From positions 1 to 64,000 of the forward strand of contig JADLGO010000013.1 of NCBI GenBank assembly GCA_020849275.1: a DNA stretch of 64,000 nucleotides, read 5' to 3'. The notes below the pieces were generated by a model. The model saw nothing but the letters and a program-made list of their open reading frames with translations. It searched no databases and was not told the DNA's origin. A program made the translations under genes and the position numbers. Below, one piece after another: positions 1 to 64,000 of this stretch. Every line of letters begins with the position of its first letter. The first letter of the stretch is position 1. The DNA comes from Chthonomonadales bacterium (GTDB taxonomy: Bacteria > Armatimonadota > Chthonomonadetes > Chthonomonadales > CAJBBX01).

Positions 1-76
1 CCGCGTCTCGCTACCTACTGCGAGCAAGGGCGCGGGGGCAGTGGGGGCCGGAGCGCCGCTTACACCAACCACCCGC

Positions 77-118
77 GGACATTATCGCTGAGCAATATGT
101 GGACATTATCGCTGAGCA
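77..118. repeat. Two direct copies of an 18-bp sequence
   Basis: GGACATTATCGCTGAGCA occurs exactly at 77-94 and again at 101-118, 24 bp apart. The segment is more A+T-rich than its surroundings. I see no other copy in the window. Closely spaced subterminal repeats are typical of some transposon ends (for example IS21-like), so this may be an element end or scar whose body lies left of the window. That is inference, since no transposase is visible. Confidence 0.6.
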
Positions 119-156
119 GGAACAGGGTTCCGTGAGCGGGGTGGTCGAGATCCGCG

Positions 157-185
157 TTGACTAGCGCGCGGGAAGATGCTAGACT
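157..185 (+). promoter_or_regulatory. Sigma-70-type promoter of the first gene
   Basis: TTGACT at 157-162 and TAGACT at 180-185 are separated by 17 bp. Transcription would start around 192-195, directly at or before the first possible start codon of the following gene. Confidence 0.55.
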
Positions 186-194
186 ACCGGCGCG

Positions 195-563
195 GTGCGA
201 TGGGGACAACGCATGGGGTCCTTCCAACTCAACTACAGCGCGGTTGATGACGTCCTGCTGGTTGGCTTCGAGGACCCGGAGGACGCGCGCCTCGAGCCGA
301 TACCGCTGAACGACCACATCGTGCTCACCCTGGGCTGGGGCCGCCGCGCGGTCGCGCTCGCCTTCTACAGCTTCGCGAACCTGCTCGGGGTCAGCGAGAC
401 GGTCTTCACCTCCCTGCACGGCCTGGCGGCGGAGGAGGTCGAGGAGATCCTCGGCGTCCTGACCTCGGAGCCCGCCTCGGCGTTCTTCGACGTCACGGAC
501 CCAGAAGGACTGATCGCGCGCGTCCTGGCGCCGCGCATCGATCGTCTGATCGGCGGGCCATGA
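195..563 (+). CDS. Small unknown protein, DUF2283-like opening
   Basis: This encodes a soluble protein of about 122 residues with no signal peptide or membrane segment. I do not recognise a family with confidence. The opening (NYSAVDDVLLVGF, then an acidic EDPEDARLEPIPL segment) resembles the beta-hairpin start of small DUF2283-type proteins, but the rest does not obviously follow. Two starts are possible. GTG at 195 sits 9 nt after the -10 box and would be read from a leaderless mRNA. ATG at 213 follows a weak GGGG(A) site and would give 116 residues. The gene stands alone behind its own promoter, next to the repeat pair at the window edge. Confidence 0.55.
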   Translation: MRWGQRMGSFQLNYSAVDDVLLVGFEDPEDARLEPIPLNDHIVLTLGWGRRAVALAFYSFANLLGVSETVFTSLHGLAAEEVEEILGVLTSEPASAFFDVTDPEGLIARVLAPRIDRLIGGP

Positions 564-679
564 GGCGGCTCGGGCCGCCGGCGGATCACGGGCCGCCGAA
601 ACCGGGGAGGCACCGGCCGCCGTACTGATTGAGGGGCGCCGCAAGCGATGCGGCCTCCGGTAGACAGGAGGAGACGATC

Positions 680-1405
680 GTGAGGACAGCGGGCGTTCTA
701 CGCACCGCCGGCATCATCGCGCTCGCGGGAACCGTCGCGGCGGCCGCATGCGCCGCGCCGACCGGCGAGCAGATCATGAAGAAGGCCCAAGCGGCCATCA
801 ATGGCGCCAGCACCTACCAGGCCACCTACGTGATGAAGGTCGGCGTCGGGGCGTCCGGCGGCATGCAGATGGTGATGCATGTGAAGGCCATCCCCGGCAA
901 GAAGGTCTCCGTTAAGATGGAGCCGATGGGCATCCAGATGGTCGACGACGGCACGGCGGCCTACACGTATATCCCGGCGATGAAGCAGTACACGAAGTCG
1001 GCCAGCAAGCCGACGAACCTGCGCATGAGCCTGAGCAAATACGCCGGCGTTCAGGGGGGCGGGAAACTGCGTCTCCTGCGCACCGAGAAGGTGAGCGGTC
1101 GGCCAGCCTGGGTGGTCCAGGCCGCGCCTTCCGGCGGCAAGGCGCCGAAGGGCAGCAGCGTTCTCTTCTACGTGGACCAGAAGACGTATCGCGTGGTTCA
1201 ACTCAAGGCGAGCGGCACCGGAGCGCCTCGTATGGCTGGCGGCGCCTCCGCCGCTCCGCAGCACATGACGATGCTGCTCCAGGTGAAAAGCGAGAAGCTC
1301 AACGCGCCGATCCCGGCGAGCACCTTCAAGTTCACGCCTCCGCCCGGCTCCACCGAGATGAAGCGCGGCCCGCGGCCGCCAGGTCCCGGCGGTCCCGGCC
1401 GCTAG
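680..1405 (+). CDS. Exported LolA-like / outer-membrane lipoprotein-sorting-type protein
   Basis: This is a 241-residue protein with an N-terminal signal peptide (hydrophobic stretch about residues 8-27, Ala-rich cleavage region). The mature part has the pattern of LolA/LppX-like beta-sheet proteins: a start like EQIMKKAQAAINGASTY, a KVSVKMEP strand, a DDGTAAYTY turn, and a C-terminal half with LFYVDQKTYRVVQL. Such proteins bind acyl chains or measure oxidised lipoproteins in the periplasm; here the ligand is unknown. The tail is rich in Pro, Gly and Arg. The GTG at 680 was chosen because AGGAGGAG lies just upstream; a longer frame from 629 lacks a comparable site. A second protein of this general type lies at 10085-10978. 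Confidence 0.72.
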   Translation: MRTAGVLRTAGIIALAGTVAAAACAAPTGEQIMKKAQAAINGASTYQATYVMKVGVGASGGMQMVMHVKAIPGKKVSVKMEPMGIQMVDDGTAAYTYIPAMKQYTKSASKPTNLRMSLSKYAGVQGGGKLRLLRTEKVSGRPAWVVQAAPSGGKAPKGSSVLFYVDQKTYRVVQLKASGTGAPRMAGGASAAPQHMTMLLQVKSEKLNAPIPASTFKFTPPPGSTEMKRGPRPPGPGGPGR

Positions 1406-1504
1406 CGTCCGACGTACGCGGCACACCACGGAGGATGAGGGAGGGCGAGCAGGGGCGGGCACGAGCCCGGACCGGCCGCCCTCCTTCCTCGTGCGGAGGG
1501 AACG

Positions 1505-3832
1505 ATGCGAATCTGGAGGGTCGCTCTCGCGCTGGCGGGAGCGCTCAGCATACTCGTGGGCAGGGCGATAGCGCAGCAGCCGCCTGGCGGATTGGCGCGA
1601 GCCGGGACCGCCGCGGCAGCGGATCGAATGAGCCTGGCCGCGCCTCGCGCCGTTAAGCTCGGCGGACTGCTGGGCGATCGCTTCGCGGCGAACGCGACGA
1701 ACCGGCTCGCCCGAGTCAACGAGCAGGAGCTGCTGGACGGTTTCCGCCACCGGCCGGGCGCGCAGGCGTGGATCGGCGAGCACGTTGGCAAATGGCTGCA
1801 CGCCGCCTCCCTCACGTGGGACCGCACCCGCGACCCGGCGCTCCGCACCAAGATCGACCGCGTGGCCGGCGCCCTGATCGCCACGCAAGAGCCCGGCGGC
1901 TACCTGGGAACCTACGTGCCAGGGAAGCGCTGGGGCCTCTACCCCGACGCCGACTGGGACGTGTGGGTGCACAAGTACGATCTGATCGGGCTGCTGACAT
2001 GCTACCAGTACACGCGCAACCCCGCCGCTCTGGCGGCCGCACGCCGGATCGGCGACCTGCTGATCGCCACGTTCGGGCCGGGGCGGAGGAGCCTCAATGG
2101 GGCCGGAAAGCACGTTGGAATGGCCGCGACGAGCGTGCTCGAACCGATGGTGCTGCTCTACCGGGCCACAGCCGACCGGCGCTACCTTGGGTTCGCGCGC
2201 TACCTGGTCGGCGCATGGGACGAGCCCGGCGGCGCCGCGATCCTCTCGTCGCTGCGCCGGTACGGCTCGGTTCGACGGGTCGCCAACGGCAAGGCCTATG
2301 AGATGCTCTCGAACCTGTGCGGCTTGTGCGAGCTCTACCGCGCCACGGGCGATCGGACGCTGCTGGCGCCCGTGCTCGCCGCGTGGCGGGACATCGTGGC
2401 GAATCGGCTCTACATCACCGGCAGCGGGAGCAGCCACGAGCACTGGCAGACCGACCATGACCTTCCCAACGCCGAGGGCGACCGCATCTGCGAGACCTGC
2501 GTCACCGTGACCTGGCTTCAGCTGAACCTGCAGTTGCTGCGCATCACGGGCGAGGCCCGCTATGCCGACCAGCTCGAGCGGACGGCCTTGAACCATCTTC
2601 TCGGGGCGCAGAAGCCTTCCGGCGATGCCTGGTGCTACTACACGCCGCTGGAGGGCCGCAAGCCCTACCGCGCTTCCGTGAGCTGCTGCCTTTCGAGCGG
2701 ACCGCGCGGCGTCGCGCTGCTGCCAACGTTCGTGTACGGGGTTGAGCCCGGCGCCATCGCCGTCAACCTGTACGCACCCTCGCGCGCCGACCTCACCCTG
2801 CCTGGCGGCGGTCGCGTCGCCCTTCGCCAGACGACCGGCTACCCGTACGTCTCCGCATCGCGCATCGAGGTCGAGCGCGCGCCGGCCGCCATCACCCTGC
2901 GGCTGCGCGTGCCTCCGTGGCTTCGCGGCCTTCGCGTCCGCGTGAACGGCCGGCCGGTGGCCGCGCCGGTTGGGGCGGACGGCTACGCCGCGCTGAAGCG
3001 GCGCTGGCGGGCAGGCGATCGGGTAGACCTCGATCTGGGTGTCGGGTTGCGTCTGGTGAAGGGTGAGCATGGGAACGCCGGGCGTGTCGCGCTGGAGTGG
3101 GGCCCGCTCGTCCTCGCCGCCGATGAGGCGCACAACCGCGGCCTCCGGCCCATCACGCGCGCTGCGATTCGCGTGCCAGCGGGTCGCCCCGCCGCCACCC
3201 GAGTCGCCAGAGGGGTGTTCACCGCCCGCGGACTGTGGCAAGGCGGCGGCGACGCTCGCCCGCGCGAGACGCCGCTCACGCTCGTGCCCTTCCTCGACGC
3301 TGGCGTTGACGGCTCGCGCGTGGAGGTGTGGCTGCGGACGCAGCCGTCGCCGGCGCCCACCAACGCCTCGCTGCTCGCGTTCGGGCATGAGGCGCGTTCG
3401 CGACCGGGGAACCAGTTCGGCTCGCTCTGCGACGAGGACCCGGCAACCTTCTGCGTCACGTTCGATGGAACGCGGCAGGGCGAGGACTGGTACGCCGTGT
3501 GGGCGTCCGCCCCGGTGCGGATCGGGCGGGTACGCTTCTGCCACGGCCAGGTGTTCCACGACGGCGGCTGGTTCGACACAACAGCGGGCAAGCCGCGTAT
3601 CGAAGTCCGACGCACGCCCGGCGGGCCGTGGGAGCCGATCGCCTTGCTGGTCAGCTACCCGGAATGCGGCCCGCGGAACCCCCCGGTCGGGATCCGGGAT
3701 GGGGAGGCGTTCGAGGCGCGGTTCGCGCCTGTGAGCGCGGTCGGCGTGAGGGTCGTGGGCTATCCGGCGTGCGGCGACAACCCGGGCCAGGCGTTCAGCT
3801 CCTGCGGGGAGCTCCAGGCCTTCGCCCGCTAG
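1505..3832 (+). CDS. Secreted GH127-family beta-L-arabinofuranosidase (DUF1680)
   Basis: This 775-residue protein has a signal peptide (residues 1-23) and a GH127/DUF1680 catalytic domain. The helical (alpha/alpha)6 segment includes GEHVGKWLHAA, EPGGYLGTY and VHKYDLIGLL. Glu330 and Cys332 (in CETC) and Cys394-Cys395 (in VSCCLS) fit the Glu-Cys-Cys-Cys zinc site of GH127 enzymes, where one cysteine is the nucleophile. Family members remove terminal beta-L-arabinofuranose from arabinan, arabinogalactan or hydroxyproline-linked chains. A beta-sandwich region follows, then a discoidin-like C-terminal domain (about 625-775) that may bind sugar. Start: GGAGGG 6 nt before ATG. It could contribute arabinose release alongside the xylan-type genes at 25-35 kb. 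Exact specificity is not determined. Confidence 0.86.
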   Translation: MRIWRVALALAGALSILVGRAIAQQPPGGLARAGTAAAADRMSLAAPRAVKLGGLLGDRFAANATNRLARVNEQELLDGFRHRPGAQAWIGEHVGKWLHAASLTWDRTRDPALRTKIDRVAGALIATQEPGGYLGTYVPGKRWGLYPDADWDVWVHKYDLIGLLTCYQYTRNPAALAAARRIGDLLIATFGPGRRSLNGAGKHVGMAATSVLEPMVLLYRATADRRYLGFARYLVGAWDEPGGAAILSSLRRYGSVRRVANGKAYEMLSNLCGLCELYRATGDRTLLAPVLAAWRDIVANRLYITGSGSSHEHWQTDHDLPNAEGDRICETCVTVTWLQLNLQLLRITGEARYADQLERTALNHLLGAQKPSGDAWCYYTPLEGRKPYRASVSCCLSSGPRGVALLPTFVYGVEPGAIAVNLYAPSRADLTLPGGGRVALRQTTGYPYVSASRIEVERAPAAITLRLRVPPWLRGLRVRVNGRPVAAPVGADGYAALKRRWRAGDRVDLDLGVGLRLVKGEHGNAGRVALEWGPLVLAADEAHNRGLRPITRAAIRVPAGRPAATRVARGVFTARGLWQGGGDARPRETPLTLVPFLDAGVDGSRVEVWLRTQPSPAPTNASLLAFGHEARSRPGNQFGSLCDEDPATFCVTFDGTRQGEDWYAVWASAPVRIGRVRFCHGQVFHDGGWFDTTAGKPRIEVRRTPGGPWEPIALLVSYPECGPRNPPVGIRDGEAFEARFAPVSAVGVRVVGYPACGDNPGQAFSSCGELQAFAR

Positions 3833-3854
3833 CGGCCGCGCGCATCCAGACGGG

Positions 3855-3886
3855 AGAAGCCCCGCGCCGGCCGGCGCGGGGCTTCT
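3855..3886. terminator. Bidirectional terminator hairpin
   Basis: A perfect inverted repeat (GAAGCCCCGCGCCGG followed by its complement, 3856-3885) is extended one pair on each side. It lies between two convergent genes. TTGAG follows on the plus strand, so the U-tract is weak, but stem strength and position support a shared terminator. Confidence 0.8.
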
Positions 3887-3910
3887 TGAGTTCGCATTCG
3901 CGGCGCACCG

Positions 3911-4678
3911 TCACTGCCCGCCGGCGTTCCACGACTGTTGAGCGACCTGCTTGGCGTCCATGGTGCGCGCCGTGCCGGAGAGCAGGATCACCGGGCACCG
4001 CGTCCCGCCGGCGGTCGTGACGTGGTAGTTGCACCAGGTCAGGATCGTCCGGTCGAGCGGCGGCTCGGGGAACTTCATCTGGTTGGGCTTGTCCTGCCTC
4101 GTATCGGCTCCCTGCGCCTGCGCGGCGGTCCAGTCGCGCGCATAGACGATCACGAAGGAGGTTGGATCGGCCAGGCTGGCCGAGATGTCGTAGGAATCGG
4201 CCTTGTAGTATGGGATCGGCGTGTCGGCGGGCTGGAACGGGAGCCCGTGCGATTGGTAGGTCGCGGGACCCGTCCACCCGGCATTGGTCGGGAACGAGGC
4301 GGAGGTGACGGCCGTCAGGTCGGAGACCGCGTTGTCCGGGCAGCGGAACGTCTCGATGCTCTTGACGAACCGGGGATAGAGCAGGCCCATCTGGATCCGG
4401 TTGGCCGGAACCGGCGGCGTGGCATCGCCGGCCTGCCACGGCTGGCCGTCGGCCCGCTCGGCATGGCCGAGCAGCAGGGGCGGGTAGGCGTCATAGTCCT
4501 GCCGATAGAGGTTGGCCTTCACATACAACTCGTGCATGTTGGAGATGCAGGTGGTCTGCCGGGCGTTCTCGCGGACCCGGCTGAACACCGGAAACGCGAT
4601 CGCCGCGATCACGGCGATAATAGCGATCACGGTGAGGAGCTCTATGAGCGTGAAGCCGCTGCGCGCGCGAGGCGCCAT
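3911..4678 (-). CDS. Prepilin-type N-terminal cleavage/methylation protein
   Basis: This is a 255-residue secreted pilin-like protein. Residues 1-7 are a short basic leader, followed by GFTLIELL, the prepilin peptidase recognition sequence with Glu at mature position 5, and a hydrophobic helix to about residue 32. The RENARQTTCISNMHEL segment after the helix is typical of DUF1559-like pseudopilins common in Planctomycetes and Armatimonadota. The C-terminal half is a globular domain; the usual DGH-type end motif is degenerate here (RTMDAKQ). The ATG at 4678 has AAAGGAG 7-8 nt upstream and places the processing site correctly, unlike a longer reading from 4747. Its function is unknown; such proteins form pilus-like fibres or minor secretion components. 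Confidence 0.85.
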   Translation of the reverse strand: MAPRARSGFTLIELLTVIAIIAVIAAIAFPVFSRVRENARQTTCISNMHELYVKANLYRQDYDAYPPLLLGHAERADGQPWQAGDATPPVPANRIQMGLLYPRFVKSIETFRCPDNAVSDLTAVTSASFPTNAGWTGPATYQSHGLPFQPADTPIPYYKADSYDISASLADPTSFVIVYARDWTAAQAQGADTRQDKPNQMKFPEPPLDRTILTWCNYHVTTAGGTRCPVILLSGTARTMDAKQVAQQSWNAGGQ

Positions 4679-4765
4679 CGGTGACTCCTTTCGGTGCGCG
4701 ACGATCCCTGCGATGGGCACGGGAGGGCGAGACGCCGTCCGCGCCATCTGGACCGGCCATGCCCT

Positions 4766-4794
4766 ACATTACAGTAGAAGGTCGGGGCTGTCAA
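4766..4794 (-). promoter_or_regulatory. Promoter of the prepilin-like gene
   Basis: On the minus strand TTGACA (4789-4794) and TAATGT (4766-4771) are 17 bp apart, about 80 nt upstream of the ATG at 4678. The promoter lies over the 3' end of the decayed fragment at 4769-5101. Confidence 0.55.
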
Positions 4795-5101
4795 GGGCGC
4801 AAGAGAGGTCTGCCGCCAAGTCGTGCTGGCGGCGCGGCAGCACGTTGTAGAGCCGCATCCGCTCGGGCAGCCTGCCATCGTGGCTTGCCTTTAGCTCGAT
4901 GTGCGCCAGTGAAGGCGGGGGTGTCGACATCCAGAGTAGCCGGTCCGCCTCAATGGCGACCGCCGGCAAATCCGCGCTCACCGCCCCGACCGGCGGGCCC
5001 GCCGGGAGGCCGGCCAGCGCCAGCCAGTCGGCGGGGCGCTTCTCGAGCCGAATCCTCAGCGCCGCGTCGAACGGTTTGGTCTTCGCTCCCGTTCGTGGCA
5101 C
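4769..5101 (-). pseudogene. N-terminal remnant of an Rpn-family PD-(D/E)XK nuclease/transposase-like protein
   Basis: This minus-strand frame gives 110 residues that match the beginning of Rpn/DUF4351-type proteins. It opens KTKPFDAALRIRLEKRPADWL, then ADLPAVAIEADRLL, AHIELKASHD and RLPERMRLYNVL. Glu51/Asp53 and the Glu69-Leu-Lys71 motif are the expected nuclease residues. Full members are usually near 300 residues; here similarity stops soon after the RRQHDL segment and the frame ends at 4769, so only about a third remains. No good ribosome-binding site precedes the GTG at 5101, although a strong GGAGGTGAT lies about 40 nt further up. Family members are horizontally spread and often decay, so I read this as a dead fragment. 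Confidence 0.62.
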
Positions 5102-5296
5102 GCTCTTGCGCGCGCGGCTGACCGGCCCGCCGCCTCCGTATATCACCTCCCCGGCGCCGGCGCCAAGGGGGCGGCGCGGTCGGTGGAGCGGCGCGGTCGG
5201 CGGCGGCGCGGTCAGCGGCATCCCGCTCGGCTGCCCGTCCGGCTTCGGCCGCTCGGCCCCGGCGCTGGCGCTCGCCTCGGCTGTGCCGGATTCCGC
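5102..5296. other. Non-coding stretch with short GC repeats
   Basis: There is no convincing gene between the Rpn-like fragment and the dnaE promoter. GGCGCGGTC occurs three times (5173, 5190, 5205) in a locally repetitive GC run. It probably represents further decay of the fragment's upstream part. Confidence 0.45.
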
Positions 5297-5325
5297 TTGA
5301 CTCCAGCTCCGGGGGGAACTACAAT
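5297..5325 (+). promoter_or_regulatory. Promoter of dnaE
   Basis: TTGACT (5297-5302) and TACAAT (5320-5325) are separated by 17 bp, giving a start near 5332 and a leader of about 100 nt before dnaE. Confidence 0.7.
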
Positions 5326-5335
5326 GGGCATGGCT

Positions 5336-5378
5336 ACAACATGTAGTATGGTGCTTGGAGCAACCGCCTACATGTTGT
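5336..5378. promoter_or_regulatory. 11-bp perfect inverted repeat in the dnaE leader
   Basis: ACAACATGTAG (5336-5346) is matched by its exact complement CTACATGTTGT (5368-5378) across a 21-nt spacer. It begins within a few bases of the predicted transcription start. It could be a paired operator for a repressor or a hairpin at the 5' end of the dnaE mRNA. The A+T-rich arms stand out from the GC-rich background. No regulator is known from sequence alone. Confidence 0.6.
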
Positions 5379-5431
5379 GAGCGCGAACCCGTTCGCGGGC
5401 GCGGCCGTGGAAGGAGCGCTGTACGGTCACC

Positions 5432-8400
5432 ATGCCTCACCCGGGGTTTGTCCACCTGCACACACACTCGGAGTTCTCCTTGCTGGACGGCGCCGCGCGG
5501 CTCGATCGCCTCGTGCAGCAGGCGTCCGACCTTGGCATGCCCGCGCTGGCCCTCACCGACCACGGCGTCATGTACGGCGCCCTGGACTTCTACCGTAAGT
5601 GCCTCGACGCCGGCATCAAGCCCATCCTCGGAGTGGAAGCCTACGTGGCGCCGGGCAGCCACCGCGACCGCTCGCCGCGCGCCGGCAAGAACGCCTACCA
5701 TATGCTCCTGCTGGCCACCAACCTGCAGGGCTACAAGAACCTCCTGAAGCTCACGACGATCGCGGCCGTGGACGGCTTCTACTCGAAGCCTCGGATCGAC
5801 CGCGACCTGCTGGCCGCCCACCGCGAGGGCATCATCGCCACGAGCGCCTGCCTTGGCGGCGAGGTGTGCACGGCGCTCCTGGCCGGCAGCTACGAGAACG
5901 CGCGCGACGCGGCCGGCTTCTACCGCGACCTGTTCGGCCGCGACAACTACTACATCGAGCTTCAGAACCACTCCCTGCCCGAGCAGGCCCGCTGCAACGA
6001 GGACCTTCTGCGCATCGCCCGTGAGCTCGGCCTGCAGGTGATCTGCACCAATGACGTCCACTATCTGACCAGCGATGACGCCTACGCGCACGACGTGCTG
6101 CTCTGCATCGGTACCGGCGCGACCGTCCACGACACGAACCGTCTGCGCTACAACTCCGAGCAGTTCTACATGAAGTCGGCGCGCGAGATGTACGAGACGT
6201 TCCGGGACCTGCCCGCCGCGCTGGAGCAGACGACCGAGATCGCCGAGCGATGCGACCTGCGTCTGGAGTTCGGGCGCGCGCCGATGCCGACACCGAGCAT
6301 CCCGGACGGCCACACGGCCCAGAGCTACCTGCGCGAGCTCGCCCTCGCGGGCCTCGACCGCAAGCTCGATCGGTCCAGCGACCGCTACCGTGAGCGCCTC
6401 GAGTACGAGCTCGGCGTCGTTGAGCAGACGGGCTTCGCCCAGTACATGCTCATCGTCCGCGACTTCGCCCGCTTCGCGCGCGAGCGCGGCATCTTCTATG
6501 GCGTGCGTGGCTCCGCCGCCGGCTCGCTCACCTCCTTCTGCGTCGACATCACCGATATCGACCCCGTCGAGTACGACCTGACCTTCGAGCGGTTCCTGAA
6601 TCCCGAGCGCATCCAGATGCCGGACATCGACATGGACTTCGAGGATTCCCGGCGCCAGGAGGTCATCGAGTACGTCACCGACAAGTACGGGCGCGATCAC
6701 GTGGCCCAGATCGTCACGTTCGGTACGTTGGCGGCGCGCGCCGCCATCAAGGACGCGGGCCGAGCTCTCGCGATGCCGCTGCCGGACGTGAACCGCCTCG
6801 TGGGCATGATCCCCACGATGCCACTGGGCATCACCATCGGCCGCGCGCTGGAGGACAACCCCGAGCTCAAGGACCTCTACGTGCGCGAGCCCGATGTGCG
6901 CAACCTGCTGGACACAGCGCGCCGCCTCGAGGGCATCTCGCGTCACGCCAGCGTGCACGCGGCCGGCGTCATCATCTCCCACGAGCCGCTCGTGGAGTAC
7001 ACGCCGCTGCAGCGCGCAGCGGACGGCGGCCTGGTCACCCAGTACCCCGCCGGTGCGCTCGAGGTGATCGGCCTGCTCAAGATGGATTTCCTCGGTCTCA
7101 TCAACCTGTCCATCCTGGGCCGCTGCATCGACAACATCCGCGACTCCACCGGCCAGGAGATCCGGGTGCAGGACATACCACTCGACGACTCGAGGGCGTT
7201 CGAGTTGCTGGGGCGCGGCGACACCACCGGCATCTTCCAGCTCGAGAGCGCCGGCATGCGCCGCTATGTAACGGATCTCAAGCCGACCTCTGTGCGCGAT
7301 CTGGCGGCGATGGTGGCGCTCTACCGGCCCGGTCCGATGGCGCACATCCCCACGTTCATCCGCGCCAAGCACGGCATGGAGAAGACCCACTACGCCCACG
7401 AGCGCCTCGAGCCCATCCTCGAGGAGACCTACGGGGTCATCGTCTACCAGGACCAGGTGCTCCGCATCGCGCAGGCCATCGCCGGCTACACGCTCGGGCA
7501 GGCGGACATCCTCCGCCGCGCCATGGGCAAGAAGAAGAAGAGCGAGATGGCCAGGGAGCGCGAGAACTTCATCGCGGGCGCGGTAGCCAATGGGGTCGGC
7601 AGGAGAAAGGCGAGCGAGATCTTCGACCTGATCGAGCCGTTCGCCGGCTATGCCTTCAATAAGGCGCACTCCGTCTGCTACGCCATGCTCGCCTACCAGA
7701 CCGCCTACTTGAAGGCGCACTACCCCGTTCCGTACATGGCCGCGCTGATGGCGTGCTACATCGGCAAGCCCGACAAGGTGGCGACCTGTCTGGAGGAGTG
7801 CGCGCGAATGCGCATCGCGCTCCTGCGACCCGACATCAACCTGTCCGGCGTGGACTTCGCCGCCGAGGGCGACTCGATCCGGTTCGGCCTTGCGGGCATC
7901 AAGAACGTGGGCCGCGCGGCCGTCGACGTCGTTCTGGCGGCTCGCGCCGAGGCCGGGCCGTTCACCTCGCTCGGTGACTTCTGTGTGCGCACACACGCGC
8001 ACGGCAACGTGACGCGCGCCGCGATCGAGGCGCTGATCCAGTCTGGCGCCTTCGACTCGCTGCATTCGTGCCGCCGCGCCCTCGTCGAGGCGCTGGATGC
8101 GGCCTACCAGATGGCCTCCAGCGCTCACCGCGACCGCGAGGCCGGCCAGGCGTGCCTTTTCGGTGGGGACGAGGGCCGCGGCGCCTCGCCCATCGAGGTT
8201 CCGCTGCCCGACGTGCCGGAGTTCGCGCGCGACCAGCTCCTGGCCTTCGAGAAGGACCTCCTGGGCTTCTACCTGTCTGGCCATCCGCTGGAGAAGCACC
8301 GCCAGCGGCTGGCCAGGGAGGCCCGCGCCACCGTGGCCTCTCTCTCGGAGCGGGCGCACAACGAGGAAGTCACCCTCGGGGGCATCATCGCCAGCGTGAA

Positions 8401-8887
8401 GCCGTTCATCTCCAAGAAGAGCCGCGAGCCCATGGCCTACCTGACGCTGGAGGACTTCACGGGGATGGCCGCGGTGACCGTGTTTCCGTCCGTGTTCCGC
8501 GAGTACCGCAAGCAGTTGCAGAAGGACGGCATCGTTGTGCTACGCGGGCGCGTCTCGGTTCGTGAGCGCGTGCGTGACGACGACGAGGGGGAGCGGCACG
8601 TGGAGGTGCTCGCCGATGAGATCCGCGCCGTGGCCAACGGCCTCAACGGCGATGGCGCCGACCACGGCCAGTCCATCCACATCCGGGTGGATCGCGGCAA
8701 GCGCGAGATGCTACGGCTCGTGCGCGGCGCGCTGGAGCAGTGCCGTGGGGAGTCACCGGTCTACCTGCACGTGGCGGTGAACGGCGCCACGCGCAAGGTG
8801 GTGGCCATGCTCACGGCAGACCCGAGCGACGCGCTGCGGGGCACCCTTGAGCGCCTGGTGGGCCGCCAGGCCGTCTGGCTGGAGTAG
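5432..8887 (+). CDS. dnaE: DNA polymerase III alpha subunit (replicative polymerase)
   Basis: This 1151-residue protein is the catalytic subunit of the replicative polymerase. An N-terminal PHP domain (HTHSEFSLLDG) is followed by the C-family polymerase core. The catalytic aspartates are visible: Asp400 and Asp402 in PDIDMDF and Asp552 in KMDFLGL, matching Asp401/403/555 of the E. coli enzyme. The beta-binding and helix-hairpin-helix region and an OB-fold (GGIIASVKPFISKKSREPMAYLTLEDF, about 985-1060) complete the usual order. Length is normal for DnaE. The ATG start gives the expected N-terminus; AAGGAG lies rather far upstream (about 14 nt). The gene has its own strong promoter and an inverted repeat in the leader. 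Confidence 0.96.
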   Translation: MPHPGFVHLHTHSEFSLLDGAARLDRLVQQASDLGMPALALTDHGVMYGALDFYRKCLDAGIKPILGVEAYVAPGSHRDRSPRAGKNAYHMLLLATNLQGYKNLLKLTTIAAVDGFYSKPRIDRDLLAAHREGIIATSACLGGEVCTALLAGSYENARDAAGFYRDLFGRDNYYIELQNHSLPEQARCNEDLLRIARELGLQVICTNDVHYLTSDDAYAHDVLLCIGTGATVHDTNRLRYNSEQFYMKSAREMYETFRDLPAALEQTTEIAERCDLRLEFGRAPMPTPSIPDGHTAQSYLRELALAGLDRKLDRSSDRYRERLEYELGVVEQTGFAQYMLIVRDFARFARERGIFYGVRGSAAGSLTSFCVDITDIDPVEYDLTFERFLNPERIQMPDIDMDFEDSRRQEVIEYVTDKYGRDHVAQIVTFGTLAARAAIKDAGRALAMPLPDVNRLVGMIPTMPLGITIGRALEDNPELKDLYVREPDVRNLLDTARRLEGISRHASVHAAGVIISHEPLVEYTPLQRAADGGLVTQYPAGALEVIGLLKMDFLGLINLSILGRCIDNIRDSTGQEIRVQDIPLDDSRAFELLGRGDTTGIFQLESAGMRRYVTDLKPTSVRDLAAMVALYRPGPMAHIPTFIRAKHGMEKTHYAHERLEPILEETYGVIVYQDQVLRIAQAIAGYTLGQADILRRAMGKKKKSEMARERENFIAGAVANGVGRRKASEIFDLIEPFAGYAFNKAHSVCYAMLAYQTAYLKAHYPVPYMAALMACYIGKPDKVATCLEECARMRIALLRPDINLSGVDFAAEGDSIRFGLAGIKNVGRAAVDVVLAARAEAGPFTSLGDFCVRTHAHGNVTRAAIEALIQSGAFDSLHSCRRALVEALDAAYQMASSAHRDREAGQACLFGGDEGRGASPIEVPLPDVPEFARDQLLAFEKDLLGFYLSGHPLEKHRQRLAREARATVASLSERAHNEEVTLGGIIASVKPFISKKSREPMAYLTLEDFTGMAAVTVFPSVFREYRKQLQKDGIVVLRGRVSVRERVRDDDEGERHVEVLADEIRAVANGLNGDGADHGQSIHIRVDRGKREMLRLVRGALEQCRGESPVYLHVAVNGATRKVVAMLTADPSDALRGTLERLVGRQAVWLE

Positions 8888-9008
8888 CGCCGGGCGAGCA
8901 GCAAGCCTCCGTGCCTCGCGGGTCGCCCTCGCCGGAGGAATGGACGCGCGCTGGCGAGAACCGGCTGCCAGGCGCGCCGCGGGGCCGCGCCGGAGGTGGC
9001 GCTTGCGA

Positions 9009-10088
9009 GTGCACAACGAGGTGGCGCCGGAGGCGCTCATTCGGCAGGACTTCAAGGTGCTGGACGCGCGCGAGACGCTGCGCACCACCTGGGAGGTCGA
9101 GGAACTGCTTCTGGCGCAGTCCGTGCTCGGGCACGCGCACGAGGGGCACGGCGTCTTTCGGGGCCGGCGCTTCCCGAACACCACACAGGACGACGTGACG
9201 CGGGCGCTGCGCCTTGATCCGGATGCGGTTCGCGAGGCGCGTCAGGCACTCATCGACGGGATCGCCTCCTACGCGGACCGCGCCATTCGCGGCGACCGGC
9301 CCGAGGGGCTGTGCGGCCCCGATGGTGACCCACTGCTGGGGATGTCGACGCTGAGGTTGATCAGCGTGGACCCCGCGGACGTGCTGCGCGGGCTCTACCT
9401 GGGCGGCCTGCGTGACGATGCCGACGTGCGGCTGCAGGTGGAGCGCGCCCACGGCATCCGGATCGGCGCCGGGCGCGGGTACCACGTCGACTTCCGGCGC
9501 ATGAGGGCCCTGAGCCTCTCCGCCGAAGCGCTCGCGCGGGGCGAATGGGGCGACGCCATTGAGCGCCTCGAGCGCGACGGCCTGATCGTGGGGCCGGAGC
9601 GCGCGGAGGAGCCGGACGTGCACTACCAGTTCATCCGTTTCCGCCAGGGGCCCGGCGCCTCGGACGACGCCGCCATCGTGGCCGCCGGGCTGATGTGGGG
9701 ACCTGGCGTCGCGGTCGGCGTCTTCCTCGCCGACGCGATCGACACGCTGGAGAAGTACGTGCCCGTGTTCGCGGATCAGGACGAGAGGATCGCGCTGCGC
9801 ATTGAGGGCGACTTTGTGGATCTCCGGCTCGGCCGGCCCGAGGTGCGCGACCTCACTTACCTGGCCGCGACCCCCGAGGGGCGCGAGCACGACACACCCG
9901 ACAGCTCGCTTCGCCACCTGCTGGCCGTCGATCGGCACGTGGACATGTGCCCGCTCGAGGCCCACCTTCTGGCGGTGCGCGGGTTGCCGGCGCCCTCGAT
10001 CGGCCTGGGCCACGAGCGCACGCCGAGCGGCGGCTTCTACGCTTATGTGCGAGAGCGAGTCGCCGGCCTGCGGGAGGGCCGGCCATGA
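9009..10088 (+). CDS. Unknown soluble protein, 359 residues
   Basis: I do not recognise a family. The protein is acidic and soluble, with no signal peptide or membrane helix. Visible landmarks are DARETLRTTWEVEELLLAQ near the start, GHAHEGHGVFRGRRFPNT, an LERDGLIVGPE segment, and DSSLRHLLAVDRHVDMCPLEAHLL near the end. The frame is open upstream to 8847, inside dnaE, but a strong GGAGGTGG at 8992-8999 is 9 nt before the GTG at 9009, so I start there. The stop codon overlaps the next start (ATGA at 10085-10088), so it is translationally coupled to the exported protein downstream. Both follow dnaE in the same direction. Confidence 0.7.
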   Translation: MHNEVAPEALIRQDFKVLDARETLRTTWEVEELLLAQSVLGHAHEGHGVFRGRRFPNTTQDDVTRALRLDPDAVREARQALIDGIASYADRAIRGDRPEGLCGPDGDPLLGMSTLRLISVDPADVLRGLYLGGLRDDADVRLQVERAHGIRIGAGRGYHVDFRRMRALSLSAEALARGEWGDAIERLERDGLIVGPERAEEPDVHYQFIRFRQGPGASDDAAIVAAGLMWGPGVAVGVFLADAIDTLEKYVPVFADQDERIALRIEGDFVDLRLGRPEVRDLTYLAATPEGREHDTPDSSLRHLLAVDRHVDMCPLEAHLLAVRGLPAPSIGLGHERTPSGGFYAYVRERVAGLREGRP

Positions 10089-10978
10089 GGACGCTGGCCC
10101 TGGTCGCTCTAGTGCTCGCCCTCGGGCCGGGCGCCGCTGGCGCGGACGAGGCCGCCGAGGCCGCGCGAGTGCTCGCGGAGGCGGCGAGGGCCTACCGGGG
10201 GTTGCACGTCCTCTCGCAGGAGACCACATTCACCGGCGACAGCGGCACATTCGCGCGGCCCGTCCGGACGCACCTCGTCTTTCGGCGCCCGAACCGGCTG
10301 CTGCTGGAGCTATGGCAGAAGACGCCCGATCGCCCGGAGCCGGTCGTCACGCGATGCGTCTGCGATGGCGAGACGCTCTGGGTCTACCGCGAGGCGCAGG
10401 GGTACTACACTCGGGACCGGGCGCCGAAGGACGCGCGGGCCTTTCTTGACCTCGGCGCCAGCCTCGAGCTCGCCGCCATTGCCGGCATCGACCCGTTCGC
10501 TGGCCTGGCGAAGCAGACTCGCCTGCGGCTGCTACCGGGCGAGGTGGTCGATGGGGTGATGACCGACCTCGTTGCCGTCGACGTGAGCGGCGACCGCCTG
10601 GCGGAGGCGCGGCTCTACGTGGGGCGGCAGGACCGCCTGATCCGCCGCTTCGTCTACGACGCGCCGGAGAAGCGCCTGGGCGGCGAGAGGCTGTCCGAGG
10701 GCGCGCGCGACACGCAGAACCTGACTCTGCCGGCGATCCGCTATCAGTACGACAACGCGGTGTCTCCGGACACGAAGCCGCCGGACTCGGTGTTCCGGTG
10801 GCAGGCGCCGCCCGGAGCGATGGAGTTTCGCCCGCTGAGCCAGCTTCTGGGGCCCGGCGAGCGCAGAGGGGGGCGTCCCGGCTACGTGATCGTCGATGGC
10901 AAGGGGGAGGGGCGTCGCGTCAAGCCGCTGAGTATGCGCGACCTGATCGACATGGCGCACCGGCAGAAGCGTCGCTAG
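10085..10978 (+). CDS. Exported LolA/DUF2092-like protein
   Basis: This 297-residue protein has a signal peptide (residues 1-20, cleaved after GAAGA). The mature part resembles DUF2092/LolA-like periplasmic proteins: a RAYRGLHVLSQETTF helix-strand, VRTHLVFRRPNRLLLEL, CDGETLWVYREAQGYY, and a cluster of beta strands before an LTLPAIRYQYDNAVSP segment. This architecture senses or carries lipid-like ligands in the envelope; the ligand here is unknown. It overlaps the preceding gene by 4 nt (ATGA), so the two are made together. It ends 1 nt before a convergent gene. It is similar in type, not closely in sequence, to the protein at 680-1405. Confidence 0.72.
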   Translation: MRTLALVALVLALGPGAAGADEAAEAARVLAEAARAYRGLHVLSQETTFTGDSGTFARPVRTHLVFRRPNRLLLELWQKTPDRPEPVVTRCVCDGETLWVYREAQGYYTRDRAPKDARAFLDLGASLELAAIAGIDPFAGLAKQTRLRLLPGEVVDGVMTDLVAVDVSGDRLAEARLYVGRQDRLIRRFVYDAPEKRLGGERLSEGARDTQNLTLPAIRYQYDNAVSPDTKPPDSVFRWQAPPGAMEFRPLSQLLGPGERRGGRPGYVIVDGKGEGRRVKPLSMRDLIDMAHRQKRR

Positions 10979-10979
10979 G

Positions 10980-11837
10980 TCAGCCCGGGACCTCATCGGC
11001 GCGTGCGAGGCCGTCGACGACCATTCGCGCCAGACGGGCGATTACCAGGAGACCGGGGTTGTCCGCCGTCCACACCGGCGCCGGCATCCGGCTGCAGAAG
11101 ATCGCCATCGCCACGGCGCGGCCGTTCGGCAGGGTCACGATTCCCACGTCGTTGCGCACCGCGTCGACCGCGCCGCCCTTGCCCTCGAACGCGCAGCCCC
11201 GAGGCAGCATCCGCGGTATGCCGTCGGTCGCCTGCTGCGTGCCCAGGATCTTGCGGGCGAGCGTGCAGGTTGCCGCGTCGCCGACGCGACCCTCGTGGAG
11301 CAGCCGCAGCAGCCGCAGCATCTCGCGCGGCGTGGTGACTCCTAGGCCGTAGCGCCGGTTGGACGCCGACACGGGCGGCCCCTGGCTGAAGACCTTGCGG
11401 TGCAGCGTCGTTTCAGCGAGCCCGAGCGCGCGCATGCGCTCGTTCACAGGGTGCACGCCGACGCGGTCGATGAGCAGGTTCGTGGCGGTGTTGTCTGAGA
11501 GAGCGACCATGAGCGTGCAGGCATCGCGCACGGAGAGCGTCAGACCAGCGGTAAGCCGTGTCAGGATGCCGGAGCCCGGCACCTTGTCCTCGTCGCGCAG
11601 GGTGAGCGGCTCGTCCAGGCCGAGGAGGCCCTCCCGGGCCAGCAACAGCACGTGCACCAGGATCGGGAGCTTGATGACGCTCGCGGTGGGGCATTTGCGG
11701 TCGGCGTGGTAGGCCACCGACGCGCCTTCGGTCAACTCGCGCGCGGCCAAGGCGATGCAGCCGTCGAAGTCGGTGGCCACCTCGTCGATCGCCGCCAGTA
11801 GCGCGCCGTGGCGCCGTCGCGCCGTCCTCTCGCTCAC
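10980..11837 (-). CDS. Serine hydrolase of the class A beta-lactamase fold
   Basis: This 285-residue protein has the penicillin-binding/beta-lactamase signature: Ser53-x-x-Lys56 (SVIK), Ser114-Asp-Asn116 (SDN) and a Lys-Gly-Gly motif in FEGKGGAVD in place of the usual KTG. A class A Glu-x-x-x-Asn omega-loop motif is not obvious. No signal peptide is seen; the N-terminus is short and basic. That is unusual for a beta-lactamase and suggests a cytoplasmic role or a missed leader. The GTG start at 11837 overlaps the trmFO stop (GTGA), so translation is coupled to trmFO. It may be a general amidase or esterase rather than a resistance enzyme. Confidence 0.8.
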   Translation of the reverse strand: MSERTARRRHGALLAAIDEVATDFDGCIALAARELTEGASVAYHADRKCPTASVIKLPILVHVLLLAREGLLGLDEPLTLRDEDKVPGSGILTRLTAGLTLSVRDACTLMVALSDNTATNLLIDRVGVHPVNERMRALGLAETTLHRKVFSQGPPVSASNRRYGLGVTTPREMLRLLRLLHEGRVGDAATCTLARKILGTQQATDGIPRMLPRGCAFEGKGGAVDAVRNDVGIVTLPNGRAVAMAIFCSRMPAPVWTADNPGLLVIARLARMVVDGLARADEVPG

Positions 11838-13219
11838 CGGACCTCCGCCAGCCAGTGGTCCATCTCCGCACGCGCGCGCTCGGAGCGTGCCTCCGCCTTG
11901 CGGCGCTTGTCACGAACGGGCTGATCGAGCTCGGGCATGATGCCGAAGTTGGCGTTCATCGGGGCGAAGTGCGCGGGTGGCGTCTCCACAAGGTAGTGGC
12001 AGAGAGACCCGAGCGCGGTGGGCCGCGGCGGCGTCACGGCGGGCTCCCCCGCGAGCGTCCGGTGGGCGTTCAGCCCGGCCACGATGCCGATGGCCGCGGA
12101 CTCCAGGTAGCCCTCCACGCCAGTGATCTGGCCCGCCAGGAACACGCCGGGGTGCTCGCGAAGCTGCGCGTCCAGGCCCAGTATTCGCGGCGAGCACACG
12201 TAGGTGTTGCGATGCATCACCCCATAGCGCACGAACTCCGCGCCCTCCAGGCCCGGGATCATGCGGAAGACGCGCCTCTGCTCGCCCCACTTCAGGCGGC
12301 TCTGGAAGCCCACGAGCCCCCAGAGCGTCCCGTCACGGTTCTCCTGCCGGAGCTGCACCACGGCGTACGGGCGCTGGCCGGTGCGCGGATCCGTCAGGCC
12401 GATCGGCTTCATCGGGCCGTAGGCCAGCGTGCGCGGCCCGCGGCGGGCCAGCTCCTCCACGGGCAGACACATCTCGAAGTAGGGCACGCCCTCGTCCTCG
12501 GGGTTGTGCGAGGCGCTCACCTCCGCCCCGGCCAGCGCCTGGTGGAAGGCCAGGTACTCCTCCCGGGCCATCGGGCAGTTGAGGTAGTCGCCTTCCTCGC
12601 CGGTCGCGCGTCCGGGCCCGCCCTCGGAGTCCGCGTTGGGGAGCGCGGTGTGGCGCCCGCGCCGGGAGGCCCGGAAGACCTTCGACGTATCGATGCTCTC
12701 GAGGGTGATCGTCGGGGCGACTGCGTCGTAGAAGTAAAGCGACTCGGCGCCGGTGATCCGCGCCATCGAGGTGGCGAGCGACTCGGAGGTGAGAGGGCCG
12801 GTGGCGAGCACCAGAGGCCGGCTCGCCGGGACCTCGGTCACCTCGCCGCGAACGATGTGGACGCACGGATGCGCGCCGAGCCTCGCCGTGATCTCGCGGG
12901 CGAAGGGCTCGCGGTCAACTGCCAGCGCCTCGCCCGCGGGAACGCGGTGCCGTTCGGCCACGGCCAGGGTGAGCGAGCCAAGGGCGCGCATCTCGCGCTT
13001 CAGAATGCCGCTGGCGTTGGTGGGCAGGTCCGACTTGAAGGAGTTGGAGCAGACCAGCTCGGCGAGGTCCCCGGTCTGGTGCACGGCGGTCATGCGCGCG
13101 GGACGCATCTCATGAAGCACCACCCGCGAGCCGCGCGAGGCGGCCGCCCATGCGGCTTCCACGCCGGCGAATCCGCCGCCGATGATCGTGACCGAGCCGT
13201 CCATCGTGGTCTGCGTCAC
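11834..13219 (-). CDS. trmFO: tRNA (uracil-54-C5)-methyltransferase, folate- and FAD-dependent
   Basis: This 461-residue flavoprotein makes m5U54 in the tRNA T-loop using methylene-tetrahydrofolate. The FAD-binding start IIGGGFAGVEAAW, the HEMRP segment, LVCSNSFKSD, GPLTSESLA, YFYDAVAPT and the C-terminal GYLESAAIGIVAGLNA with ANFGIMPEL are characteristic of TrmFO/Gid. GTG at 13219 was preferred because AGGA lies at suitable spacing; an ATG at 13204 would shorten the protein by five residues. It lies 73 nt downstream of topA on the same strand, an order also seen in Firmicutes (topA-trmFO), and overlaps the following serine hydrolase. Confidence 0.94.
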   Translation of the reverse strand: MTQTTMDGSVTIIGGGFAGVEAAWAAASRGSRVVLHEMRPARMTAVHQTGDLAELVCSNSFKSDLPTNASGILKREMRALGSLTLAVAERHRVPAGEALAVDREPFAREITARLGAHPCVHIVRGEVTEVPASRPLVLATGPLTSESLATSMARITGAESLYFYDAVAPTITLESIDTSKVFRASRRGRHTALPNADSEGGPGRATGEEGDYLNCPMAREEYLAFHQALAGAEVSASHNPEDEGVPYFEMCLPVEELARRGPRTLAYGPMKPIGLTDPRTGQRPYAVVQLRQENRDGTLWGLVGFQSRLKWGEQRRVFRMIPGLEGAEFVRYGVMHRNTYVCSPRILGLDAQLREHPGVFLAGQITGVEGYLESAAIGIVAGLNAHRTLAGEPAVTPPRPTALGSLCHYLVETPPAHFAPMNANFGIMPELDQPVRDKRRKAEARSERARAEMDHWLAEVR

Positions 13220-13292
13220 GGCATCCTGGCCATCACGGGGCGGATGAGCCGCCCTCGCGAGGTACTCTGCGCGGCCGGGCGCGGCCGAGCCC

Positions 13293-15632
13293 TCAGCCGG
13301 TCGAGACCGGTTCCGGGGCGGGCGCCGTCTTCTCCGAGTAGGAGCAGTCCGGGTTGCTACACTTGAGCGTGCCGTTCGTGCGCCCGCGGAACGACTGCTC
13401 GCCGAGTGGCCAGCCGCACTCGGGGCATGGCCGCCCGATGGGCCGGTGCCACGTCGTGAAGTCGCACTGCGGATAGTTGGCGCAGCCATAGAAGACGGCG
13501 CCTCGCCGCGAGCGCTTGGCAACGATCTCGCCGCCGTCCCTGGGGCACTGGATACCGGTCGGCTGAGCGGTTGGCGCGGACTGCGGCCCCTGGTCGCCCG
13601 GCAGCTTCACGATGGTCTTGCACTTCGGGTACGCCGAGCAGCCCAGGAACTTGCCGAAGCGACCCTCGCGTTCCACGAGCGGCTTGCCGCACTTGGGGCA
13701 GGGCTGGTCCGTGAGCGCGGGGGCCTTCTCCTCGACGGGCAGGGGCTCGCCGTCCGGGCCGACGTTCAGGATCGTCCGGCAACGGGGGTAGCCAGAGCAG
13801 CCCAGGAACGGCCCGCGCGCGCTCTGGCGGAGCATCATCTTCTTGCCGCAGGTCGGGCAAAGGTGCTCGGTCTCCACGGCCTCGGGCTTGATGCGCTCCA
13901 TCGTCTCGTGCGCGCTCGAGAGCGAGCGCTCAAACGGCTCGTAGAAGTCGCGCAGCACCCGCACCTTGTCGGCGCGCCCCTCCTCCACCTCGTCGAGGCG
14001 CGTCTCCATGCCGGCGGTGAACCCGACGTCCAGGATGTCCGGGAAGTGCTTGACGAGCAGGTCGTTGACCGTCAGGCCCAACTCGGTCGGCCCGAAGCGC
14101 TTGTCCTCCAGGGCTACGTAGCCGCGATCCTGTACGGTGCTGATGATCGTGGCGTAGGTGCTCGGTCGGCCGATGCCTTTCTCCTCGAGCGCTTTGACCA
14201 GCGTGGCCTCGGTGTAGCGCGGCGGTGGCTCGGTGAAGTGTTGCCTGGGCTCGAGCTTCAGCAGGTCGAGCGCCTGGCCTCCGGTGAGCGAGGGCAGCGG
14301 CGCGCGGTCCTCGTCGTCCTGCTCCTGGCCGTCGCGGCCCTCCAGGTAGACGCGCATGAAGCCGTCGAACTTCATCACCGATCCGGTGGACCGAAACGTG
14401 TGGCCGGCAGCGTCGATGTCGGCCGTTGTCACGTCGAAGATGGCCGGCGGCATCTGGCTGGCGATGAACCGCTGCCAGATGAGGCGGTAGAGGCGGACCT
14501 GCTCGTTCGACAGGAACTCGGCGACCGACTCGGGCGTGCGGAAGGCCGACGTGGGGCGGATCGCCTCGTGGGCGTCCTGGGCCGCGCTGCGCGCCCGATA
14601 CTGGGGCGGCTGCGCGGGCAAGTAGTTGGCGCCATAGGTCTCGCCCAGGAAGGCGCGGGCCTCGGCCTGGGCCTCCGCCGCCACGCGCGTCGAGTCGGTC
14701 CGCATGTAGGTGATGAGGCCGACGGAACCCTCGCCGCCGAGCTCCACGCCCTCGTAGAGCTGCTGCGCGGTCGACATCGTGCGGCGATTGCCGAAACCGA
14801 GTTTGCGGCTGGCCTCCTGCTGGAGCGTGCTGGTGATGAAGGGGGCGGCCGGGTTGCGCTTGCGCTCCTGGCGTCGCACGCCTCTCACGGCCCAAGCAGC
14901 GCCCTCGACCGCGCGGACGATCTCGGCGGCCTCCTCCTCGCGGTGGAGCTCGACCTTCTCCTTGCCGCGCCCGACGAATCGCGCCTCGAACGGGAAGCGC
15001 GCATCGGGGTCGCGCGGCGTCAGGGTGGCCGTCAGACTCCAGTACTCCACGGGAACAAACGCGAGGATCTCGCGCTCGCGGTCGCAAATGAGGCGCACCG
15101 CCACCGACTGCACGCGGCCGGCGGAGAGGTTCTTGCGCACCTTCTTCCAGAGCAGCGGCGAGAGCCGATAGCCCACCAGGCGGTCCAGCAGGCGCCGGGC
15201 CTCCTGCGCGTTCACGCGTTGGGCGTCGATGTCGCGAGGATGATGGATGGCGTTGAGCACCGCGGAGCGGGTGATCTCGTTGAACTCGATTCGGCGGGCG
15301 TTCTTAAGCTTGAGCGCCTGGGCGAGGTGCCAGGCGATCGCTTCGCCCTCGCGGTCCGGGTCCGACGCAAGGTAGACGACGTCGGCCTTGCGGGCGGCCT
15401 CGGTGAGGCGCTTGAGCACGTCGCGGCGCGTGGGTATGCTGACGTACTTGGGCTTGAAGTCGTCGTTGACGTCGATTCCCATCTCGCGCTCCGGCAGGTC
15501 GCGGACGTGTCCCATCGAAGCCTCGATCACGAAGCCGCTCTTGCCCTCGCCCGTCTCCACCGATCCGCTGAGGAAGTTCTTCAGCGTCTTGGTCTTCGCC
15601 GGCGATTCCACGATGATCAGGGATGTGGCCAT
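13293..15632 (-). CDS. topA: DNA topoisomerase I
   Basis: This 779-residue type IA topoisomerase relaxes negative supercoils. The N-terminal Toprim domain shows IIVESPAKTKTL and the acidic DPDREGEAIAWH motif. The active-site tyrosine is Tyr309 in ITYMRTDSTR. The C-terminus carries four zinc-ribbon units: CPTCGKKM with CSGYPRC, CPKCGKPL with CSAYPKC, CPRDGGEI with CANYPQC (first pair reduced to one Cys), and CPECGWPL with CSNPDC. The ATG at 15632 is the natural start of the conserved domain; the ribosome-binding site (GAGAG) is weak. A good promoter lies 47 nt upstream. Downstream is trmFO. Confidence 0.97.
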   Translation of the reverse strand: MATSLIIVESPAKTKTLKNFLSGSVETGEGKSGFVIEASMGHVRDLPEREMGIDVNDDFKPKYVSIPTRRDVLKRLTEAARKADVVYLASDPDREGEAIAWHLAQALKLKNARRIEFNEITRSAVLNAIHHPRDIDAQRVNAQEARRLLDRLVGYRLSPLLWKKVRKNLSAGRVQSVAVRLICDREREILAFVPVEYWSLTATLTPRDPDARFPFEARFVGRGKEKVELHREEEAAEIVRAVEGAAWAVRGVRRQERKRNPAAPFITSTLQQEASRKLGFGNRRTMSTAQQLYEGVELGGEGSVGLITYMRTDSTRVAAEAQAEARAFLGETYGANYLPAQPPQYRARSAAQDAHEAIRPTSAFRTPESVAEFLSNEQVRLYRLIWQRFIASQMPPAIFDVTTADIDAAGHTFRSTGSVMKFDGFMRVYLEGRDGQEQDDEDRAPLPSLTGGQALDLLKLEPRQHFTEPPPRYTEATLVKALEEKGIGRPSTYATIISTVQDRGYVALEDKRFGPTELGLTVNDLLVKHFPDILDVGFTAGMETRLDEVEEGRADKVRVLRDFYEPFERSLSSAHETMERIKPEAVETEHLCPTCGKKMMLRQSARGPFLGCSGYPRCRTILNVGPDGEPLPVEEKAPALTDQPCPKCGKPLVEREGRFGKFLGCSAYPKCKTIVKLPGDQGPQSAPTAQPTGIQCPRDGGEIVAKRSRRGAVFYGCANYPQCDFTTWHRPIGRPCPECGWPLGEQSFRGRTNGTLKCSNPDCSYSEKTAPAPEPVSTG

Positions 15633-15678
15633 ACGTTCAACTCTCTTGCTGTGGGCATCGGCCCCCGGGCCGCGTGCT

Positions 15679-15707
15679 ATGTTACCTGTGCCCCTCCCCT
15701 TTGTCAA
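15679..15707 (-). promoter_or_regulatory. Promoter of topA
   Basis: On the minus strand TTGACA (15702-15707) and TAACAT (15679-15684) are 17 bp apart, giving a leader of about 40 nt before topA. Confidence 0.72.
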
Positions 15708-15805
15708 CCCGCGCCAAACGAAGGGTCCGGGAGCCTGAAGGCGAGCTCGACAGGGCCTCGCCGGCGCGTCCGAGCAGGCCGACGGCGGGCGCGATGCCGC
15801 GCGCA

Positions 15806-17188
15806 TCAGGGGGCCGGGGCCGGCCCCCGGGCGGGCGCGGGGGGAGGCTCCGGCCGGGTCCTCCCCGTGGTCGAGGCGACGGTGGCCTCGCTTGAGAGCC
15901 GTGGGGTGGTGGGCGTCCCGTCGGAGTCGTAGACGATCAGACGCGCGCCTCGCCGGTAGGTCAGGTACGCCCAGGCCCATTGGAGGAACACCAGCATGCG
16001 GTTCTCGAAGCCGATCAGGTAGTAGATATGCACCACGAGCCAGGCCACCCAGGCAACGAGCCCTCGCAGGCGCACACGGCCGAACGCGGCGATGGCGAAG
16101 GCGCGCCCGACGGTGGCCAGGCTGCCCTTGTCACGATAGCGAAACGGCGCGCGGTCGGGCCGGCCGGCGAGGCGGTCCAGCAGCAGCCGGCCGACGTAGC
16201 GCCCCTGCTGCATGGCGACCGGCGCCACGCCCGGAAGCCGCCTGCCGTCCTGCGACATGGAGGCCGTGTCGCCGATTACGAACACGTTCGGGTGTCCCGG
16301 CACCGACAGGTCGGGCAGAACGGCGACGCGGCCCGCCCGGTCGGTCGCGGCCCCGAGCCACCGTCCCGCAGGCGAGGCCGCCACCCCCGCGGCCCAGATC
16401 ACGGTGCGCGCAGAGATCCGGCGCCCCGCGACCACGACCCCCTCGCCGTCGACATCCTCCACCCGCTCGCCGACATGGACCTCCACGTCGAGGCGCTCCA
16501 GCGCTCGCTTTGCGTCATCGGGCAGGCTGCCGGGGAAGCCCGCCACCAGGTGCGGTCCGGCCTCGACCAGCAGGATGCGGGCCGAGGTCGGGTCGATCCG
16601 GCGGAAATCGGCGGCAAGCGCCTTGCGAGCGAGCTCCGCGATGGCCCCCGCGATCTCGACGCCGGTCGGCCCGCCACCGACGATGACGAACGTCAGCAGC
16701 GCCTTGCGCTCCTCGGAATCGATCTCCACCTCGGCTCGCTCGAAGGCGACCAGGATGCTGCGCCGGATGTGCGTGGCGTCGCGCACGGTCTTGAGGCCGG
16801 GGGCGAACCGCTCCCACTCGTCGCGGCCGAAATAGCTGTGGCAGGCCCCCGTCGCCACCACGAGGAAGTCGTAGGACAGGCGATCGGTGCCCATCGTGAT
16901 GGTGCGCTCGGCCGGGTCGATCCCGGTGACCTCGGACATCACCACTTGCGTGTTGCGCTGGCGGCGCAGGATGGTGCGGATTGGCTCGGCGATCTCGGCG
17001 GGCGACAGGCCGGCTGTGGCAACCTGGTAGAGCAGCGGCTGAAACAGGTGGTAGTTGTTGCGGTCTACCACGGTGACGGCCGCGGGCGCGCCCCGCAGGG
17101 CGCGAGCCGCCTGGAGGCCGCCGAAGCCGCCGCCGATGATGACGATGTGTGGTTGCCCACGCTCGGGCGCCCTGGCGTTCTGGCCCAT
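15806..17188 (-). CDS. ndh: Type II NADH dehydrogenase (NDH-2)
   Basis: This 460-residue monotopic flavoprotein should oxidise NADH and reduce quinone without pumping protons. It has two dinucleotide folds (IIGGGFGGLQAA for FAD, VIVGGGPTGVEIAGA for NADH), the DRNNYHLFQPLLYQVATAGL segment typical of NDH-2, and NVFVIGDTA near the FAD site. A C-terminal hydrophobic region (LRGLVAWVAWLVVHIYYLIGF) serves as membrane anchor. A Pro/Ala-rich tail of about 25 residues follows. The ATG at 17188 has GGGAG 7-8 nt upstream. A second, longer reading from 17479 has no support. It is divergent from hrcA. Confidence 0.92.
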   Translation of the reverse strand: MGQNARAPERGQPHIVIIGGGFGGLQAARALRGAPAAVTVVDRNNYHLFQPLLYQVATAGLSPAEIAEPIRTILRRQRNTQVVMSEVTGIDPAERTITMGTDRLSYDFLVVATGACHSYFGRDEWERFAPGLKTVRDATHIRRSILVAFERAEVEIDSEERKALLTFVIVGGGPTGVEIAGAIAELARKALAADFRRIDPTSARILLVEAGPHLVAGFPGSLPDDAKRALERLDVEVHVGERVEDVDGEGVVVAGRRISARTVIWAAGVAASPAGRWLGAATDRAGRVAVLPDLSVPGHPNVFVIGDTASMSQDGRRLPGVAPVAMQQGRYVGRLLLDRLAGRPDRAPFRYRDKGSLATVGRAFAIAAFGRVRLRGLVAWVAWLVVHIYYLIGFENRMLVFLQWAWAYLTYRRGARLIVYDSDGTPTTPRLSSEATVASTTGRTRPEPPPAPARGPAPAP

Positions 17189-17382
17189 GCCTGTGCTCCC
17201 GGGCAGCGAAAGCGGCCCGCCGCGCGTCGGCGCACCCCTGGCGCCGTCAGGTGTTGGTACGCGCCGCCCGGACCGAGCGTTCCGCCGCGTGGCGTTGCCG
17301 GCTGAGGATTCCGGGACGCGCCTTACGTATAGTGAAGGGATGGACGCGCGGAACCAACGCGCACCGTGGGGCTGTGCTCGCC

Positions 17383-17412
17383 TTGACAAAGGCCGGGACC
17401 CCTGACTATACT
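17383..17412 (+). promoter_or_regulatory. Promoter of hrcA
   Basis: TTGACA (17383-17388) and TATACT (17407-17412) are 18 bp apart, 38 nt upstream of the GTG. I see no CIRCE element (TTAGCACTC-N9-GAGTGCTAA) in this region, so autoregulation by HrcA at this promoter is not supported by sequence. Confidence 0.72.
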
Positions 17413-17450
17413 CAGACACACAGCGCTTGGCGCCAGACGGAGGAGTGGCG

Positions 17451-18476
17451 GTGACGCTCGAGCCCAGGAAGGGACGCATACTGCATGCCGTCGTGAGCGG
17501 CTACGTAGAGACGGGCGACCCGATCGGGTCGGAGTGGCTGGCTGCGCACTTCGACTTCGGGTGCCGGTCCGCGACGCTGCGCAATGAGATGGCGGAGATG
17601 TCGGAGCGCGGGTACCTGGCGCAGCCGCACCCCTCGTCGGGCAGAGTGCCTACCCATCGCGGCTATCGCTACTACGTCGACCGCCTGATGACCCCGCAGC
17701 GTGTGCGCGCGAGTGGAGGGTTGCGCGTGGATGAGCCGGCGTCAGACGTCGACGAGGTGGTGAAGCAGGCTTGCCGCCTTCTGGCGAGCATGACGCAGTA
17801 CCCGTCCGTGGCCTCGCAGCCGATGACGCAAGGCGCATCGCTGCACCGGCTCTACCTCTCGCTCGCGAGCCCGCGTCACGTTCTGGTCGTTCTGCTACTC
17901 TCCACCGGGCACGTCGAGCATCGCATCATGGACGTGCGCGAGGCGCCGGCCGAGGAGGGGCTTCAGCGCGCAGCGGCCTTTCTTAACGAGGCCGTCGGCG
18001 GGGAGGACCTCCAGACGATCGCGCGCGGGGCGCTCGGGCCGATCCCCGCTGAGCTCGGCGCCGGCCGCGCCGTCATCGCACGCGCCTACCAGTCGGTGCG
18101 TCAGGCTGCGCGGGCGCTGGCGGAGAGCCGCATCTTCCTGGAGGGCACCGGGCACATTCTCAGGCAGCGCGAGTTCCAGGACGTTCTGCGTCTGGACCAA
18201 CTCCTCTCGGTGCTGGCCGAGCAGAGCGTCTTGTTCGATGTGTTCAGTCGCGCCTTCGGCGCGGGCGACGTGCAGGTGGTGATCGGGCCGGAGAGCCGGG
18301 TGCTGGCGATGCAAGAGTGCAGCGTCGTGGCGTCGCCCTATCACATCGGTGAGGTTCCCGGGGGCTTCATCGGCGTGTTCGGCCCGACGAGGATGCATTA
18401 CGATCGCACCGTGGGAGCGGTGCGGACCATGGCCCGCCACCTCTCGGCCGTACTTACGCGCATGAGCCTGAACTAG
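17451..18476 (+). CDS. hrcA: Heat-inducible transcription repressor HrcA
   Basis: This 341-residue HrcA protein normally represses chaperone operons by binding CIRCE. An N-terminal winged helix (RKGRILHAVVSGYVETGDPIGSEWL, RSATLRNEMAEMSERGYL, PHPSSGRVPTHRGYRYYVDRLM) is followed by the GAF-like dimer domain (QVVIGPE, MQECSVVASPY, FIGVFGPTRMHYDRTVGAVR). The GTG at 17451 was chosen because GGAGGAG is 5 nt upstream; a longer TTG reading begins before that site. It is followed by grpE after 143 nt, a common pairing, but dnaK and dnaJ are not in the window. Confidence 0.95.
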   Translation: MTLEPRKGRILHAVVSGYVETGDPIGSEWLAAHFDFGCRSATLRNEMAEMSERGYLAQPHPSSGRVPTHRGYRYYVDRLMTPQRVRASGGLRVDEPASDVDEVVKQACRLLASMTQYPSVASQPMTQGASLHRLYLSLASPRHVLVVLLLSTGHVEHRIMDVREAPAEEGLQRAAAFLNEAVGGEDLQTIARGALGPIPAELGAGRAVIARAYQSVRQAARALAESRIFLEGTGHILRQREFQDVLRLDQLLSVLAEQSVLFDVFSRAFGAGDVQVVIGPESRVLAMQECSVVASPYHIGEVPGGFIGVFGPTRMHYDRTVGAVRTMARHLSAVLTRMSLN

Positions 18477-18619
18477 AAGCGATGGTCGGGTGCTCGGGTC
18501 GCCGGGTTGCCGGCGGCCGGATGGCGCGCGCGGCGCACGGGCCGCGGCGGGCGCTCCGGTCGTTCGGGCGCAGCGGGCCGGGCACCCGCTCGGTTTGGTA
18601 GGAAGGAGATCGCAGCGAG

Positions 18620-19243
18620 ATGGCACGCAAGTCGCACGGCAACGAGCCAACCGACGATCCGACCCAGCGCGCGGAGGCCGGAGCCTCCGACTGGGGGAGC
18701 GCGCCGGAGCTGGAGTTGACGCCTCCCGACGGCGACGACGGCGTCGCTCCGGCCAGCGAGGCGCCCGGCGGCGCCGAGGTCAAGGAGCTCCGGGCGCGCG
18801 TCGCCGAGCTCGAGCAGCAGGTGGAGCAGGAGCGCGACCGGGCCCTCCGAACGCAGGCCGACTTCCAGAACTTCCGGCGTCGCATCGACGAACAGAGGGC
18901 GGAGCAGGCGCGGTTCGCCACCCGCGAACTGCTCCTCGGGCTGCTGCCGATCATCGACAACTTCGAGCGCGCGTTGGCCGCCTCGGAACGTACCAGCAAC
19001 TACGAGGCGCTCGTGGGCGGGGTCTCGCTCACCCTGCGTCAGCTTCACGATTTCTTGAGCAGGAATGGCGTGGCGCCCATCGAGGCGATGGGCGAGGAGT
19101 TCGACCCGAACCTGCACGAAGCCGTGATGCGCGTCGATGACTCCGATCATCCCGAGAACAGCGTGGTGGAGGAGCTTCGGCGGGGCTATACGATGCATGA
19201 TCGCGTGCTGCGTCCCTCCATGGTTAAGGTAGCGCGAGGTTGA
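18620..19243 (+). CDS. grpE: Nucleotide exchange factor GrpE
   Basis: This 207-residue co-chaperone releases ADP from DnaK. It begins with an acidic, disordered segment (about 1-50), then a long coiled coil (VKELRARVAELEQQVEQERD), the RTQADFQNFRRRIDEQR motif, and the C-terminal beta domain ending GYTMHDRVLRPSMVKVA, the usual GrpE signature. GGAAGGAG lies upstream of the ATG. Its stop overlaps the TTG of glmM (TTGA), so glmM translation is likely coupled to it. Confidence 0.96.
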   Translation: MARKSHGNEPTDDPTQRAEAGASDWGSAPELELTPPDGDDGVAPASEAPGGAEVKELRARVAELEQQVEQERDRALRTQADFQNFRRRIDEQRAEQARFATRELLLGLLPIIDNFERALAASERTSNYEALVGGVSLTLRQLHDFLSRNGVAPIEAMGEEFDPNLHEAVMRVDDSDHPENSVVEELRRGYTMHDRVLRPSMVKVARG

Positions 19244-20595
19244 GGCTGGCGGAGCCTCGTTTCGGCACGGACGGCGTGCGCGGGGTCGCCAACGAGGAGT
19301 TGAGCGCCGACCTGGCGCTGCGGCTGGGCGTCGCTGCGGCGCACGTGCTGGGCCGGCGCGAGCCGGACCGGCGAGTGGTGGTGGGGCGCGACACGCGCCT
19401 CTCGGGCGACATGCTGGAGGCCGCGCTGACGGCGGGGCTCACGTCCATGGGCTGGGAGGCGCTGCGCGTCGGCGTGGTGCCCACGCCGGGAGTGTCGCGC
19501 ATCGCCGTGAGCGCCGGAGCCGCCGCCGGGATCGTGATCTCGGCCAGCCACAACCCGTTCGCCGACAACGGCATCAAGTTCTTCGGCGCCGACGGCCACA
19601 AGCTATCCAACGCCGTCGAGGGCGAGATCGAGGAGGCGATGGGGGCCTGGGAGACGCTACCGCGGTCCCGGCCAGGCAGCATCGGCCGCTCGCGCGACGA
19701 GCATCGCCTGGTACATGACTACCTTCGGCAGGTGCGGGGTACGGCGCCGGCACGCCTGGAGGGCCTGAAGCTCGTGCTGGACTGCGCGAACGGGGCGACG
19801 CACGCCCTCGCCCCCGCGCTCTTCGCCGAGCTCGGCGCCGGGGTAACCGCCATCCACGCCGAGCCTGATGGGGTCAACATCAACGAGGGCTGCGGCTCGA
19901 CGTGCCCGGCAGACCTCTGCGCGCGGGTGCGCGAGGACGGCGCGGACGCCGGATTGGCGTTCGACGGCGACGGCGATCGCGTGATGCTCTGCGACGCGCG
20001 CGGCGAGGTGGTGGACGGCGACCGCATGATGGCCATCTGCGCGCTGGCCATGCAACGGCGCGGGGAGCTTCCGGCCGACGTTGTGGTGGCCACCATCATG
20101 AGCAACGCGGGGCTGGATGTGGCGCTCGAACGGCACGGCATCCGCCTGGAGCGCACGGATGTGGGCGACCGCTACGTGGCCGAGGCCATGGAGCGACTCG
20201 GCGCGGCCATCGGCGGCGAGCAGTCCGGCCATCTTCTGCTGCCCCGGCTCACTCCCACGGGCGACGGCATGGTGACGGCCCTTCAGGTGCTCGGGGAGAT
20301 GAGGCGCGCCGGCAAGCCGCTCGCCGACCTGGCCGCCGTCGTGGAGCCCTGCCCGCAGGTGTTGCGCAACGTGCGCGTGCGCGATCGCGGCGGCTGGGAG
20401 CGCGTTCCGGCCATCCGGGAGGCCGTGCGGCGCGCGCGCTCGCGCCTCGGCCGGCCTGAGTGGCTGTCGGTGCGGACGTCCGGCACCGAGCCGCTGGTTC
20501 GCGTGATGGCGCAGGACCCGGATGCCGGGCGGGTCGCCGAGGTCGTGGACGGCCTCTGTGCGCTGATCCATCAGCACTGCGGCGCCTCCGCGTAG
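19240..20595 (+). CDS. glmM: Phosphoglucosamine mutase
   Basis: This 451-residue alpha-D-phosphohexomutase converts glucosamine-6-phosphate to glucosamine-1-phosphate for peptidoglycan and LPS precursors. It has RFGTDGVRG at the start, the phosphoserine loop ISASHNPFADNG with Ser103 as the phosphorylated residue (Ser102 in E. coli), the metal-binding DGDGDR loop, GGEQSGH, and the phosphate-binding RTSGTEPLVRVM. The TTG start overlaps the grpE stop by 4 nt; no other start fits as well. Coupling a cell-wall sugar enzyme to grpE is less usual than coupling to dnaK. Confidence 0.93.
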   Translation: MRLAEPRFGTDGVRGVANEELSADLALRLGVAAAHVLGRREPDRRVVVGRDTRLSGDMLEAALTAGLTSMGWEALRVGVVPTPGVSRIAVSAGAAAGIVISASHNPFADNGIKFFGADGHKLSNAVEGEIEEAMGAWETLPRSRPGSIGRSRDEHRLVHDYLRQVRGTAPARLEGLKLVLDCANGATHALAPALFAELGAGVTAIHAEPDGVNINEGCGSTCPADLCARVREDGADAGLAFDGDGDRVMLCDARGEVVDGDRMMAICALAMQRRGELPADVVVATIMSNAGLDVALERHGIRLERTDVGDRYVAEAMERLGAAIGGEQSGHLLLPRLTPTGDGMVTALQVLGEMRRAGKPLADLAAVVEPCPQVLRNVRVRDRGGWERVPAIREAVRRARSRLGRPEWLSVRTSGTEPLVRVMAQDPDAGRVAEVVDGLCALIHQHCGASA

Positions 20596-20779
20596 ACCGG
20601 CCGCGCCTCCGCGCGCTGTTCTCCTCGTGCGCCGGCCCCCTGCTCCGATCGGAACGTCTCTGGGCGCAGCCCGTGACGCAAGGCGGAACTCGCACGGTGG
20701 CGTCGGCAGTACTCAGTCACACGCATCGACGGTCCGGTGGACGCGCCGAGGACGGTACGCGCCGTAGGGGGTGACCGGC

Positions 20780-21244
20780 ATGACGAACAACGGATGGACC
20801 TCGAAGGACAGGGCCAGCGTGGACTGGGCCCTGCTGCTCGCGCGGCTGGTCCTGGGCGTCATCTTCGTGGCGCACGGATCGCAGAAGGTCTTCGGCGCGT
20901 TCGGAGGTTCCGGGCTCAGCGGCATAGTGGGCATGGTCGGGCCGATCGGCTACCTGGTCGCGATCGCCGAGTTCCTGGGCGGGCTGGGGCTGCTGGCGGG
21001 CTTGCTGCCGCGCTTATCGGCCGCCGCGCTCATCGTCGACATGATCGGCGCGATCGCGCTGGTGCACGGTCGCAACGGCTTCTTCCTGGGGGCCAGGCCG
21101 GGTTTCGAGTACAACCTGGCGCTGATCGGGCTGCTGGGCACGGTCCTCATCGCCGGCCCCGGTCGGTTCTCCGTCGCGCACGTGGCAGCCCTGCCTCGGC
21201 GGCGACCGGCCGCCGTGCCCGGGAGCGGGAACCCCGGGACATAG
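20780..21244 (+). CDS. DoxX-family membrane protein
   Basis: This 154-residue integral membrane protein has four predicted helices. ALLLARLVLGVIFVAHGSQKVFG is the classic DoxX first helix and loop, followed by GPIGYLVAIAEFLGGLGLLAGLL, AALIVDMIGAIALVHG and LALIGLLGTVLIAGPG. DoxX proteins are linked to quinone-related redox or thiol stress; the substrate is not predictable here. ATG at 20780 was preferred over GTG at 20771 because GGGGGTG lies about 7 nt upstream. The gene follows glmM after a 184-nt gap in which I see no gene. Confidence 0.85.
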   Translation: MTNNGWTSKDRASVDWALLLARLVLGVIFVAHGSQKVFGAFGGSGLSGIVGMVGPIGYLVAIAEFLGGLGLLAGLLPRLSAAALIVDMIGAIALVHGRNGFFLGARPGFEYNLALIGLLGTVLIAGPGRFSVAHVAALPRRRPAAVPGSGNPGT

Positions 21245-21288
21245 GCGCCCCGGGGACGGCTCGCGCGCGGCCGCCCCGCGGCGCGCGT

Positions 21289-22503
21289 TCACTTCGCCAG
21301 GTAGAGGAGCATGCCCTGGCCGGCCGCGAGCCAGTTGTTCTCGCCGGCCCACGGCCTTTCTCCGCCCGTGTAGGCGTTCACCTGCATCACGGCGCCAGGC
21401 TCCTTGAACCGCACCGAGAAGGCCGTTGACCGGTGCAGGTCCTTGTTCACGATGATGATGTACGGCCGGTTCGCCGGCCCCTCGAACTCCCCGACGAGCA
21501 GATCGCCCCCCTCGATCTCGGCGACGAGCTTGCTGGTGGCGATGCCGGCGCACCCCTCGGGCACGTTCGGGTGGTGGAAGACCCCCACGCTCTTGAGCTG
21601 CAGGTAGGTCGGCGCGAGCCTGTGGATCTGAAGGTTCACCCGGCGCAGCATCTCCCAGGTCGGGCTCTTGCTGCCAAACTGGTCGATCGGCGCGAGCCGG
21701 TAATTGCCGGAGTCGGGGGCGAGGTAGGTGAAGTAGCTGATGCCACGGGCACCGTAGGCCAGGGTCGTGTAGAGTTGGAAGCGCAGGCCGGCCTCGGTGG
21801 GCTCCGCGTAATGAAAGTGTGCGTTGGAGAGCACGATGTTCCAGAACGGGATCCCGTGCCGCAGCGCGGCCGCACGCGTCGCCTCCAGGTTCTGGAAGTA
21901 CCCCGCCCGCAGCGACCCGTCGTCCATCAGCGCGTAGTGGTCGTAGCTCAAGAAGCGCGGGTGCACTGCCTCCACGAATCGCTCCAGGTACGCGTCGTAG
22001 TCGGGCGCGCCCAGTTGCGCGGGCGAGGCGTAGTTCGGGAACAGGTTGATGTAGGCCAGTGCGCCCGGCGCGATGCGGGCGTAGGCGTCGGCCCATCGGC
22101 CCAGGCCAGGGAACGCGCCCGCGCCGGGCTCGTCGCGCAGGTAGTATCCAAACACCGCCTCGTGCTTGCCGACCCGGTCCACGAGCGCGCGCACCCGCTT
22201 GTCGATCTCCGCCTGCTCGAGGCCGGCCTCGGCGTCACCCACGTGCGTGGACGCTTCCGAGACGATGCCCTTGAGGCCGGCATCGCGCACCAGGTCCAGG
22301 CTCTCCGGCGCCACGAAGCCGGCCAGGTTGAAGCCGCAGGCGCGGATCTCGGCGAGCGTCGCGGCATCGCCGGGCGTCCATCCCCACGGCAGGATGGCGA
22401 AATCCTCGGGTCTCACCCTCGCGTCCTTTCCAGCGGGCTGCGCGCCGGCAGCCGCGCAGCACAGCGCCAGCATCGCCGCGATCGCGACCAGGCAACCGCG
22501 CAT
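21289..22503 (-). CDS. Secreted TIM-barrel glycoside-hydrolase-like protein
   Basis: This 404-residue protein has a signal peptide (residues 1-21). The body reads like a (beta/alpha)8 barrel: LPWGWTPGD with IRACGFNLAGFV, then YYLRDEPGAG, a strand ALAYINLFPNYAS, FLSYDHYALMDDGS, IPFWNIVLSNAHFHY and YGARGISYFTYLAPD. DEP (about residues 121-123) and later acidic residues could be catalytic, as in GH5/GH42-like barrels. A beta domain at the end (VNKDLHRSTAFSVRF) is common in such enzymes. The family number and substrate are unknown. ATG at 22503 has a strong GGGAGGGAAGAG site. It is divergent from the papain-like gene at 22735 across 231 nt where I see no gene. Confidence 0.7.
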   Translation of the reverse strand: MRGCLVAIAAMLALCCAAAGAQPAGKDARVRPEDFAILPWGWTPGDAATLAEIRACGFNLAGFVAPESLDLVRDAGLKGIVSEASTHVGDAEAGLEQAEIDKRVRALVDRVGKHEAVFGYYLRDEPGAGAFPGLGRWADAYARIAPGALAYINLFPNYASPAQLGAPDYDAYLERFVEAVHPRFLSYDHYALMDDGSLRAGYFQNLEATRAAALRHGIPFWNIVLSNAHFHYAEPTEAGLRFQLYTTLAYGARGISYFTYLAPDSGNYRLAPIDQFGSKSPTWEMLRRVNLQIHRLAPTYLQLKSVGVFHHPNVPEGCAGIATSKLVAEIEGGDLLVGEFEGPANRPYIIIVNKDLHRSTAFSVRFKEPGAVMQVNAYTGGERPWAGENNWLAAGQGMLLYLAK

Positions 22504-22734
22504 CTCTTCCCTCCCCGGAGGTTGTTCGGGTCTGCCGGCCGTCCGGGCAGGACGGGTCCCAGCGTCTCCGCGCCTTCCTTCGTCTCGTGCCGAGCGCTCT
22601 CCTGCGCGGCATTCGCGCCGCGCAGGGGTCGCCGAAAGCAGGACAGCGCGGGTTCGGACGCGCATACACAGCTGAGCGGACCAGGCCGCTCGGGCTCGGG
22701 CGGGCAGCGCAACGGCGCGGCCGGGGAGGAGAGC

Positions 22735-23451
22735 ATGGCGCACGGGGAGATCGGCGCGGGGGCGGCGGCCGGAGAGGCCGACCTGCGCCCGCGGTTTGCC
22801 CGCTGGGGGCTCAACCCGAAGCGGCAGGGAACGCGTCCGACGTGCTCGGTGTTCGTAGCGACGGCGGCCCTCGAGTACGCGATGACCGAGAGGCGTGGCA
22901 GGCCCGTCCGGCTGAGCGAGGAGTTCCTGAACTGGGCCGCCAACCGGGCGGCGGGCGAGGACCTGGACGGGGCGTTCTTCCACGACCTGTGGTCCGGGTA
23001 CCGGCTCCACGGCATCTGCCGCGAGGCGCACATGCCCTACGCGGGGGCCTTCGACGCGGGGGCACGTCCATCGCCCACGGCCATGCGCAGCGCGGCGCGC
23101 AACCGAGCCGCTGGCCTGGAGTTGCGCTGGGTGAAGGCATGGGACGTGACGACGGGGCTGACGATCGGGCAGATGGACGGCATCCGCGCCGCTCTGCGTG
23201 GCGGCGCGCCGGTGTGGGCGGGGCTCCGCTGGCCCAAGCAACCCGAATGGCGCGATGGGGCCCTGCAGCCATGCGGGCCCGACGCCGTGTACGACGGGCA
23301 CAGCGTCCTGCTCGTGGGCTTTCGCGACGACGTCGGCTGGCCCGGCGGTGGCGTGTTCCGCTTCCACAACTCGGCGGGTCCAAGCCCCGAGGGCCTGCTG
23401 CCCTACGCGTTCGCACGGGAGTACACCAACGACGCCGCCTGGATCGGCTGA
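22735..23451 (+). CDS. Papain-like (C1 family) cysteine peptidase
   Basis: This 238-residue protein carries a papain-type catalytic set in order: Gln31 (oxyanion), Cys37 in TCSVFVATAALEY, His189 in DGHSVLLVGF and Asn212 in FRFHNSAGP. A signal peptide and propeptide are both absent. The first 30 residues are polar, and RFARWGLNPKRQG leads directly into the catalytic Gln. Lack of a leader implies a cytosolic or unusually exported enzyme, or a binding role. GGGGAGGAG is just before the ATG. The stop is 2 nt from the convergent signalling gene, so their 3' ends must share transcription stops. Confidence 0.82.
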   Translation: MAHGEIGAGAAAGEADLRPRFARWGLNPKRQGTRPTCSVFVATAALEYAMTERRGRPVRLSEEFLNWAANRAAGEDLDGAFFHDLWSGYRLHGICREAHMPYAGAFDAGARPSPTAMRSAARNRAAGLELRWVKAWDVTTGLTIGQMDGIRAALRGGAPVWAGLRWPKQPEWRDGALQPCGPDAVYDGHSVLLVGFRDDVGWPGGGVFRFHNSAGPSPEGLLPYAFAREYTNDAAWIG

Positions 23452-23453
23452 TC

Positions 23454-25286
23454 TCAGGCGGCGCGGCGGGCTCGCTTATCGGCGTACATGGCCCGGTCCG
23501 CGCGCGCAAGCAGAGCGTCGGGCTCCGACCCATCCTCCGGGAGGACGGCAACCCCGATCGAGACCCCGATGGGCGGCAAGCCGGTCATCTCCTCGGCCTT
23601 GCGGCGGCCGTAGCGCTCTACCACGGCGCGCAGCTTGCCGCCGATGGCGAGCGCCTGCTCGCGGTCGCAGGCCGGGAGCACCACCACGAACTCGTCCCCG
23701 GACGGCCGCGCCACCACGTCGCCGGCGCGCACGCGCGCGAGCAGGAGCCGCCCGATGTCGGCCAGGAGGCGATCGCCCGCGGCGTGGCCGCACGTGTCGT
23801 TGACGACCTTGAAGGCGTCCAGGTCGAGCCCGAGCACGGCGAGCGGCCGGCCGACCTGGCGCGCGTAGTCGGTCTCCTTTCGCAGGTAGTCATGCAGGTA
23901 GCGCGCGTTGCGCAGGCCCGTGAGCGCGTCCGTACAGGCGGAAAGCTGCGTGTCGGTGTAGAGGCGGGCGTTGCGGATGGCGCGGCCCGCCACGCTGCCA
24001 ACGAGGGCCATCAGGCGCTCGTGCGCGGGGGTGAAGGCGTCCGGTTCGGTGTGGTACAGGTTGAGGGTACCCACCACCTGGCCGTCGGCTCGCAGCGGGG
24101 CGATCAGGGTCGAGCGCAGCGGCGTCCACGGCTCGGCGGACTGCGTGAGGAGGAGGTCGTCCATCATGAACGAGGCGCGCACGGGCTCGTCGCGCGCGGC
24201 CGCCCGGCCCGTCAGGTAGGCGCCCAGGGGCGCGGCGGCGCCCTCGAAGTGCGCGGCGTCGGCCCCGAGCGCGGCGATCGCGCGCAGGTGCTCGCGCTCC
24301 GACTCCAGCAGAAAGACGACGCACGCGGCGCTGGGCACCAGGGCATGCGCGTGGTGCGCGAGGGACAGCGCTGCGCCCGAGAGCTGGAGCGTGGCGGAGA
24401 CGCTCCGCAGCATCTCCGCCACGGCGATCACCTCTCCCTGCGCTTGCGCGATCTCGGCGGCCGCCGTCTCGCGCTCGTCCTGCGGCCAGGCCCCGGCCAA
24501 CCGGGCCGCGACGGCGTTGGCGACTCGCCGGAGCGCCTCAACGACGGCCGGGTCGAACGCCTTGCCCGCCCCGGCCTCGACGGCCTCAAGGGCCCTCGCG
24601 CGGCTGCGTGCTCCGCGCGCCGGCGTCGCGGTGAGGTGTGCGTCGTAGGCGTCGGCGACGGCCACGATGCGGGCCGCCAGAGGGATGCCGGCTCCCGCCA
24701 GTCCGTCGGGGCGGCCCGTGCCGTCAAACCGCTCGCACTGGTGCCGCACGGCCGGCGCGACGGGCCAGGGGAGCGAGAGCGCCGAAACGAGGCGCGCGCC
24801 GAGAGCCGGCGCTGCCCGCTCGCGCTCCATCGCGGAGGGAGCGGCCTCCGGGCCCAGCAGCGTCTGGACCTCGCCGAGGCGCCCGATGTCGTGCAGGAGG
24901 GCGGCCACGCCGACGCTCTCTGCCTGCTCGGAGTCCAGGCCCATCTCGGCGGCGGTGGCGGCGGCATACTCGGCGACCCGGGCGGCGTGGCCCAGATTAC
25001 GCGTGGTGCCGGCCTCGACCGCGCACGCGAGGGTTCGCACGGCCGAGCGACAGCGCTCGCGGCTGCGGAGCCTCGAGCGCACTAGGTGCGCGCGGCAGCG
25101 TCGGAGAGCCGCTCGGCGCGCGGAGCGCCGCCAGAACCAGGCGGCTGCCGCGCCCGACATCCCGATCGCCGCGAGCAGGCCGGTGGAGAGAGGCGGCGGC
25201 AGCAGCAGCGGCGCGAGAAGGAGCAGGATGGCGGCAAGGACCGCCGCGGCGGCGGCTATGGGCGATCGCGGGGCGCGGGCTGCCAT
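23454..25286 (-). CDS. HD-GYP-like / GAF / GGDEF membrane signalling protein
   Basis: This 610-residue protein has two N-terminal membrane helices (about 9-29 and 34-52). Next comes an HD domain (LLHDIGRLGE, His132-Asp133) with a modified HD-GYP region: HQCERFDGTGRPDGL replaces the usual HHE..DG.GYP. A GAF domain follows (about 300-445), then a C-terminal GGDEF domain with PSGDEF at 529-533. The Ser in place of the first Gly is tolerated in many active diguanylate cyclases. It probably makes c-di-GMP and may have a weak or regulatory HD part. The start at 25286 has only a weak ribosome-binding site. A PilZ effector-type protein lies at 56.1 kb. Confidence 0.86.
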   Translation of the reverse strand: MAARAPRSPIAAAAAVLAAILLLLAPLLLPPPLSTGLLAAIGMSGAAAAWFWRRSARRAALRRCRAHLVRSRLRSRERCRSAVRTLACAVEAGTTRNLGHAARVAEYAAATAAEMGLDSEQAESVGVAALLHDIGRLGEVQTLLGPEAAPSAMERERAAPALGARLVSALSLPWPVAPAVRHQCERFDGTGRPDGLAGAGIPLAARIVAVADAYDAHLTATPARGARSRARALEAVEAGAGKAFDPAVVEALRRVANAVAARLAGAWPQDERETAAAEIAQAQGEVIAVAEMLRSVSATLQLSGAALSLAHHAHALVPSAACVVFLLESEREHLRAIAALGADAAHFEGAAAPLGAYLTGRAAARDEPVRASFMMDDLLLTQSAEPWTPLRSTLIAPLRADGQVVGTLNLYHTEPDAFTPAHERLMALVGSVAGRAIRNARLYTDTQLSACTDALTGLRNARYLHDYLRKETDYARQVGRPLAVLGLDLDAFKVVNDTCGHAAGDRLLADIGRLLLARVRAGDVVARPSGDEFVVVLPACDREQALAIGGKLRAVVERYGRRKAEEMTGLPPIGVSIGVAVLPEDGSEPDALLARADRAMYADKRARRAA

Positions 25287-25368
25287 GGGCGTATCCGGTC
25301 GCGGAAGTCGTACTGCCCAACACCAGCCCGGATTCTGCCGGTTGGCGCGCCCGACCGCACGGTGACCT

Positions 25369-27846
25369 CTACCGGGTTTGGCCGGCCCCGGCGAACTCGC
25401 CGCCCTCCACCGACCAGTCCGCGCCGAACAAGCCCACCGTCCGCACTCCGGCATCGCCGCGTGAGAGGATCTCGGGCCCTACCACCAGGCAGTCGGGCAC
25501 CGCGACGCCCGGCACCAGATAGGGCAAACGGTCCGTGAGCCGCATACCGACCGGTCCGCTGCCGGCGACCGCGGCCACGCAGGCGACATCGCTGCCGGGG
25601 CGCGGCCGCAGGAACAGACACGCCAGGTCACTGCCCTTCCAGACCCGTCCTCCCACGCGCACCTCGCCGCGGCGCACCTGCACGGGGCTCTGGCCCAGGA
25701 GGGCCGACCAGGCGCGGTTCGTGTCGGCGTTGCCGTAGAGCACCACGCCGCGGTCACGCTCGCGCTCGGGTCGGAAGGCCGTGTCCGGTATGGCCTCCAC
25801 GGAGGCATTGCCCCGATACCAGAGGGTCTCGGCATCGAGCCGCGCGCGCGCCTCGGCCCACGCGGCCTCCTCCGGCGAGCCGACTGTGCCCCACACGAGC
25901 AGCACCCGGTGATCGAATGCCAGCTTGAACGGCCCGGAGCGCCGTGGCCCCTTGCGGAACGGATCTGGATCGCCGGCGATGCTCCAGGCGCCGGCGGCGC
26001 GGCGCAGGCGGATCACGCCGCCGTGCGCCGGAGTCCGCGCCGGGCCCAACTCCTGGCCGTCGATCTCGAAGGAAACCGTGGCGGGCTCCGGCAGACCGGC
26101 GGCGTCGATGGCGAGCAGGGCGACGTTCGTCGTTGTGCCCGTGAAGCGCCGCCGGTGCGGGTCACGGCGCAGGTCGATCGTCGATGGCTGGAGCGGGCGC
26201 TGCTGCTCCTCGACGGTGGCCCAGTGGCAGCGCGCCGACACGCCGGGGTTGACGGTAACGAAGCGTACGTCGCGCACGGCCGCATCGGGCGGGAGGGCGT
26301 GTCGCGCGAACATGTCGAACATCGGCGGCCAGTCCATGCACTCGGCGCCGGGCTCGTCCGACGACTCCCACCAGTGGCCCGCGCCGGGCTGCTCGTGGTA
26401 CTGCCAGTCGTGGTGGTTGGTGGCCAGAAGGGCTGCCATCGCGCGCGCCTCCGTCACCGGCACGTTGTCGTCGGCGCCGCCGTGCAGGATGTAGACGCCG
26501 TGCCAGCGGTAGTTGGGCGCCAGCGCGAGCGTATTGCTGGACGCGCCGGCCCGGCGGAAGATCGCGGCTGACCGGTCGTCGTGTGGCAAGCGCGCGCCGC
26601 CGGCATAGGACTGGAAGCTGATCCAGGCTGCGCTCGGGCCGATGGCGGCGAAGCGGTCCGGGTAGGTGGCCGCGATGTGCCACACACCGTGACCGCCCAT
26701 CGAGTGGCCGGTCAGGTAGGTGCGCGCCGGGTCCGTCCTGAGTGTGCGGCGCGCCTCCTCCAGCACCTCCATCGCGTCCGCGCGGCCCCAGTCCTCCCAG
26801 TCGAAGCCGTACGGGCGGCGGTTGGTGGGGCAGACGATATGGGCCCAGGTCTTCGGCGCATAGGCGTCCGCGTTGCCGATGGCCTCCACGCTCGCCCCGT
26901 GCAGGCTCAGGACGAGGGCCGGGCGTCCGGCGGGCGCGCCGGGCGGCGGACAGGCGGGGTTCACCGCGTAGTACTGCACGCTGCCGTCGATGCCGCTCAC
27001 GAACGTTCGCTTCCAGGTCTGGCGGGGCTCGCGGACGCGCAGCGCGCCCTGCGCCGCGTGCAGCGTGCGGCCGCGCGGGTCCAGCAGGCTCAGCGCGAGG
27101 AGCGCCTGGCCGCCGCCGCGGGGCGGCGAGACTCGCAAGGCGAAGCCCACCTTGCGCACGCTCAGCGGCGGCATCCAGGGAAGACGCGTTCGCGTGAGGC
27201 CGCTCTTCGGCGCTCCGGCCGCGAGGACGAGACCCTCACGCGGCTCGGTGGAGGCGTTCACCACGACGACGGCCCCCATCAGCCGTTCCGTCCGCCCGCG
27301 GATCAGGTCCGGCAGAGTGAGGTCGCCGGTGTCCAGCAGAACGGGTGCGGGCGGGTCGACGAGGCGCACACGCAGGCGACCGCGCCCGCAGGAGAAGAGC
27401 AACGCGTTTCGGCCCGCCGTGAGCGCCACGGGCAGACGCACGTAGCCATGCTCGTAGGGGTCCCCGGCGTGCGGCGTCCCGTTGACGTAGACCATCGAGT
27501 GCCCGGCCGCCTCCAGGAGCATCACGCGCGGCGCGGCCAGTTGCGCCGCGGCGCACGCATAGCCCGGCGCGAGCGCCCTCGACTGGAACAGGCCGTCCTT
27601 GCCGGCCTCCAGCTCCCGCCAGGTTCGCTGCCCTCCGCCGTCCATCTCCACGGTCTCGCCCTCGTGGGGCGGCCGCCATGCTCCGGCCACGATACGCTCC
27701 TGCACGGGGTCGCCTTGCAGCAGCGTGCGGCCGCCGGCGGCCATCGGGCCAACGACGAGGACCCGCGTAGGAGCGATCTCGATGCCCGACGCCGGGGCGA
27801 CGGCGAGGCCCACGAGCGCGAGGCCAACGGCGGCGCGGAACGGCAT
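25369..27846 (-). CDS. Secreted alpha/beta-hydrolase (prolyl-oligopeptidase/esterase type) with N-terminal beta domains
   Basis: This 825-residue protein has a signal peptide (1-22). The first 270 residues are beta-rich and include a jelly-roll-like section (MVYVNGTPHAGDPYEHGYVRLP). The catalytic domain spans about 285-520: a VLSLHGASVE oxyanion strand, the nucleophile elbow GHSMGGHG, and HGGADDNVPV and GAGHWWES carrying the likely Asp and His. A C-terminal region of about 300 residues has more beta structure and segments like VLLVWGTVG and VPDCLVVGPEILSR, resembling some secreted peptidase-like esterases. Likely substrates are ester-linked side groups on polysaccharide or peptides. ATG at 27846 has GGAGGTGA 6 nt upstream. 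It belongs to the minus-strand carbohydrate run. Confidence 0.78.
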   Translation of the reverse strand: MPFRAAVGLALVGLAVAPASGIEIAPTRVLVVGPMAAGGRTLLQGDPVQERIVAGAWRPPHEGETVEMDGGGQRTWRELEAGKDGLFQSRALAPGYACAAAQLAAPRVMLLEAAGHSMVYVNGTPHAGDPYEHGYVRLPVALTAGRNALLFSCGRGRLRVRLVDPPAPVLLDTGDLTLPDLIRGRTERLMGAVVVVNASTEPREGLVLAAGAPKSGLTRTRLPWMPPLSVRKVGFALRVSPPRGGGQALLALSLLDPRGRTLHAAQGALRVREPRQTWKRTFVSGIDGSVQYYAVNPACPPPGAPAGRPALVLSLHGASVEAIGNADAYAPKTWAHIVCPTNRRPYGFDWEDWGRADAMEVLEEARRTLRTDPARTYLTGHSMGGHGVWHIAATYPDRFAAIGPSAAWISFQSYAGGARLPHDDRSAAIFRRAGASSNTLALAPNYRWHGVYILHGGADDNVPVTEARAMAALLATNHHDWQYHEQPGAGHWWESSDEPGAECMDWPPMFDMFARHALPPDAAVRDVRFVTVNPGVSARCHWATVEEQQRPLQPSTIDLRRDPHRRRFTGTTTNVALLAIDAAGLPEPATVSFEIDGQELGPARTPAHGGVIRLRRAAGAWSIAGDPDPFRKGPRRSGPFKLAFDHRVLLVWGTVGSPEEAAWAEARARLDAETLWYRGNASVEAIPDTAFRPERERDRGVVLYGNADTNRAWSALLGQSPVQVRRGEVRVGGRVWKGSDLACLFLRPRPGSDVACVAAVAGSGPVGMRLTDRLPYLVPGVAVPDCLVVGPEILSRGDAGVRTVGLFGADWSVEGGEFAGAGQTR

Positions 27847-27877
27847 GGCACTCACCTCCGGGGGAGTGGGGCCGGCG

Positions 27878-29986
27878 CTATGGCGTGCGGGCGGCGGCCC
27901 GCACGATGAACCAGGTGATGGCGCCCGACGCGAGGCGGACGGGCAGGTCGGCCGCCTGCGCGTCGTCCAGCGCGAGGGTGACCGCCCTGCCTCCTCGCTC
28001 GGCGAAGCGGGCCGCGCCGGAGAGCCCCGCGTAGTGCAGCGGCACGCGCAGGCGCCGGCGTATGGCCCTCGCTGTGGGGTTGTAGACCATCAGCAGGGCG
28101 CGCTCGTCGAGACGCGGGTTGACGTGCAGGATGGCGTCGAGGTCGCGCCTGTCGGGCCTCCGCAGGTGCACGATGTCCGAGTCCAGGATGGCCCGGTGCC
28201 TCTTGTAGAAGCCCACCCAACGACGCACAAGCTCCCGCGTCGCGTCCGTGTCGTACAGGCGAGGTCCGCGGTAGGCGGCCATCACGCCGCTCCCGAAGTT
28301 CTGCGCCAGGTGCCACTCGTAGTCGGCCAGATGCTCGGAGAGCGGCTCGAGCGTGGCGGCCGGCCCGCCGCCGTGGTACTCAACGAGCGGAACGAACATC
28401 CAGCCCATGCTGGCGGTCTTGCCGAACGTGCCATCGTAGATGTTCTGGCGCGCGATCAGAATCTGGCGGTCTCGAGGCAGGCTGAAGTTGGTCTCGCGGT
28501 AGCCCATGCCGCACTTGTTGCTGCCGCTCAGGTAGTACCAGTCCGGCGTGTTGACGTAGATGCCCCGGCGCCGGCACTCGCGGTAGAAGGCGCTGCAAGC
28601 CTCCCACTGGCGCACCTGCGAGTCGGCAAGGCCGCGATGGTGGGCGTGCGTGGTCGACGCGCACACGTCGCCGTGGTAGGGGCCGTCCGTCTCGATCACG
28701 TCGATGCCGGTCGCGTCGATGAAGCGCAGAACACGCTCGAAGTAGCCGTCGGCCCACCGCGAGGCCAAACAGGCGCTCTGACCGAACTTGCTGCCCGGCG
28801 CGCCCGTGTCGGGGGAGACGCAGTTGCTTTCCGGCCCCACATCGCGCGAGGCGCACATGAGCGTGTAGCCGCCGACCTGGATGCCCTTCGTGTGCGCGTA
28901 GTCCACGTCTGCCTTGACGCGAGCCAGGTAGGTGGGATCCAGGTTCTCGATCTCGAAGCCGCTCCAGAAGGTGAGGATCACCATCTCGAAGCCGACTTCG
29001 GCGCACTGGTCGATGGCCAGACGCACCGAGGCGGAGTCCGAGCTTCGCACATGCATGAAGATGGGGTTCTCGGCCGTCTGCGGGGCGAGCGCGCGGTAGA
29101 GGCGGCGTCGCGTCAGCCCCTGCCGCTCGCGATCGTCAGAGTCGAGGAGTGCCTCCACGGTGCCGAAGGACTCGAACGTTCCGCCTGGCGGGAGCAGCAC
29201 GCCCGGCCCGAGCGGGTACCGGCTCGTGAGCAGGAGCGGGGCGCGGCGCTCGTAGTCGACCTGCGTGGCGTAGTCGGGGTCGGTGCCCCACGCCGTGGTC
29301 TCCATCCCCGCGAACGCGTAGCTGCTCTCAACGTGGAGGCGCGCCTTCTCCTGCTCGTTGATGGCCAGTACCTCGGTCTCCAGACCGGTTACCTCCACCG
29401 GCGTCGTGCCGCCGTTGCGCACCCGGATCCACTTGGCCAGCACCGGCAGGCCATCGTACATCTCGTAGCGCACGGTGACGGCGATGCCCGCGTGGCGTCC
29501 CGGAGGCGCGGCGAACTCGACGATGAGGGCGCGGCCGCGCGGCGGCCAGGGGGCGTCAGGCGCATGGCGCGCCGGTTTCCAGGGGTAGGGGGCCTCGGTC
29601 GCCCCGGCGCGCCAGCCCCTCACGCGGAAGGCGGCGGGGTCCGCCGGCATCGCGTCGAGCCAGCGCGGATCCAGGTAGGCGTAGTCCGGCTGCCCGATCA
29701 GGCCGCCGATCGCGTAGCGCACGCCGTCGAGGGCCATCACGGCCTCCGGCTTAACGCCGCGCAGCAGGCTCGCCCCGGTCACCAGGTTGTCGAGGCCGAC
29801 CGTTGCCCAGTTGGGGGCGACGCGGAACGTGCGGCGGGCGAGCCCGTTGGCCAGGGTCACCTCGCGCCCGCCGGCGCTCCGGCGAACCACCGTCCGAGCG
29901 TGCGCCGGCTCCACGAGCCAGTCGCGGCGGGTGGGCGGAGCGCCCGCGGCCATGGCGCAGGCGACGATGGCGATAGTGGTCAGCAC
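27878..29986 (-). CDS. Secreted alpha-galactosidase-like (GH36/GH31-type) glycosidase, uncharacterised
   Basis: This 702-residue protein has a signal peptide (residues 1-16). A beta-supersandwich N-domain (about 20-300) precedes a TIM barrel. Barrel strands and candidate catalytic acids are visible in MVILTFWSGFEIENLDP, KGIQVGGYTLMCASRD, IDVIETDGPYHGDVCAS and RGIYVNTPDWYYLSGSNK. This layout is typical of GH36/GH31-related alpha-glycosidases, and Asp in ETDG is a plausible nucleophile. A small C-terminal beta domain follows. Substrate is unknown. GTG at 29986 follows AGGAGG at 6 nt and gives a clean signal peptide; a longer reading adds 33 residues without one. It lies between the hydrolase and DUF4855 genes with short gaps. 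Confidence 0.7.
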   Translation of the reverse strand: MLTTIAIVACAMAAGAPPTRRDWLVEPAHARTVVRRSAGGREVTLANGLARRTFRVAPNWATVGLDNLVTGASLLRGVKPEAVMALDGVRYAIGGLIGQPDYAYLDPRWLDAMPADPAAFRVRGWRAGATEAPYPWKPARHAPDAPWPPRGRALIVEFAAPPGRHAGIAVTVRYEMYDGLPVLAKWIRVRNGGTTPVEVTGLETEVLAINEQEKARLHVESSYAFAGMETTAWGTDPDYATQVDYERRAPLLLTSRYPLGPGVLLPPGGTFESFGTVEALLDSDDRERQGLTRRRLYRALAPQTAENPIFMHVRSSDSASVRLAIDQCAEVGFEMVILTFWSGFEIENLDPTYLARVKADVDYAHTKGIQVGGYTLMCASRDVGPESNCVSPDTGAPGSKFGQSACLASRWADGYFERVLRFIDATGIDVIETDGPYHGDVCASTTHAHHRGLADSQVRQWEACSAFYRECRRRGIYVNTPDWYYLSGSNKCGMGYRETNFSLPRDRQILIARQNIYDGTFGKTASMGWMFVPLVEYHGGGPAATLEPLSEHLADYEWHLAQNFGSGVMAAYRGPRLYDTDATRELVRRWVGFYKRHRAILDSDIVHLRRPDRRDLDAILHVNPRLDERALLMVYNPTARAIRRRLRVPLHYAGLSGAARFAERGGRAVTLALDDAQAADLPVRLASGAITWFIVRAAARTP

Positions 29987-30086
29987 GGGGGGCCTCCTGG
30001 GCTCGCACTTGCCGGACGGTTCCTTTGCGCGGAGGGGGTCTGCCGCGCCGGGCAGCGCCGCCGGCCGGCCAGCGATGCCGACCACA

Positions 30087-32462
30087 TCAGCGCACCTCCA
30101 CCTCGCTCAGCATTGCCCAGCCGCGGTCGGGCCGAACCCGCACGCGCACGTAGCGAGCCCGGCTCGCCGCGGCCGAGCGCACCGTGTAGGCCGCCGCCAC
30201 GCAGAGTCTGTCGTTCTCCGGGCTGCCGCTCTTGCGCGCGACCCCGAGCCGGGTCCACCGCTCGCCGTCCCTGGAGAGCTCGACGCCCACCTCCGCCGGG
30301 CCGTAGATGGCCGCCGCGCCGCCCCGCAAGCTCCACGCGGTCACCTCGCTCACGTGAGCGACGCGGCCCAGGTCCAGGGTGACGACGCCCGGCTCACCGG
30401 TCTGCCAGCCGGTGAGCTGGCGCGGCACGAAGTCCTCCGCCACCACGCCGTCCGTCAGCCGTGCGCCGTCGTCGGGATAGGCGGGCCCGTCGCCCTGCTC
30501 GACGGGCGTGGGGGGCGGAGCGAGCGTGTAGGCCCGCCCGCGCGCGAGCTCGGCCGCACCGGACAGCACGCTCACCTCGCGCAGCATGAGCCACGCGTTC
30601 GGTTCGAACAGCAGCGTAACATGGCGCGCGCGGACCGGGCGCGAAAGGCGAAAGTCAAGGCGGCCGGTCATGTCGGTCGCGGAGCGTCGGAAGGTGACCA
30701 CGGGCGGGGCGCCGCCGGCCCACTCGAAGCCATCGGGAAGCGCGCCGCGGCCCGCGAAGGCGCGCGGGGACGCGCGACCATCGGTCAGAAAGGCGACCGC
30801 GCGCGCCGGCCAGTTCACGGCGCTGCCCGAGCCGCCGTCGACCCATGCTCGAATCGCGGTCACGCGCCGCGTGGCCCCGAGATCCAGGGCCACGGCCACG
30901 GACGCGCCGTACCAGCCCACCGTGTCGCCCGACGAGTAGCTGGCGTCGGACACGCGCCCGTCCGTGAGCTCGCCGCCGCGGTCGCTGTAGGCGGCCGGCG
31001 CGGCGGGCTCGAAGCGGTACGACGCGCCGAGCGCCGCATGGGCGCGCAGGCCCGTGGGCGCGGCACCGCTCGCCTCGGCGCGAGCCAGGTGGAGCGGCGG
31101 CGAGCCCGGCGCCGGCCTGAGCGTGACGCGAAGCCGGCTCGCCGTGGCCGAGAGCGGCACCGTCACGACCTGCCTCCGGTCGTCGAGCGGGTTCGGGCCC
31201 GGGCGCACAGCCCATCTGGCGGGCTCCCATCGGCCGCCCCTGCCGGGCGATTCCACCCGCACGACCCCGGCCCAGGCGTCGCGCGGCCCCTGCTCGTCCA
31301 GGAACAGGTCGAGGGCCGTCCACGCCCGTCGAGACGGCAACTCGAGCGTCAGCCCGGCGCCGCCCGGAACGGAGACCCGACGCACGCGGGCAGCGGGCGT
31401 GGGATCGGTCACCGGCAGGCCGCTCACGTAATCGGCGAGCGAGGCGTAGAGGTGGCGCGCGACGGTGGCGCGTCCACGGGCAAGCCGCTCCACGGTGTCG
31501 GTGCCCAGGTAGTAGGCCTGGGCTCCGGCGCGGTAGCCGAGCCGCTCCGGCATGCCGTCGGCAAGGTAGTGGAGGAACGCGAGCCGGTCGAGCGGGCTCT
31601 CGAGCACCGCGCCCGCCTCCATCTCCACGCCGAGCCCGGCCCCGCGCGCCAGGTCGGCCGCCACGGCGAGGCGGTTGCGGCGCACGCGGCCGCCATGAGT
31701 CGACGCGGCGAACGCGTAGTTGGGCTGCAGCACCGCGACGTCGATGCCCCGCTCGCGCCAGCCGTTCCAGCCGTCGGCGCGGTACCAGGGGATCCAGAGC
31801 AGGCGCTGGCCGCCCGCGTGCGCCTCGTCGGCCGCCTGGCGAACGGCCGCCGCGTCGCCCGGGCCGATGTCCTCCCGCATCCAGTAGAAACCCCAGAGCC
31901 GAAGGTGCCGGAATCGCGCCTCGCGGAAACGCCTGCGGGCCTCGTCCAGGTACCAGTGGAGCACGGCGCGGCGGCCCGGTCCCGTGGCCAGGTCCTCGCC
32001 GCGGCCGTCGCCGTCGATGTCGTCGAAGTCGCGCACCTCGGGCGAGGGGTATGGGATGGAGAGCATGACGGAGCGAGGCGAGGGCGGGGCGCCGAGCCTG
32101 GCGGCGGCGCGCTCGATGGCGTCGTCGAGCGCGTGCAGGTCGCGACCGGGTGCGAACCATCGGTCCAGGTGGTATTGCCACCCCGAGCGCCGGGTGGCGC
32201 CGTACTCGGTGCGCGCGCCGTCCGGGGTGGTCTGGATCAGGAAGAGGAACGCGTCGAACAGCCAGCCCGCGCGGGGCGCGCCGGTGCGGGCGACGTAGGG
32301 CCCCAGGTCGTCGGCCGTCCGCGTCGCGCGGTCATAGATGAGTGCGCAGTGATGGAATCCGGCCGTTGCCGGGGAGGGGTAGTCCGCGAGTGTCGGACGC
32401 GAAGCGAAGGTGGCGGCCAGCATGCCGGCCATGGCGACGGCCGCCCGGGGCGCGCGCCGCAC
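30087..32462 (-). CDS. Secreted DUF4855 protein with discoidin-like C-terminal domains
   Basis: This 791-residue protein has a signal peptide (RRAPRAAVAMAGMLAATFA). The DUF4855-type region (about 30-400) shows FHHCALIYDRATRTADDLGPYV, YHLDRWFAPGRDLHALDDAI, VMLSIPYPSP, FRHLRLWGFYWMREDI, AVLQPNYAF and LGVEMEAGAVLE. It is thought to be a TIM-barrel carbohydrate-active domain of unproven activity. Two beta-sandwich F5/8-type C-like modules follow: one near 600-680 (TRRVTAIRAWVDGG), one at the end (VTLDLGRVAHVSEVTAWSL). The GTG at 32462 begins 2 nt after the xylulokinase stop, so the two should be co-translated. Substrate is unknown, probably plant polysaccharide. Confidence 0.78.
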   Translation of the reverse strand: MRRAPRAAVAMAGMLAATFASRPTLADYPSPATAGFHHCALIYDRATRTADDLGPYVARTGAPRAGWLFDAFLFLIQTTPDGARTEYGATRRSGWQYHLDRWFAPGRDLHALDDAIERAAARLGAPPSPRSVMLSIPYPSPEVRDFDDIDGDGRGEDLATGPGRRAVLHWYLDEARRRFREARFRHLRLWGFYWMREDIGPGDAAAVRQAADEAHAGGQRLLWIPWYRADGWNGWRERGIDVAVLQPNYAFAASTHGGRVRRNRLAVAADLARGAGLGVEMEAGAVLESPLDRLAFLHYLADGMPERLGYRAGAQAYYLGTDTVERLARGRATVARHLYASLADYVSGLPVTDPTPAARVRRVSVPGGAGLTLELPSRRAWTALDLFLDEQGPRDAWAGVVRVESPGRGGRWEPARWAVRPGPNPLDDRRQVVTVPLSATASRLRVTLRPAPGSPPLHLARAEASGAAPTGLRAHAALGASYRFEPAAPAAYSDRGGELTDGRVSDASYSSGDTVGWYGASVAVALDLGATRRVTAIRAWVDGGSGSAVNWPARAVAFLTDGRASPRAFAGRGALPDGFEWAGGAPPVVTFRRSATDMTGRLDFRLSRPVRARHVTLLFEPNAWLMLREVSVLSGAAELARGRAYTLAPPPTPVEQGDGPAYPDDGARLTDGVVAEDFVPRQLTGWQTGEPGVVTLDLGRVAHVSEVTAWSLRGGAAAIYGPAEVGVELSRDGERWTRLGVARKSGSPENDRLCVAAAYTVRSAAASRARYVRVRVRPDRGWAMLSEVEVR

Positions 32463-32464
32463 CG

Positions 32465-33994
32465 TCAGCCCACGATCCCGGCGACCTCGGCGAAGAGGTC
32501 CTTGAGCCGGGGATAGAGCGCGCGATAGACCGCGTAGAACCGGTCGTAGGCGGCGCGGTTCACCGTGCACGGCTCCGTGGCCTTCTCCACCCGGATCACG
32601 GCCGCGCAGGCCGCCTCGACGCTGGGCCACACGCCGGCGCCCACGCCGGCCAGCAATGCGACGCCGAGGGCCGGCCCCTCATCGACATTGATCGTGACGT
32701 GGGGGAACCCGGTGATGTCGGCCTGGATCTGGCGCCACAGCGCGCTGCGGGCGCCGCCGCCGGAGGCGCGCACCTGCCGAACCGGAAGCTTCATCTCGCG
32801 CATGATCTCGAACGAGTCGCGCAGGCCGAACGAGACGCCCTCCATCACGGAGCGCGCAAAGTGCGCCCGGTCGGAGCGCCGGGTGATGCCAAAGAAAACG
32901 CCGCGCGCGCGCGCGTCTGGATAGGGCGTTCGCTCGCCCGTCAGATACGGGAGGAAGACGAGCCCCTCCGCGCCCGCGGGCGCCTCGGCGGCCTCGCCCG
33001 CGATCACCTCGTAAGGGTCACGTCCGAGCGCCCTGGCCACCGCCCGCTCGGACTCGCAGAACGTGTCGCGGTACCACTGGAGCGAGCCGCCCGCGGAGAG
33101 CATGACTCCCATCAGGTGCCATTTGCCTGGCACCGCGTGACAGAAGGTGTGCAGCCGGAGCCCGGGGTCCACGATCGCGCTGTCGGCGAAGGCAAACACG
33201 ACGCCGGAGGTGCCGACGGTGGACGAGACGATGCCGGTCTCGACGATGCCGTTGCCGACGGCCCCGGCCGCCTGGTCGCCGCCGCCGCCCACCACGGGCG
33301 TGCCCTCCGCCAACCCGGTGGCGCGCGCGGCCTCGGCCGTGACGCGCCCGCTCACCTCCGGCGACTCGAAGGCGCGCGGCATCCAGTCGCCAGGGATGCC
33401 GCAGGCGTCCAGCATCTCGTCCGCCCAGGCGCGCTTGCGCACGTTGAACAGGGCGGTCCCCGAGGCGTCGGAGACCTCGGTCGCGTACTCGCCGGTGAGC
33501 CGCCGGCGCACGTAGTCCTTAGGCAGCAACACCTTGCGCACACGCGCGTAGATGTCAGGCTCGTTGTTTCTCAGCCACACGATCTTGCCGGCCGTGAACC
33601 CGGTGAGGACCGGGTTGCTGATGAGCTCAACGACCCGATCGGGTCCGACCGTCTCCATGATCCAGTTGCATTCGGCCTGGGTGCGCTGGTCGTTCCACAG
33701 GATGGCGCGCCGAAGCACCGTGTCGGACTCGTCCAGGAACACCGCGCCGTGCATCTGGCCGGAGAGACCAACGGCGCGCACCTCGCCGGGCTCGATGCCG
33801 GGGCCGGAGAGCGCGGCGCGCACCGTGGCGCAGGTCGCGGCCCACCAGTCCGCCGGGTCCTGCTCCGACCAGAGCGGCCGTGGGCTGTGGAGCGGGTACT
33901 CGTGCGTGGCGCGCGCGCGCACCGCGCCGTCCTCGTCGACCAGGATGGTCCGGGTGCCGCTGGTGCCAATGTCGATGCCAACGAGGTAGGCCAT
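32465..33994 (-). CDS. xylB: Xylulokinase
   Basis: This 509-residue FGGY-family kinase phosphorylates D-xylulose to feed the pentose phosphate pathway. It has LVGIDIGTSGTRTILVD (phosphate-binding), the substrate motif GLSGQMHGAVFLD, WNDQRT, and the second ATPase half VSSTVGTSGVVF with ASGGGARSALWRQIQAD. Length is normal. GGAGGA lies ahead of the ATG. It heads the minus-strand set that includes the DUF4855, GH36-like and hydrolase genes, and is divergent from a GH10 xylanase. Together they suggest xylan breakdown and xylose use. A xylose isomerase or transporter is not in the window. Confidence 0.93.
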   Translation of the reverse strand: MAYLVGIDIGTSGTRTILVDEDGAVRARATHEYPLHSPRPLWSEQDPADWWAATCATVRAALSGPGIEPGEVRAVGLSGQMHGAVFLDESDTVLRRAILWNDQRTQAECNWIMETVGPDRVVELISNPVLTGFTAGKIVWLRNNEPDIYARVRKVLLPKDYVRRRLTGEYATEVSDASGTALFNVRKRAWADEMLDACGIPGDWMPRAFESPEVSGRVTAEAARATGLAEGTPVVGGGGDQAAGAVGNGIVETGIVSSTVGTSGVVFAFADSAIVDPGLRLHTFCHAVPGKWHLMGVMLSAGGSLQWYRDTFCESERAVARALGRDPYEVIAGEAAEAPAGAEGLVFLPYLTGERTPYPDARARGVFFGITRRSDRAHFARSVMEGVSFGLRDSFEIMREMKLPVRQVRASGGGARSALWRQIQADITGFPHVTINVDEGPALGVALLAGVGAGVWPSVEAACAAVIRVEKATEPCTVNRAAYDRFYAVYRALYPRLKDLFAEVAGIVG

Positions 33995-34152
33995 CGCCGC
34001 GTCCTCCGGTCTGTGCAGCCTGACTACTCATGATACGGTTCGGTGCCTCGCATCGGCCTTCCTGCGGCGGGGCGCGGAGAAGGGAGCCCGACGCAGGCGG
34101 CGAAAGGAGGAGCGCTCCGTGTCGTGGTGGGCACGGGTGGAAGGAGGGTGCG

Positions 34153-35439
34153 ATGGCTGCGTCGCGGATTGCCATGGCGGGCGCGGCGGTGCTGGCGCTG
34201 GCGGCGCCGGCATGGGGGAGGTCGATGACCGAGGAGGAGATCCTGGCGGGAGCGAGCGAGCGGATCGAGCGGCATCGCAAGGCCGACGCGCTGGTGCGCG
34301 TGGTGGGCCGCGACGGAGCCCCTGTGCGCAACGCGCGCGTCGGCGTGGAGCAGGTCAGCCAGGCGTTCCTGTTCGGGGCGAATGCCTTCCCGGTGCTGGG
34401 CTTCGGCGACGCGGAGCGCGAGAGGCGCTACGAGGAGGCCTTCACCGGGCTGATGAACTACGCGACCCTCGGGTTCTACTGGGGCGCCTACGAGCCCGCG
34501 GCGGGGCGTACGCGGGCGGAGGACCTGGCGCGCCAGGCGCGCTGGTGCCAGGCGCGCGGGATCGCGGTCAAGGGCCATCCGCTGGTCTGGCACGAGGTCT
34601 ACCCTGGCTGGGCGCCCGCGGAGGTCGACGCCGCGCGCGCGCGGCTCCAGGAGCGAGTCTCCGACGTCGTCCTCCGCTTCGCCGGACTGATCGACCGGTG
34701 GGACGTGGTCAACGAGGTCACCGTCTCCGCGAGCGCCGCGAACGGCGTCGGCCGGTGGGCCGCGCGCGACGGCGGCTTGAAGGTCGTCGAGGACAGCCTG
34801 GCCTGGGCGCGCCGCGCGAGCCCGCGAGGCTTCCTGCTGTACAACGACTTCAACGTGGGGCCGGCCTACATTAAGCTCGCGCAAGCTCTGGTGGACGGCG
34901 GCGCGCCGGTGGACGCGTTTGGTATCCAGAGCCACATGCACGGCGGCGAATGGCCCATCCCGCGCGTGTGGGAGATCTGCGAGACCTACGCCCGGTTCGG
35001 CAGGCCGCTCGACTGGACGGAGGTGACCGTGCTCTCCGGTCAGCACGGCTGGCAGCGCCCGCCGCCCTGGCCCACCACGCCGGAGGGCGAGGCGCGCCAG
35101 GCCGACTACGTAATCAAGCTCTACACGGTGCTGTTCTCGCACCCGGCTGTCGAGGCCATCACGTGGTGGGACCTGATGGACGGAGCCTGGCAGGGCGCAC
35201 CGGCGGGCCTGTTGCGGGCCGACCTGACGGCCAAGCCGGCCTATGAGCGCCTGCGCAGCCTGGTACGCGGGCGGTGGATGACACGCGCGTCGCTCAGCAC
35301 GGGCTCCGATGGCACGGCGCGCTTCCGCGGGTTCCTGGGCCGCTACCGGCTCACGGTGACCGTCGACGGCCGAACCGCGACGCGCGAGATGGACCTGAGC
35401 CGGGGAGCGGGCGGTACTGTGGTGGTGCCCGCTCCCTGA
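34153..35439 (+). CDS. Secreted GH10 endo-1,4-beta-xylanase
   Basis: This 428-residue protein has a signal peptide (1-22). A short beta segment (VRVVGRDGAPVRNARVGVEQ) precedes the GH10 barrel. GHPLVWH is the typical GH10 strand. Glu188 in WDVVNE is the acid/base, and Glu290 in DWTEVTV occupies the nucleophile position, which is usually TE(L/I)D. Trp and His lining the cleft (SHMHGGEWP, WWDLMDGAWQ) fit. A C-terminal beta domain of about 60 residues ends the protein. It would cut the xylan backbone outside the cell, and the divergent xylulokinase would use the product. AAGGAGG is 5 nt before the ATG. Confidence 0.9.
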   Translation: MAASRIAMAGAAVLALAAPAWGRSMTEEEILAGASERIERHRKADALVRVVGRDGAPVRNARVGVEQVSQAFLFGANAFPVLGFGDAERERRYEEAFTGLMNYATLGFYWGAYEPAAGRTRAEDLARQARWCQARGIAVKGHPLVWHEVYPGWAPAEVDAARARLQERVSDVVLRFAGLIDRWDVVNEVTVSASAANGVGRWAARDGGLKVVEDSLAWARRASPRGFLLYNDFNVGPAYIKLAQALVDGGAPVDAFGIQSHMHGGEWPIPRVWEICETYARFGRPLDWTEVTVLSGQHGWQRPPPWPTTPEGEARQADYVIKLYTVLFSHPAVEAITWWDLMDGAWQGAPAGLLRADLTAKPAYERLRSLVRGRWMTRASLSTGSDGTARFRGFLGRYRLTVTVDGRTATREMDLSRGAGGTVVVPAP

Positions 35440-35450
35440 GCGGCGCCCCG

Positions 35451-36026
35451 TCAGTCGCGCGGCGGCGACCAGTGGCGTCCGATCGACCAGGCTTCGCCGA
35501 TCGGCTGCCCGAGCCGCCAGTAGACGTTCTGATGGATGGCGAAGAGAACGGGATTAATGCGCTTGATATCCGGCACGTCGTCGCGCAGGCATCGCGGATC
35601 GGCGTGCACCTGGACGATCTCGCCGATGAACAGCGCGTTCGCGCCGGGCAGGTCGGGCTCGGCCACGACCCGGCACTCCAGGTTCACCGCACACTCGGCG
35701 ATCATCGGCGCGGTCTCGAGGTCGCCGTAGAACGTGGTGAACAGCGCGGCCTTGTCCTCGGATCGGCCCGAGACGATGCCGCAGTGATCGACGAGGCGGA
35801 CCATGTCGGTGGATGGCACGTTGACGCTGAAGGTACCGCGCTCGCGCACGCCGGGCGTGGTGTACTGGCCGCGGCTGAGCGAGACGGCGAGCATCGGCGG
35901 ATCGTGCTGAACGATGCCGCAGTAGGCCACCGTCAGGTAGTTCGGCCGCTCGCCGACGAGGGCTCCGACGAGCACGATGGGAAGGGGGTACAGGGCAACT
36001 CGCGCGCCCAGGCGCGTCTTCTCCAT
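35451..36026 (-). CDS. Flavin reductase-like (DIM6/NTAB) domain protein
   Basis: This 191-residue FMN-binding split-barrel protein resembles flavoredoxin-type proteins. Visible parts are PLPIVLVGALVGERPNYLTVAYCGIV, DPPMLAVSLSRGQYTTPGVRERGTFSVNVPS and VNLECRVVAEPDLPGANALFIGEIVQVHAD, the usual order of this family. Likely roles are FMN-dependent reduction or electron transfer, with an unknown partner. GGAGGTGA lies just before the ATG. It is the last gene of a three-gene minus-strand run with the nuclease and LON-domain genes, 35 nt from its neighbour. Confidence 0.86.
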   Translation of the reverse strand: MEKTRLGARVALYPLPIVLVGALVGERPNYLTVAYCGIVQHDPPMLAVSLSRGQYTTPGVRERGTFSVNVPSTDMVRLVDHCGIVSGRSEDKAALFTTFYGDLETAPMIAECAVNLECRVVAEPDLPGANALFIGEIVQVHADPRCLRDDVPDIKRINPVLFAIHQNVYWRLGQPIGEAWSIGRHWSPPRD

Positions 36027-36061
36027 GCGGTCACCTCCATGCGCGGGCGTCGCGCCGCGCG

Positions 36062-36859
36062 TCAGTTGTCCGGGGCTTCCTCGCGCGTCGGACGCGCCGG
36101 CAGGCCGCTCCGCCGCCAGGATCTCTCACATCGCGGCAGGAACTCGCAGCGTGCGCACCCGGTGACGGGGACCGGCTCGACGGTGTCGAAATCGCGGTCC
36201 AGGATCTGGTCGCCGAGCGCGGCGATGTCGGCCGCGAATCGCTCCGCCTCCTCGTCCGCCATGCCAGCGGAGGCCTGCCCGCCGGACCGAAGGCAGTAGA
36301 GGGTGGCGATGACGCGGCTGTCGGGACGGGTCCGGCGCAGAATGAGCTGGTAGATGCGCAGCGCCAGGTCGCCGGCCACCTCCTCTGGCGTCACGCTCAT
36401 GCGCCCGCTCTTGTAGTCAACGACCTCCAGAGTCCCGTCGGGGTGTCGGTCAACGCGGTCGACGCGCCCGATGAGCGCGAAGCGGCCCAGGTCGGCGCGG
36501 ATCGTCTTCTCCGTCAGCAGGGTCTCGACGCCGGCGGCCGCGCGCTCCGCGGAGGCGGCGTGGTAGGACCGCACGATCCCGACGCCGGCCTCGCGGAACT
36601 GCTCCTCCTGGGCCGCGCTCTCGTAGCCGGCGGCCACCCAGTGACGCTCGTACTGCTGCAGCATCTCCCCGGCCGTCTGCGTGGCGCCCGCGGCGTGGTA
36701 GGCACGCAGGACCTGGTGCAGCGTGCTCCCGAAGCTAAGCTCGGGGCGAGAGCGCATGTAGAAGCGCCCGATTCGGTCGATGTAGATGTAGCGATAGCGG
36801 ACGGCGCACTCCAGGTAGGCGGCGATGCGGGTCGGGCTGAGCGTGGGCTTGCGGGACAT
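36062..36859 (-). CDS. PD-(D/E)XK nuclease of the RecB/Cas4 type with iron-sulfur cysteines
   Basis: This 265-residue protein begins SPTRIAAYLECAVRYRY, the typical start of RecB-like nucleases with Cys18. The catalytic core includes a GSTLH helix (His48), GRVDRVDRHPDG and VDYKSG (Asp148-Tyr-Lys150). The C-terminal Cys235, Cys238 and Cys244 (GCARCEFLPRCERS) complete a Cys set that in Cas4/AddB relatives holds a 4Fe-4S cluster. It lacks Cas neighbours, so a repair or recombination role is likelier than CRISPR adaptation. The start at 36859 lacks a strong Shine-Dalgarno site, but the gene is only 28 nt behind the LON-domain gene. Confidence 0.86.
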   Translation of the reverse strand: MSRKPTLSPTRIAAYLECAVRYRYIYIDRIGRFYMRSRPELSFGSTLHQVLRAYHAAGATQTAGEMLQQYERHWVAAGYESAAQEEQFREAGVGIVRSYHAASAERAAAGVETLLTEKTIRADLGRFALIGRVDRVDRHPDGTLEVVDYKSGRMSVTPEEVAGDLALRIYQLILRRTRPDSRVIATLYCLRSGGQASAGMADEEAERFAADIAALGDQILDRDFDTVEPVPVTGCARCEFLPRCERSWRRSGLPARPTREEAPDN

Positions 36860-36887
36860 CCGTTGACTTGGGCGGCCGGCCGCGGCC

Positions 36888-37574
36888 TCAATTGCGGGAG
36901 ACCGAGTCGCGGACGTTGGCGGCCCGCAGGCGCGTAGCCCGGTGGACGGCGGCGCGCGGCTCCGCCGCGAGTCGGACGATCTGGCCTCGCAGGAGCTCAA
37001 GCTCCAGGGCGAGGCGCGCGCTCGTGTCGGTCATCTCCAGGAGCGACTGGCGCTGCGCCGTACTCATGTCGATGGCGGCCGCCACGGCGAACGACAGGTC
37101 CGGCGGGGTGTCGGGGAGCGAGTAGTCGATGCCGGTGCGCACGCCCGCGCGCTCCAGCAGCGAGTGGGCATACTCGCGGAAGAGGCGCCCGACGTCCGCG
37201 GCCAGCGGCTGCAGGACGGAGGCGTCGGCCGGCTCGTCGCGCACAGGTTCCGCCTCGCCCACCAGGTAGGGGTAGGTGTCGGCGTCGCACTCGGTGAGCC
37301 GGAAGCGCTCGCCGCCGACGGCCAGGACGATCAGGTGGCCGCCGGCGATCTGCTGGACGGCGTGGATGCGCGCCTCCGTGCCGACGGACTCCGGCACGGC
37401 GCCCGCGCCGACCTCCTCACCCTCGCGAATCAGCACCACGCCGAACGGGCGACGCTCATCGAGGCACCGGCCGATCAACTCACGGTACCGCTCCTCGAAC
37501 ACCCGCAGCGGAAGGGGCATTCGCGGCAGAAGCACCATCTTCAGCGGGAACAGGGGCAGCCGGTCGTCATCCAT
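36888..37574 (-). CDS. LON substrate-binding-domain protein
   Basis: This 228-residue stand-alone Lon N-terminal domain begins LPLFPLKMVLLPRMPLPLRVFEERYRELIGRCL, the standard signature. GVVLIREGEEVGAG, ARIHAVQQIAGGHLIVLAVGGERFRL and the helical tail complete it. There is no ATPase or protease domain, so it is not Lon itself. Such proteins may bind unfolded or aggregated proteins; the partner is unknown. GGAGAC is about 7 nt before the ATG. It is first in a three-gene run with the nuclease and flavin reductase-like genes and is divergent from glpK. Confidence 0.9.
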   Translation of the reverse strand: MDDDRLPLFPLKMVLLPRMPLPLRVFEERYRELIGRCLDERRPFGVVLIREGEEVGAGAVPESVGTEARIHAVQQIAGGHLIVLAVGGERFRLTECDADTYPYLVGEAEPVRDEPADASVLQPLAADVGRLFREYAHSLLERAGVRTGIDYSLPDTPPDLSFAVAAAIDMSTAQRQSLLEMTDTSARLALELELLRGQIVRLAAEPRAAVHRATRLRAANVRDSVSRN

Positions 37575-37773
37575 CGCAGTTGTCTCCAGGCTGCCTGAGC
37601 GCGGCAGCCCGCATGACATAATACGGTACAGGGGTGCGCTTCGTTGCGCCGAGCTCATGCTGCCGGCAGATCGGCGCCGCCGGCCGCATGGCGGAGGGGG
37701 GGGACTCGCATGCCGAACCATCCTGGTGCCCGTCTGACGGGCCCACCCGGGCGCGCCCCGGAGGCGGACGGCG

Positions 37774-39264
37774 ATGCCTGAGCTTCTCCTGGCGCTCGAT
37801 CAGGGCACGACGAGCTCCCGGGCCATCGTTTTCCGCCCGGATGGCGCCATCCTCTCCCTGGTGCAGGCCGAGCACGCGCAGGTGTTCCCGCGGCCCGGCT
37901 GGGTGGAGCACGATCCGGAGGCGATTTGGGGAACGCAGCACGGCGTGGCCAACCGCGCGCTGGCCGCCGCCGGCGCAACCGCGGCCGACGTGGCGGCCAT
38001 CGGGATCGCCAACCAGCGCGAGACCGTCGTGCTGTGGGAGCGCGCCACGGGCCGCCCGGTGGCCAACGCCATCGTCTGGCAGGACCGGCGCACCGCCGAC
38101 GTCTGCCAGCGGCTGCGCGCCTCCGGCGTCGAGCCGATGGTGCGCGAGCGCACCGGCCTCGTGCTGGACCCCTACTTCTCGGCCACGAAGCTCGCCTGGC
38201 TGCTCGACAACACCCCTGGCGCGCGCGCCCGCGCCGAGCGGGGCGAGCTCGCCTTCGGTACGATCGACAGCTTCCTGCTCTGGCGCCTGACCGGCGGCGC
38301 CGTCCACGCCACCGACGTGACGAACGCCTCGCGCACGCTGCTGCTGGATGCGCGGACGGGCTGTTGGGACGATGATCTACTCGCGTTGTTCGGCGTGCCG
38401 CGCGCCGTGTTGCCCGAGGTGCGTGCGAGCAGCGACCGTTTCGGCGAGACGCTGCCCGAACTGCTGGGCGGGCGCGTGCCGGTGACCGGGATCCTGGGGG
38501 ACCAGCAGGCCGCCTGCTTCGGCCAGGCGTGCTTCGAGCCCGGCATGGTCAAGAACACCTACGGCACCGGCTCGTTCCTGCTGATGAACACGGGGGCGGA
38601 GCCGCGCGCTTCGGCGAACCGGCTGCTGACGACGGTGGCCTGGGGGATCGGCGCGGCGCGGACCTACGCGCTGGAGGGCAGCATCTTCGTGACGGGCGCC
38701 GCGGTGCAGTGGCTGCGCGACGAGCTGGGCATCGTGCGGACGGCGGCGGAGACCGAGGCCCTGGCCGGCTCGGTGCCGGACACCGGCGGCGTCTACATGG
38801 TGCCCGCGTTCGTCGGGTTGGGCGCGCCCTACTGGGACAGCGAGGCGCGCGGGGCGCTGGTGGGCCTGACGCGCGGCACGGGCCGGGCCCACATCGCGCG
38901 CGCGGCGCTGGAGGCCGCCTGCTACCAGACGCGCGACGTGGTGGACGCCATGCAGGCGGACGCCGGCGCGCCGCTGCGCGACCTGCGCGCGGACGGGGGC
39001 ATGGCCGCCAACGACCTTCTGCTGCGGATGCAGGCCGACGTGCTCGGCATCCCGGTGCATCGCCCGGCCGTTACGGAGACGACCGCGCTCGGGGCCGCCT
39101 GCCTGGCCGGCATCGGGGCCGGCGTCTACCGGGGGATCGGCGAGGTGGCCGGGCGCTGGCGCGCCGCCGCAACCTTCGAGCCGCGGATGGAGGAGTCGCG
39201 GCGGGCGGAGCTATACGCCGGCTGGCGGCAGGCCGTCGCCCGGTCGCGCCTGCGCTCGCTGTGA
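37774..39264 (+). CDS. glpK: Glycerol kinase
   Basis: This 496-residue FGGY kinase makes glycerol-3-phosphate. [29 protein letters not shown]-type (here [17 protein letters not shown]), [29 protein letters not shown] and the C-terminal [22 protein letters not shown] are the glycerol kinase pattern. The length matches the family. GGAGG is 8-9 nt before the ATG. No glpF or glpD is nearby; the next gene encodes an unrelated large membrane protein whose -10 box overlaps the glpK stop codon. Confidence 0.95.
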
Positions 39265-39270
39265 TATACT
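39262..39270 (+). promoter_or_regulatory. Extended -10 promoter overlapping the glpK stop
   Basis: TG-A-TATACT (39262-39270) is an extended -10 element with no good -35 box. The stop codon of glpK (39262-39264) is part of it. It would drive the UPF0182 gene with a leader of about 60 nt. Confidence 0.45.
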
Positions 39271-39335
39271 GAAGGCCGGATGCCGGCCGCGAGCGCGGCC
39301 GTGCCGGGCCACCCCGGCCCGATCGGGAGGGTACG

Positions 39336-42209
39336 ATGGCGCGCTTGCCCGTGGCGCAGGAGCAGCCGTCCGCGTGGGCGCGCGTGGCGCGCGTCGTGCT
39401 CGCGGTGGTCGTCCTGCTGGTGGTGCTCTTCGGCTATCAGACGATCCGGCTCTACACGGACTGGCTGTGGTTTCGTGAGCTGGGCAGGGCGAGTGTCTTC
39501 AGCGGTATTGTTGGGGCGCGGCTGCTGCTGTTCCTCGGCTTCGGTGCGCTCTTCTTCGTCATCTGCTACTTCAACCTGTGGCTGGCGGCGCGCTTGGGCG
39601 CGGGCCGCGCGCGGCCGCGGTTCGTCGATTCGGAGCGTGAGGAGATGAGCGCCGCCGCGCGCAAGGCGGCCCGCCTGGCCGCGGTGGCCGGCGCGGTGGT
39701 GCTGGCTTTCCTCGTCGGCGGCAACGCGGCCACGCATTGGCCGGACTACCTCCTCTTCACGCGCGCCGGGCGCTTCGGCCAGACGGATCCCGTCTTCGGC
39801 GCCGACATCGGCTTTTTCGTCTTCCGGCTTCCGTTCCTCAGCTACCTGCAGGGCTGGTTCGTCTTCGCCGCCATCTGCGCGGCCATCGGCGCGGCGCTCA
39901 TCCACTTCAGCGAAGGTGCCGTCGACTTCATCGCCGGCTCGGTGCCGACCTTCGCGCAGTACGTTCGGCGGCACATTCTGGTGCTGCTCGGCTTCATCGC
40001 GCTCTTCGCGGCGTGGGGCCACTGGCTGGGGCGCTACGAGATCCTCTTCCGCGACAACGGTGCGTTCTTTGGCGCCGGCTACACCGACGTGCACGCGCGA
40101 TTGCCCGGCGCCTACGTGCAGACGGCCCTGATGCTCCTTGTCGCCGTGCTCTGCTGGGTCAACGTGCGCGCGGGGCGCGCCTTTCGCTTGCCTGCGCTCG
40201 GGCTCGCGCTGTGGGCGGTCGGCTCGCTGCTCGTGGTCGCGGTCTATCCCGGCTTTGTACAGCGCTTCCGGGTGGTGCCCAACCAGTTCAACGCCGAGCG
40301 TCCCTACATCACCCGCGATATCGAGATGACCCGCCGAGCTTACGGCCTGGACCGTGTGCGCGAGGTGCCCGCGAAGGACGCCGGCGCCCTCACGGCGGCC
40401 GACCTGAGGTCCAACCAGGCCACCATCGGGAATGTCCGGCTCTGGGATTGGCCCCAACTCGGCGCCGTCTATGAGGCCAAGCAGGCCCTCTGGCCCTACT
40501 ATCGCTTCCGCCTTCCCGGCAGCGCCACCACGAACGGCGGCGACTTCAATCTGGACGTCGACCGCTACCATCTGAACGGCGACTATCGCCAGGTGATGCT
40601 CGGCGCCCGCGAGCTCTACACCGAGGGCCTGCCTCCACAGGCGCAGACCTGGGTGAACCTGCGGCTGCAGTACACGCATGGCTACGGCGTCGTGATGAGC
40701 CCTGTCAACCGCGTGCGGTCGGATGGTCTGCCCGACTACTTCCTCGGGGAGATCCCAATTCGGTCCACCCAGCCCGACCTGAAGGTGGCCCGGCCCGAGA
40801 TCTACTATGGCGAGCTGACCACGGACTACGTCTTCGTCCACACACGCCAGGACGAGTTCGATTACCCGTCGGCCGATGGGAACCAGCGGACCCGCTACGC
40901 AGGCGCCGGCGGAGCGCCGCTGTCCGGCGCGCTCGCCCGCCTGGCATGGTCGGTACGGCTGGGCGACACCAACATGCTGCTCTCCAGCGACCTCACGTCG
41001 GGCAGCCGCATCATGTTCCGCCGCAACATCCGTGAGCGCGTGCAGACGCTGGCGCCGTTCCTGAACTGGGACAACGATCCCTATCTCGTGGTGGACGGCG
41101 GTCGTCTCGTCTGGATGCTCGACGCCTACACGGTGACGGACCGCTACCCGTACTCGCGCCCGTTCTCGGCCGGCACCGGCTACGCGCAGGTCGAGCAGAC
41201 CTTCAACTACATCCGAAACTCGGTTAAGGCCGTCGTCGATGCCTACGACGGCACCGTCACGCTCTACGTGGCCGACCCGGCCGACCCGCTCGTGAAGGCC
41301 TGGAGCCGCATCTTCCCATCCCTCTTCACGCCGATTTCGCGCATGTCGGACAGCCTGCGTGCCCACCTGCGCTACCCCGAGGACCTCTTCCGGATCCAGC
41401 GCGACATCTACACGGTCTATCACATCACCGATCCGAGCGTGTACTACGGCAAGCAGGATCAGTGGGCCGTGCCGATGGACCCGACGCCGACCGCCGAGGA
41501 CCTGGGGCCGGCGCGTCGCATGATGCCCTACTACGTCGTCATGCGCCTTCCCGGCGAGGCCTCCGAGGAGTTCCTGATGATGACGCCGTTCACGCCGCTC
41601 GGCAACAAGAACATGGCGGCGTGGATGTGCGCCAAGTGCGACCCACAGGACTACGGACAGCTTCTGGTCTATCGCTTCCCCAAGGGCAGCAACGTCAACG
41701 GCCCGCAGCAGATCATGTCGCAGGTGAACGCAGAGGAGGTCATCTCCAAGTCCGTCTCCCTTCTCAATACCGAGGGGTCGCGGGTGATCTGGGGCAACCT
41801 GCTGGTGATCCCGGTGGAGCAGTCGCTGCTGTACGTAGTGCCGCTGTACGTGCAGGCCGCCTCGGCCGGGTCACAGATCATTCCAGAGATCAAGCAGGTC
41901 ATCGTCGCGAGCGACGACCAGGTGGTGATGCGGCAGACGCTTGACCGCGCGATCGCCGATCTGGGCAGCGGCTCGAGCATGGCCGCCGCAGGCGGCCAGG
42001 GCGCCGTAGGCGGCGTGGAGGCGCACTCACCCGAGGAGGCCGGCTCCACGCCGGCGCTGCCCGCCGGCTCGCAGGCCGAGCTGGTCGACCGGGCCGCGGC
42101 CGCGTACCAGAGGGCGCGGCAGAAGGAGCGCGAGTACCGCTCGGCGCTCGATGACCTCGGCCGCATCCTGGGCGAGCTTCAGCGGAGCGCGGCGGGGCCG
42201 GGCGGGTAG
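39336..42209 (+). CDS. UPF0182 (COG1615) large membrane protein
   Basis: This 957-residue protein has about seven membrane helices in the first 330 residues (for example VARVVLAVVVLLVVLFGYQ and LLLFLGFGALFFVICYFNLWL). A large outside domain contains the conserved UPF0182 text: QRFRVVPNQFNAERPYITRDIEMTRRAYGLD, LWDWPQLGAVYEAKQALWPYYRF, LDVDRYHLNGDYRQVMLGARE, THGYGVVMSPVNRV, and PYLVVDGGRLVWMLDAYTVTDRYPYS. A helical tail ends the protein. Function is unknown in all bacteria that have it. GGGAGGGT precedes the ATG. Confidence 0.95.
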   Translation: MARLPVAQEQPSAWARVARVVLAVVVLLVVLFGYQTIRLYTDWLWFRELGRASVFSGIVGARLLLFLGFGALFFVICYFNLWLAARLGAGRARPRFVDSEREEMSAAARKAARLAAVAGAVVLAFLVGGNAATHWPDYLLFTRAGRFGQTDPVFGADIGFFVFRLPFLSYLQGWFVFAAICAAIGAALIHFSEGAVDFIAGSVPTFAQYVRRHILVLLGFIALFAAWGHWLGRYEILFRDNGAFFGAGYTDVHARLPGAYVQTALMLLVAVLCWVNVRAGRAFRLPALGLALWAVGSLLVVAVYPGFVQRFRVVPNQFNAERPYITRDIEMTRRAYGLDRVREVPAKDAGALTAADLRSNQATIGNVRLWDWPQLGAVYEAKQALWPYYRFRLPGSATTNGGDFNLDVDRYHLNGDYRQVMLGARELYTEGLPPQAQTWVNLRLQYTHGYGVVMSPVNRVRSDGLPDYFLGEIPIRSTQPDLKVARPEIYYGELTTDYVFVHTRQDEFDYPSADGNQRTRYAGAGGAPLSGALARLAWSVRLGDTNMLLSSDLTSGSRIMFRRNIRERVQTLAPFLNWDNDPYLVVDGGRLVWMLDAYTVTDRYPYSRPFSAGTGYAQVEQTFNYIRNSVKAVVDAYDGTVTLYVADPADPLVKAWSRIFPSLFTPISRMSDSLRAHLRYPEDLFRIQRDIYTVYHITDPSVYYGKQDQWAVPMDPTPTAEDLGPARRMMPYYVVMRLPGEASEEFLMMTPFTPLGNKNMAAWMCAKCDPQDYGQLLVYRFPKGSNVNGPQQIMSQVNAEEVISKSVSLLNTEGSRVIWGNLLVIPVEQSLLYVVPLYVQAASAGSQIIPEIKQVIVASDDQVVMRQTLDRAIADLGSGSSMAAAGGQGAVGGVEAHSPEEAGSTPALPAGSQAELVDRAAAAYQRARQKEREYRSALDDLGRILGELQRSAAGPGG

Positions 42210-42242
42210 CCCCCCGGCGCGCCCTGGACGCACCGTTCCAGC

Positions 42243-42273
42243 GCATGGCCGGCGCCGCGCGCGTCGGCCATGC
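42243..42273 (+). terminator. Hairpin after the UPF0182 gene
   Basis: GCATGGCCG (42243-42251) pairs with CGGCCATGC (42265-42273) across a 13-nt GC loop. There is no T-run. It may terminate the UPF0182 transcript or be a processing stem before the following oxidoreductase gene. Confidence 0.4.
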
Positions 42274-42297
42274 CCGTTCTCTCGGAAGGAGCAGGGA

Positions 42298-43248
42298 ATG
42301 GACCGCAGGGAGTTCCTGACGACCGCGGCGGCGGCCGGGCTCGCCACGGCCCTGGGATCGCAGCTCGCGCAGGGCGAGCCGCGACCTCTGCCCCGGCGCA
42401 GGCTCGGCAAGACGCCGGAACGCATTTCGGTTCTTGGCCTCGGAGGCATCGTGGTGATGGGGGGCACGCAGGAGGAGGCGAGCCGCGTGGTGCGCGACGC
42501 CGTCAACCGCGGCGTCAACTACTTCGATGTGGCCCCCAGCTACGGCGATGGCGAGGCCGAGCAGAAGCTCGGCCCGGCCCTCGAGGGCTATCGTGATCGC
42601 GTGTTTCTGGCCTGCAAGACGGCGCGGCGCGACCGCGGCGGCGCCGCCGAGGAGCTGCAGACCTCGCTCGAGCGGCTTCGAACGAACCGCCTGGACCTTT
42701 ACCAGCTCCACGGGCTCACCAGCGTCGACGAGGTGAGGACGGCGCTCGGGCCCGACGGCGCCATCGAGGCCCTTCGCGAGGCCCGCGAGCGCGGCCAGGT
42801 GCGCTACCTGGGCTTCTCGGCGCACTCCGTGGACGCGGCGATGGCCGCCATGGACGGCTTCGCGTTCGACACCATCCTCTTCCCGGTCAACTGGGTTTGC
42901 TGGTATAAGGGTGACTTCGGGCCGCAGGTGCTCCGAGAGGCGCGCTCGCGCGACATGGGCTGCCTGGCGCTGAAGGCGATGGCGCGCTCGCCGTGGGCGC
43001 CAGGCGAGCAGCACGGCTACCCCAAGTGCTGGTACCGCCCGGAGGACGACCCGGCGAGGGCGGCGCTCGCGCTGCGCTTCACGCTCTCGCAGCCGGTTGT
43101 CGCGGCGCTGCCTCCCGGCGACTCCCGCCTGTTCGAGTTGGCGCTGACGGTGGCGGAGCGCTACAAGCCGATCACGGCGGAGGAGCGCGGCCGGCTCAAG
43201 ATGAGCGCCCGCGATCTGGAACCGATTTTCCGCCGCGCCAGCGCCTGA
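42298..43248 (+). CDS. Tat-exported aldo/keto reductase
   Basis: This 316-residue protein begins MDRREFLTTAAAAGLATALG, a twin-arginine leader, followed by an aldo/keto reductase barrel. The catalytic tetrad is visible: Asp77, Tyr82 (NYFDVAPSYGDGEAE), Lys107 (FLACKTARRD) and His138 (LYQLHGL). It would use NADPH loaded in the cytoplasm and act outside, perhaps on sugars. GGAAGGAG lies 8-9 nt before the ATG. It follows the large membrane protein gene and faces the M48 gene. Confidence 0.87.
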   Translation: MDRREFLTTAAAAGLATALGSQLAQGEPRPLPRRRLGKTPERISVLGLGGIVVMGGTQEEASRVVRDAVNRGVNYFDVAPSYGDGEAEQKLGPALEGYRDRVFLACKTARRDRGGAAEELQTSLERLRTNRLDLYQLHGLTSVDEVRTALGPDGAIEALREARERGQVRYLGFSAHSVDAAMAAMDGFAFDTILFPVNWVCWYKGDFGPQVLREARSRDMGCLALKAMARSPWAPGEQHGYPKCWYRPEDDPARAALALRFTLSQPVVAALPPGDSRLFELALTVAERYKPITAEERGRLKMSARDLEPIFRRASA

Positions 43249-43262
43249 CGGTCCGGGCAGCG

Positions 43263-43290
43263 GCGGGGCGTCGACACGTCGGCACCCCGC
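43263..43290. terminator. Terminator between convergent genes
   Basis: GCGGGG (43263-43268) and CCCCGC (43285-43290) enclose a further matched GTCGA/CGTCG-type stem with one C-A mismatch. It lies between the plus-strand aldo/keto reductase gene and the minus-strand M48 gene. No T-tract is seen. Confidence 0.55.
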
Positions 43291-43305
43291 GCCACGGAGG
43301 CGGCA

Positions 43306-44562
43306 TCACTTCGGCTGAGGCAGCCGGAAGGAATGGAGCGTCTCCGTGACGCCGGTTTCGCGGCACTTGCGGAGCACCAGGCCGACGCCTCGCGCGAACC
43401 AGAGGTCGTAGGTGGAGCCGCCTGCGCTCTCCTGCGCGTGGAGGAGCTCGCGGAACGTGCCGCACGGCGTGGTCACCGCCGCGGGCACGGGCGCTCCCGC
43501 GGGCGCCTCCTTCAGGGTGTGCTGCTCGCGCCAGGGGCTCGCCGCGTCGGTCGGGCGGTTGCGCCGCCAGACGCGGTCGGCGGTAGTGAGCGTCTGGAAC
43601 GGCACGCGCAGGTCCTTCGCCAGCAGCGTCTCGCCCCGGTAGACCGTTCCGCCCGCCGCGGCGATGCCGCTGAGGATCCGTACCGTGTAGGCCGAGGTGG
43701 CGCCGCCACCCGCGACCTCGTAGCGCCACTCCGCGCCGACGGCGAGCGGGAACCAGGGGTTCGCGACGGCGACGACAGTGGGCAGGCGCCCGAGTACGGC
43801 GGCCAGGTCGACGTCCGGCGTGGCGGGGCCGGGCGACGAGGGGCGCGGCTGCCTGGCCAGCTCGGCGGCCTCCGCCTTCAGCCGCTTCAGGCGGTCACGA
43901 GCGGGCGGGTGGTCGCGCAAGTAGTCGGGCCCACCTCGACCGCCCTCCAGCTTCGCCATCACCTCCGCGGCCTGGATCCCTCCCTCCGTGTCGTATCCCG
44001 CCCGCCACATCATCCGCACGCCGGTGCGGTCGGCGTCGTCCTCGTTCTCGCGGCTGTACTGCAGCGAGACGAGCGTCTGGAGCATGGAGGGGATCTGGCT
44101 GTCGCCCAGCAGCACGGTGCCGACGATCGCGCCAACCTGCACGCCCTCCATCTTGCGCATTTGCGAAGCCCAGTGGCGATGCGCGGCGTGGGTGATCTCG
44201 TGCGCCATGACGAACGCGACGGCATCGTCGTTTGGCAGCCTGGCGAGCAGACCCTCGAAGACGTACATGAAGCCGCCGGGCAGGCAGAAGGCGTTGAACT
44301 CCGGCACGGCGAGCACGCGGAACTGGTAGGGGTAGGCGCGCTGGGGCATGGCGTCGATCAGCGCCTGGCCGATCCGGCGTACCCGCGCGTTGGCGGCGGC
44401 GTCCTTCGAGAGCGGAAGCTGCTTCTCGACCTCGCGCGCCACCTGGCGGCCGATCTCGATCTCCTTCTGTGGGTCCGTGCGCTCCAGGATCTGGGCGCGC
44501 AACGGGCCGGCCGCCAGAAGGGCGCCGACCAGCAGGAGGTATCCGGTGCGACGAGGCGACAT
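43306..44562 (-). CDS. M48-family zinc metalloprotease with a C-terminal beta domain
   Basis: This 418-residue exported protease has a signal peptide (1-23). It has the HExxH zinc site His121-Glu122-Ile-Thr-His125 and a downstream SRENEDDADRTG segment supplying the third ligand, as in BepA/M48 proteins. Residues about 255-418 form a separate beta-rich domain ending in a WFARGVGLVLRK motif seen in several exported lipoprotein-like proteins. BepA-type proteins maintain outer-membrane assembly. The ATG start places the signal peptide well; the ribosome-binding site is weak. It is the last gene of a long minus-strand series, 23 nt after a TPR-containing protein, which often partners M48 activity. 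Confidence 0.88.
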   Translation of the reverse strand: MSPRRTGYLLLVGALLAAGPLRAQILERTDPQKEIEIGRQVAREVEKQLPLSKDAAANARVRRIGQALIDAMPQRAYPYQFRVLAVPEFNAFCLPGGFMYVFEGLLARLPNDDAVAFVMAHEITHAAHRHWASQMRKMEGVQVGAIVGTVLLGDSQIPSMLQTLVSLQYSRENEDDADRTGVRMMWRAGYDTEGGIQAAEVMAKLEGGRGGPDYLRDHPPARDRLKRLKAEAAELARQPRPSSPGPATPDVDLAAVLGRLPTVVAVANPWFPLAVGAEWRYEVAGGGATSAYTVRILSGIAAAGGTVYRGETLLAKDLRVPFQTLTTADRVWRRNRPTDAASPWREQHTLKEAPAGAPVPAAVTTPCGTFRELLHAQESAGGSTYDLWFARGVGLVLRKCRETGVTETLHSFRLPQPK

Positions 44563-44585
44563 GGCGTATGGGCCTCTACTCCCCG

Positions 44586-46805
44586 TCAAGGGGCCGCGCC
44601 GTAGAATCGGGCATGGGCGGCCAGGCAGTATGCGGCGCCGGCGGTGTCGCCCTCCTCGGTGAGCAACTCGGCAAGCTTCAGGTTGGCGCGAGGATGGCGC
44701 GGGTTGCGGGTCAACGTCTCGCGGAGCCGGGCGGCGGCGGCGGAGCGGTCGCCGGCCTTCAGGGCGATGAGCGCCTGCGCGTAGAGGGCGTCAGCGTAGC
44801 CCGGCCTCAGCGCCAGGCACCGGGCGATCGGCTCGGCGGCCAGGTCGGCGTGGCCGAGCTCGATGAGCGCGGAGCCCAGGCCGAACTGCGAGAGGTAGTC
44901 GTTTGGGTCACGCTCCAGGCTGTGCAGGCTCTGGAGCAGCACGTAGTCGGCGTTGGCCTGCGGATAGGCGAAGGCGGCGATGGTAACGACGCTCGGGCTG
45001 CTGTAGCCCAGGAAGGGCAGGAACAGGCCGCCGGAGACGTCCGCGCCGGCGCGGCCGGTCTTGAGCGCCTCGCGGAGGGCGTTCTCCATCCGCTGCATCG
45101 TCTCGGCCGCCGCCGGGTCACCCGCCGCCTGCTGCCGGCGCGCCTTCACGTAGAGTAGGACGGCGTAGCTGTGCCAGGCGAAGAAGTCCTTGGACTCGCT
45201 CGTCTTGCCGCGCCTGTCGGTCAGTGTGACCTGGCTCTGGGCGGCGGCAAGCGCGTCGTCCAGATCGGCCTGGGGCTCGTCGGGGCCGGTGACGTGCAGA
45301 AGCCCGTAGGTAAGGTCCCGGCGGACGGCGCCCATGCCAGGGTCGGTCTTGAGGGCCTCGCGCAGCTCCTGCACGGCCTCGTCCCAGCGGCCCATGTCCA
45401 TCAGCACGCGCCCGTAGTGCGCGCGCGCTTCGGCGCTGTTCGGCCGCTCGCGCAGGCGCTCCGAGGCCTCGGCCAGCCGCAGGTCGGCGCGGAACGTGGC
45501 GGCCTCCGAGTATTGACCGGCGGTGGGCCACTCGGCCACCTCGTCCGCGACCTGGCGCGCGCGCTCGAGCTTGCCGCTCACCATATAGGCGCGGCCCAGC
45601 GCCACCATGAGCGGCAGCGGCACGCGCTCGGGGCGCTCCTGCTCGCGGACGCGCTCGACGAACGGCGCGTACTCCTTGATGGCCTGCGCGGCATCCCCGT
45701 TCAGCACGAGCGCGCGGGCATACGGGCCGAGCTCGGCCGTGCGCTGCTTCTCGGGCGTCATGTCGACGATGCGCTTCCAGGAGGCGGCGGCCGTCGCCGG
45801 GTCGTGGAGGGTCTCGCTGACCTCGGCAAGGCGCTTGAGGTCCCACACCGACGCCGCCGACGAGGCGGCGAGCGCCTTGAGCGCCACGGCGGCGTCCACG
45901 TTGCGCTGCTCCGCCAACATGGCGAAGGCGGCGGCGCGATCGCGCGCGGCCGCCTCCTGCGCGTCGTTCGTCACGATCTGCAGAAGTGCGGACTTGCGGT
46001 CGGCGCCCGGAGCGATGTCGTATGGGCAGCGCAGCACGCCGCCGACAAGGGTCTCCACGCGCTGCTCGCGCGCGCGTGGCGCGCGGAACTCGCCGCTGAA
46101 CGCGAGGATGCCGCCGGTCTGCTCGCGCGCGGGCTTAAGGTCCTTGAGGCCCCAGGACTCGGTCTGGCACGCCACGCGCACGTCGCGCATCCGGGGCAGC
46201 GGAGGCATGGCCACCAGCATCTGTACGGCGGCCCTGTCGCCGGGGCGCAGCACGGCTGGCTCCACGCGCACGTCCACCACGCGAACAACGCCCCAGCCGG
46301 GGGCCGTGGTGGAGACCTGGTCGCTGCCGGGCTTCGTGAGGAGCAGCGGCTCCATGGTGACGCGGAAACGCCCGGCGTCGAGGGCACGGCAGGGCACGAT
46401 GCCCTCGTAGGGGGTGTACCCGTCGGCGTCCACGCGAACGGGCAGGCGCGAGACATCGATCCGCTTGGTCTCGTTCGTCGCCCCGCCGAGGATCAGGCCG
46501 GCCAGGCCGGTGGACAGCAGGCGGCCGATGTCCAGGTTGGAGGAGCGCCGCCCCAGCATCGCCTGGCAGCGGTACTGGCCGGTCTCGTCGGTCTTGCCCG
46601 TCGTCTTCCCGGAATCCGCAAACGCTCCCTCGTGGCGCACGCTGACGCGCGCGGCGACGATCGGAGCGCCGGTCTCGGCGTCGTACACACGGCCGGTGAC
46701 CGCTCCCCAGTGGGTCGGCTCAATCGCCTTGTCGCGTTCCCGCCTGTCGTCGGCCCCGGCCGCGATGGCCAGCATCAGGAGCACGACGCAGATGGCTGTC
46801 CGCAT
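44586..46805 (-). CDS. Exported TPR protein with CarboxypepD-type N-terminal domain
   Basis: This 739-residue protein has a signal peptide (1-18). A regulatory-like beta domain (about 30-130: GAVTGRVYDAETGAPIVAARVSV) comes next, then another beta region (170-270), and many TPR helices. Clear repeats include ARAHYGRVLMDMGRWDEAVQELREALKTDPG and ADALYAQALIALKAGDRSAAAARLRETLTRNPRHP. It probably scaffolds proteins in the periplasm. The ATG at 46805 has GAGG upstream; the frame is open upstream but that part lacks a leader. It sits between aminopeptidase P and the M48 protease, suggesting a peptide/protein-processing function for the group. Confidence 0.78.
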   Translation of the reverse strand: MRTAICVVLLMLAIAAGADDRRERDKAIEPTHWGAVTGRVYDAETGAPIVAARVSVRHEGAFADSGKTTGKTDETGQYRCQAMLGRRSSNLDIGRLLSTGLAGLILGGATNETKRIDVSRLPVRVDADGYTPYEGIVPCRALDAGRFRVTMEPLLLTKPGSDQVSTTAPGWGVVRVVDVRVEPAVLRPGDRAAVQMLVAMPPLPRMRDVRVACQTESWGLKDLKPAREQTGGILAFSGEFRAPRAREQRVETLVGGVLRCPYDIAPGADRKSALLQIVTNDAQEAAARDRAAAFAMLAEQRNVDAAVALKALAASSAASVWDLKRLAEVSETLHDPATAAASWKRIVDMTPEKQRTAELGPYARALVLNGDAAQAIKEYAPFVERVREQERPERVPLPLMVALGRAYMVSGKLERARQVADEVAEWPTAGQYSEAATFRADLRLAEASERLRERPNSAEARAHYGRVLMDMGRWDEAVQELREALKTDPGMGAVRRDLTYGLLHVTGPDEPQADLDDALAAAQSQVTLTDRRGKTSESKDFFAWHSYAVLLYVKARRQQAAGDPAAAETMQRMENALREALKTGRAGADVSGGLFLPFLGYSSPSVVTIAAFAYPQANADYVLLQSLHSLERDPNDYLSQFGLGSALIELGHADLAAEPIARCLALRPGYADALYAQALIALKAGDRSAAAARLRETLTRNPRHPRANLKLAELLTEEGDTAGAAYCLAAHARFYGAAP

Positions 46806-46906
46806 GGCGTGCCTCGCGTGGCCCGCCGGCCACGCCGAGTTGGCGGGCCGGCGACCGTGCGCTCCGTGGGGCGAGCGCGCCGCGCCGGCCGGCGGGGTGG
46901 CTGTCG

Positions 46907-48313
46907 TCATTCGTCTTTCCCCAGCAGACGCGGTCTTCGCTCCCCCCGGGCCGCCGGCGCCGCGCCCATGCCGCGCATGGCGGCCTCGACCTCGACGACC
47001 CCGGATGGCAGCGCATTCGAGAGCTTCTCGATACCGCGCTCCGTCACCAGGTAGTCGTCCTCAATACGTATGCCCGTCCTCTCCGAAGGGATGTAGACGC
47101 CGGGCTCGATGGTGAGCACGACGCCGGGCTCTATCGGCGCCTCGATGCTGCCGACATCGTGCACGTCCATTCCAAGCCAGTGGCCGATGCCGTGCGTGAA
47201 GAACCGGTCCATCGTGCTCATGCGCCGGGCACCGTCGGCGGCGCGCAACGGGCTCGCCCGAAGATGGGCGGTGGCGCGGCGCTGGAGGTCGCGCAGCGTG
47301 GTGCGGCCCGGCACCACGCTCTCCGCGCAAGCGCGCTGTGTGTCCAGCACAAGCTCGTAGAGCTCGCGCTGGCGGCGCGAGAAGCGCCCGCCGACCGGCC
47401 AGGTCCGGGTCAGGTCAGCGGTGTAGTAGTTGACTTCGGCGCCGATGTCGACCACGGCCAACTCCCCCGCGCGCACCGGCCGCGCGCCCGCCAGGTGGTG
47501 GATGGAGACTGCATCGGGCCCGCTCGCCACCACGCACGGGAACCCCTCTCGCACCGCGCCCGCGCCGCGGAAGGCGGCCAGGATGGCGCCCTCCACCTCG
47601 AGCTCGGAGCGCCCAGCGCGAAGCGCCCTCGCCGCCGCCATCTGCCCGGCCACCGTCGCCCGCACGGCCGCGCGCAGGTTCGCCACCTCCCCCGGCGACT
47701 TCACGCGCCGCAGCGGATGAATGAAGGAGGCCGCGGTCGGCTCCACCGCGATCGCCGGGCGGATCGCGCGCAAGCGCGCCTCGAGCGCGCCGGGCGGACC
47801 GGGCGCCAGGTCATCACCAGAGGGCTCGACCGAAATGACCGCGGCTGCCCGAATCGCCGGCTCCAGGGCCCGCCACATCTCGGCCGCCGGAAGGACGCGC
47901 TCGATCCCGGTCTCGCGCTCGGCCTCCCTGCCCGGGAGCGGGTAGGGGCGCGGCGCTCCGGCCGGCTCCCCCGGAAGGAACAGGATCTCGCGCGCGCCGG
48001 CCGGCGAGCCGGGCGGCAACAGAGCCAGCCATGCCCCCGGCGCCTCGACGCCGGTCAGGTAGAGCAGATCGCTGTCCGTGCGGAACCGGCTGCGGTCCGA
48101 ATCCTCGTTCTCGGTCGGTCCGCGCAGTAGGACGACCGCGTCCCCGGCGGCCGCGCGCACCCGCTCACGACGCCGGGCGAACTCACCCGACGAGAGGCCG
48201 AACATGGGCGCCCACGCGGCGACGGCCGCGGCGACGGCCGCGGCAGAGAGCGCGAGCAGGACGAGCGCCGGGCACCCGGCGGCCGTCGACAGGGTGTGGC
48301 GAGAGGTTCGCAT
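46907..48313 (-). CDS. pepP: Aminopeptidase P-type (M24B) Xaa-Pro peptidase with an N-terminal membrane leader
   Basis: This 468-residue protein has the AMP-N domain (FARRRERVRAAAGDAVVLLRGPTENEDSDRSRFRTDSDLLYLTG) and the pita-bread catalytic domain. Metal ligands are visible: Asp in VVDIGAEVNYY, Asp in TADLTRTWP, His in THGIGHWLG, Glu in LTIEPGVYIP and Glu in GIRIEDDY. Unusually, a hydrophobic stretch (about 14-34) precedes the AMP-N domain, so the enzyme may be exported or anchored rather than cytosolic. No strong ribosome-binding site is seen at ATG 48313. It lies 39 nt after the 6-phosphogluconate dehydrogenase gene, within a minus-strand series. Confidence 0.9.
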   Translation of the reverse strand: MRTSRHTLSTAAGCPALVLLALSAAAVAAAVAAWAPMFGLSSGEFARRRERVRAAAGDAVVLLRGPTENEDSDRSRFRTDSDLLYLTGVEAPGAWLALLPPGSPAGAREILFLPGEPAGAPRPYPLPGREAERETGIERVLPAAEMWRALEPAIRAAAVISVEPSGDDLAPGPPGALEARLRAIRPAIAVEPTAASFIHPLRRVKSPGEVANLRAAVRATVAGQMAAARALRAGRSELEVEGAILAAFRGAGAVREGFPCVVASGPDAVSIHHLAGARPVRAGELAVVDIGAEVNYYTADLTRTWPVGGRFSRRQRELYELVLDTQRACAESVVPGRTTLRDLQRRATAHLRASPLRAADGARRMSTMDRFFTHGIGHWLGMDVHDVGSIEAPIEPGVVLTIEPGVYIPSERTGIRIEDDYLVTERGIEKLSNALPSGVVEVEAAMRGMGAAPAARGERRPRLLGKDE

Positions 48314-48352
48314 GGTATCTGGCGGCCGCCAGGCACGCGCGGGGGTCGGCGC

Positions 48353-49249
48353 CTACTGCTTCTCGACGGCGTGGCCTCCGAACTCGCGTCGGAGCGCCGC
48401 GATGACCCTGGCCGAGAACGACTCCTCCTGGCGAGAGGCGAGGCGCGCGAGCAGTGAGAGCGTGATGACCGGCGCGGGCACGTTCTCGTCGATGGCGGCC
48501 TGGACCGTCCAGCGGCCTTCGCCGCTGTCGGCGACATAGCCCTTGATGCTCGCCAGGTCGGCCTCGCGCGAGAACGCGTGCTCGGCGAGCTCCAGCAGCC
48601 AGGAGCGGACCACGCTTCCTCGGCCCCAGAGGTGGCACAGCTTCTCCAGATCGTAGCCGAACGAGGACGCGTGCAGGATCTCGAAGCCCTCGCCGTAAGC
48701 CTGGAGCATGCCATACTCGATGCCGTTGTGGACCATCTTGGCGAAGTGGCCGGCGCCGCTCGGGCCGACGCGCGCGTAGCCCTCGGGCGGGGCCAACGTG
48801 CGTATGGCGGGCTCCAGACGCGCGAACGCCTCCGGCGTGCCGCCGACCATCAGGCAGTAGCCGACCTCCTGACCCCAGACGCCGCCTGAAGTGCCGGCAT
48901 CCAGGTAGCCGATGCCCTTCGCGGCAGCCTCGCCCGCGCGCTGGATGCTCTCCTGGTAGTGCGAGTTCCCGCCGTCGACTAGGGTGTCTCCTGCGGCGAG
49001 GTGGGGCATCAACCCGGCGATCGTCTCGGCAACGGCGGGGCCGGCGGGGACCATCATCCAGATGGCGCGGGGCGAGCGCAGGCGGCCGGCAAGCTCCTCC
49101 AGAGAGGTCGCGCCGATGGCTCCGCGCGCCGTCGCCTCCTCCACCGCGGCCGGATTGTGGTCATAGACCACCACCTCGTGGCCACCATCGAGCAAACGCT
49201 GCGTCATGTGGGCGCCCATTCGCCCAAGTCCGACCATCCCCAGTTGCAT
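48353..49249 (-). CDS. gnd: 6-phosphogluconate dehydrogenase, decarboxylating, short (YqeC-type) form
   Basis: This 298-residue enzyme converts 6-phosphogluconate to ribulose-5-phosphate. It has MQLGMVGLGRMGAHM (NAD(P) fold), LVDGGNSHYQESI, the GTSGGVWG loop, and the catalytic lysine segment HFAKMVHNGIEYGMLQAYGEG. The length fits the short NAD-preferring class rather than the 470-residue Gnd. ATG at 49249 has GGGAGGGAC 7 nt upstream. It joins the xylulose and ribulose branch of the pentose phosphate route, but lies in a series with envelope genes. Confidence 0.92.
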   Translation of the reverse strand: MQLGMVGLGRMGAHMTQRLLDGGHEVVVYDHNPAAVEEATARGAIGATSLEELAGRLRSPRAIWMMVPAGPAVAETIAGLMPHLAAGDTLVDGGNSHYQESIQRAGEAAAKGIGYLDAGTSGGVWGQEVGYCLMVGGTPEAFARLEPAIRTLAPPEGYARVGPSGAGHFAKMVHNGIEYGMLQAYGEGFEILHASSFGYDLEKLCHLWGRGSVVRSWLLELAEHAFSREADLASIKGYVADSGEGRWTVQAAIDENVPAPVITLSLLARLASRQEESFSARVIAALRREFGGHAVEKQ

Positions 49250-49351
49250 CGGGCCGTCCCTCCCATGGCGTCGGCCCGCGGCAGTCACGAGCGGGCGCGC
49301 GTAGTGGGTAATACGGACCGCCGCCGGGCGCGGTTCGACACCCGCCCGGAC

Positions 49352-50149
49352 CTACAGCGGCGACTGACAGACGCCGCCGTCCACCAGCAGCGAGATGCCG
49401 GCGATGTACGAGGCCCGCTCGGACGCCAGGAAGACGACCGCGTCGGCGATCTCGCGCGGCTCGGCGAGGCGGCCCACCGGGATGGCGCGCGCCGTGTCGG
49501 CCAGCGCCTCCTCGGGCGTGATGCCGCGCTCCGCGGCGCGCACACGCGCCAGGTGGTGCGCCCGATCAGTGAGCGTGTTGCCAGGGAGGATCGCGTTGAC
49601 GAGCACGCCGTCCGGCGCCACCTGGTTGGCCATCGTGCGCGTGAGCGCCGAGAGGCCGGTGCGGAGCGTGCTGGAGATCGTGAGATCGTCGGAGGGCTGT
49701 TTCGCCACGAGCGAGGTCAGGTGGACGATGCGGCCCCAGCGGCGGCGCTGCATGACGGGCAGCACGAGGCGGCTGAGCCGCACCACGTTCATCAACGTAG
49801 ACTGCACGCCCTCTTCCCACTGCGTGTCGGTCAGCTCGAGGAAGCGCCTGGCGGGCGGGCCGCCCGTGTTGGTGACCAGGATGTCCACCTCGCCGAGCGC
49901 CGCGACCGTCTGGCCGTGCCAGGCCTCGAGGTCTTCGGCGCGCGACACGTCCGCGCGGATCGCTGCCACGCCCTCCGCGGGCGCCCCCGCGGCGAGGAGC
50001 GCCTCGCGCGCCTCGTCGAGCCCGTCCTCGGAGCGGGCGCAGATGGAAACGCGACAGCCCTCGACCGCGAGGCCAAGGGCGACCGCGCGCCCGATGCCCT
50101 TGCTGGCCGCGGCCACCATCGCGACCCGGCCCTGGATGCCCATGTCCAC
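49352..50149 (-). CDS. Short-chain dehydrogenase/reductase with a non-standard active site
   Basis: This 265-residue Rossmann protein has [19 protein letters not shown] at the nucleotide site (TGxxxGxG changed to AAASKGIG), TNTGGPPAR in place of NNAG, and the C-terminal [12 protein letters not shown]. The catalytic Tyr-x-x-x-Lys is absent: the aligned segment reads [15 protein letters not shown], so Tyr is Ser and Lys is Arg. A divergent SDR group annotated as FabG-like has the same pattern (SNxLR). It may bind cofactor without classic reduction. GTG at 50149 follows GGAG at 9 nt; ATG at 50143 is the alternative. It is 26 nt after the DsbA-like gene. Confidence 0.8.
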
Positions 50150-50175
50150 GTGCCGACGCTCCGTTCCGCCGCCCT

Positions 50176-50862
50176 CTACTTCAGGTTGGCCGGGTCCTCC
50201 ATGTAGGCGGTCATCTGACCCAGGTTGCTGAACCGCATCGTCTCGGCGCCCGGGCGCACCAGGAAGAAGGTTGGCGTGCCAAACACGCCGAGCTTCTGCG
50301 CAAGCGTTTCCTGCCGCTCCACGGTCTCTTCCGCCGCCTTCGACTGCATGTCGTTGCGGAACTTGAGCATGTCCAGCTTCAGGCCGGCCGCGATCTTCAT
50401 GATGGCGTCGGTCACGGCGGTCGACGTGGCGCCGGCGAACTCGGCCTGCTTGCTGTAGATGGCGGCGTGCATGGGCCAGAACTTCCCCTGGAGCTGCGCG
50501 GCGGCGGCGGCGCGCGCCAGGACTCGGGCGTTCGTGTGGGTCTGCGTGGCCTGCATGTGGATGAAGGCCGCCTCGAGCTTCTTCGGGTACTCCCCAACGA
50601 GCTTGGCCACCGCGGTGTCCGCGAGCTTGCACTGCGGGCACTGGTAGTCGCCGACCTCGACGAGGAGGTACGGCGCGTCCCTGGGGCCGCGCACGGGCAC
50701 GCCCTCGGGAAGGAGGGTCTTTCGGTCGTAGGTGACGGTGCCGGGCGGGCTGGCACCGTCACCGCGTCTGCCGTTGGCGATGACCGGGTAGACCGCGATC
50801 GCCACCAGGATGACGGCGACGACGAGTATGCCCACGAAGAGCTTGACCTCACCGGATTTCAC
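50176..50862 (-). CDS. DsbA-like membrane-anchored thiol oxidoreductase
   Basis: This 228-residue protein has an N-terminal membrane helix (about 8-29), then a DsbA/DsbG-type thioredoxin fold with Cys75-Pro-Gln-Cys78 and a cis-proline in FGTPTFFLV. The helical insertion between them is DsbA-like. It should introduce disulfides into exported proteins, reoxidised by the VKOR protein whose gene is only 5 nt upstream. The start is GTG, with GGAGGA about 8 nt ahead. It lies in the same run as two Lpt-like genes. Confidence 0.88.
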
Positions 50863-50867
50863 AGAAG

Positions 50868-51386
50868 CTATCCTCCAGGACGGGACCCGAGCGGAGCGCT
50901 CTCGGCGCCAGGCGTGGCAACGGGGTCGGTGCCCACCTCAGGCGCGCGCCGGGCGGCCGCCGCGGAGAGCGTGATGAAGATGAGCAGGGTGATGATGGCG
51001 GAGGCGACGCACCACTGGCACCAGGCGTGAATCACGGCGCCCTCCACCCAGGTGAGCCAGGCCGCTACCACGACCCCCCCGAGGGCCAGGAGCCACTGCA
51101 GGCGCGCCGCCGTTCGCGCGGTCCGTTCGGAGAAGACGACGCGCAGAAAGCTGAGCGCCGCCACGGCCAGGTACATGGCCAGGCCGAACGCTGCCGTCGG
51201 GATGCCGCTCAGCGCCGGAATGCCCAGGCCATGCGCTCGCGGATCGCTGGCTACCACGTCGCAGCCGTGCAGTGGGCCGCACACCAGCTCCATGTAGTGG
51301 AGATGCGCCAGGGTCAGGTAGCCCGCGACCCCCGCGCCGGCCAGCGCGAGCACGAAGACGATGCGGTTGGCGAGCGCGCTCTTCAT
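50868..51386 (-). CDS. VKOR-family disulfide-forming membrane protein
   Basis: This 172-residue protein has four or five membrane helices and the VKOR pattern. The outer-loop cysteines are Cys36 and Cys42 (ELVCGPLHGCDVV), Ser60 is in ALSGIPTAAFGL, and the quinone-side active site is Cys123-Gln-Trp-Cys126. Bacterial VKOR replaces DsbB and passes electrons from a DsbA partner to quinone. The ATG at 51386 overlaps the lptA-like stop (ATGA). The DsbA-like gene follows at 5 nt, giving a complete oxidising pair. Confidence 0.91.
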   Translation of the reverse strand: MKSALANRIVFVLALAGAGVAGYLTLAHLHYMELVCGPLHGCDVVASDPRAHGLGIPALSGIPTAAFGLAMYLAVAALSFLRVVFSERTARTAARLQWLLALGGVVVAAWLTWVEGAVIHAWCQWCVASAIITLLIFITLSAAAARRAPEVGTDPVATPGAESAPLGSRPGG

Positions 51387-52348
51387 GGGCTCCCCTGCGC
51401 CGGACGCGGCGCGCCGGGCTGCCCCCTGGCCGGGGCCGGCGGCTGCGCCGGCTTACGCGGGGGCGGCGACTCGGCCGGCGAGCCGCCGGCGGGGGGCTCC
51501 TCGTCCTCCTCGATGGGCAGCGTATAGGTGCCGCGTTTGAGCTGCAGCGCCTCGGCGCCCTCCCGCGTGCCGATCACCACGTCCTCGGCCGTGTCGCCCT
51601 TGCGGCCATGTGTGTCCTCGAAGTGGACCGGGCCGCGCAAGAGAACGCGGTCCTCGTTGCCGAACCACTCGGCCTTCGCGGCCGTCAGCGTACGCGTGGT
51701 GTCGGGCAGCTTCTGCACGGCCTGAAACGAGCCCGAGAGCACGGCGTGGCGCACGCCGCGCGCGTACTGGTACTCCACGCGTTCACAGGTCACCTCGATA
51801 GGTTGGCGCCGCGCATCGCGGATACTCTCGTCGGCGTCGCTCTCCGGGGGAGTCGTAGGCGCCTCCGCCGCGGCTCCCGGCGCGCTGTCGGCGGGCTTCG
51901 GTTTGAGCGCCATCCGCACGTCGCCGGTCAGCACGATCAGCCGCCGCCCGCGCGCGTAGTCGATCTCAGCGCTCTCAGCCGTCGCGTCGACCTGAGGATC
52001 GGTCATCCGCAGGTGACCGGTGGCTCGCGCCCTTCTCTGGCGGTCGTTCCACTGGAACAAGTCGGAGCGAATCACAGCGCCCTCGTCCGAGGTCGCGACG
52101 ACACCCCTGGCGTGTCCCTCGCCCGTCGCGTCGCTATGGGTGAGCTCGTCGAAGGCGATGGTCCAGGGCTGCTGCCTGGCGGGCTCTGCGGCGGCCGCCG
52201 GCGCGCGGCGAGGCGCCCCGGCCTGACCGTACACAACCAGCGCCGCCAGCGCGGCGAGCGCCGCGGCCGCGATCGGCAGCGCCGTCGGACGGACGGCGCG
52301 CCGCAATGCTGGCGGCCATGAGCCCGGCGGGCGGCGGCGGGACGGCAT
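51383..52348 (-). CDS. lptA: LptA/OstA-like LPS-transport bridge protein
   Basis: The reading gives 321 residues from ATG 52348 or 328 from ATG 52369. AGGA precedes the first, so I prefer it. A hydrophobic anchor near residues 20-40 is followed by repeated beta strands typical of the OstA jelly roll: IAFDELTHSDATGEGHARG, ATGHLRMTDPQVDATAESAEIDYARGRRLIVLTGDV, VTCERVEYQYARGVRHAVLSGSFQAVQ and VLLRGPVHFEDTHGRKGDTAEDVVIG. LptA forms the periplasmic path for LPS. A Pro/Ala-rich tail of about 45 residues follows. It is paired with an LptC-like gene and overlaps VKOR. This supports an outer membrane. Gene symbol is by family. Confidence 0.78.
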   Translation of the reverse strand: MPSRRRPPGSWPPALRRAVRPTALPIAAAALAALAALVVYGQAGAPRRAPAAAAEPARQQPWTIAFDELTHSDATGEGHARGVVATSDEGAVIRSDLFQWNDRQRRARATGHLRMTDPQVDATAESAEIDYARGRRLIVLTGDVRMALKPKPADSAPGAAAEAPTTPPESDADESIRDARRQPIEVTCERVEYQYARGVRHAVLSGSFQAVQKLPDTTRTLTAAKAEWFGNEDRVLLRGPVHFEDTHGRKGDTAEDVVIGTREGAEALQLKRGTYTLPIEEDEEPPAGGSPAESPPPRKPAQPPAPARGQPGAPRPAQGSP

Positions 52349-52424
52349 CAGGTCCTGGCTTCCTGTCATTCGCCAAAGTGGGGCACGGAGTGCGGCGGCC
52401 GCGCGGGCGCACGCGCAAGCGCCC

Positions 52425-53207
52425 TCACGGCGGCCCCCGAAGGGCCTCTCCGGAGTCTATACGCACGCGCGCCCGGCCTTCGTTCGCCGTCACCGTCCGC
52501 CGCTTCAGGTCCACGACGGCGCGACGGGCAACCACGGACATGGCCGGGCCGGTGGTGGCGACGGCGCCAGTGCACACCAGGAGCTCCGCATCGACGTCCC
52601 AGTCGAGCGAGCCGGCGCGCACGAGGCCGCCGCGCGCCCTCACTTCCGCGCCCTGCGGGCACTGCACTCGCCGCTCGCGGAGCGCGTAAGTCACATTCGG
52701 GGCGCTCAGATCGCATCCCTGGAGCCGCCCGTGCGCGCCGGCGGGGAACACGACGGCGTCTTCCTGCTCCGTCCACGCGCAGCGATCGGCCTCGAGGCGG
52801 TCGCCCTGCCGCGACCGGACGCGGATCGCGCCGAGCGCCTCAATGCGGCGTCGCGGCTGATCGTAGGTGGCGGAAGCCGCGCTGAAGCGCGCCTGCGGCC
52901 GGCCGTCGCGATAGACGACGCCGCGGCGAATGCCGCGGAACTCGGCCCTAACGTACGAGTCGAGGTCGCCGGGCGCCGCCGGACGAACCGTGATGGTCGC
53001 GGCCTCCATGCGCCAGCGCGGCTTGCCCTCGACGCGGGCGATCATGAGCGCGCCCTGGGCTCGCAGGGCGACGTCCACCGGGCCCGCCGCGCGCTGCCAC
53101 CCGGCGGACGGGTCGAAGCGCCGGGCCACGCGGAGGAGGGCGACCAGCCCGGCGAGGACCGCAAGGGCGGCCAGGCACGCCAGGAGCCTGCGCGCGGATG
53201 GCGTCAT
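52425..53207 (-). CDS. lptC: LptC-like membrane-anchored protein
   Basis: This 260-residue protein has one N-terminal helix (RRLLACLAALAVLAGLVALL), then OstA/LptC-like beta strands: MIARVEGKPRWRMEAATITVRPA, RAEFRGIRRGVVYRDGRPQARFSAASATYDQPRRRIEALGAIRVRSRQGDRLEADRCAWTEQE. LptC hands LPS from the inner-membrane transporter to LptA, which fits the next gene. The family is diverse, so the assignment rests on topology and neighbours. A terminator separates it from the upstream lipoprotein gene, so it likely begins the long minus-strand operon. Confidence 0.72.
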   Translation of the reverse strand: MTPSARRLLACLAALAVLAGLVALLRVARRFDPSAGWQRAAGPVDVALRAQGALMIARVEGKPRWRMEAATITVRPAAPGDLDSYVRAEFRGIRRGVVYRDGRPQARFSAASATYDQPRRRIEALGAIRVRSRQGDRLEADRCAWTEQEDAVVFPAGAHGRLQGCDLSAPNVTYALRERRVQCPQGAEVRARGGLVRAGSLDWDVDAELLVCTGAVATTGPAMSVVARRAVVDLKRRTVTANEGRARVRIDSGEALRGPP

Positions 53208-53223
53208 GGGATGCCGAACGCGA

Positions 53224-53261
53224 AGGCCCCTCGCGTGCCCCCGGGGGAGCGCGAGGGGCCT
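53224..53261 (-). terminator. Terminator of the lipoprotein gene
   Basis: AGGCCCCTCGCG (53224-53235) pairs perfectly with CGCGAGGGGCCT (53250-53261). The loop (53236-53249) contains the further palindromic run CCCCCGGGGG. It lies between the stop at 53286 and the lptC-like start. Confidence 0.75.
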
Positions 53262-53285
53262 CGCCGGTCGCGTGGAGTCAGCCGC

Positions 53286-53831
53286 CTACCGTGGGCACTG
53301 GAAGACGGGCGGAGGCGGCGCGGCCGTGTCGGGAAAGACGTAAGCGGGCTTGAGCTCCTTGTCGGCAGCCAGGACCCCGCCGGTCGCGGGATAGCACTTG
53401 CCGGTGTCGGCCTGGTTGTTGCGCGTGAAGTCATACGTGCGCCCGTCGTAGCGTAGCATGTCGGCATAGTAGCCCGTGGAGGGCGCGTCCACCTCGAACT
53501 GGCTGGCCGTGTTCGGCACGCTGGCGAACTTGTAGAAGCCGTTCGCGCCGGTAGTCGTGCTCGCGAGCTCCGCGCCCGCGTTGTTGCGCAGCACCACCCT
53601 GGCGCCGGGCACGGCCGCCGTGGTGCCGTCGCGGTACACCTTCCCGCAGATCGCCGGGGGCGAGCCGGCCGCGCTCCCGCACACGCCGGCGCCGCCGCCC
53701 CCCCCGCCGCCATTACCGCCTCCGCCTCCGCCGCCGCCGCAGCCGAGCAGTACCGTCACCGACGAGAGCGCCAGCGCGATGGCGAGCTTGTGCCAGCCAG
53801 CGACGGCGCCGGGATGGGCCCTGAGGGTCAT
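53286..53831 (-). CDS. Lipoprotein with a CarboxypepD-regulatory-like domain
   Basis: This 181-residue protein has a lipoprotein leader ending VLLGC (Cys at about residue 31), then a Gly-rich linker (GGGGGGGGNGGGGGGG). A single beta-sandwich domain follows: ICGKVYRDGTTAAVPGARVVLRNNAGAELASTTTGANGFYKFASVP, the carboxypeptidase regulatory-like pattern. Such domains are usually adhesion or scaffold modules. AGGAGGA is 7 nt before the ATG. It has its own promoter and terminator, so it is separate from the Lpt series. No partner is predictable. Confidence 0.82.
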   Translation of the reverse strand: MTLRAHPGAVAGWHKLAIALALSSVTVLLGCGGGGGGGGNGGGGGGGAGVCGSAAGSPPAICGKVYRDGTTAAVPGARVVLRNNAGAELASTTTGANGFYKFASVPNTASQFEVDAPSTGYYADMLRYDGRTYDFTRNNQADTGKCYPATGGVLAADKELKPAYVFPDTAAPPPPVFQCPR

Positions 53832-53909
53832 GAAGGCGTCCTCCTAACAGGGTGAGCTGAGTGCAGCGGGGAATATCGACGACGCGACTCGCCTGTTCAT
53901 CAGGTTCGC

Positions 53910-53938
53910 ATTATACACGTCAGGCCGCTCGAACGCAA
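53910..53938 (-). promoter_or_regulatory. Promoter of the lipoprotein gene
   Basis: On the minus strand TTGCGT (53933-53938) and a perfect TATAAT (53910-53915) are 17 bp apart, about 80 nt before the ATG at 53831. Confidence 0.62.
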
Positions 53939-54246
53939 GCGCCAAACGTCAGGGCGCCGATGGGGCCCCGCGATCCACTACCAACCCCGGTCGTGGTAGG
54001 TGGTCGATCGGGTCGCATGGTGTCAGGGCGTCGACTGGACGCGGCCCGTGGGCCCGACGTCGCCCTTGACAGCCCGGGCAACTGGCCTCGCTATGGAGAC
54101 AAGCGCGGCGGTGCTGCCGCCCCGAGGCAACGCGCCGGGAGCGGGTGGGAACCCGGCTTCCACGGCGCGCGGCCACGCCCCGCGAACCGGCGTTCGCGGG
54201 GCAGCGTGCGCTGGACCGTGCCGCGCGCGAAAGCGAGGCCTGCCGC
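53939..54246. other. Non-coding, hairpin-rich stretch
   Basis: I see no gene here. TTGACA occurs at 54066 without a good -10 box. A perfect 10-bp stem (54177-54186 with 54193-54202, loop CCGGCG) and a GGCGG/CCGCC stem near 54110 could be leader structures for the tiny ORF that follows. It does not match a riboswitch I know. Confidence 0.4.
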
Positions 54247-54441
54247 ATGGCCAGGAACGCCGCACTCCTCGGCGCCCTGCTGGTGCTGGTCCTCGTCAGC
54301 CTGCCGGCATCCTCTCGTGGCGCCCGGGTGATGCTGGAGGGCGCCCACTACCGCCTGCGCCGGGGCATGGTCGAGGGCGGCTCCGACAGCGTGACGCCGT
54401 ACCCCCGCAATGGACCCCCGGCCCCTACTGCTTCTAGATGA
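54247..54441 (+). CDS. Small secreted peptide, 64 residues
   Basis: ATG at 54247 starts a short ORF with a clear signal-peptide-like beginning (MARNAALLGALLVLVLVSLPASSRG). The mature part is about 40 residues (ARVMLEGAHYRLRRGMVEGGS, then a Pro/Thr-rich tail). GCGAGG is about 8 nt ahead. Its stop (TGA 54439-54441) overlaps the ATG of another tiny ORF. It may be the beginning of a broken larger gene. No family is recognised. Confidence 0.45.
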   Translation: MARNAALLGALLVLVLVSLPASSRGARVMLEGAHYRLRRGMVEGGSDSVTPYPRNGPPAPTASR

Positions 54442-54575
54442 GCACCTTTGTCAGCGTCCGGGTGGCGCCGGACACGGGTAAGGTGGTCGTCCGAGGCCAT
54501 CGCGGCCGAAGTGTCGATCGCCGAACTCTAGAGCACGGAGGGCGCGAGAAGCAAGGAGCAGGAGGTGCCGGATGA
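54438..54575 (+). CDS. Tiny ORF, 45 residues, coupled on both sides
   Basis: ATG at 54438 overlaps the preceding stop, and its TGA (54573-54575) overlaps the ATG of the next ORF. It opens MSTFVSVRVAPDTGKVVVRG, then becomes basic and Gly-rich. No ribosome-binding site of its own is clear. It may be a real coupled peptide or, more likely, part of a decayed gene. Confidence 0.25.
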   Translation: MSTFVSVRVAPDTGKVVVRGHRGRSVDRRTLEHGGREKQGAGGAG

Positions 54576-54887
54576 GCAGCTATCTCGATCGCATCGCCCC
54601 ACTGGCGGCCTGGCTGCTGGGGGCGGTGCTGGTGGTCGCGGCCTGCGAGGGCGCGGCCGGGTCGGCGCGGCAGGGAGCGGGAGTGACCGCGGCCGACCTC
54701 AAGTCCCTCATGTACGCAGACACGATCCCCCGATTCCACGAGCGACCCGCGGGCGAATGGGCGCCCGCTGGACCTGGGCGTCAGCGTGCTGCTGGGCCGG
54801 GACGGGCCGGTGGTGCCGCTGCGCAAGGTGGCGGAGGCGCTGGGCCTGAGGTCGCGGGAGAGCGCCACGACGCTGCATCTGGGCTGA
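54572..54887 (+). pseudogene. Frameshifted exported protein with a copper-amine-oxidase-N-like end
   Basis: AGGAGGTG stands before ATG 54572. The frame opens with a lipoprotein-type leader (LLGAVLVVAAC) and a segment VTAADLKSLMYADTIPRFHERPAGEW, then becomes low-complexity Gly/Ala. In another frame from about 54760 the text reads GRPLDLGVSVLL, then RDGPVVPLRKVAEALGL and ATTLHLG to TGA 54885-54887. That is the pattern of the copper amine oxidase N-terminal (stalk) domain (VPLRAVAEALG). One base gained or lost near 54760 would join them. So the gene is frameshifted, or there is a sequencing error. Confidence 0.55.
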
Positions 54888-54999
54888 CGGGGTTGCCGGG
54901 CCGGACGCCACCCGGGCGTTCGGCCCGCCTCCCGCCCCCGCTCGCCACCGCCTAACGCGCGGCGCGTCGCCGAGCGGCAGGGCGCGCGGCGTGCCGGCG

Positions 55000-55692
55000 T
55001 CACTCGCGGGGCGGATCGGCCGTGCGGCCGTTGGGATGCCCCCCGTTCCAGTTGTAGAGCCGCCGCCCGAGCCGCCCGTAGACCGGGTCGTGGCCAGGCC
55101 GTCCGTAATGCGCGACCTCCACGCTGACCACGTGGCCGTCGGCCGCGGCCACGTTCATGCGTCGGTGATGCGGCGAGGCGTAGACGTTGGGCCACCACGC
55201 CGTGTCCCAGTACCAGATGAGCGCCCACGGGCCGGCCGGGCGCCCGAAGGGCCCGCGCGGGCGGTAGGCCCCCCCCTCGGCCAGCAGCACTGTCTGCTCG
55301 GGCAACTCCAGGTTCTCGAGCGGGTAGGGAGCTTGCGAGAAGAAGCCGCCGAAGCGGGCGTTGAGCGCGTAGCTGGTGCCGACCGCGTACCCGTAGTAGG
55401 GGTCCACCGCGCCCATAGGGGGGTTGGCCGGGCAGTGCGTCGCTGGTTCGCCGCTCAGGTAGGGCCTTGCGAGCGCGTCCCAGGTAAGCCAGATCCCGCC
55501 CTCGATGCACCGCTCAGCCGGCGGCAGGCGCCAGTCGTGATCCTGCGAGTAGAGCAGCAGCGCCGTGCCCAACCGCCGCTGGTTGCTCAGGCAGGCGGTG
55601 CGGGCCATCTGCACGGAGCGCCAACTGAGCGTCGGCACCGCGGCTGCGGCCAGGGCAGCGAGCAGGGCCGCGCCGCAGCCCGCAAGGCGCAT
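55000..55692 (-). CDS. Pseudopilin-like protein lacking the canonical leader
   Basis: This 230-residue secreted protein has an N-terminal hydrophobic helix (GCGAALLAALAAAAVPTL), then ARTACLSNQRRLGTALLLYSQDHDWRLPP, as in DUF1559-type proteins. It ends with an H-x-DG-like motif (HHRRMNVAAADGHVVSV). The usual FTLIELL prepilin sequence is missing, so it may be processed by signal peptidase I or anchored. ATG at 55692 was chosen to put the helix near the N-terminus; ribosome binding is weak. A small membrane-protein gene lies 29 nt upstream. Confidence 0.72.
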   Translation of the reverse strand: MRLAGCGAALLAALAAAAVPTLSWRSVQMARTACLSNQRRLGTALLLYSQDHDWRLPPAERCIEGGIWLTWDALARPYLSGEPATHCPANPPMGAVDPYYGYAVGTSYALNARFGGFFSQAPYPLENLELPEQTVLLAEGGAYRPRGPFGRPAGPWALIWYWDTAWWPNVYASPHHRRMNVAAADGHVVSVEVAHYGRPGHDPVYGRLGRRLYNWNGGHPNGRTADPPRE

Positions 55693-55721
55693 CGAGGGGG
55701 CCGCGCGCACGGAACGGGCGC

Positions 55722-55985
55722 CTATCGCCGGCGCGCCGTTCCCGTCCGCTCGCGCGCGGCCGGCCGCGCGGCCCGCCGCCGCCCGGACGGGGGCGTCCCT
55801 CGCGTCTGGCGGCCGCGCCGCCGGGGCGGCGAGCCGGAGCGGCCCGAGCGTCGCGCGTCCGGCCTGCGGCCGCGCCGCCCGAAGACGCGCGCAAGGATGC
55901 GCTCGCCGGACTGCGTGCGCCCCCACAGGACGAAGATGGCGAACGCGGCGACCGCGAGGATGGCCGCGGCTTGCTGCAGGTTCAC
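55722..55985 (-). CDS. Small membrane protein with an Arg-rich tail
   Basis: This 87-residue product begins MNLQQAAAILAVAAFAIFVLWG, one membrane helix, then SGERILARVFGRRGRR and a very basic low-complexity tail. The GTG start at 55985 has GGGAGGTC at 7 nt, which supports expression. The tail composition follows the local GC bias, so the true end could differ. It lies just ahead of the pseudopilin-like gene. No family is recognised. Confidence 0.5.
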   Translation of the reverse strand: MNLQQAAAILAVAAFAIFVLWGRTQSGERILARVFGRRGRRPDARRSGRSGSPPRRRGRQTRGTPPSGRRRAARPAARERTGTARRR

Positions 55986-56093
55986 CCGCGAAGACCTCCC
56001 GGCAGCGCTCGGCGGCGCCGCCGGGTGGCCATTTCGCCAAGTGCGCCGCGCGCTCCTCCGGCGTGCGCGCGAGGGAGAGCCGGGAGCGGGGCG

Positions 56094-56438
56094 TCAGGCG
56101 GCCCGGCGCATCGCCAGGAACCACACATGGCGGGCGCGGTCCAGTGGGCCCTCGTAGAGCACGCCGTACTCGAACTCCAGGCGGCCTGCCGCGTTCAACA
56201 CGGTGCGGCGCACGATCTCGCCGGCCAGCGGGGGCAGGTGGGCGCTCTCCGGGGCGCTGATCACGATTCGAGCGCCGCAGGCGAGGTTGTGCGGCGCGCG
56301 CAGGCGCACGCCGGTGCGGCTGATGTCGATCAGAAGGCCCTCACAGGCGTCGCTCTCGTGTTCGATCCGCACGGCGGGCAGGGCCGCGTCCTGTCGAAGC
56401 GCGGTGCGGCGGTCCTCGGGCGGAAGTTGCAGTGGCAT
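56094..56438 (-). CDS. PilZ-domain c-di-GMP effector-type protein
   Basis: This 114-residue single PilZ domain has the RxxxR-like motif in EDRRTALRQDAALP and the D/NxSxxG-like motif in LLIDISRTGVRLRAP. Strands ARIVISAPE, LAGEIVRRTVLNAAGRLEFEYGVLYEG complete the barrel. It probably binds c-di-GMP and could respond to the GGDEF protein at 23.5-25.3 kb. ATG at 56438 follows GGAG at 6 nt; the longer reading from 56528 has no support. Confidence 0.85.
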   Translation of the reverse strand: MPLQLPPEDRRTALRQDAALPAVRIEHESDACEGLLIDISRTGVRLRAPHNLACGARIVISAPESAHLPPLAGEIVRRTVLNAAGRLEFEYGVLYEGPLDRARHVWFLAMRRAA

Positions 56439-56563
56439 GGTCGGCTCCGGTGTCGGCCTGCCTTCCGGCAGGCATGCGGCATGCCGTGCCGGGGTGCGTC
56501 CGGCCGGCGTCGGGTCGGTACGCCTCATTATCGGCGGACGCGCACCCCGCGCGCAGGGGTTGG

Positions 56564-56592
56564 TTGACGGCCCCTGGAGGGTCTGCTAGAAT
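56564..56592 (+). promoter_or_regulatory. Promoter of the ferredoxin-domain aldo/keto reductase gene
   Basis: TTGACG (56564-56569) and TAGAAT (56587-56592) are 17 bp apart, about 50 nt before the start codon. Confidence 0.68.
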
Positions 56593-56642
56593 GGGGAGCC
56601 GGCCCCGGTCGTGGCCGCCGCGCCAGGAAGGAGACCCGCCCC

Positions 56643-57824
56643 TTGTTGAGACGCCGCTTCGGCAAGACCGGCCTGGAGATCTCCGTGCTGACCCTCGGCG
56701 CGATGCGCATTCCGCCCGAGCCCGGCGAGGAGCCCGATGCCAACCGCGACCGCGCGCTCGCCACGCTGCGCCGCGGGCTTGACGTGGGGATCAACCACAT
56801 CGAGACGGCGCGCGGCTACGGCGCAAGCGAGTCGCTCATCGGCGAGGCGCTTCGCCGGGGCGCGATCCGCCGCTCCGAGTTCCTGCTCACCACCAAGATC
56901 CCGCCGATGGAGACCGCGGACGAGTTTCGCCTCGCCCTCGACGACTCGATGCAGCGCATGGGCGTCGACCTGGTCGACAACCTGGACCTGCACGGCATCA
57001 ACACAGCGGAGCAGCTGGACCTCGCCATGCGCGCGGGCGGGTGCATGGACGCCGTGCGCCGCGCGATCGACGAGGGCATCGTGCGGCACGTCGGCTTCTC
57101 CACCCACGCACCCCTCGACGTGATCCTGGCGGCCATCGGCACCGGCGCCTTCGAGTCGGTGAACCTGCACTTCTACTACATGAACCAGCGCAATCGGCCC
57201 GCCGTGGACCTCGCCGCCGCCAGCGGTATGGGCGTCTTCATCATCTCACCCACCGACAAGGGCGGTCAGCTCTTTGACCCGCCGCGGCGTCTGACCGACC
57301 TGTGCGCGCCCTACACCCCCATCCAGATCAACCAGCGCTGGCTGCTCGCCCAGCCGGAGGTGCACACGCTCTCGCTCGGCGCGGCCCGGCCGGAGGAGTT
57401 CGACGCCCACCTGGCAACGGTCGGGCGCGGCGGACCGCTGGAGCCGGAGGAGCAGGCGATCGTCGCACGCCTCGACGAGGCCAGATCCGCCCTGGGCGAT
57501 ACCTACTGCACCGGCTGCCAGGCGTGCTTGCCCTGCCCGGAGGACGTGGCGATCCCCGAGATCCTGCGGCTTCGGAACCTCGCGGCTGCGTATGACATGG
57601 TGGGGTTCGGGAGGTACCGCTACGGCACTCTGACGCGGCGCAACCCGGAGACCGGGGAGCGCGCCGGCGGCATCGGGCACTGGCTTCCCGGCACGCAGGG
57701 CGACTTCTGCACCGATTGTGGCGACTGCCTGCCGCGCTGCCCGGTGCACCTGCCGATCCCGGCGCTCCTGCGCCAGACGCACGGACTGTTGAGTGGCGAA
57801 GGGCGGCGTCGGCTCTGGGAGTAG
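56643..57824 (+). CDS. Aldo/keto reductase with C-terminal 4Fe-4S ferredoxin domain
   Basis: This 393-residue protein has a COG1453-type aldo/keto reductase barrel (RRRFGKTGLEISVLTLGAM). Residue 54 is Glu in HIETARGYG where the catalytic Asp is usual; Tyr59, Lys85 (TTKIPP) and His in NLDLHGIN remain. The C-terminus has two iron-sulfur motifs: CTGCQACLPCPE and CTDCGDCLPRCP. It may link ferredoxin electrons to a carbonyl substrate. The TTG start at 56643 is 9 nt after GGAAGGAG; a second TTG follows it directly. The gene has its own promoter. Confidence 0.88.
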   Translation: MLRRRFGKTGLEISVLTLGAMRIPPEPGEEPDANRDRALATLRRGLDVGINHIETARGYGASESLIGEALRRGAIRRSEFLLTTKIPPMETADEFRLALDDSMQRMGVDLVDNLDLHGINTAEQLDLAMRAGGCMDAVRRAIDEGIVRHVGFSTHAPLDVILAAIGTGAFESVNLHFYYMNQRNRPAVDLAAASGMGVFIISPTDKGGQLFDPPRRLTDLCAPYTPIQINQRWLLAQPEVHTLSLGAARPEEFDAHLATVGRGGPLEPEEQAIVARLDEARSALGDTYCTGCQACLPCPEDVAIPEILRLRNLAAAYDMVGFGRYRYGTLTRRNPETGERAGGIGHWLPGTQGDFCTDCGDCLPRCPVHLPIPALLRQTHGLLSGEGRRRLWE

Positions 57825-57868
57825 GCGCCCGCGAGCGCGGCCAATGCATTCAGTGAGGAGGGCCTTCC

Positions 57869-58258
57869 ATGGCATTCACCATCACGCTCGGGTTCGCGAC
57901 CGAGCACGACCGCGACGCCTTCGTGGAGCGCGTGATCCCTCGGCTGCGAGGACATGAGGTCGAGCCAACGGCCCCGGCCGAGGACGACGGACTCCACCGC
58001 GCGGCGGTGGCGGTCACCTCGCAGAGCGCCGCGCGCGACGTGTGTCACCACGTGGCCGGGTCCCTCGCCCACGCAAAGAACGCCCGGGTGGACGTGTTCT
58101 GGAGCGCCGCGGACGGCGAGGAGCAGACGGGCCAGGTGACCGCGGGCGCCGGACGCGAGGTGGACCGGCTCGCCATCCGCGTGGGCGCGGCGGCGAAGGC
58201 GCATCTGGACGCGGAGAAGGAGGCGCAGGAGGCGGCTTCGGCGCCCGAGGAGGACTGA
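57869..58258 (+). CDS. Unknown small protein, 129 residues
   Basis: This soluble protein (MAFTITLGFATEHDRDAFVERVIPRLRG) has a beta-alpha opening, a middle strand ARVDVFWSAADGEEQTG, and a long charged helix at the end (VGAAAKAHLDAEKEAQEAAS). I recognise no family. GAGGAGGG is 6 nt before the ATG, so it is surely expressed. It may be co-transcribed with the ferredoxin-domain gene 44 nt upstream, and ends 3 nt from the convergent rsmA. Confidence 0.7.
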   Translation: MAFTITLGFATEHDRDAFVERVIPRLRGHEVEPTAPAEDDGLHRAAVAVTSQSAARDVCHHVAGSLAHAKNARVDVFWSAADGEEQTGQVTAGAGREVDRLAIRVGAAAKAHLDAEKEAQEAASAPEED

Positions 58259-58261
58259 GGC

Positions 58262-59119
58262 TCAGGCGGCGACCGTCGCGGCCAACCGCGCGAACTCCTC
58301 GAGCGAGAGCGTCTCACCGCGGCGCGCCGGGTCGATCCCGGCGCGCCGCAGCAGGTCCTCGGCCCCGGCACGCCCCAGGCCCGTGGCCGGCGCCGCGAGG
58401 GCGTTGAGCAGCGTTTTGCGGCGCATGGCGAAGGCGGCGCGCACCAGGCGAAAGAACGCCACCTCGTCCGGCACGACGACCGTGCCGCCCGGCGCCAGGT
58501 CAAGCCGCACGATGGTGCTGGATACCTCGGGCGCCGGCACGAAGAGGTGCGACGGCACCGTGCCGGCCTTCTCCACGCGCGCGTTGTACTGCGCGAAGAC
58601 GCTGAGCGCCCCGTATGCCTTGCCGCCGGGCGCGGCCGCCAGGCGATCGGCGACCTCCCGCTGAACGAGGAGCACGATCGTTCGGATGTGAGCGCGACGC
58701 TCCAGCAGGCGCTCCAGGATGGGCGTGGTGATGTTGTAGGGGATGTTGCCGACGACGACGCCCGGCGCCTCGCCGAAGGCCGCGTCCAGCAGAGCCTTCG
58801 GGTCCATCTCCAGGAAGTCGCCATACACGACGCGCACGTTGTCAAGGCCGGCGAGCGTCTCCGCCAGAATGGGGGCCAGCAGGGGGTCGATCTCGACGGT
58901 GGTGACGAACGCGAAGAGGTCGGCGAGGGACCGGGTGAGCGCACCCAGTCCCGCGCCGACCTCGAGAACCCGCTCGCCGGGCCGGGGAGCGGCCGCCCGC
59001 GCGATCCGGTCGAGCGTGTTGCGATCGCAGAGGAAGTTCTGCCCCCAGCGCTTACGCGGCCTCAGGCCTTGTGCTCGGAGCAGCGCGCTGGCATATGAGG
59101 GTGATGCGGGATCGGCCAT
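58262..59119 (-). CDS. rsmA: 16S rRNA dimethyladenosine transferase
   Basis: This 285-residue KsgA/RsmA methylates the two adjacent adenines near the 16S rRNA 3' end. It has RKRWGQNFLCDRNTLDRIA, the SAM-binding VLEVGAGLGALT, TTVEIDPLLAPIL, the catalytic GNIPYNITTPIL motif, and VPAPEVSSTIVRL. The length is normal. The ribosome-binding site is weak. The upstream neighbour on the same strand encodes a G5/3D protein; a YabE-type protein near ksgA is also the order in many Firmicutes. Confidence 0.95.
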   Translation of the reverse strand: MADPASPSYASALLRAQGLRPRKRWGQNFLCDRNTLDRIARAAAPRPGERVLEVGAGLGALTRSLADLFAFVTTVEIDPLLAPILAETLAGLDNVRVVYGDFLEMDPKALLDAAFGEAPGVVVGNIPYNITTPILERLLERRAHIRTIVLLVQREVADRLAAAPGGKAYGALSVFAQYNARVEKAGTVPSHLFVPAPEVSSTIVRLDLAPGGTVVVPDEVAFFRLVRAAFAMRRKTLLNALAAPATGLGRAGAEDLLRRAGIDPARRGETLSLEEFARLAATVAA

Positions 59120-59175
59120 CGGGCACCGCCGGAGCCCGTCGCCCGCGTCGGAGCGCGGGGCGCCGGAGGAGCGTC

Positions 59176-59859
59176 TCAGTCCAGGATGTGCACGATCACT
59201 TTCCGGCGGCCGACGTTCGCGGCCCCCTGACGGGTGTCGTGTCCAAGATCGATCCGGTTGCCCTTGATGGCGCGGCCGGTGTCAGCGGCCACCGCGTACC
59301 CGTAGCCTTCGATGTACAGCCTCGTGCCGAGTGGGATGAACTTCGGGTCGACTGCGACCACCCCGTGCCCGACCCGAAGGCCCGTCGCCGTGCGACTGTA
59401 GCCGCCATTCGACGCTGGGCTTGGGTCGTAGCCAGTCGCGATCATCGTCAGTACGTTGCGCCCGGAGAAATAACCGCGCGAGGCGAGCTTGCCCCGCCGT
59501 CCATACGCGATGACCTCCGGTCGCGGATGCTTGAGGACCTTGGAGGACAGCTTCTCGCGTCGGATCTCCTCCTTGTCCTTGTAGGTCACCCGGTAGATGA
59601 CCTTCTTGATGCCCTTAACCCCGCTGCGGACGGTCTTGCTGGTGCCGTCGCGCAGCTCCGAACTGCTTCTCCTGAGGGTTGGATAAGGGATCGGCTCGCG
59701 CTGCTCGATCTTACGCGTCGTCGTCGGCGCATCGGACCGGCTGGTGTTGCTGCTTCTGGTGGCCGGGGCCCCTTGTAGGACCGGGGAGAGGGCCATGAGG
59801 CCCGCCGCCACGATAGCGGCGACCCCGAATCGGCCAGGAGCAGAGCCAGGAATCGACAA
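59176..59859 (-). CDS. Secreted G5/3D-domain (YabE-type) protein, probable wall-active
   Basis: This 227-residue protein has a signal peptide (about 1-30). A G5-like segment (VKGIKKVIYRVTYKDKEEIRREKLSSKVL) is followed by a C-terminal 3D domain (ATGYDPSPASNGGYSRTATGLRVGHGVVAVDPKFIPLGTRLYIEGYGYAVAADTG...IDLG), with the three aspartates that name the domain. The 3D domain is related to MltA lytic transglycosylases and YabE-like resuscitation proteins. A TTG start at 59859 is preferred: AAGGAGG is 8 nt upstream and the signal peptide starts there. It precedes rsmA by 56 nt and has a long structured leader. Confidence 0.84.
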   Translation of the reverse strand: MSIPGSAPGRFGVAAIVAAGLMALSPVLQGAPATRSSNTSRSDAPTTTRKIEQREPIPYPTLRRSSSELRDGTSKTVRSGVKGIKKVIYRVTYKDKEEIRREKLSSKVLKHPRPEVIAYGRRGKLASRGYFSGRNVLTMIATGYDPSPASNGGYSRTATGLRVGHGVVAVDPKFIPLGTRLYIEGYGYAVAADTGRAIKGNRIDLGHDTRQGAANVGRRKVIVHILD

Positions 59860-59983
59860 TAGTCGTCCCTCCTTCCATGGCTGATGGGCTGGTAACCCTT
59901 TTGGATCGGCCAACGACCTCCTCTGATGGCCCACGCGGTGCCGCGCGGGCCCGTTTGGGCTGCATCCCCCTCGAACGGCAGGG
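59860..59983 (-). ncRNA. Structured leader of the G5/3D gene, candidate cis-regulatory RNA
   Basis: Downstream of the promoter the leader holds several stems. GCCC-AAAC-GGGC is followed by a stronger GGCCCGCGCGG...CCGCGTGGGCC hairpin; then GGCC...GGCC around AGGAGG, and GGG-TTACCA-CCC. It ends with the AAGGAGGG of the start. Genes for wall hydrolases of this kind are often controlled by ydaO (c-di-AMP) riboswitches, but I cannot fit that consensus here. So it is structured RNA of unknown type. Confidence 0.4.
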
Positions 59984-60013
59984 AGTCTAGCACACGCGCC
60001 GGAGCTCTGTCAA
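59984..60013 (-). promoter_or_regulatory. Promoter of the G5/3D gene
   Basis: On the minus strand TTGACA (60008-60013) and TAGACT (59984-59989) are 18 bp apart, giving a leader of about 120 nt. Confidence 0.68.
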
Positions 60014-60219
60014 CCCCGAACTAGCAGAATTGCGTCTGGTAGTCGGCCGGCCGGGCGAGCATAGCGCCGCAGGCAGGCACGCCGGCGAGCGGCACTCTGG
60101 AGCCGTTGCCCATCCCCTGCTATCGGGAGTTGGGCACCGGATCTTCTGCCGCGACCCTCGCCCGGCGGTCGCGACGGCCGCAGTCGCCCTGCGCCCGAAC
60201 CCGCTCCTGCCTGCGCGTT
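60014..60219. other. Intergenic stretch between divergent promoters
   Basis: This lies between the two divergent promoters. I see no gene, repeat or hairpin of note. Confidence 0.5.
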
Positions 60220-60249
60220 TTGACACCCGGATCGCCAGGATGTTACAAT
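60220..60249 (+). promoter_or_regulatory. Promoter of the aspartic protease gene
   Basis: TTGACA (60220-60225) and TACAAT (60244-60249) are 18 bp apart. The ATG at 60258 begins 8 nt after the -10 box, so transcription and translation probably start at the same base. Confidence 0.7.
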
Positions 60250-60257
60250 GCGTCGTG

Positions 60258-61220
60258 ATGATCCGCTGCGTTCCCGCGATCGGCGTGACCCTGGCGGTAG
60301 TGCTCGCGGGCCCTGTGGGCCGGCCGCAACCGAAGCCCTCGGCGCCGGCCGCGAAGCTCTCGCAGGCCTCCATCCTGCCCGCCACCGTGCCCTACGATTT
60401 GCGCCACGGCCTTCTGCTCGTTCCTGTCGCGGTCGGCACCGCGGCGACGGAGCCGGCCGCGCTCGACACGGGCTTGCCGACCTCGGTGATGGGTGCGCAA
60501 CTGGCTCAGACGATCCGGCTGGCCGGGGGCCCCATCACGGAGGTGCGCTGCCCGACGGGCGCTCTGAAGCTCGCCTCGGCCCCGGCGCAGCTTGTTCGCA
60601 TCGCCGGCATGGTGCTCACGGACGTCCCGTTCTGCGTGGGCGACGTGGTGGGGCAGCTCTCGGCTCGCTCGCTGGAAGACGCCCCTCGCCTCTGGCTTGG
60701 CGCGTCGGCGCTTGCCGGGCTGAGCGTCACCATCGACCCGGGCAGCCGCGACGTCACCTTCCGGGCCGCTGGCGCCCCCCTCCCGAACCACGCTCCCACC
60801 GCGCCGATCCGCGTTGTGGGCCCGCACATCGTGGTCAATGTGCGCGTGAACGAAGGCCGGCCGTTCGCGGCGATCGTGGACACGGGCTCCGCGGGGACGC
60901 TGATCCCGGCCGCCACGGCGAGGGAGCTGAAGCTCGCCCCGAGCGTCACCGTGCCGATCCGGCGCGCCGACGGAAAGGATGCCAGGGCCTGCCTGGTGCG
61001 CCTGCGCGAGTTGCGCGTGGGCGCGGTCACGCTGAAGGACGCCGCCGCGTACTACCTGGACGGCGTGCCCGAGGAGGAGGCCGCGACGGCCGTGCTGGGG
61101 ACCGACCTGCTCCTGCGCCACCGCGTTACGATCGACCGGCAGCGCAAGCGCATCGCGTTCGAGAAGGTGGAGGCGCCGTCCCCGCCTCCGTCGTCCACCC
61201 GGAGAGGCGAGACTCCTTGA
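60258..61220 (+). CDS. Secreted retropepsin-like aspartic protease with two DTG motifs
   Basis: This 320-residue protein has a signal peptide (about 1-20). Two halves each carry an aspartic protease motif: Asp70-Thr-Gly72 in PAALDTGLPTSVM and Asp208-Thr-Gly210 in AAIVDTGSAGTLIP. A further hydrophobic-Gly segment (AVLGTDLLLRHRVTIDR) follows the second half as in retropepsins. So it resembles a fused tandem pair that could fold as one bilobal enzyme. Start codons ATG 60240 and GTG 60255 lie upstream in frame, but 60240 precedes the transcription start; ATG 60258 fits a leaderless mRNA. No Shine-Dalgarno is present. The substrate is unknown. Confidence 0.8.
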   Translation: MIRCVPAIGVTLAVVLAGPVGRPQPKPSAPAAKLSQASILPATVPYDLRHGLLLVPVAVGTAATEPAALDTGLPTSVMGAQLAQTIRLAGGPITEVRCPTGALKLASAPAQLVRIAGMVLTDVPFCVGDVVGQLSARSLEDAPRLWLGASALAGLSVTIDPGSRDVTFRAAGAPLPNHAPTAPIRVVGPHIVVNVRVNEGRPFAAIVDTGSAGTLIPAATARELKLAPSVTVPIRRADGKDARACLVRLRELRVGAVTLKDAAAYYLDGVPEEEAATAVLGTDLLLRHRVTIDRQRKRIAFEKVEAPSPPPSSTRRGETP

Positions 61221-61245
61221 CGATGGCGGGCATCGGCCGTATAAT
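61217..61245 (+). promoter_or_regulatory. Promoter of the prepilin-like gene
   Basis: TTGACG (61217-61222) and a perfect TATAAT (61240-61245) are 17 bp apart. The -35 box overlaps the stop codon of the protease gene. A leader of about 115 nt with a CCGTC/GACGG stem precedes the GTG. Confidence 0.75.
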
Positions 61246-61368
61246 CACGATGTCCGTCGGCTCCCGAAGGCCGCCGTCGATGACGGATGCCGACGTGTGC
61301 CGGCCACTCGCTTTCGCTCCCCCCGGAATCCGCCATGTCTTCGGAAGGGTCGATGAAAGGATACGCTC

Positions 61369-62040
61369 GTGCGTAGGCGCGCCATCGGCGGTTTCACGCT
61401 GATAGAGCTTCTGGTGGTTATTGCCATCATCGGCATCCTGGCGTCCATGCTCTTTCCCGTGTTCGCGCAGGCGCGCGAGAAGGCGCGCCAGATCGACTGC
61501 GTCAGCAACATGCGTCAGCTTGGCCTGGCGCTGCAGATGTACATCGGTGACTACGACGCGCTCTACCCTCCGCAGGACCACCTGTACATCGAGCCTTGCG
61601 ATCCGTGCCCATTCTGGATGGACGTGGCCTACGGCGTGCCCAACTGGTACTACTCGCCTTACGCCAATTGGGCCCAGGCCATCTTCGGCTACGTGAAGTC
61701 GGTCGGCGTCTACCAGTGCAAGTCGAACCGCGGCTGGACCCAGAACTCGGACCCGAGCCAACCCGGGCTCAGTTACGTGTACAACGGCTTCGCGGCGGCG
61801 CGCTCGGAGGGGTCGGTTCCGGCGCCCTCGCAGTACGTGGTGCTGTGGGACTACCGCTACCTGACCTCCTATGCCATCGCCAACCCCGTGCCGTCGGGCT
61901 GGGCGTGGTACGAGGGATGGGCGCCGCACCCATCGCAGTACAACCTGCTGTTCTTCGACGGCCATGTGAAGAACCGCCCGGAGCCGCAGTTCCGGGCCGA
62001 CATCTGGGGCCTTCCGAACGGCAACCCGTTCGCGTTCTAG
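61369..62040 (+). CDS. Prepilin-type protein (DUF1559-like) with H-x-DG end motif
   Basis: This 223-residue protein has the prepilin leader RRRAIG followed by [25 protein letters not shown], with peptidase site and Glu5. The segment [24 protein letters not shown] is typical. The globular part is aromatic-rich ([18 protein letters not shown]), with Cys pairs (EPCDPCPFW), and ends with [13 protein letters not shown] at 61369 follows AAAGGA at 7 nt. Strong promoter and family suggest abundant surface or secretion-fibre function. It resembles the protein at 3911-4678 in plan, not closely in sequence. Confidence 0.9.
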
Positions 62041-62089
62041 GCGCGCGCCGCCGGAGCGGCCCGGCCCGCCCGGGCCACGGGGATCAGAC

Positions 62090-62731
62090 ATGAGGAAGAC
62101 GCTGCCGGAGGGCTCTCGCGAGGCGGTGCGCGAGGGGGTTGCCGAGGTCCGCGAGAAGCTGCGCGAGGACCTGTCGAGGTGGGCGCGGGCGCGGCGTGCT
62201 GTGTCGCTGAAGCCGATGCTGTCGTGCATGGAGTGCGAGGGCGCGGGCCGGCGGGTATGCGCAAGTTGTGGCGGGAGCGGCAAGGGGCGCGCGGGCGCCG
62301 ACGGCGCGGCGCCGCCGTGCGTGCACTGCGACGCGCAGGGCACGCTGACGTGCGTGGAATGCGCCGGCTCGGGCCTGGTGCCGAACACGAACCGGAAGCG
62401 CCTCCTGATTGTGCTCTGGCTCGGCGCGGCCGCGTGGGTCCTGGTGTTCCTGCGGCTCTACCTGATGGAGCATGACGTGCTGCCGGCCTTTCGGGCGCGG
62501 GGCGGCGGCGCCAGCACGGGCGTGCCACGCGGCGCCGCGATGCCCGGCGCGGCCGGCCAGTCCGGCGTCCCTGCGGCGGGCATGGGGCCGGGAGCGGGCG
62601 GGGGCGGTTACCAGGCGCCCACGGCGGGCTACGCGGCCCCTGCGCGCCAGCCAGGCGGCATGGCCGGGCCGCGGGGCGGCGGCTACAGCGCGCCTCGCGG
62701 AGGCGGCTACGGCGCCGGGCCGGGCGGCTGA
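62090..62731 (+). CDS. Membrane protein with DnaJ-type zinc fingers and Gly-rich tail
   Basis: This 213-residue protein starts with a charged helix (about 1-40). Four CxxCxxxG repeats follow: CMECEGAG, CASCGGSG, CVHCDAQG and CVECAGSG. This is the same number and spacing type as the DnaJ central zinc domain, but no J domain is present. One membrane helix (LLIVLWLGAAAWVLVFLRLYL) is next, then a Gly/Ala/Pro-rich tail with GGGY repeats outside. It may be a membrane-bound thiol or chaperone-like factor. The start at 62090 has no strong Shine-Dalgarno. It lies between prepilin-like and terminator, so it may be co-transcribed with the former. Confidence 0.78.
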   Translation: MRKTLPEGSREAVREGVAEVREKLREDLSRWARARRAVSLKPMLSCMECEGAGRRVCASCGGSGKGRAGADGAAPPCVHCDAQGTLTCVECAGSGLVPNTNRKRLLIVLWLGAAAWVLVFLRLYLMEHDVLPAFRARGGGASTGVPRGAAMPGAAGQSGVPAAGMGPGAGGGGYQAPTAGYAAPARQPGGMAGPRGGGYSAPRGGGYGAGPGG

Positions 62732-62748
62732 CCCGAGCCGCGACAGTG

Positions 62749-62782
62749 GCGAAGGGGTCGGCCATCTGGCCGACCCCTTCGC
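62749..62782. terminator. Strong bidirectional terminator hairpin
   Basis: GCGAAGGGGTCGGCC (62749-62763) and its exact complement (62768-62782) form a 15-bp perfect stem with an ATCT loop, between convergent genes. No T-run follows. Confidence 0.82.
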
Positions 62783-62805
62783 GCGCCTCGCGGAGCCTGG
62801 GTGAG

Positions 62806-63681
62806 CTACGGAAGCGCCGAGCTTCCCTGGGCCTTCTGCCTGGTCACCTCCAGCAACTGCCCGGCCTGGGCCTTCAACTCCTCGGGCGCGCCTGGCATCT
62901 TGATGACCGCCTCCAACTCGGGCACGGCCTCCTCAGGTCGCTGCTGCGAGAGGAAGCAGGCCGCGATGCTCAGGCGGGCGTAGGCGGCCTCGGCGGGTCG
63001 GGCCGCCGTCTGCGCGCCCTTGCGAAAGAGCGGCACGGCCCTTTCGAACTGCTCCTCCTCCTGGTAGTGGTCGCCGAGAGCGTTGTAGGCCGCGGCGAGG
63101 GCGCCGCATTGGTTGCCCGGGTCCACCCTCTCGGCGGTGGCCAGCAGCCCGCTAGCGCGCTCGGCGTTCCCGCGCGCCGCGTAGATCGCAGACAGTCTGG
63201 CAGCCGCCTCGGCGTCCCCCGGGTCGGCCTTCAGGCGGGCCTCGAGGGCCGGCAGCTCCCTGTGCGCCGTGGCGATCTGTGTGATCCGCTCGGCGAACGG
63301 TTCGGCGGGCATGTAGCCCACGATCCTGCCCACGGCCTCGCCGGTTCCGGTCAGGAACAGGATGGTCGGGAAGCCGTTGACCTGGTACTTGCGGGCGGCC
63401 GCCGTGCCTCCCTTCTCGGCGTTCACCTTGACCGCCACGTAGTGCCGGTTCGTGATCTCGCCGACCTTCGCGCTCGTGTAGGTGTTCTTGTCGAGCTCCT
63501 TGCACCAACCGCACCAGTCGGTGTAGAAGTCCACCATCACGAGCTTGTTCGTCTTCTTCGCCTGGGCCAGCGCCTGGGTGAGCGAGGGCGCCCACCGGAT
63601 CGCGGGCGCTGCGGCGGCCCCCGAGACGGCCCAGAGCGCGCAGGCGCCGGTCAGGGCCATCCGTAACACTCCGGTCCTCAT
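62806..63681 (-). CDS. Exported thioredoxin-TPR protein
   Basis: This 291-residue protein has a signal peptide (1-25). A thioredoxin fold of the DsbD-gamma/thioredoxin_7 type has Cys57-Gly-Trp-Cys60 (VDFYTDWCGWCKEL) and cis-proline in VNGFPTILFL. The C-terminal half (about 140-285) has TPR helices (ARLSAIYAARGNAERASGLLATAERVDPG). It probably reduces or isomerises exported disulfides, with TPRs for partner binding. Its ATG overlaps the stop of a 42-residue ORF (ATGA), so it is translationally coupled. AAAGGGG lies about 10 nt ahead. Confidence 0.87.
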   Translation of the reverse strand: MRTGVLRMALTGACALWAVSGAAAAPAIRWAPSLTQALAQAKKTNKLVMVDFYTDWCGWCKELDKNTYTSAKVGEITNRHYVAVKVNAEKGGTAAARKYQVNGFPTILFLTGTGEAVGRIVGYMPAEPFAERITQIATAHRELPALEARLKADPGDAEAAARLSAIYAARGNAERASGLLATAERVDPGNQCGALAAAYNALGDHYQEEEQFERAVPLFRKGAQTAARPAEAAYARLSIAACFLSQQRPEEAVPELEAVIKMPGAPEELKAQAGQLLEVTRQKAQGSSALP

Positions 63682-63806
63682 GTGCGTACTACCCCTTTCC
63701 GATCGTCGAGCGAAGAGCGGATGGCGTCCAGCGGCGGGCGCCGCACCCTCCGCGCCAGCGCCGGATCGTAGACGCGCGGCGCGCCACCGGGGGCGCCGGT
63801 GATCAT
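63678..63806 (-). CDS. Small conserved-looking ORF of 42 residues between two coupled genes
   Basis: The frame reads MITGAPGGAPRVYDPALARR and continues 22 residues (VRRPPLDAIRSSLDDRKGVVRT). It overlaps the preceding stop as TGATG (63804-63808) and the next start as ATGA (63678-63681). Such double overlap, and codon use like the neighbours, suggest a true small gene, not noise. It has no signal peptide or membrane helix; the end is basic. Function is unknown; it may serve translation coupling of the thioredoxin-TPR gene. Confidence 0.55.
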   Translation of the reverse strand: MITGAPGGAPRVYDPALARRVRRPPLDAIRSSLDDRKGVVRT

Positions 63807-64000
63807 CAGGCGCGGCCGCGAGGCGCCGAGACGACGCCCCACGCCCGCAGGCGCCCGGCGACGCCGTCGACCCAGAGGTCGACGGCCTCGTACAGACCCC
63901 AGAGGATGAGGGCGAAGGCGCCCACTGCGGCCAGTATGCGCGTGCTCGCAAGTGAGTCGACGGTGACCTGCCACACGTACTCGGGCCGGGTCACCAGGTC
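63806..64000 (-). CDS. C-terminal part of a membrane protein, cut by the window edge
   Basis: The minus-strand frame is open from the window's right edge and ends at 63806. The visible part (PEYVWQVTVDSLASTRILAAVGAFALILWGLYEAVDLWVDGV) has one membrane helix and a short basic tail. Its stop overlaps the 42-residue ORF. A GTG at 63994 could be a start, but the frame continues outside the window, so the protein is probably longer. No family is identifiable from this piece. Confidence 0.6.
   Translation of the reverse strand, partial: DLVTRPEYVWQVTVDSLASTRILAAVGAFALILWGLYEAVDLWVDGVAGRLRAWGVVSAPRGRA

Follow-up and report, generated by a model that had tools for sequence, protein, structure and literature searches.

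A second LptC-LptA pair shares an operon-like block with a VKOR-DsbA oxidase pair in one family of Armatimonadota

In one family of Armatimonadota, a second pair of LptC- and LptA-like genes is followed by genes for a VKOR-type thiol oxidase and a DsbA-like partner, in a conserved four-gene order that is more than chance. We suggest that this operon-like block of two modules probably reflects regulatory coupling within that family, and not a folding system dedicated to LPS. In the window (the whole stretch of 64,000 nucleotides analysed here), all four genes described in a first-pass annotation of the sequence are present on the minus strand, between 53207 and 50176; they are given below with the gene on either side.

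53286..53831 (-): Gly-rich lipoprotein-like protein with a carboxypeptidase-regulatory (transthyretin-like) domain (PF13620, 1.3e-8; lipobox seen by eye)
52425..53207 (-): lptC2, LptC-like, 260 aa from an ATG start, with an N-terminal membrane helix and a beta-jellyroll
51383..52369 (-): lptA2, LptA-like beta-jellyroll, 328 aa from the ATG at 52369 (307 aa from an alternative TTG at 52306)
50868..51386 (-): VKOR-family thiol oxidase, counterpart of DsbB, 172 aa, ATG start (Pfam VKOR, 1.1e-20)
50176..50862 (-): DsbA/BdbD-like thiol oxidase, 228 aa, GTG start (Pfam DSBA, 3e-14; BdbD in the PDB, 2.2e-12)
49352..50149 (-): short-chain dehydrogenase, after dsbA (Pfam, 9e-48)

The spacing is tight and as first described: the ATG of VKOR overlaps the TGA of lptA2 by 4 nt and VKOR is separated from dsbA by 5 nt, with 55 nt lying between lptC2 and lptA2. 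A promoter/terminator scan of the block returned no promoter pattern, and terminator-like sites at chance level (2 found against 1.9 expected, one of them inside lptA2), so that co-transcription rests on spacing. The complete order lptC2-lptA2-VKOR-dsbA, conservation of which had been proposed as a check, recurs in 9 of the 12 genomes of the family (the window’s own, G001, G004, G005, G006, G008, G009, G010 and G011), a figure that does not count independent events, as the linked genomes are relatives. These are Armatimonadota, several of them Chthonomonadales, and a tree built from VKOR, DsbA and LptD leaves the family poorly resolved (25-89% support at deeper nodes). G007 has the same block, interrupted inside lptA2 by a contig end; the link is absent from G002 and G003, and beyond the family no locus that was read has the full order. 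Among eight loci measured (the VKOR start of G001 and G005 having been set by hand, and not being a start codon), lptC2 and lptA2 overlap by 4 nt in seven, and the spacing of VKOR and dsbA runs from -4 to 9 nt in all eight.

Might such adjacency carry no functional significance, a general-purpose VKOR-DsbA pair having met an lptC2-lptA2 unit in the ancestor of the family and simply persisted there? Each module does occur alone elsewhere, and the unlinked G002 and G003 retain VKOR-dsbA together with the same following dehydrogenase (homologues of which also follow dsbA in G004, G007 and G010), which marks VKOR-dsbA as a separate unit; stability extends to the upstream flank, where the lipoprotein-like gene precedes lptC2 in 7 of the 8 complete linked relatives, so that persistence is not special to the lptA2/VKOR junction. 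Set against this, the junction survives at about 50% VKOR identity (45-51% between the relatives and the window protein, over the alignment) whilst the gene downstream of dsbA varies among linked genomes, and it takes the form of a 4-nt start-stop overlap in four of the eight loci measured. We consider this reading somewhat unlikely, and regulatory coupling the better account of the block.

The oxidase module itself is readily recognised. VKOR family membership comes with the four catalytic cysteines, in the loop (Cys36/Cys42) and in the CxxC motif (Cys123/Cys126), which are invariant in 13/13 aligned sequences, and its partner has a DsbA-type thioredoxin domain with a CxxC, seen as CPQC in the alignment; we take this CPQC site and the TPT motif of the window protein to have their usual meaning in a DsbA/BdbD-like protein. 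The proposal that VKOR serves here instead of DsbB held up in a sample of the phylum, where DsbB matched in 0/59 genomes and VKOR in 45/59, with a single VKOR match in the window’s own genome. In its four VKOR cysteines, the CPQC of DsbA, the adjacency of the two genes and the lack of a DsbB match, the module resembles the VKOR-DsbA pair of DsbB-less bacteria, from which it differs in that lptC2-lptA2 precedes it in one closely packed gene run.

Is this oxidase dedicated to the LPS bridge? In E. coli, maturation of LptD depends on DsbA and involves cysteines C1 to C4 (PMC10567701). Inspection of LptD for cysteine pairs, as had been suggested, revealed a conserved pair: Cys180 of the window’s own genome aligns with the TxC cysteine (taco) and Cys721 with the second C of the CC (barrel) of known LptDs, and both are present in 51 of 55 genomes, positions compatible with a putative interdomain disulfide. 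By position, these cysteines, nearly universal in the Armatimonadota LptDs read, would correspond to C2 and C4 of that maturation scheme, E. coli LptD itself lying outside the alignment; the differences from the scheme are that the own LptD has just these two cysteines, and that the oxidase is of VKOR type. We had considered that the LptD cysteines might track VKOR across the phylum, and this was ruled out: both are retained in 13/13 genomes that are without a VKOR match, and the four genomes missing the second cysteine all have VKOR. VKOR is therefore not LptD-dedicated, nor is its presence predictive of the LptD disulfide. As all 7 loci read outside the family also have VKOR and DsbA side by side or as a fusion, with no Lpt gene next to them, the notion of an oxidase pair reserved for the LPS bridge is not supported. 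The wider proposal, that one operon couples oxidative folding to the bridge, survives as linkage in one family and is unsupported as regards a dedicated oxidase. LptE was matched at E<=0.1 in 7 of 32 genomes, and over the Pfam cut-off in one of the 32, but the search also picked it up in only 3 of 14 control genomes, which makes LptE absence weak.

Assignment of the Lpt pair draws on family profiles and on structure, for as single sequences both proteins fall below the Pfam cut-offs. LptC2 scores E 0.33 against LptC (PF06835; 11 bits, 21 needed), and LptA2 scores E 0.0086 against LptD_N (16.7 bits, 20.4 needed) and 19.2 bits against TIGR03002 (cut-off 71.7). Profile membership, which had been named as a test of the Lpt assignment, was hence lacking for the single sequences and present at family level, where the LptA family profile matches a solved LptA in the PDB at 1.6e-4; counting fused proteins, PF06835 matches at E<=0.1 in 24/33 members of the LptC alignment and LptD_N, at the same threshold, in 28/31 of the LptA alignment. 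AlphaFold (AF2) models have mean pLDDT values of 91.4 (LptC2) and 83.3 (LptA2). That of LptC2 predicts a membrane helix (residues 3-30) followed by a beta-jellyroll, the N-terminal anchor and LptC/OstA-type fold of an LptC, and its best Foldseek match is LptC of the LptBFGC complex (6mit_C, 1.8e-7). The fold comparison suggested for LptA2 likewise gave LptA as the best match of its model (2r19, 2.6e-4), and the protein has an OstA/LptA-type jellyroll. With VIA-align, LptC2 superposes on 6mit_C over 145 aligned residues (Z 14.9, rmsd 2.8; LptD chains similar in score) and on LptC 4b54 with Z 13.2, and LptA2 on 2r1a_C over 124 (Z 12.8, rmsd 2.4; LptD chains score higher). MORN-repeat proteins also appear in the VIA-align rows at Z about 10, below the best Lpt rows, and are taken as sharing the arrangement only.

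Both Lpt proteins have conserved cysteines. LptC2 Cys143 and Cys183 are conserved in linked relatives, and LptA2 Cys174 (307-aa numbering), which sits in a motif, TC[DE]xx[ED]Y, is present in 28/31 sequences. A profile alignment paired this Cys174 with Cys180 of LptD; the proposed homology was not upheld, since masking of the cysteines shifted the register and left the score unchanged (64.3 vs 64.6). It is conceivable that LptC2 and LptA2 are themselves clients of DsbA-VKOR, with a disulfide, either internal to LptC2 or joining it to LptA2, stabilising the second bridge. Consistent with this, Cys143, a family-specific cysteine of LptC2 in addition to Cys183, is found in all nine complete linked genomes and is missing from G002 and G012, the two closest genomes without the link among those read, although these counts come from related genomes. 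By family, LptC2 has a periplasmic cysteine in 9/10 where its gene is separate, and in 2/6 where it forms one portion of a fusion, a pattern that would fit with fusion removing the need for a covalent link, but the comparison is weak (Fisher p 0.036), the test having been chosen after seeing the data, and family f3 falling in both groups. Moreover, 9/10 of the fusions in family f29 retain the LptA2 cysteine with no other periplasmic cysteine. On this evidence we regard the client reading as unlikely, and continue to favour coupling at the level of regulation.

LptC2-LptA2 is a second, cysteine-bearing LptC-LptA pair, common in Armatimonadota beside lptC1-lptA1-lptB-lptF. LptA2 matches occur in 202 of 237 genomes of the phylum, and we found no account of a widespread second pair with a conserved cysteine in the open-access literature, among the matches listed. 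That the window pair could be the organism’s only or main Lpt bridge is ruled out by lptC-lptA-lptB-lptF and lptG-lptD on other contigs, where lptC1 lies beside lptA1-lptB-lptF, apart from lptC2-lptA2. In 11 of 14 other genomes, lptB-lptF lies at a site distinct from that of the LptA2 match and has one or two genes before lptB; LptC or LptA queries match one or more of these genes in 10 of the 11. The pair shares with E. coli LptC-LptA the beta-jellyroll fold and a membrane-anchored LptC encoded upstream of LptA, in a genome that also has LptB, two LptF/LptG proteins, LptD and LpxC; it differs in not adjoining lptB, in being a second set beside another lptC-lptA, in the conserved cysteine of LptA2, and in forming one fused gene in several Armatimonadota families. 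A PF13620/PF13715 match was present in 8/10 neighbours of the pair taken elsewhere in the phylum, and LpxC in 58/59 genomes. That LptC2-LptA2 carries some other envelope lipid, and not LPS, would fit with the lptCABF set also present in the window’s own genome and in those 11 others, but seems quite improbable given that lpxC lies behind the lptC2-lptA2 fusion in 9/10 loci of family f29 (followed in one such locus, G163, by fabZ-, lpxA- and lpxB-like genes), and that in two genomes of that family no match to lptB, lptC1 or lptA1 adjoins lptF.

More speculatively, LptC2-LptA2 and the transthyretin-like lipoprotein might constitute a second, thiol-bearing LPS bridge of Armatimonadota that forms a disulfide internally or hands one on to the LptD barrel cysteine, with one family having drawn VKOR-DsbA into the operon such that oxidation switches bridge assembly on; we hold this to be very doubtful.

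Synthesising these observations, we propose that the block joins two modules in one Armatimonadota family. The first would comprise a membrane-anchored LptC2 and a periplasmic LptA2 with their lipoprotein-like neighbour; the second, a disulfide-forming pair in which VKOR would pass electrons from DsbA to quinone, replacing DsbB. Judging by their spacing, the four genes are likely to be co-transcribed. DsbA/VKOR would act as the general oxidase of the cell, with LptD, and perhaps also LptC2, among its clients, and a single transcript may match the supply of oxidase to the pace at which the LPS bridge is built; functional coupling of the two pairs is plausible for this family.

The literature consulted here ties the export of LPS to the making of disulfides in E. 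coli. Here, a phylum sample without a DsbB match has the LptD cysteine pair almost everywhere and, in one family, VKOR-DsbA beside Lpt-bridge genes, and with this combination the oxidative step in exporting LPS can be tested in bacteria remote from E. coli. The gathering of LPS-bridge parts and disulfide enzymes into one cluster hints that, in this family of little-known bacteria with an outer membrane, surface building and protein oxidation are tuned together.

The block comprises four genes, here named lptC2 and lptA2 (a second LptC-LptA pair), VKOR and dsbA:

53207-52425, minus strand, lptC-like gene (lptC2)
52369-51383, minus strand, lptA-like gene (lptA2)
51386-50868, minus strand, VKOR gene
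50862-50176, minus strand, dsbA-like gene

Taken in this order the intergenic gaps are 55, -4 and 5 nt, and both coordinates and spacing agree with the first-pass annotation, which had rightly described lptC-like and lptA-like genes, a VKOR gene overlapping by 4 nt, and a DsbA-like gene 5 nt on. Downstream of dsbA the same strand carries genes for a short-chain dehydrogenase, a 6-phosphogluconate dehydrogenase-like protein and an M24 peptidase. The window belongs to contig 13 of a 4.80 Mb genome rated 99.92% complete, and scans of it found neither a tRNA nor any RNA family reaching the gathering score; over positions 46500-55500 a search for a sigma-70-type promoter pattern found none, and two terminator-like sites were observed against 1.9 expected. 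At 43306-46910, also on the minus strand, an M48 peptidase directly follows a TPR protein; its best PDB match is an M48 peptidase (1.2e-27), with the peptidase domain of BepA, described as aiding LptD maturation in E. coli (PMC3944529), at 7.6e-16. Neither protein was matched near VKOR in the family relatives.

The assignment of the two Lpt-like proteins to LptC and LptA did not stand on single sequences, both of which fell under the Pfam and NCBIfam cut-offs, but did so for LptA at the level of the family, where a 31-row profile reached a solved LptA at 1.6e-4; every one of the 20 PDB chains that it lists with E no higher than 10 is an LptA, LptH or LptD. For LptA2, the structure predicted by AlphaFold (mean pLDDT 83.3) has LptA 2r19 as its top Foldseek match and aligns with LptA 2r1a in VIA-align (Z 12.8, rmsd 2.4, 124 aligned), in keeping with an OstA-type fold, and that of LptC2 (mean pLDDT 91.4) has as its top match the LptC of an LptBFGC complex, aligning with LptC 6mit (Z 14.9, rmsd 2.8, 145 aligned). 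In VIA-align both models match LptD chains equally well or better, such that the fold class is clear and the specific Lpt role is not. Alignments A1 and A2 include fused LptC-LptA proteins, so that Pfam match counts among their members mix both domains. With the relatives included, there is a good case that LptC2 and LptA2 are LptC and LptA.

The same genome carries another set, lptC-lptA-lptB-lptF, on contig 70 (its lptC, lacking a Pfam match, owes the name to its position and to weakly matching LptC of the window), and contig 21 has lptG-lptD. LptA2 was matched in 202 of the 237 phylum genomes of at least 85% completeness (a few of these may be different jellyroll proteins, since the search used a single sequence), and at most loci read it lies downstream of an LptC2 gene or within an LptC2-LptA2 fusion; at the LptA2 locus of one genome (G020) no LptC2 was called. 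Multi-jellyroll-domain fusions have already been noted in Gram-negative bacteria (PMC3944529). In 11 of 14 other genomes lptB adjoins lptF, with genes upstream of lptB and away from the LptA2 match; these number two in ten genomes and one long gene in G079, and LptC or LptA queries match one or more of them in 10 of the 11. G163 and G171 (family f29) have lptF without lptB beside it, and in G003 a short contig carries a contig-70-type LptA match before lptF. The gene after lptF at loci L050 and L279-L291 often encodes a protein resembling that of L050, which matches DUF3084 (PF11283), and at several of these loci a small conserved protein, RuvC-like by eye, also follows.

LPS genes are known in Armatimonadetes, as described in PMC5007114, PMC5629042 and PMC4072686. 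In f29, lpxC follows the LptC2-LptA2 fusion at nine of ten loci (the exception being G171), with fabZ-, lpxA- and lpxB-like genes after it in G163 (L105); this gene neighbourhood ties the second pair to LPS.

The order lptC2-lptA2-VKOR-dsbA, for which conservation in related genomes had been proposed as a check, is complete in nine of the 12 family genomes, our own included (with G001, G004, G005, G006, G008, G009, G010 and G011). The contig of G007 stops inside lptA2, G002 has lptC2-lptA2 and VKOR-dsbA on separate contigs, and G003 has no LptA2 match, either genome-wide or in the 327 nt before VKOR. Outside the family, dsbA is adjacent or fused at all seven VKOR loci that were read and an Lpt gene was found at none; conversely, among the matches listed at 20 LptA2 loci (19 non-family and one from G002, up to 6 kb each side) there was no VKOR or DsbA. 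A lipoprotein-like gene (window 53286-53831) is kept upstream of lptC2 in seven of the eight complete linked relatives (not G005). The downstream gene varies: G004, G007, G010 and the two unlinked genomes, G002 and G003, have the dehydrogenase after dsbA; in the stretches read of G001, G005, G006, G008, G009 and G011 it was not found. A lipoprotein-lptC2-lptA2 unit therefore appears to have been joined to a VKOR-dsbA unit. At 11 of the 20 LptA2 loci the gene immediately before lptC2 or the fusion encodes either a protein that is rich in Gly and looks like a lipoprotein by eye, or one with a carboxypeptidase-regulatory domain; among ten neighbours tested (nine of those 11 and one from G177, one gene further), eight have a match to PF13620 or PF13715 and two, from G163 and G171, do not. 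LptE exceeded its cut-off in one of 32 genomes, and we infer in this neighbour a candidate LptE counterpart.

The suggestion that VKOR serves instead of DsbB is supported: VKOR was matched in 45 of 59 genomes and DsbB in none, the same search being positive in six of 14 control genomes, E. coli included. Our genome has one VKOR match, with four catalytic cysteines invariant among 13 aligned relatives, and BdbD is the nearest solved structure to the DsbA-like protein by sequence (2.2e-12). At L049, VKOR and DsbA matches fall within one frame, and many further VKOR matches sit in open frames (about 370-510 aa) long enough for fusions.

On its own LptD, a protein of 773 aa encoded after lptG, matches no Pfam family; its family profile (36 rows) reaches solved LptDs at 5e-17. 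Aligned with known LptDs, Cys180 falls on the TxC cysteine (two proteins) and Cys721 on the second C of the CC pair (a third protein), so by position, and via LptDs other than that of E. coli, they should be the counterparts of E. coli C2 (173) and C4 (725). To function, LptD of E. coli is described as needing bond C1-C3, bond C2-C4 or both (PMC10567701). Of 59 genomes, 57 gave an LptD match; with G002 (a paralogue-like match only) and G021 (partial) dropped, Cys180 is present in all 55 kept and Cys721 in 51, giving the cysteine pair sought in relatives in those 51. The four lacking Cys721 (G041, G042, G046 and G072) all have VKOR; in these, His-Asp replaces His-Cys C-terminally and the N-terminal cysteine stays. 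Both cysteines are kept in all 13 VKOR-less genomes with LptD, which argues that the phylum probably has this disulfide throughout, independently of VKOR; no candidate oxidant for it was found in the VKOR-less genomes. To take the block as an operon dedicated to LPS oxidative folding goes too far.

LptA2 Cys174 occurs in 28 of 31 alignment rows, and in all four VKOR-less genomes with sequence (G056, G193, G209 and G243). As a counterpart of LptD Cys180 it was not upheld, the profile alignment being lost once cysteines were masked. In LptC2, Cys183 is found in all ten family sequences and in G012, and Cys143 in the nine linked genomes and not in G002 or G012. This pattern would suit LptC2 having become a client upon arrival of the oxidase genes, but it may reflect a single event: on a tree with weak support G002 falls inside the family. 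Although rated 94% complete, G002, which has LpxC, LptC2 and LptA2, lacks both an LptF/LptG match and a full LptD.

Among the matches listed in open-access searches, the word Armatimonadota was absent for Armatimonadota with LptA/LptC, and titles and abstract openings did not name the arrangement for Armatimonadota with disulfide or Chthonomonas with lipopolysaccharide. The best-supported reading is that, specifically in this family, the second LptC-LptA pair has been joined to the VKOR-DsbA oxidase of the cell, of which LptD, and perhaps also LptC2, are plausible clients.
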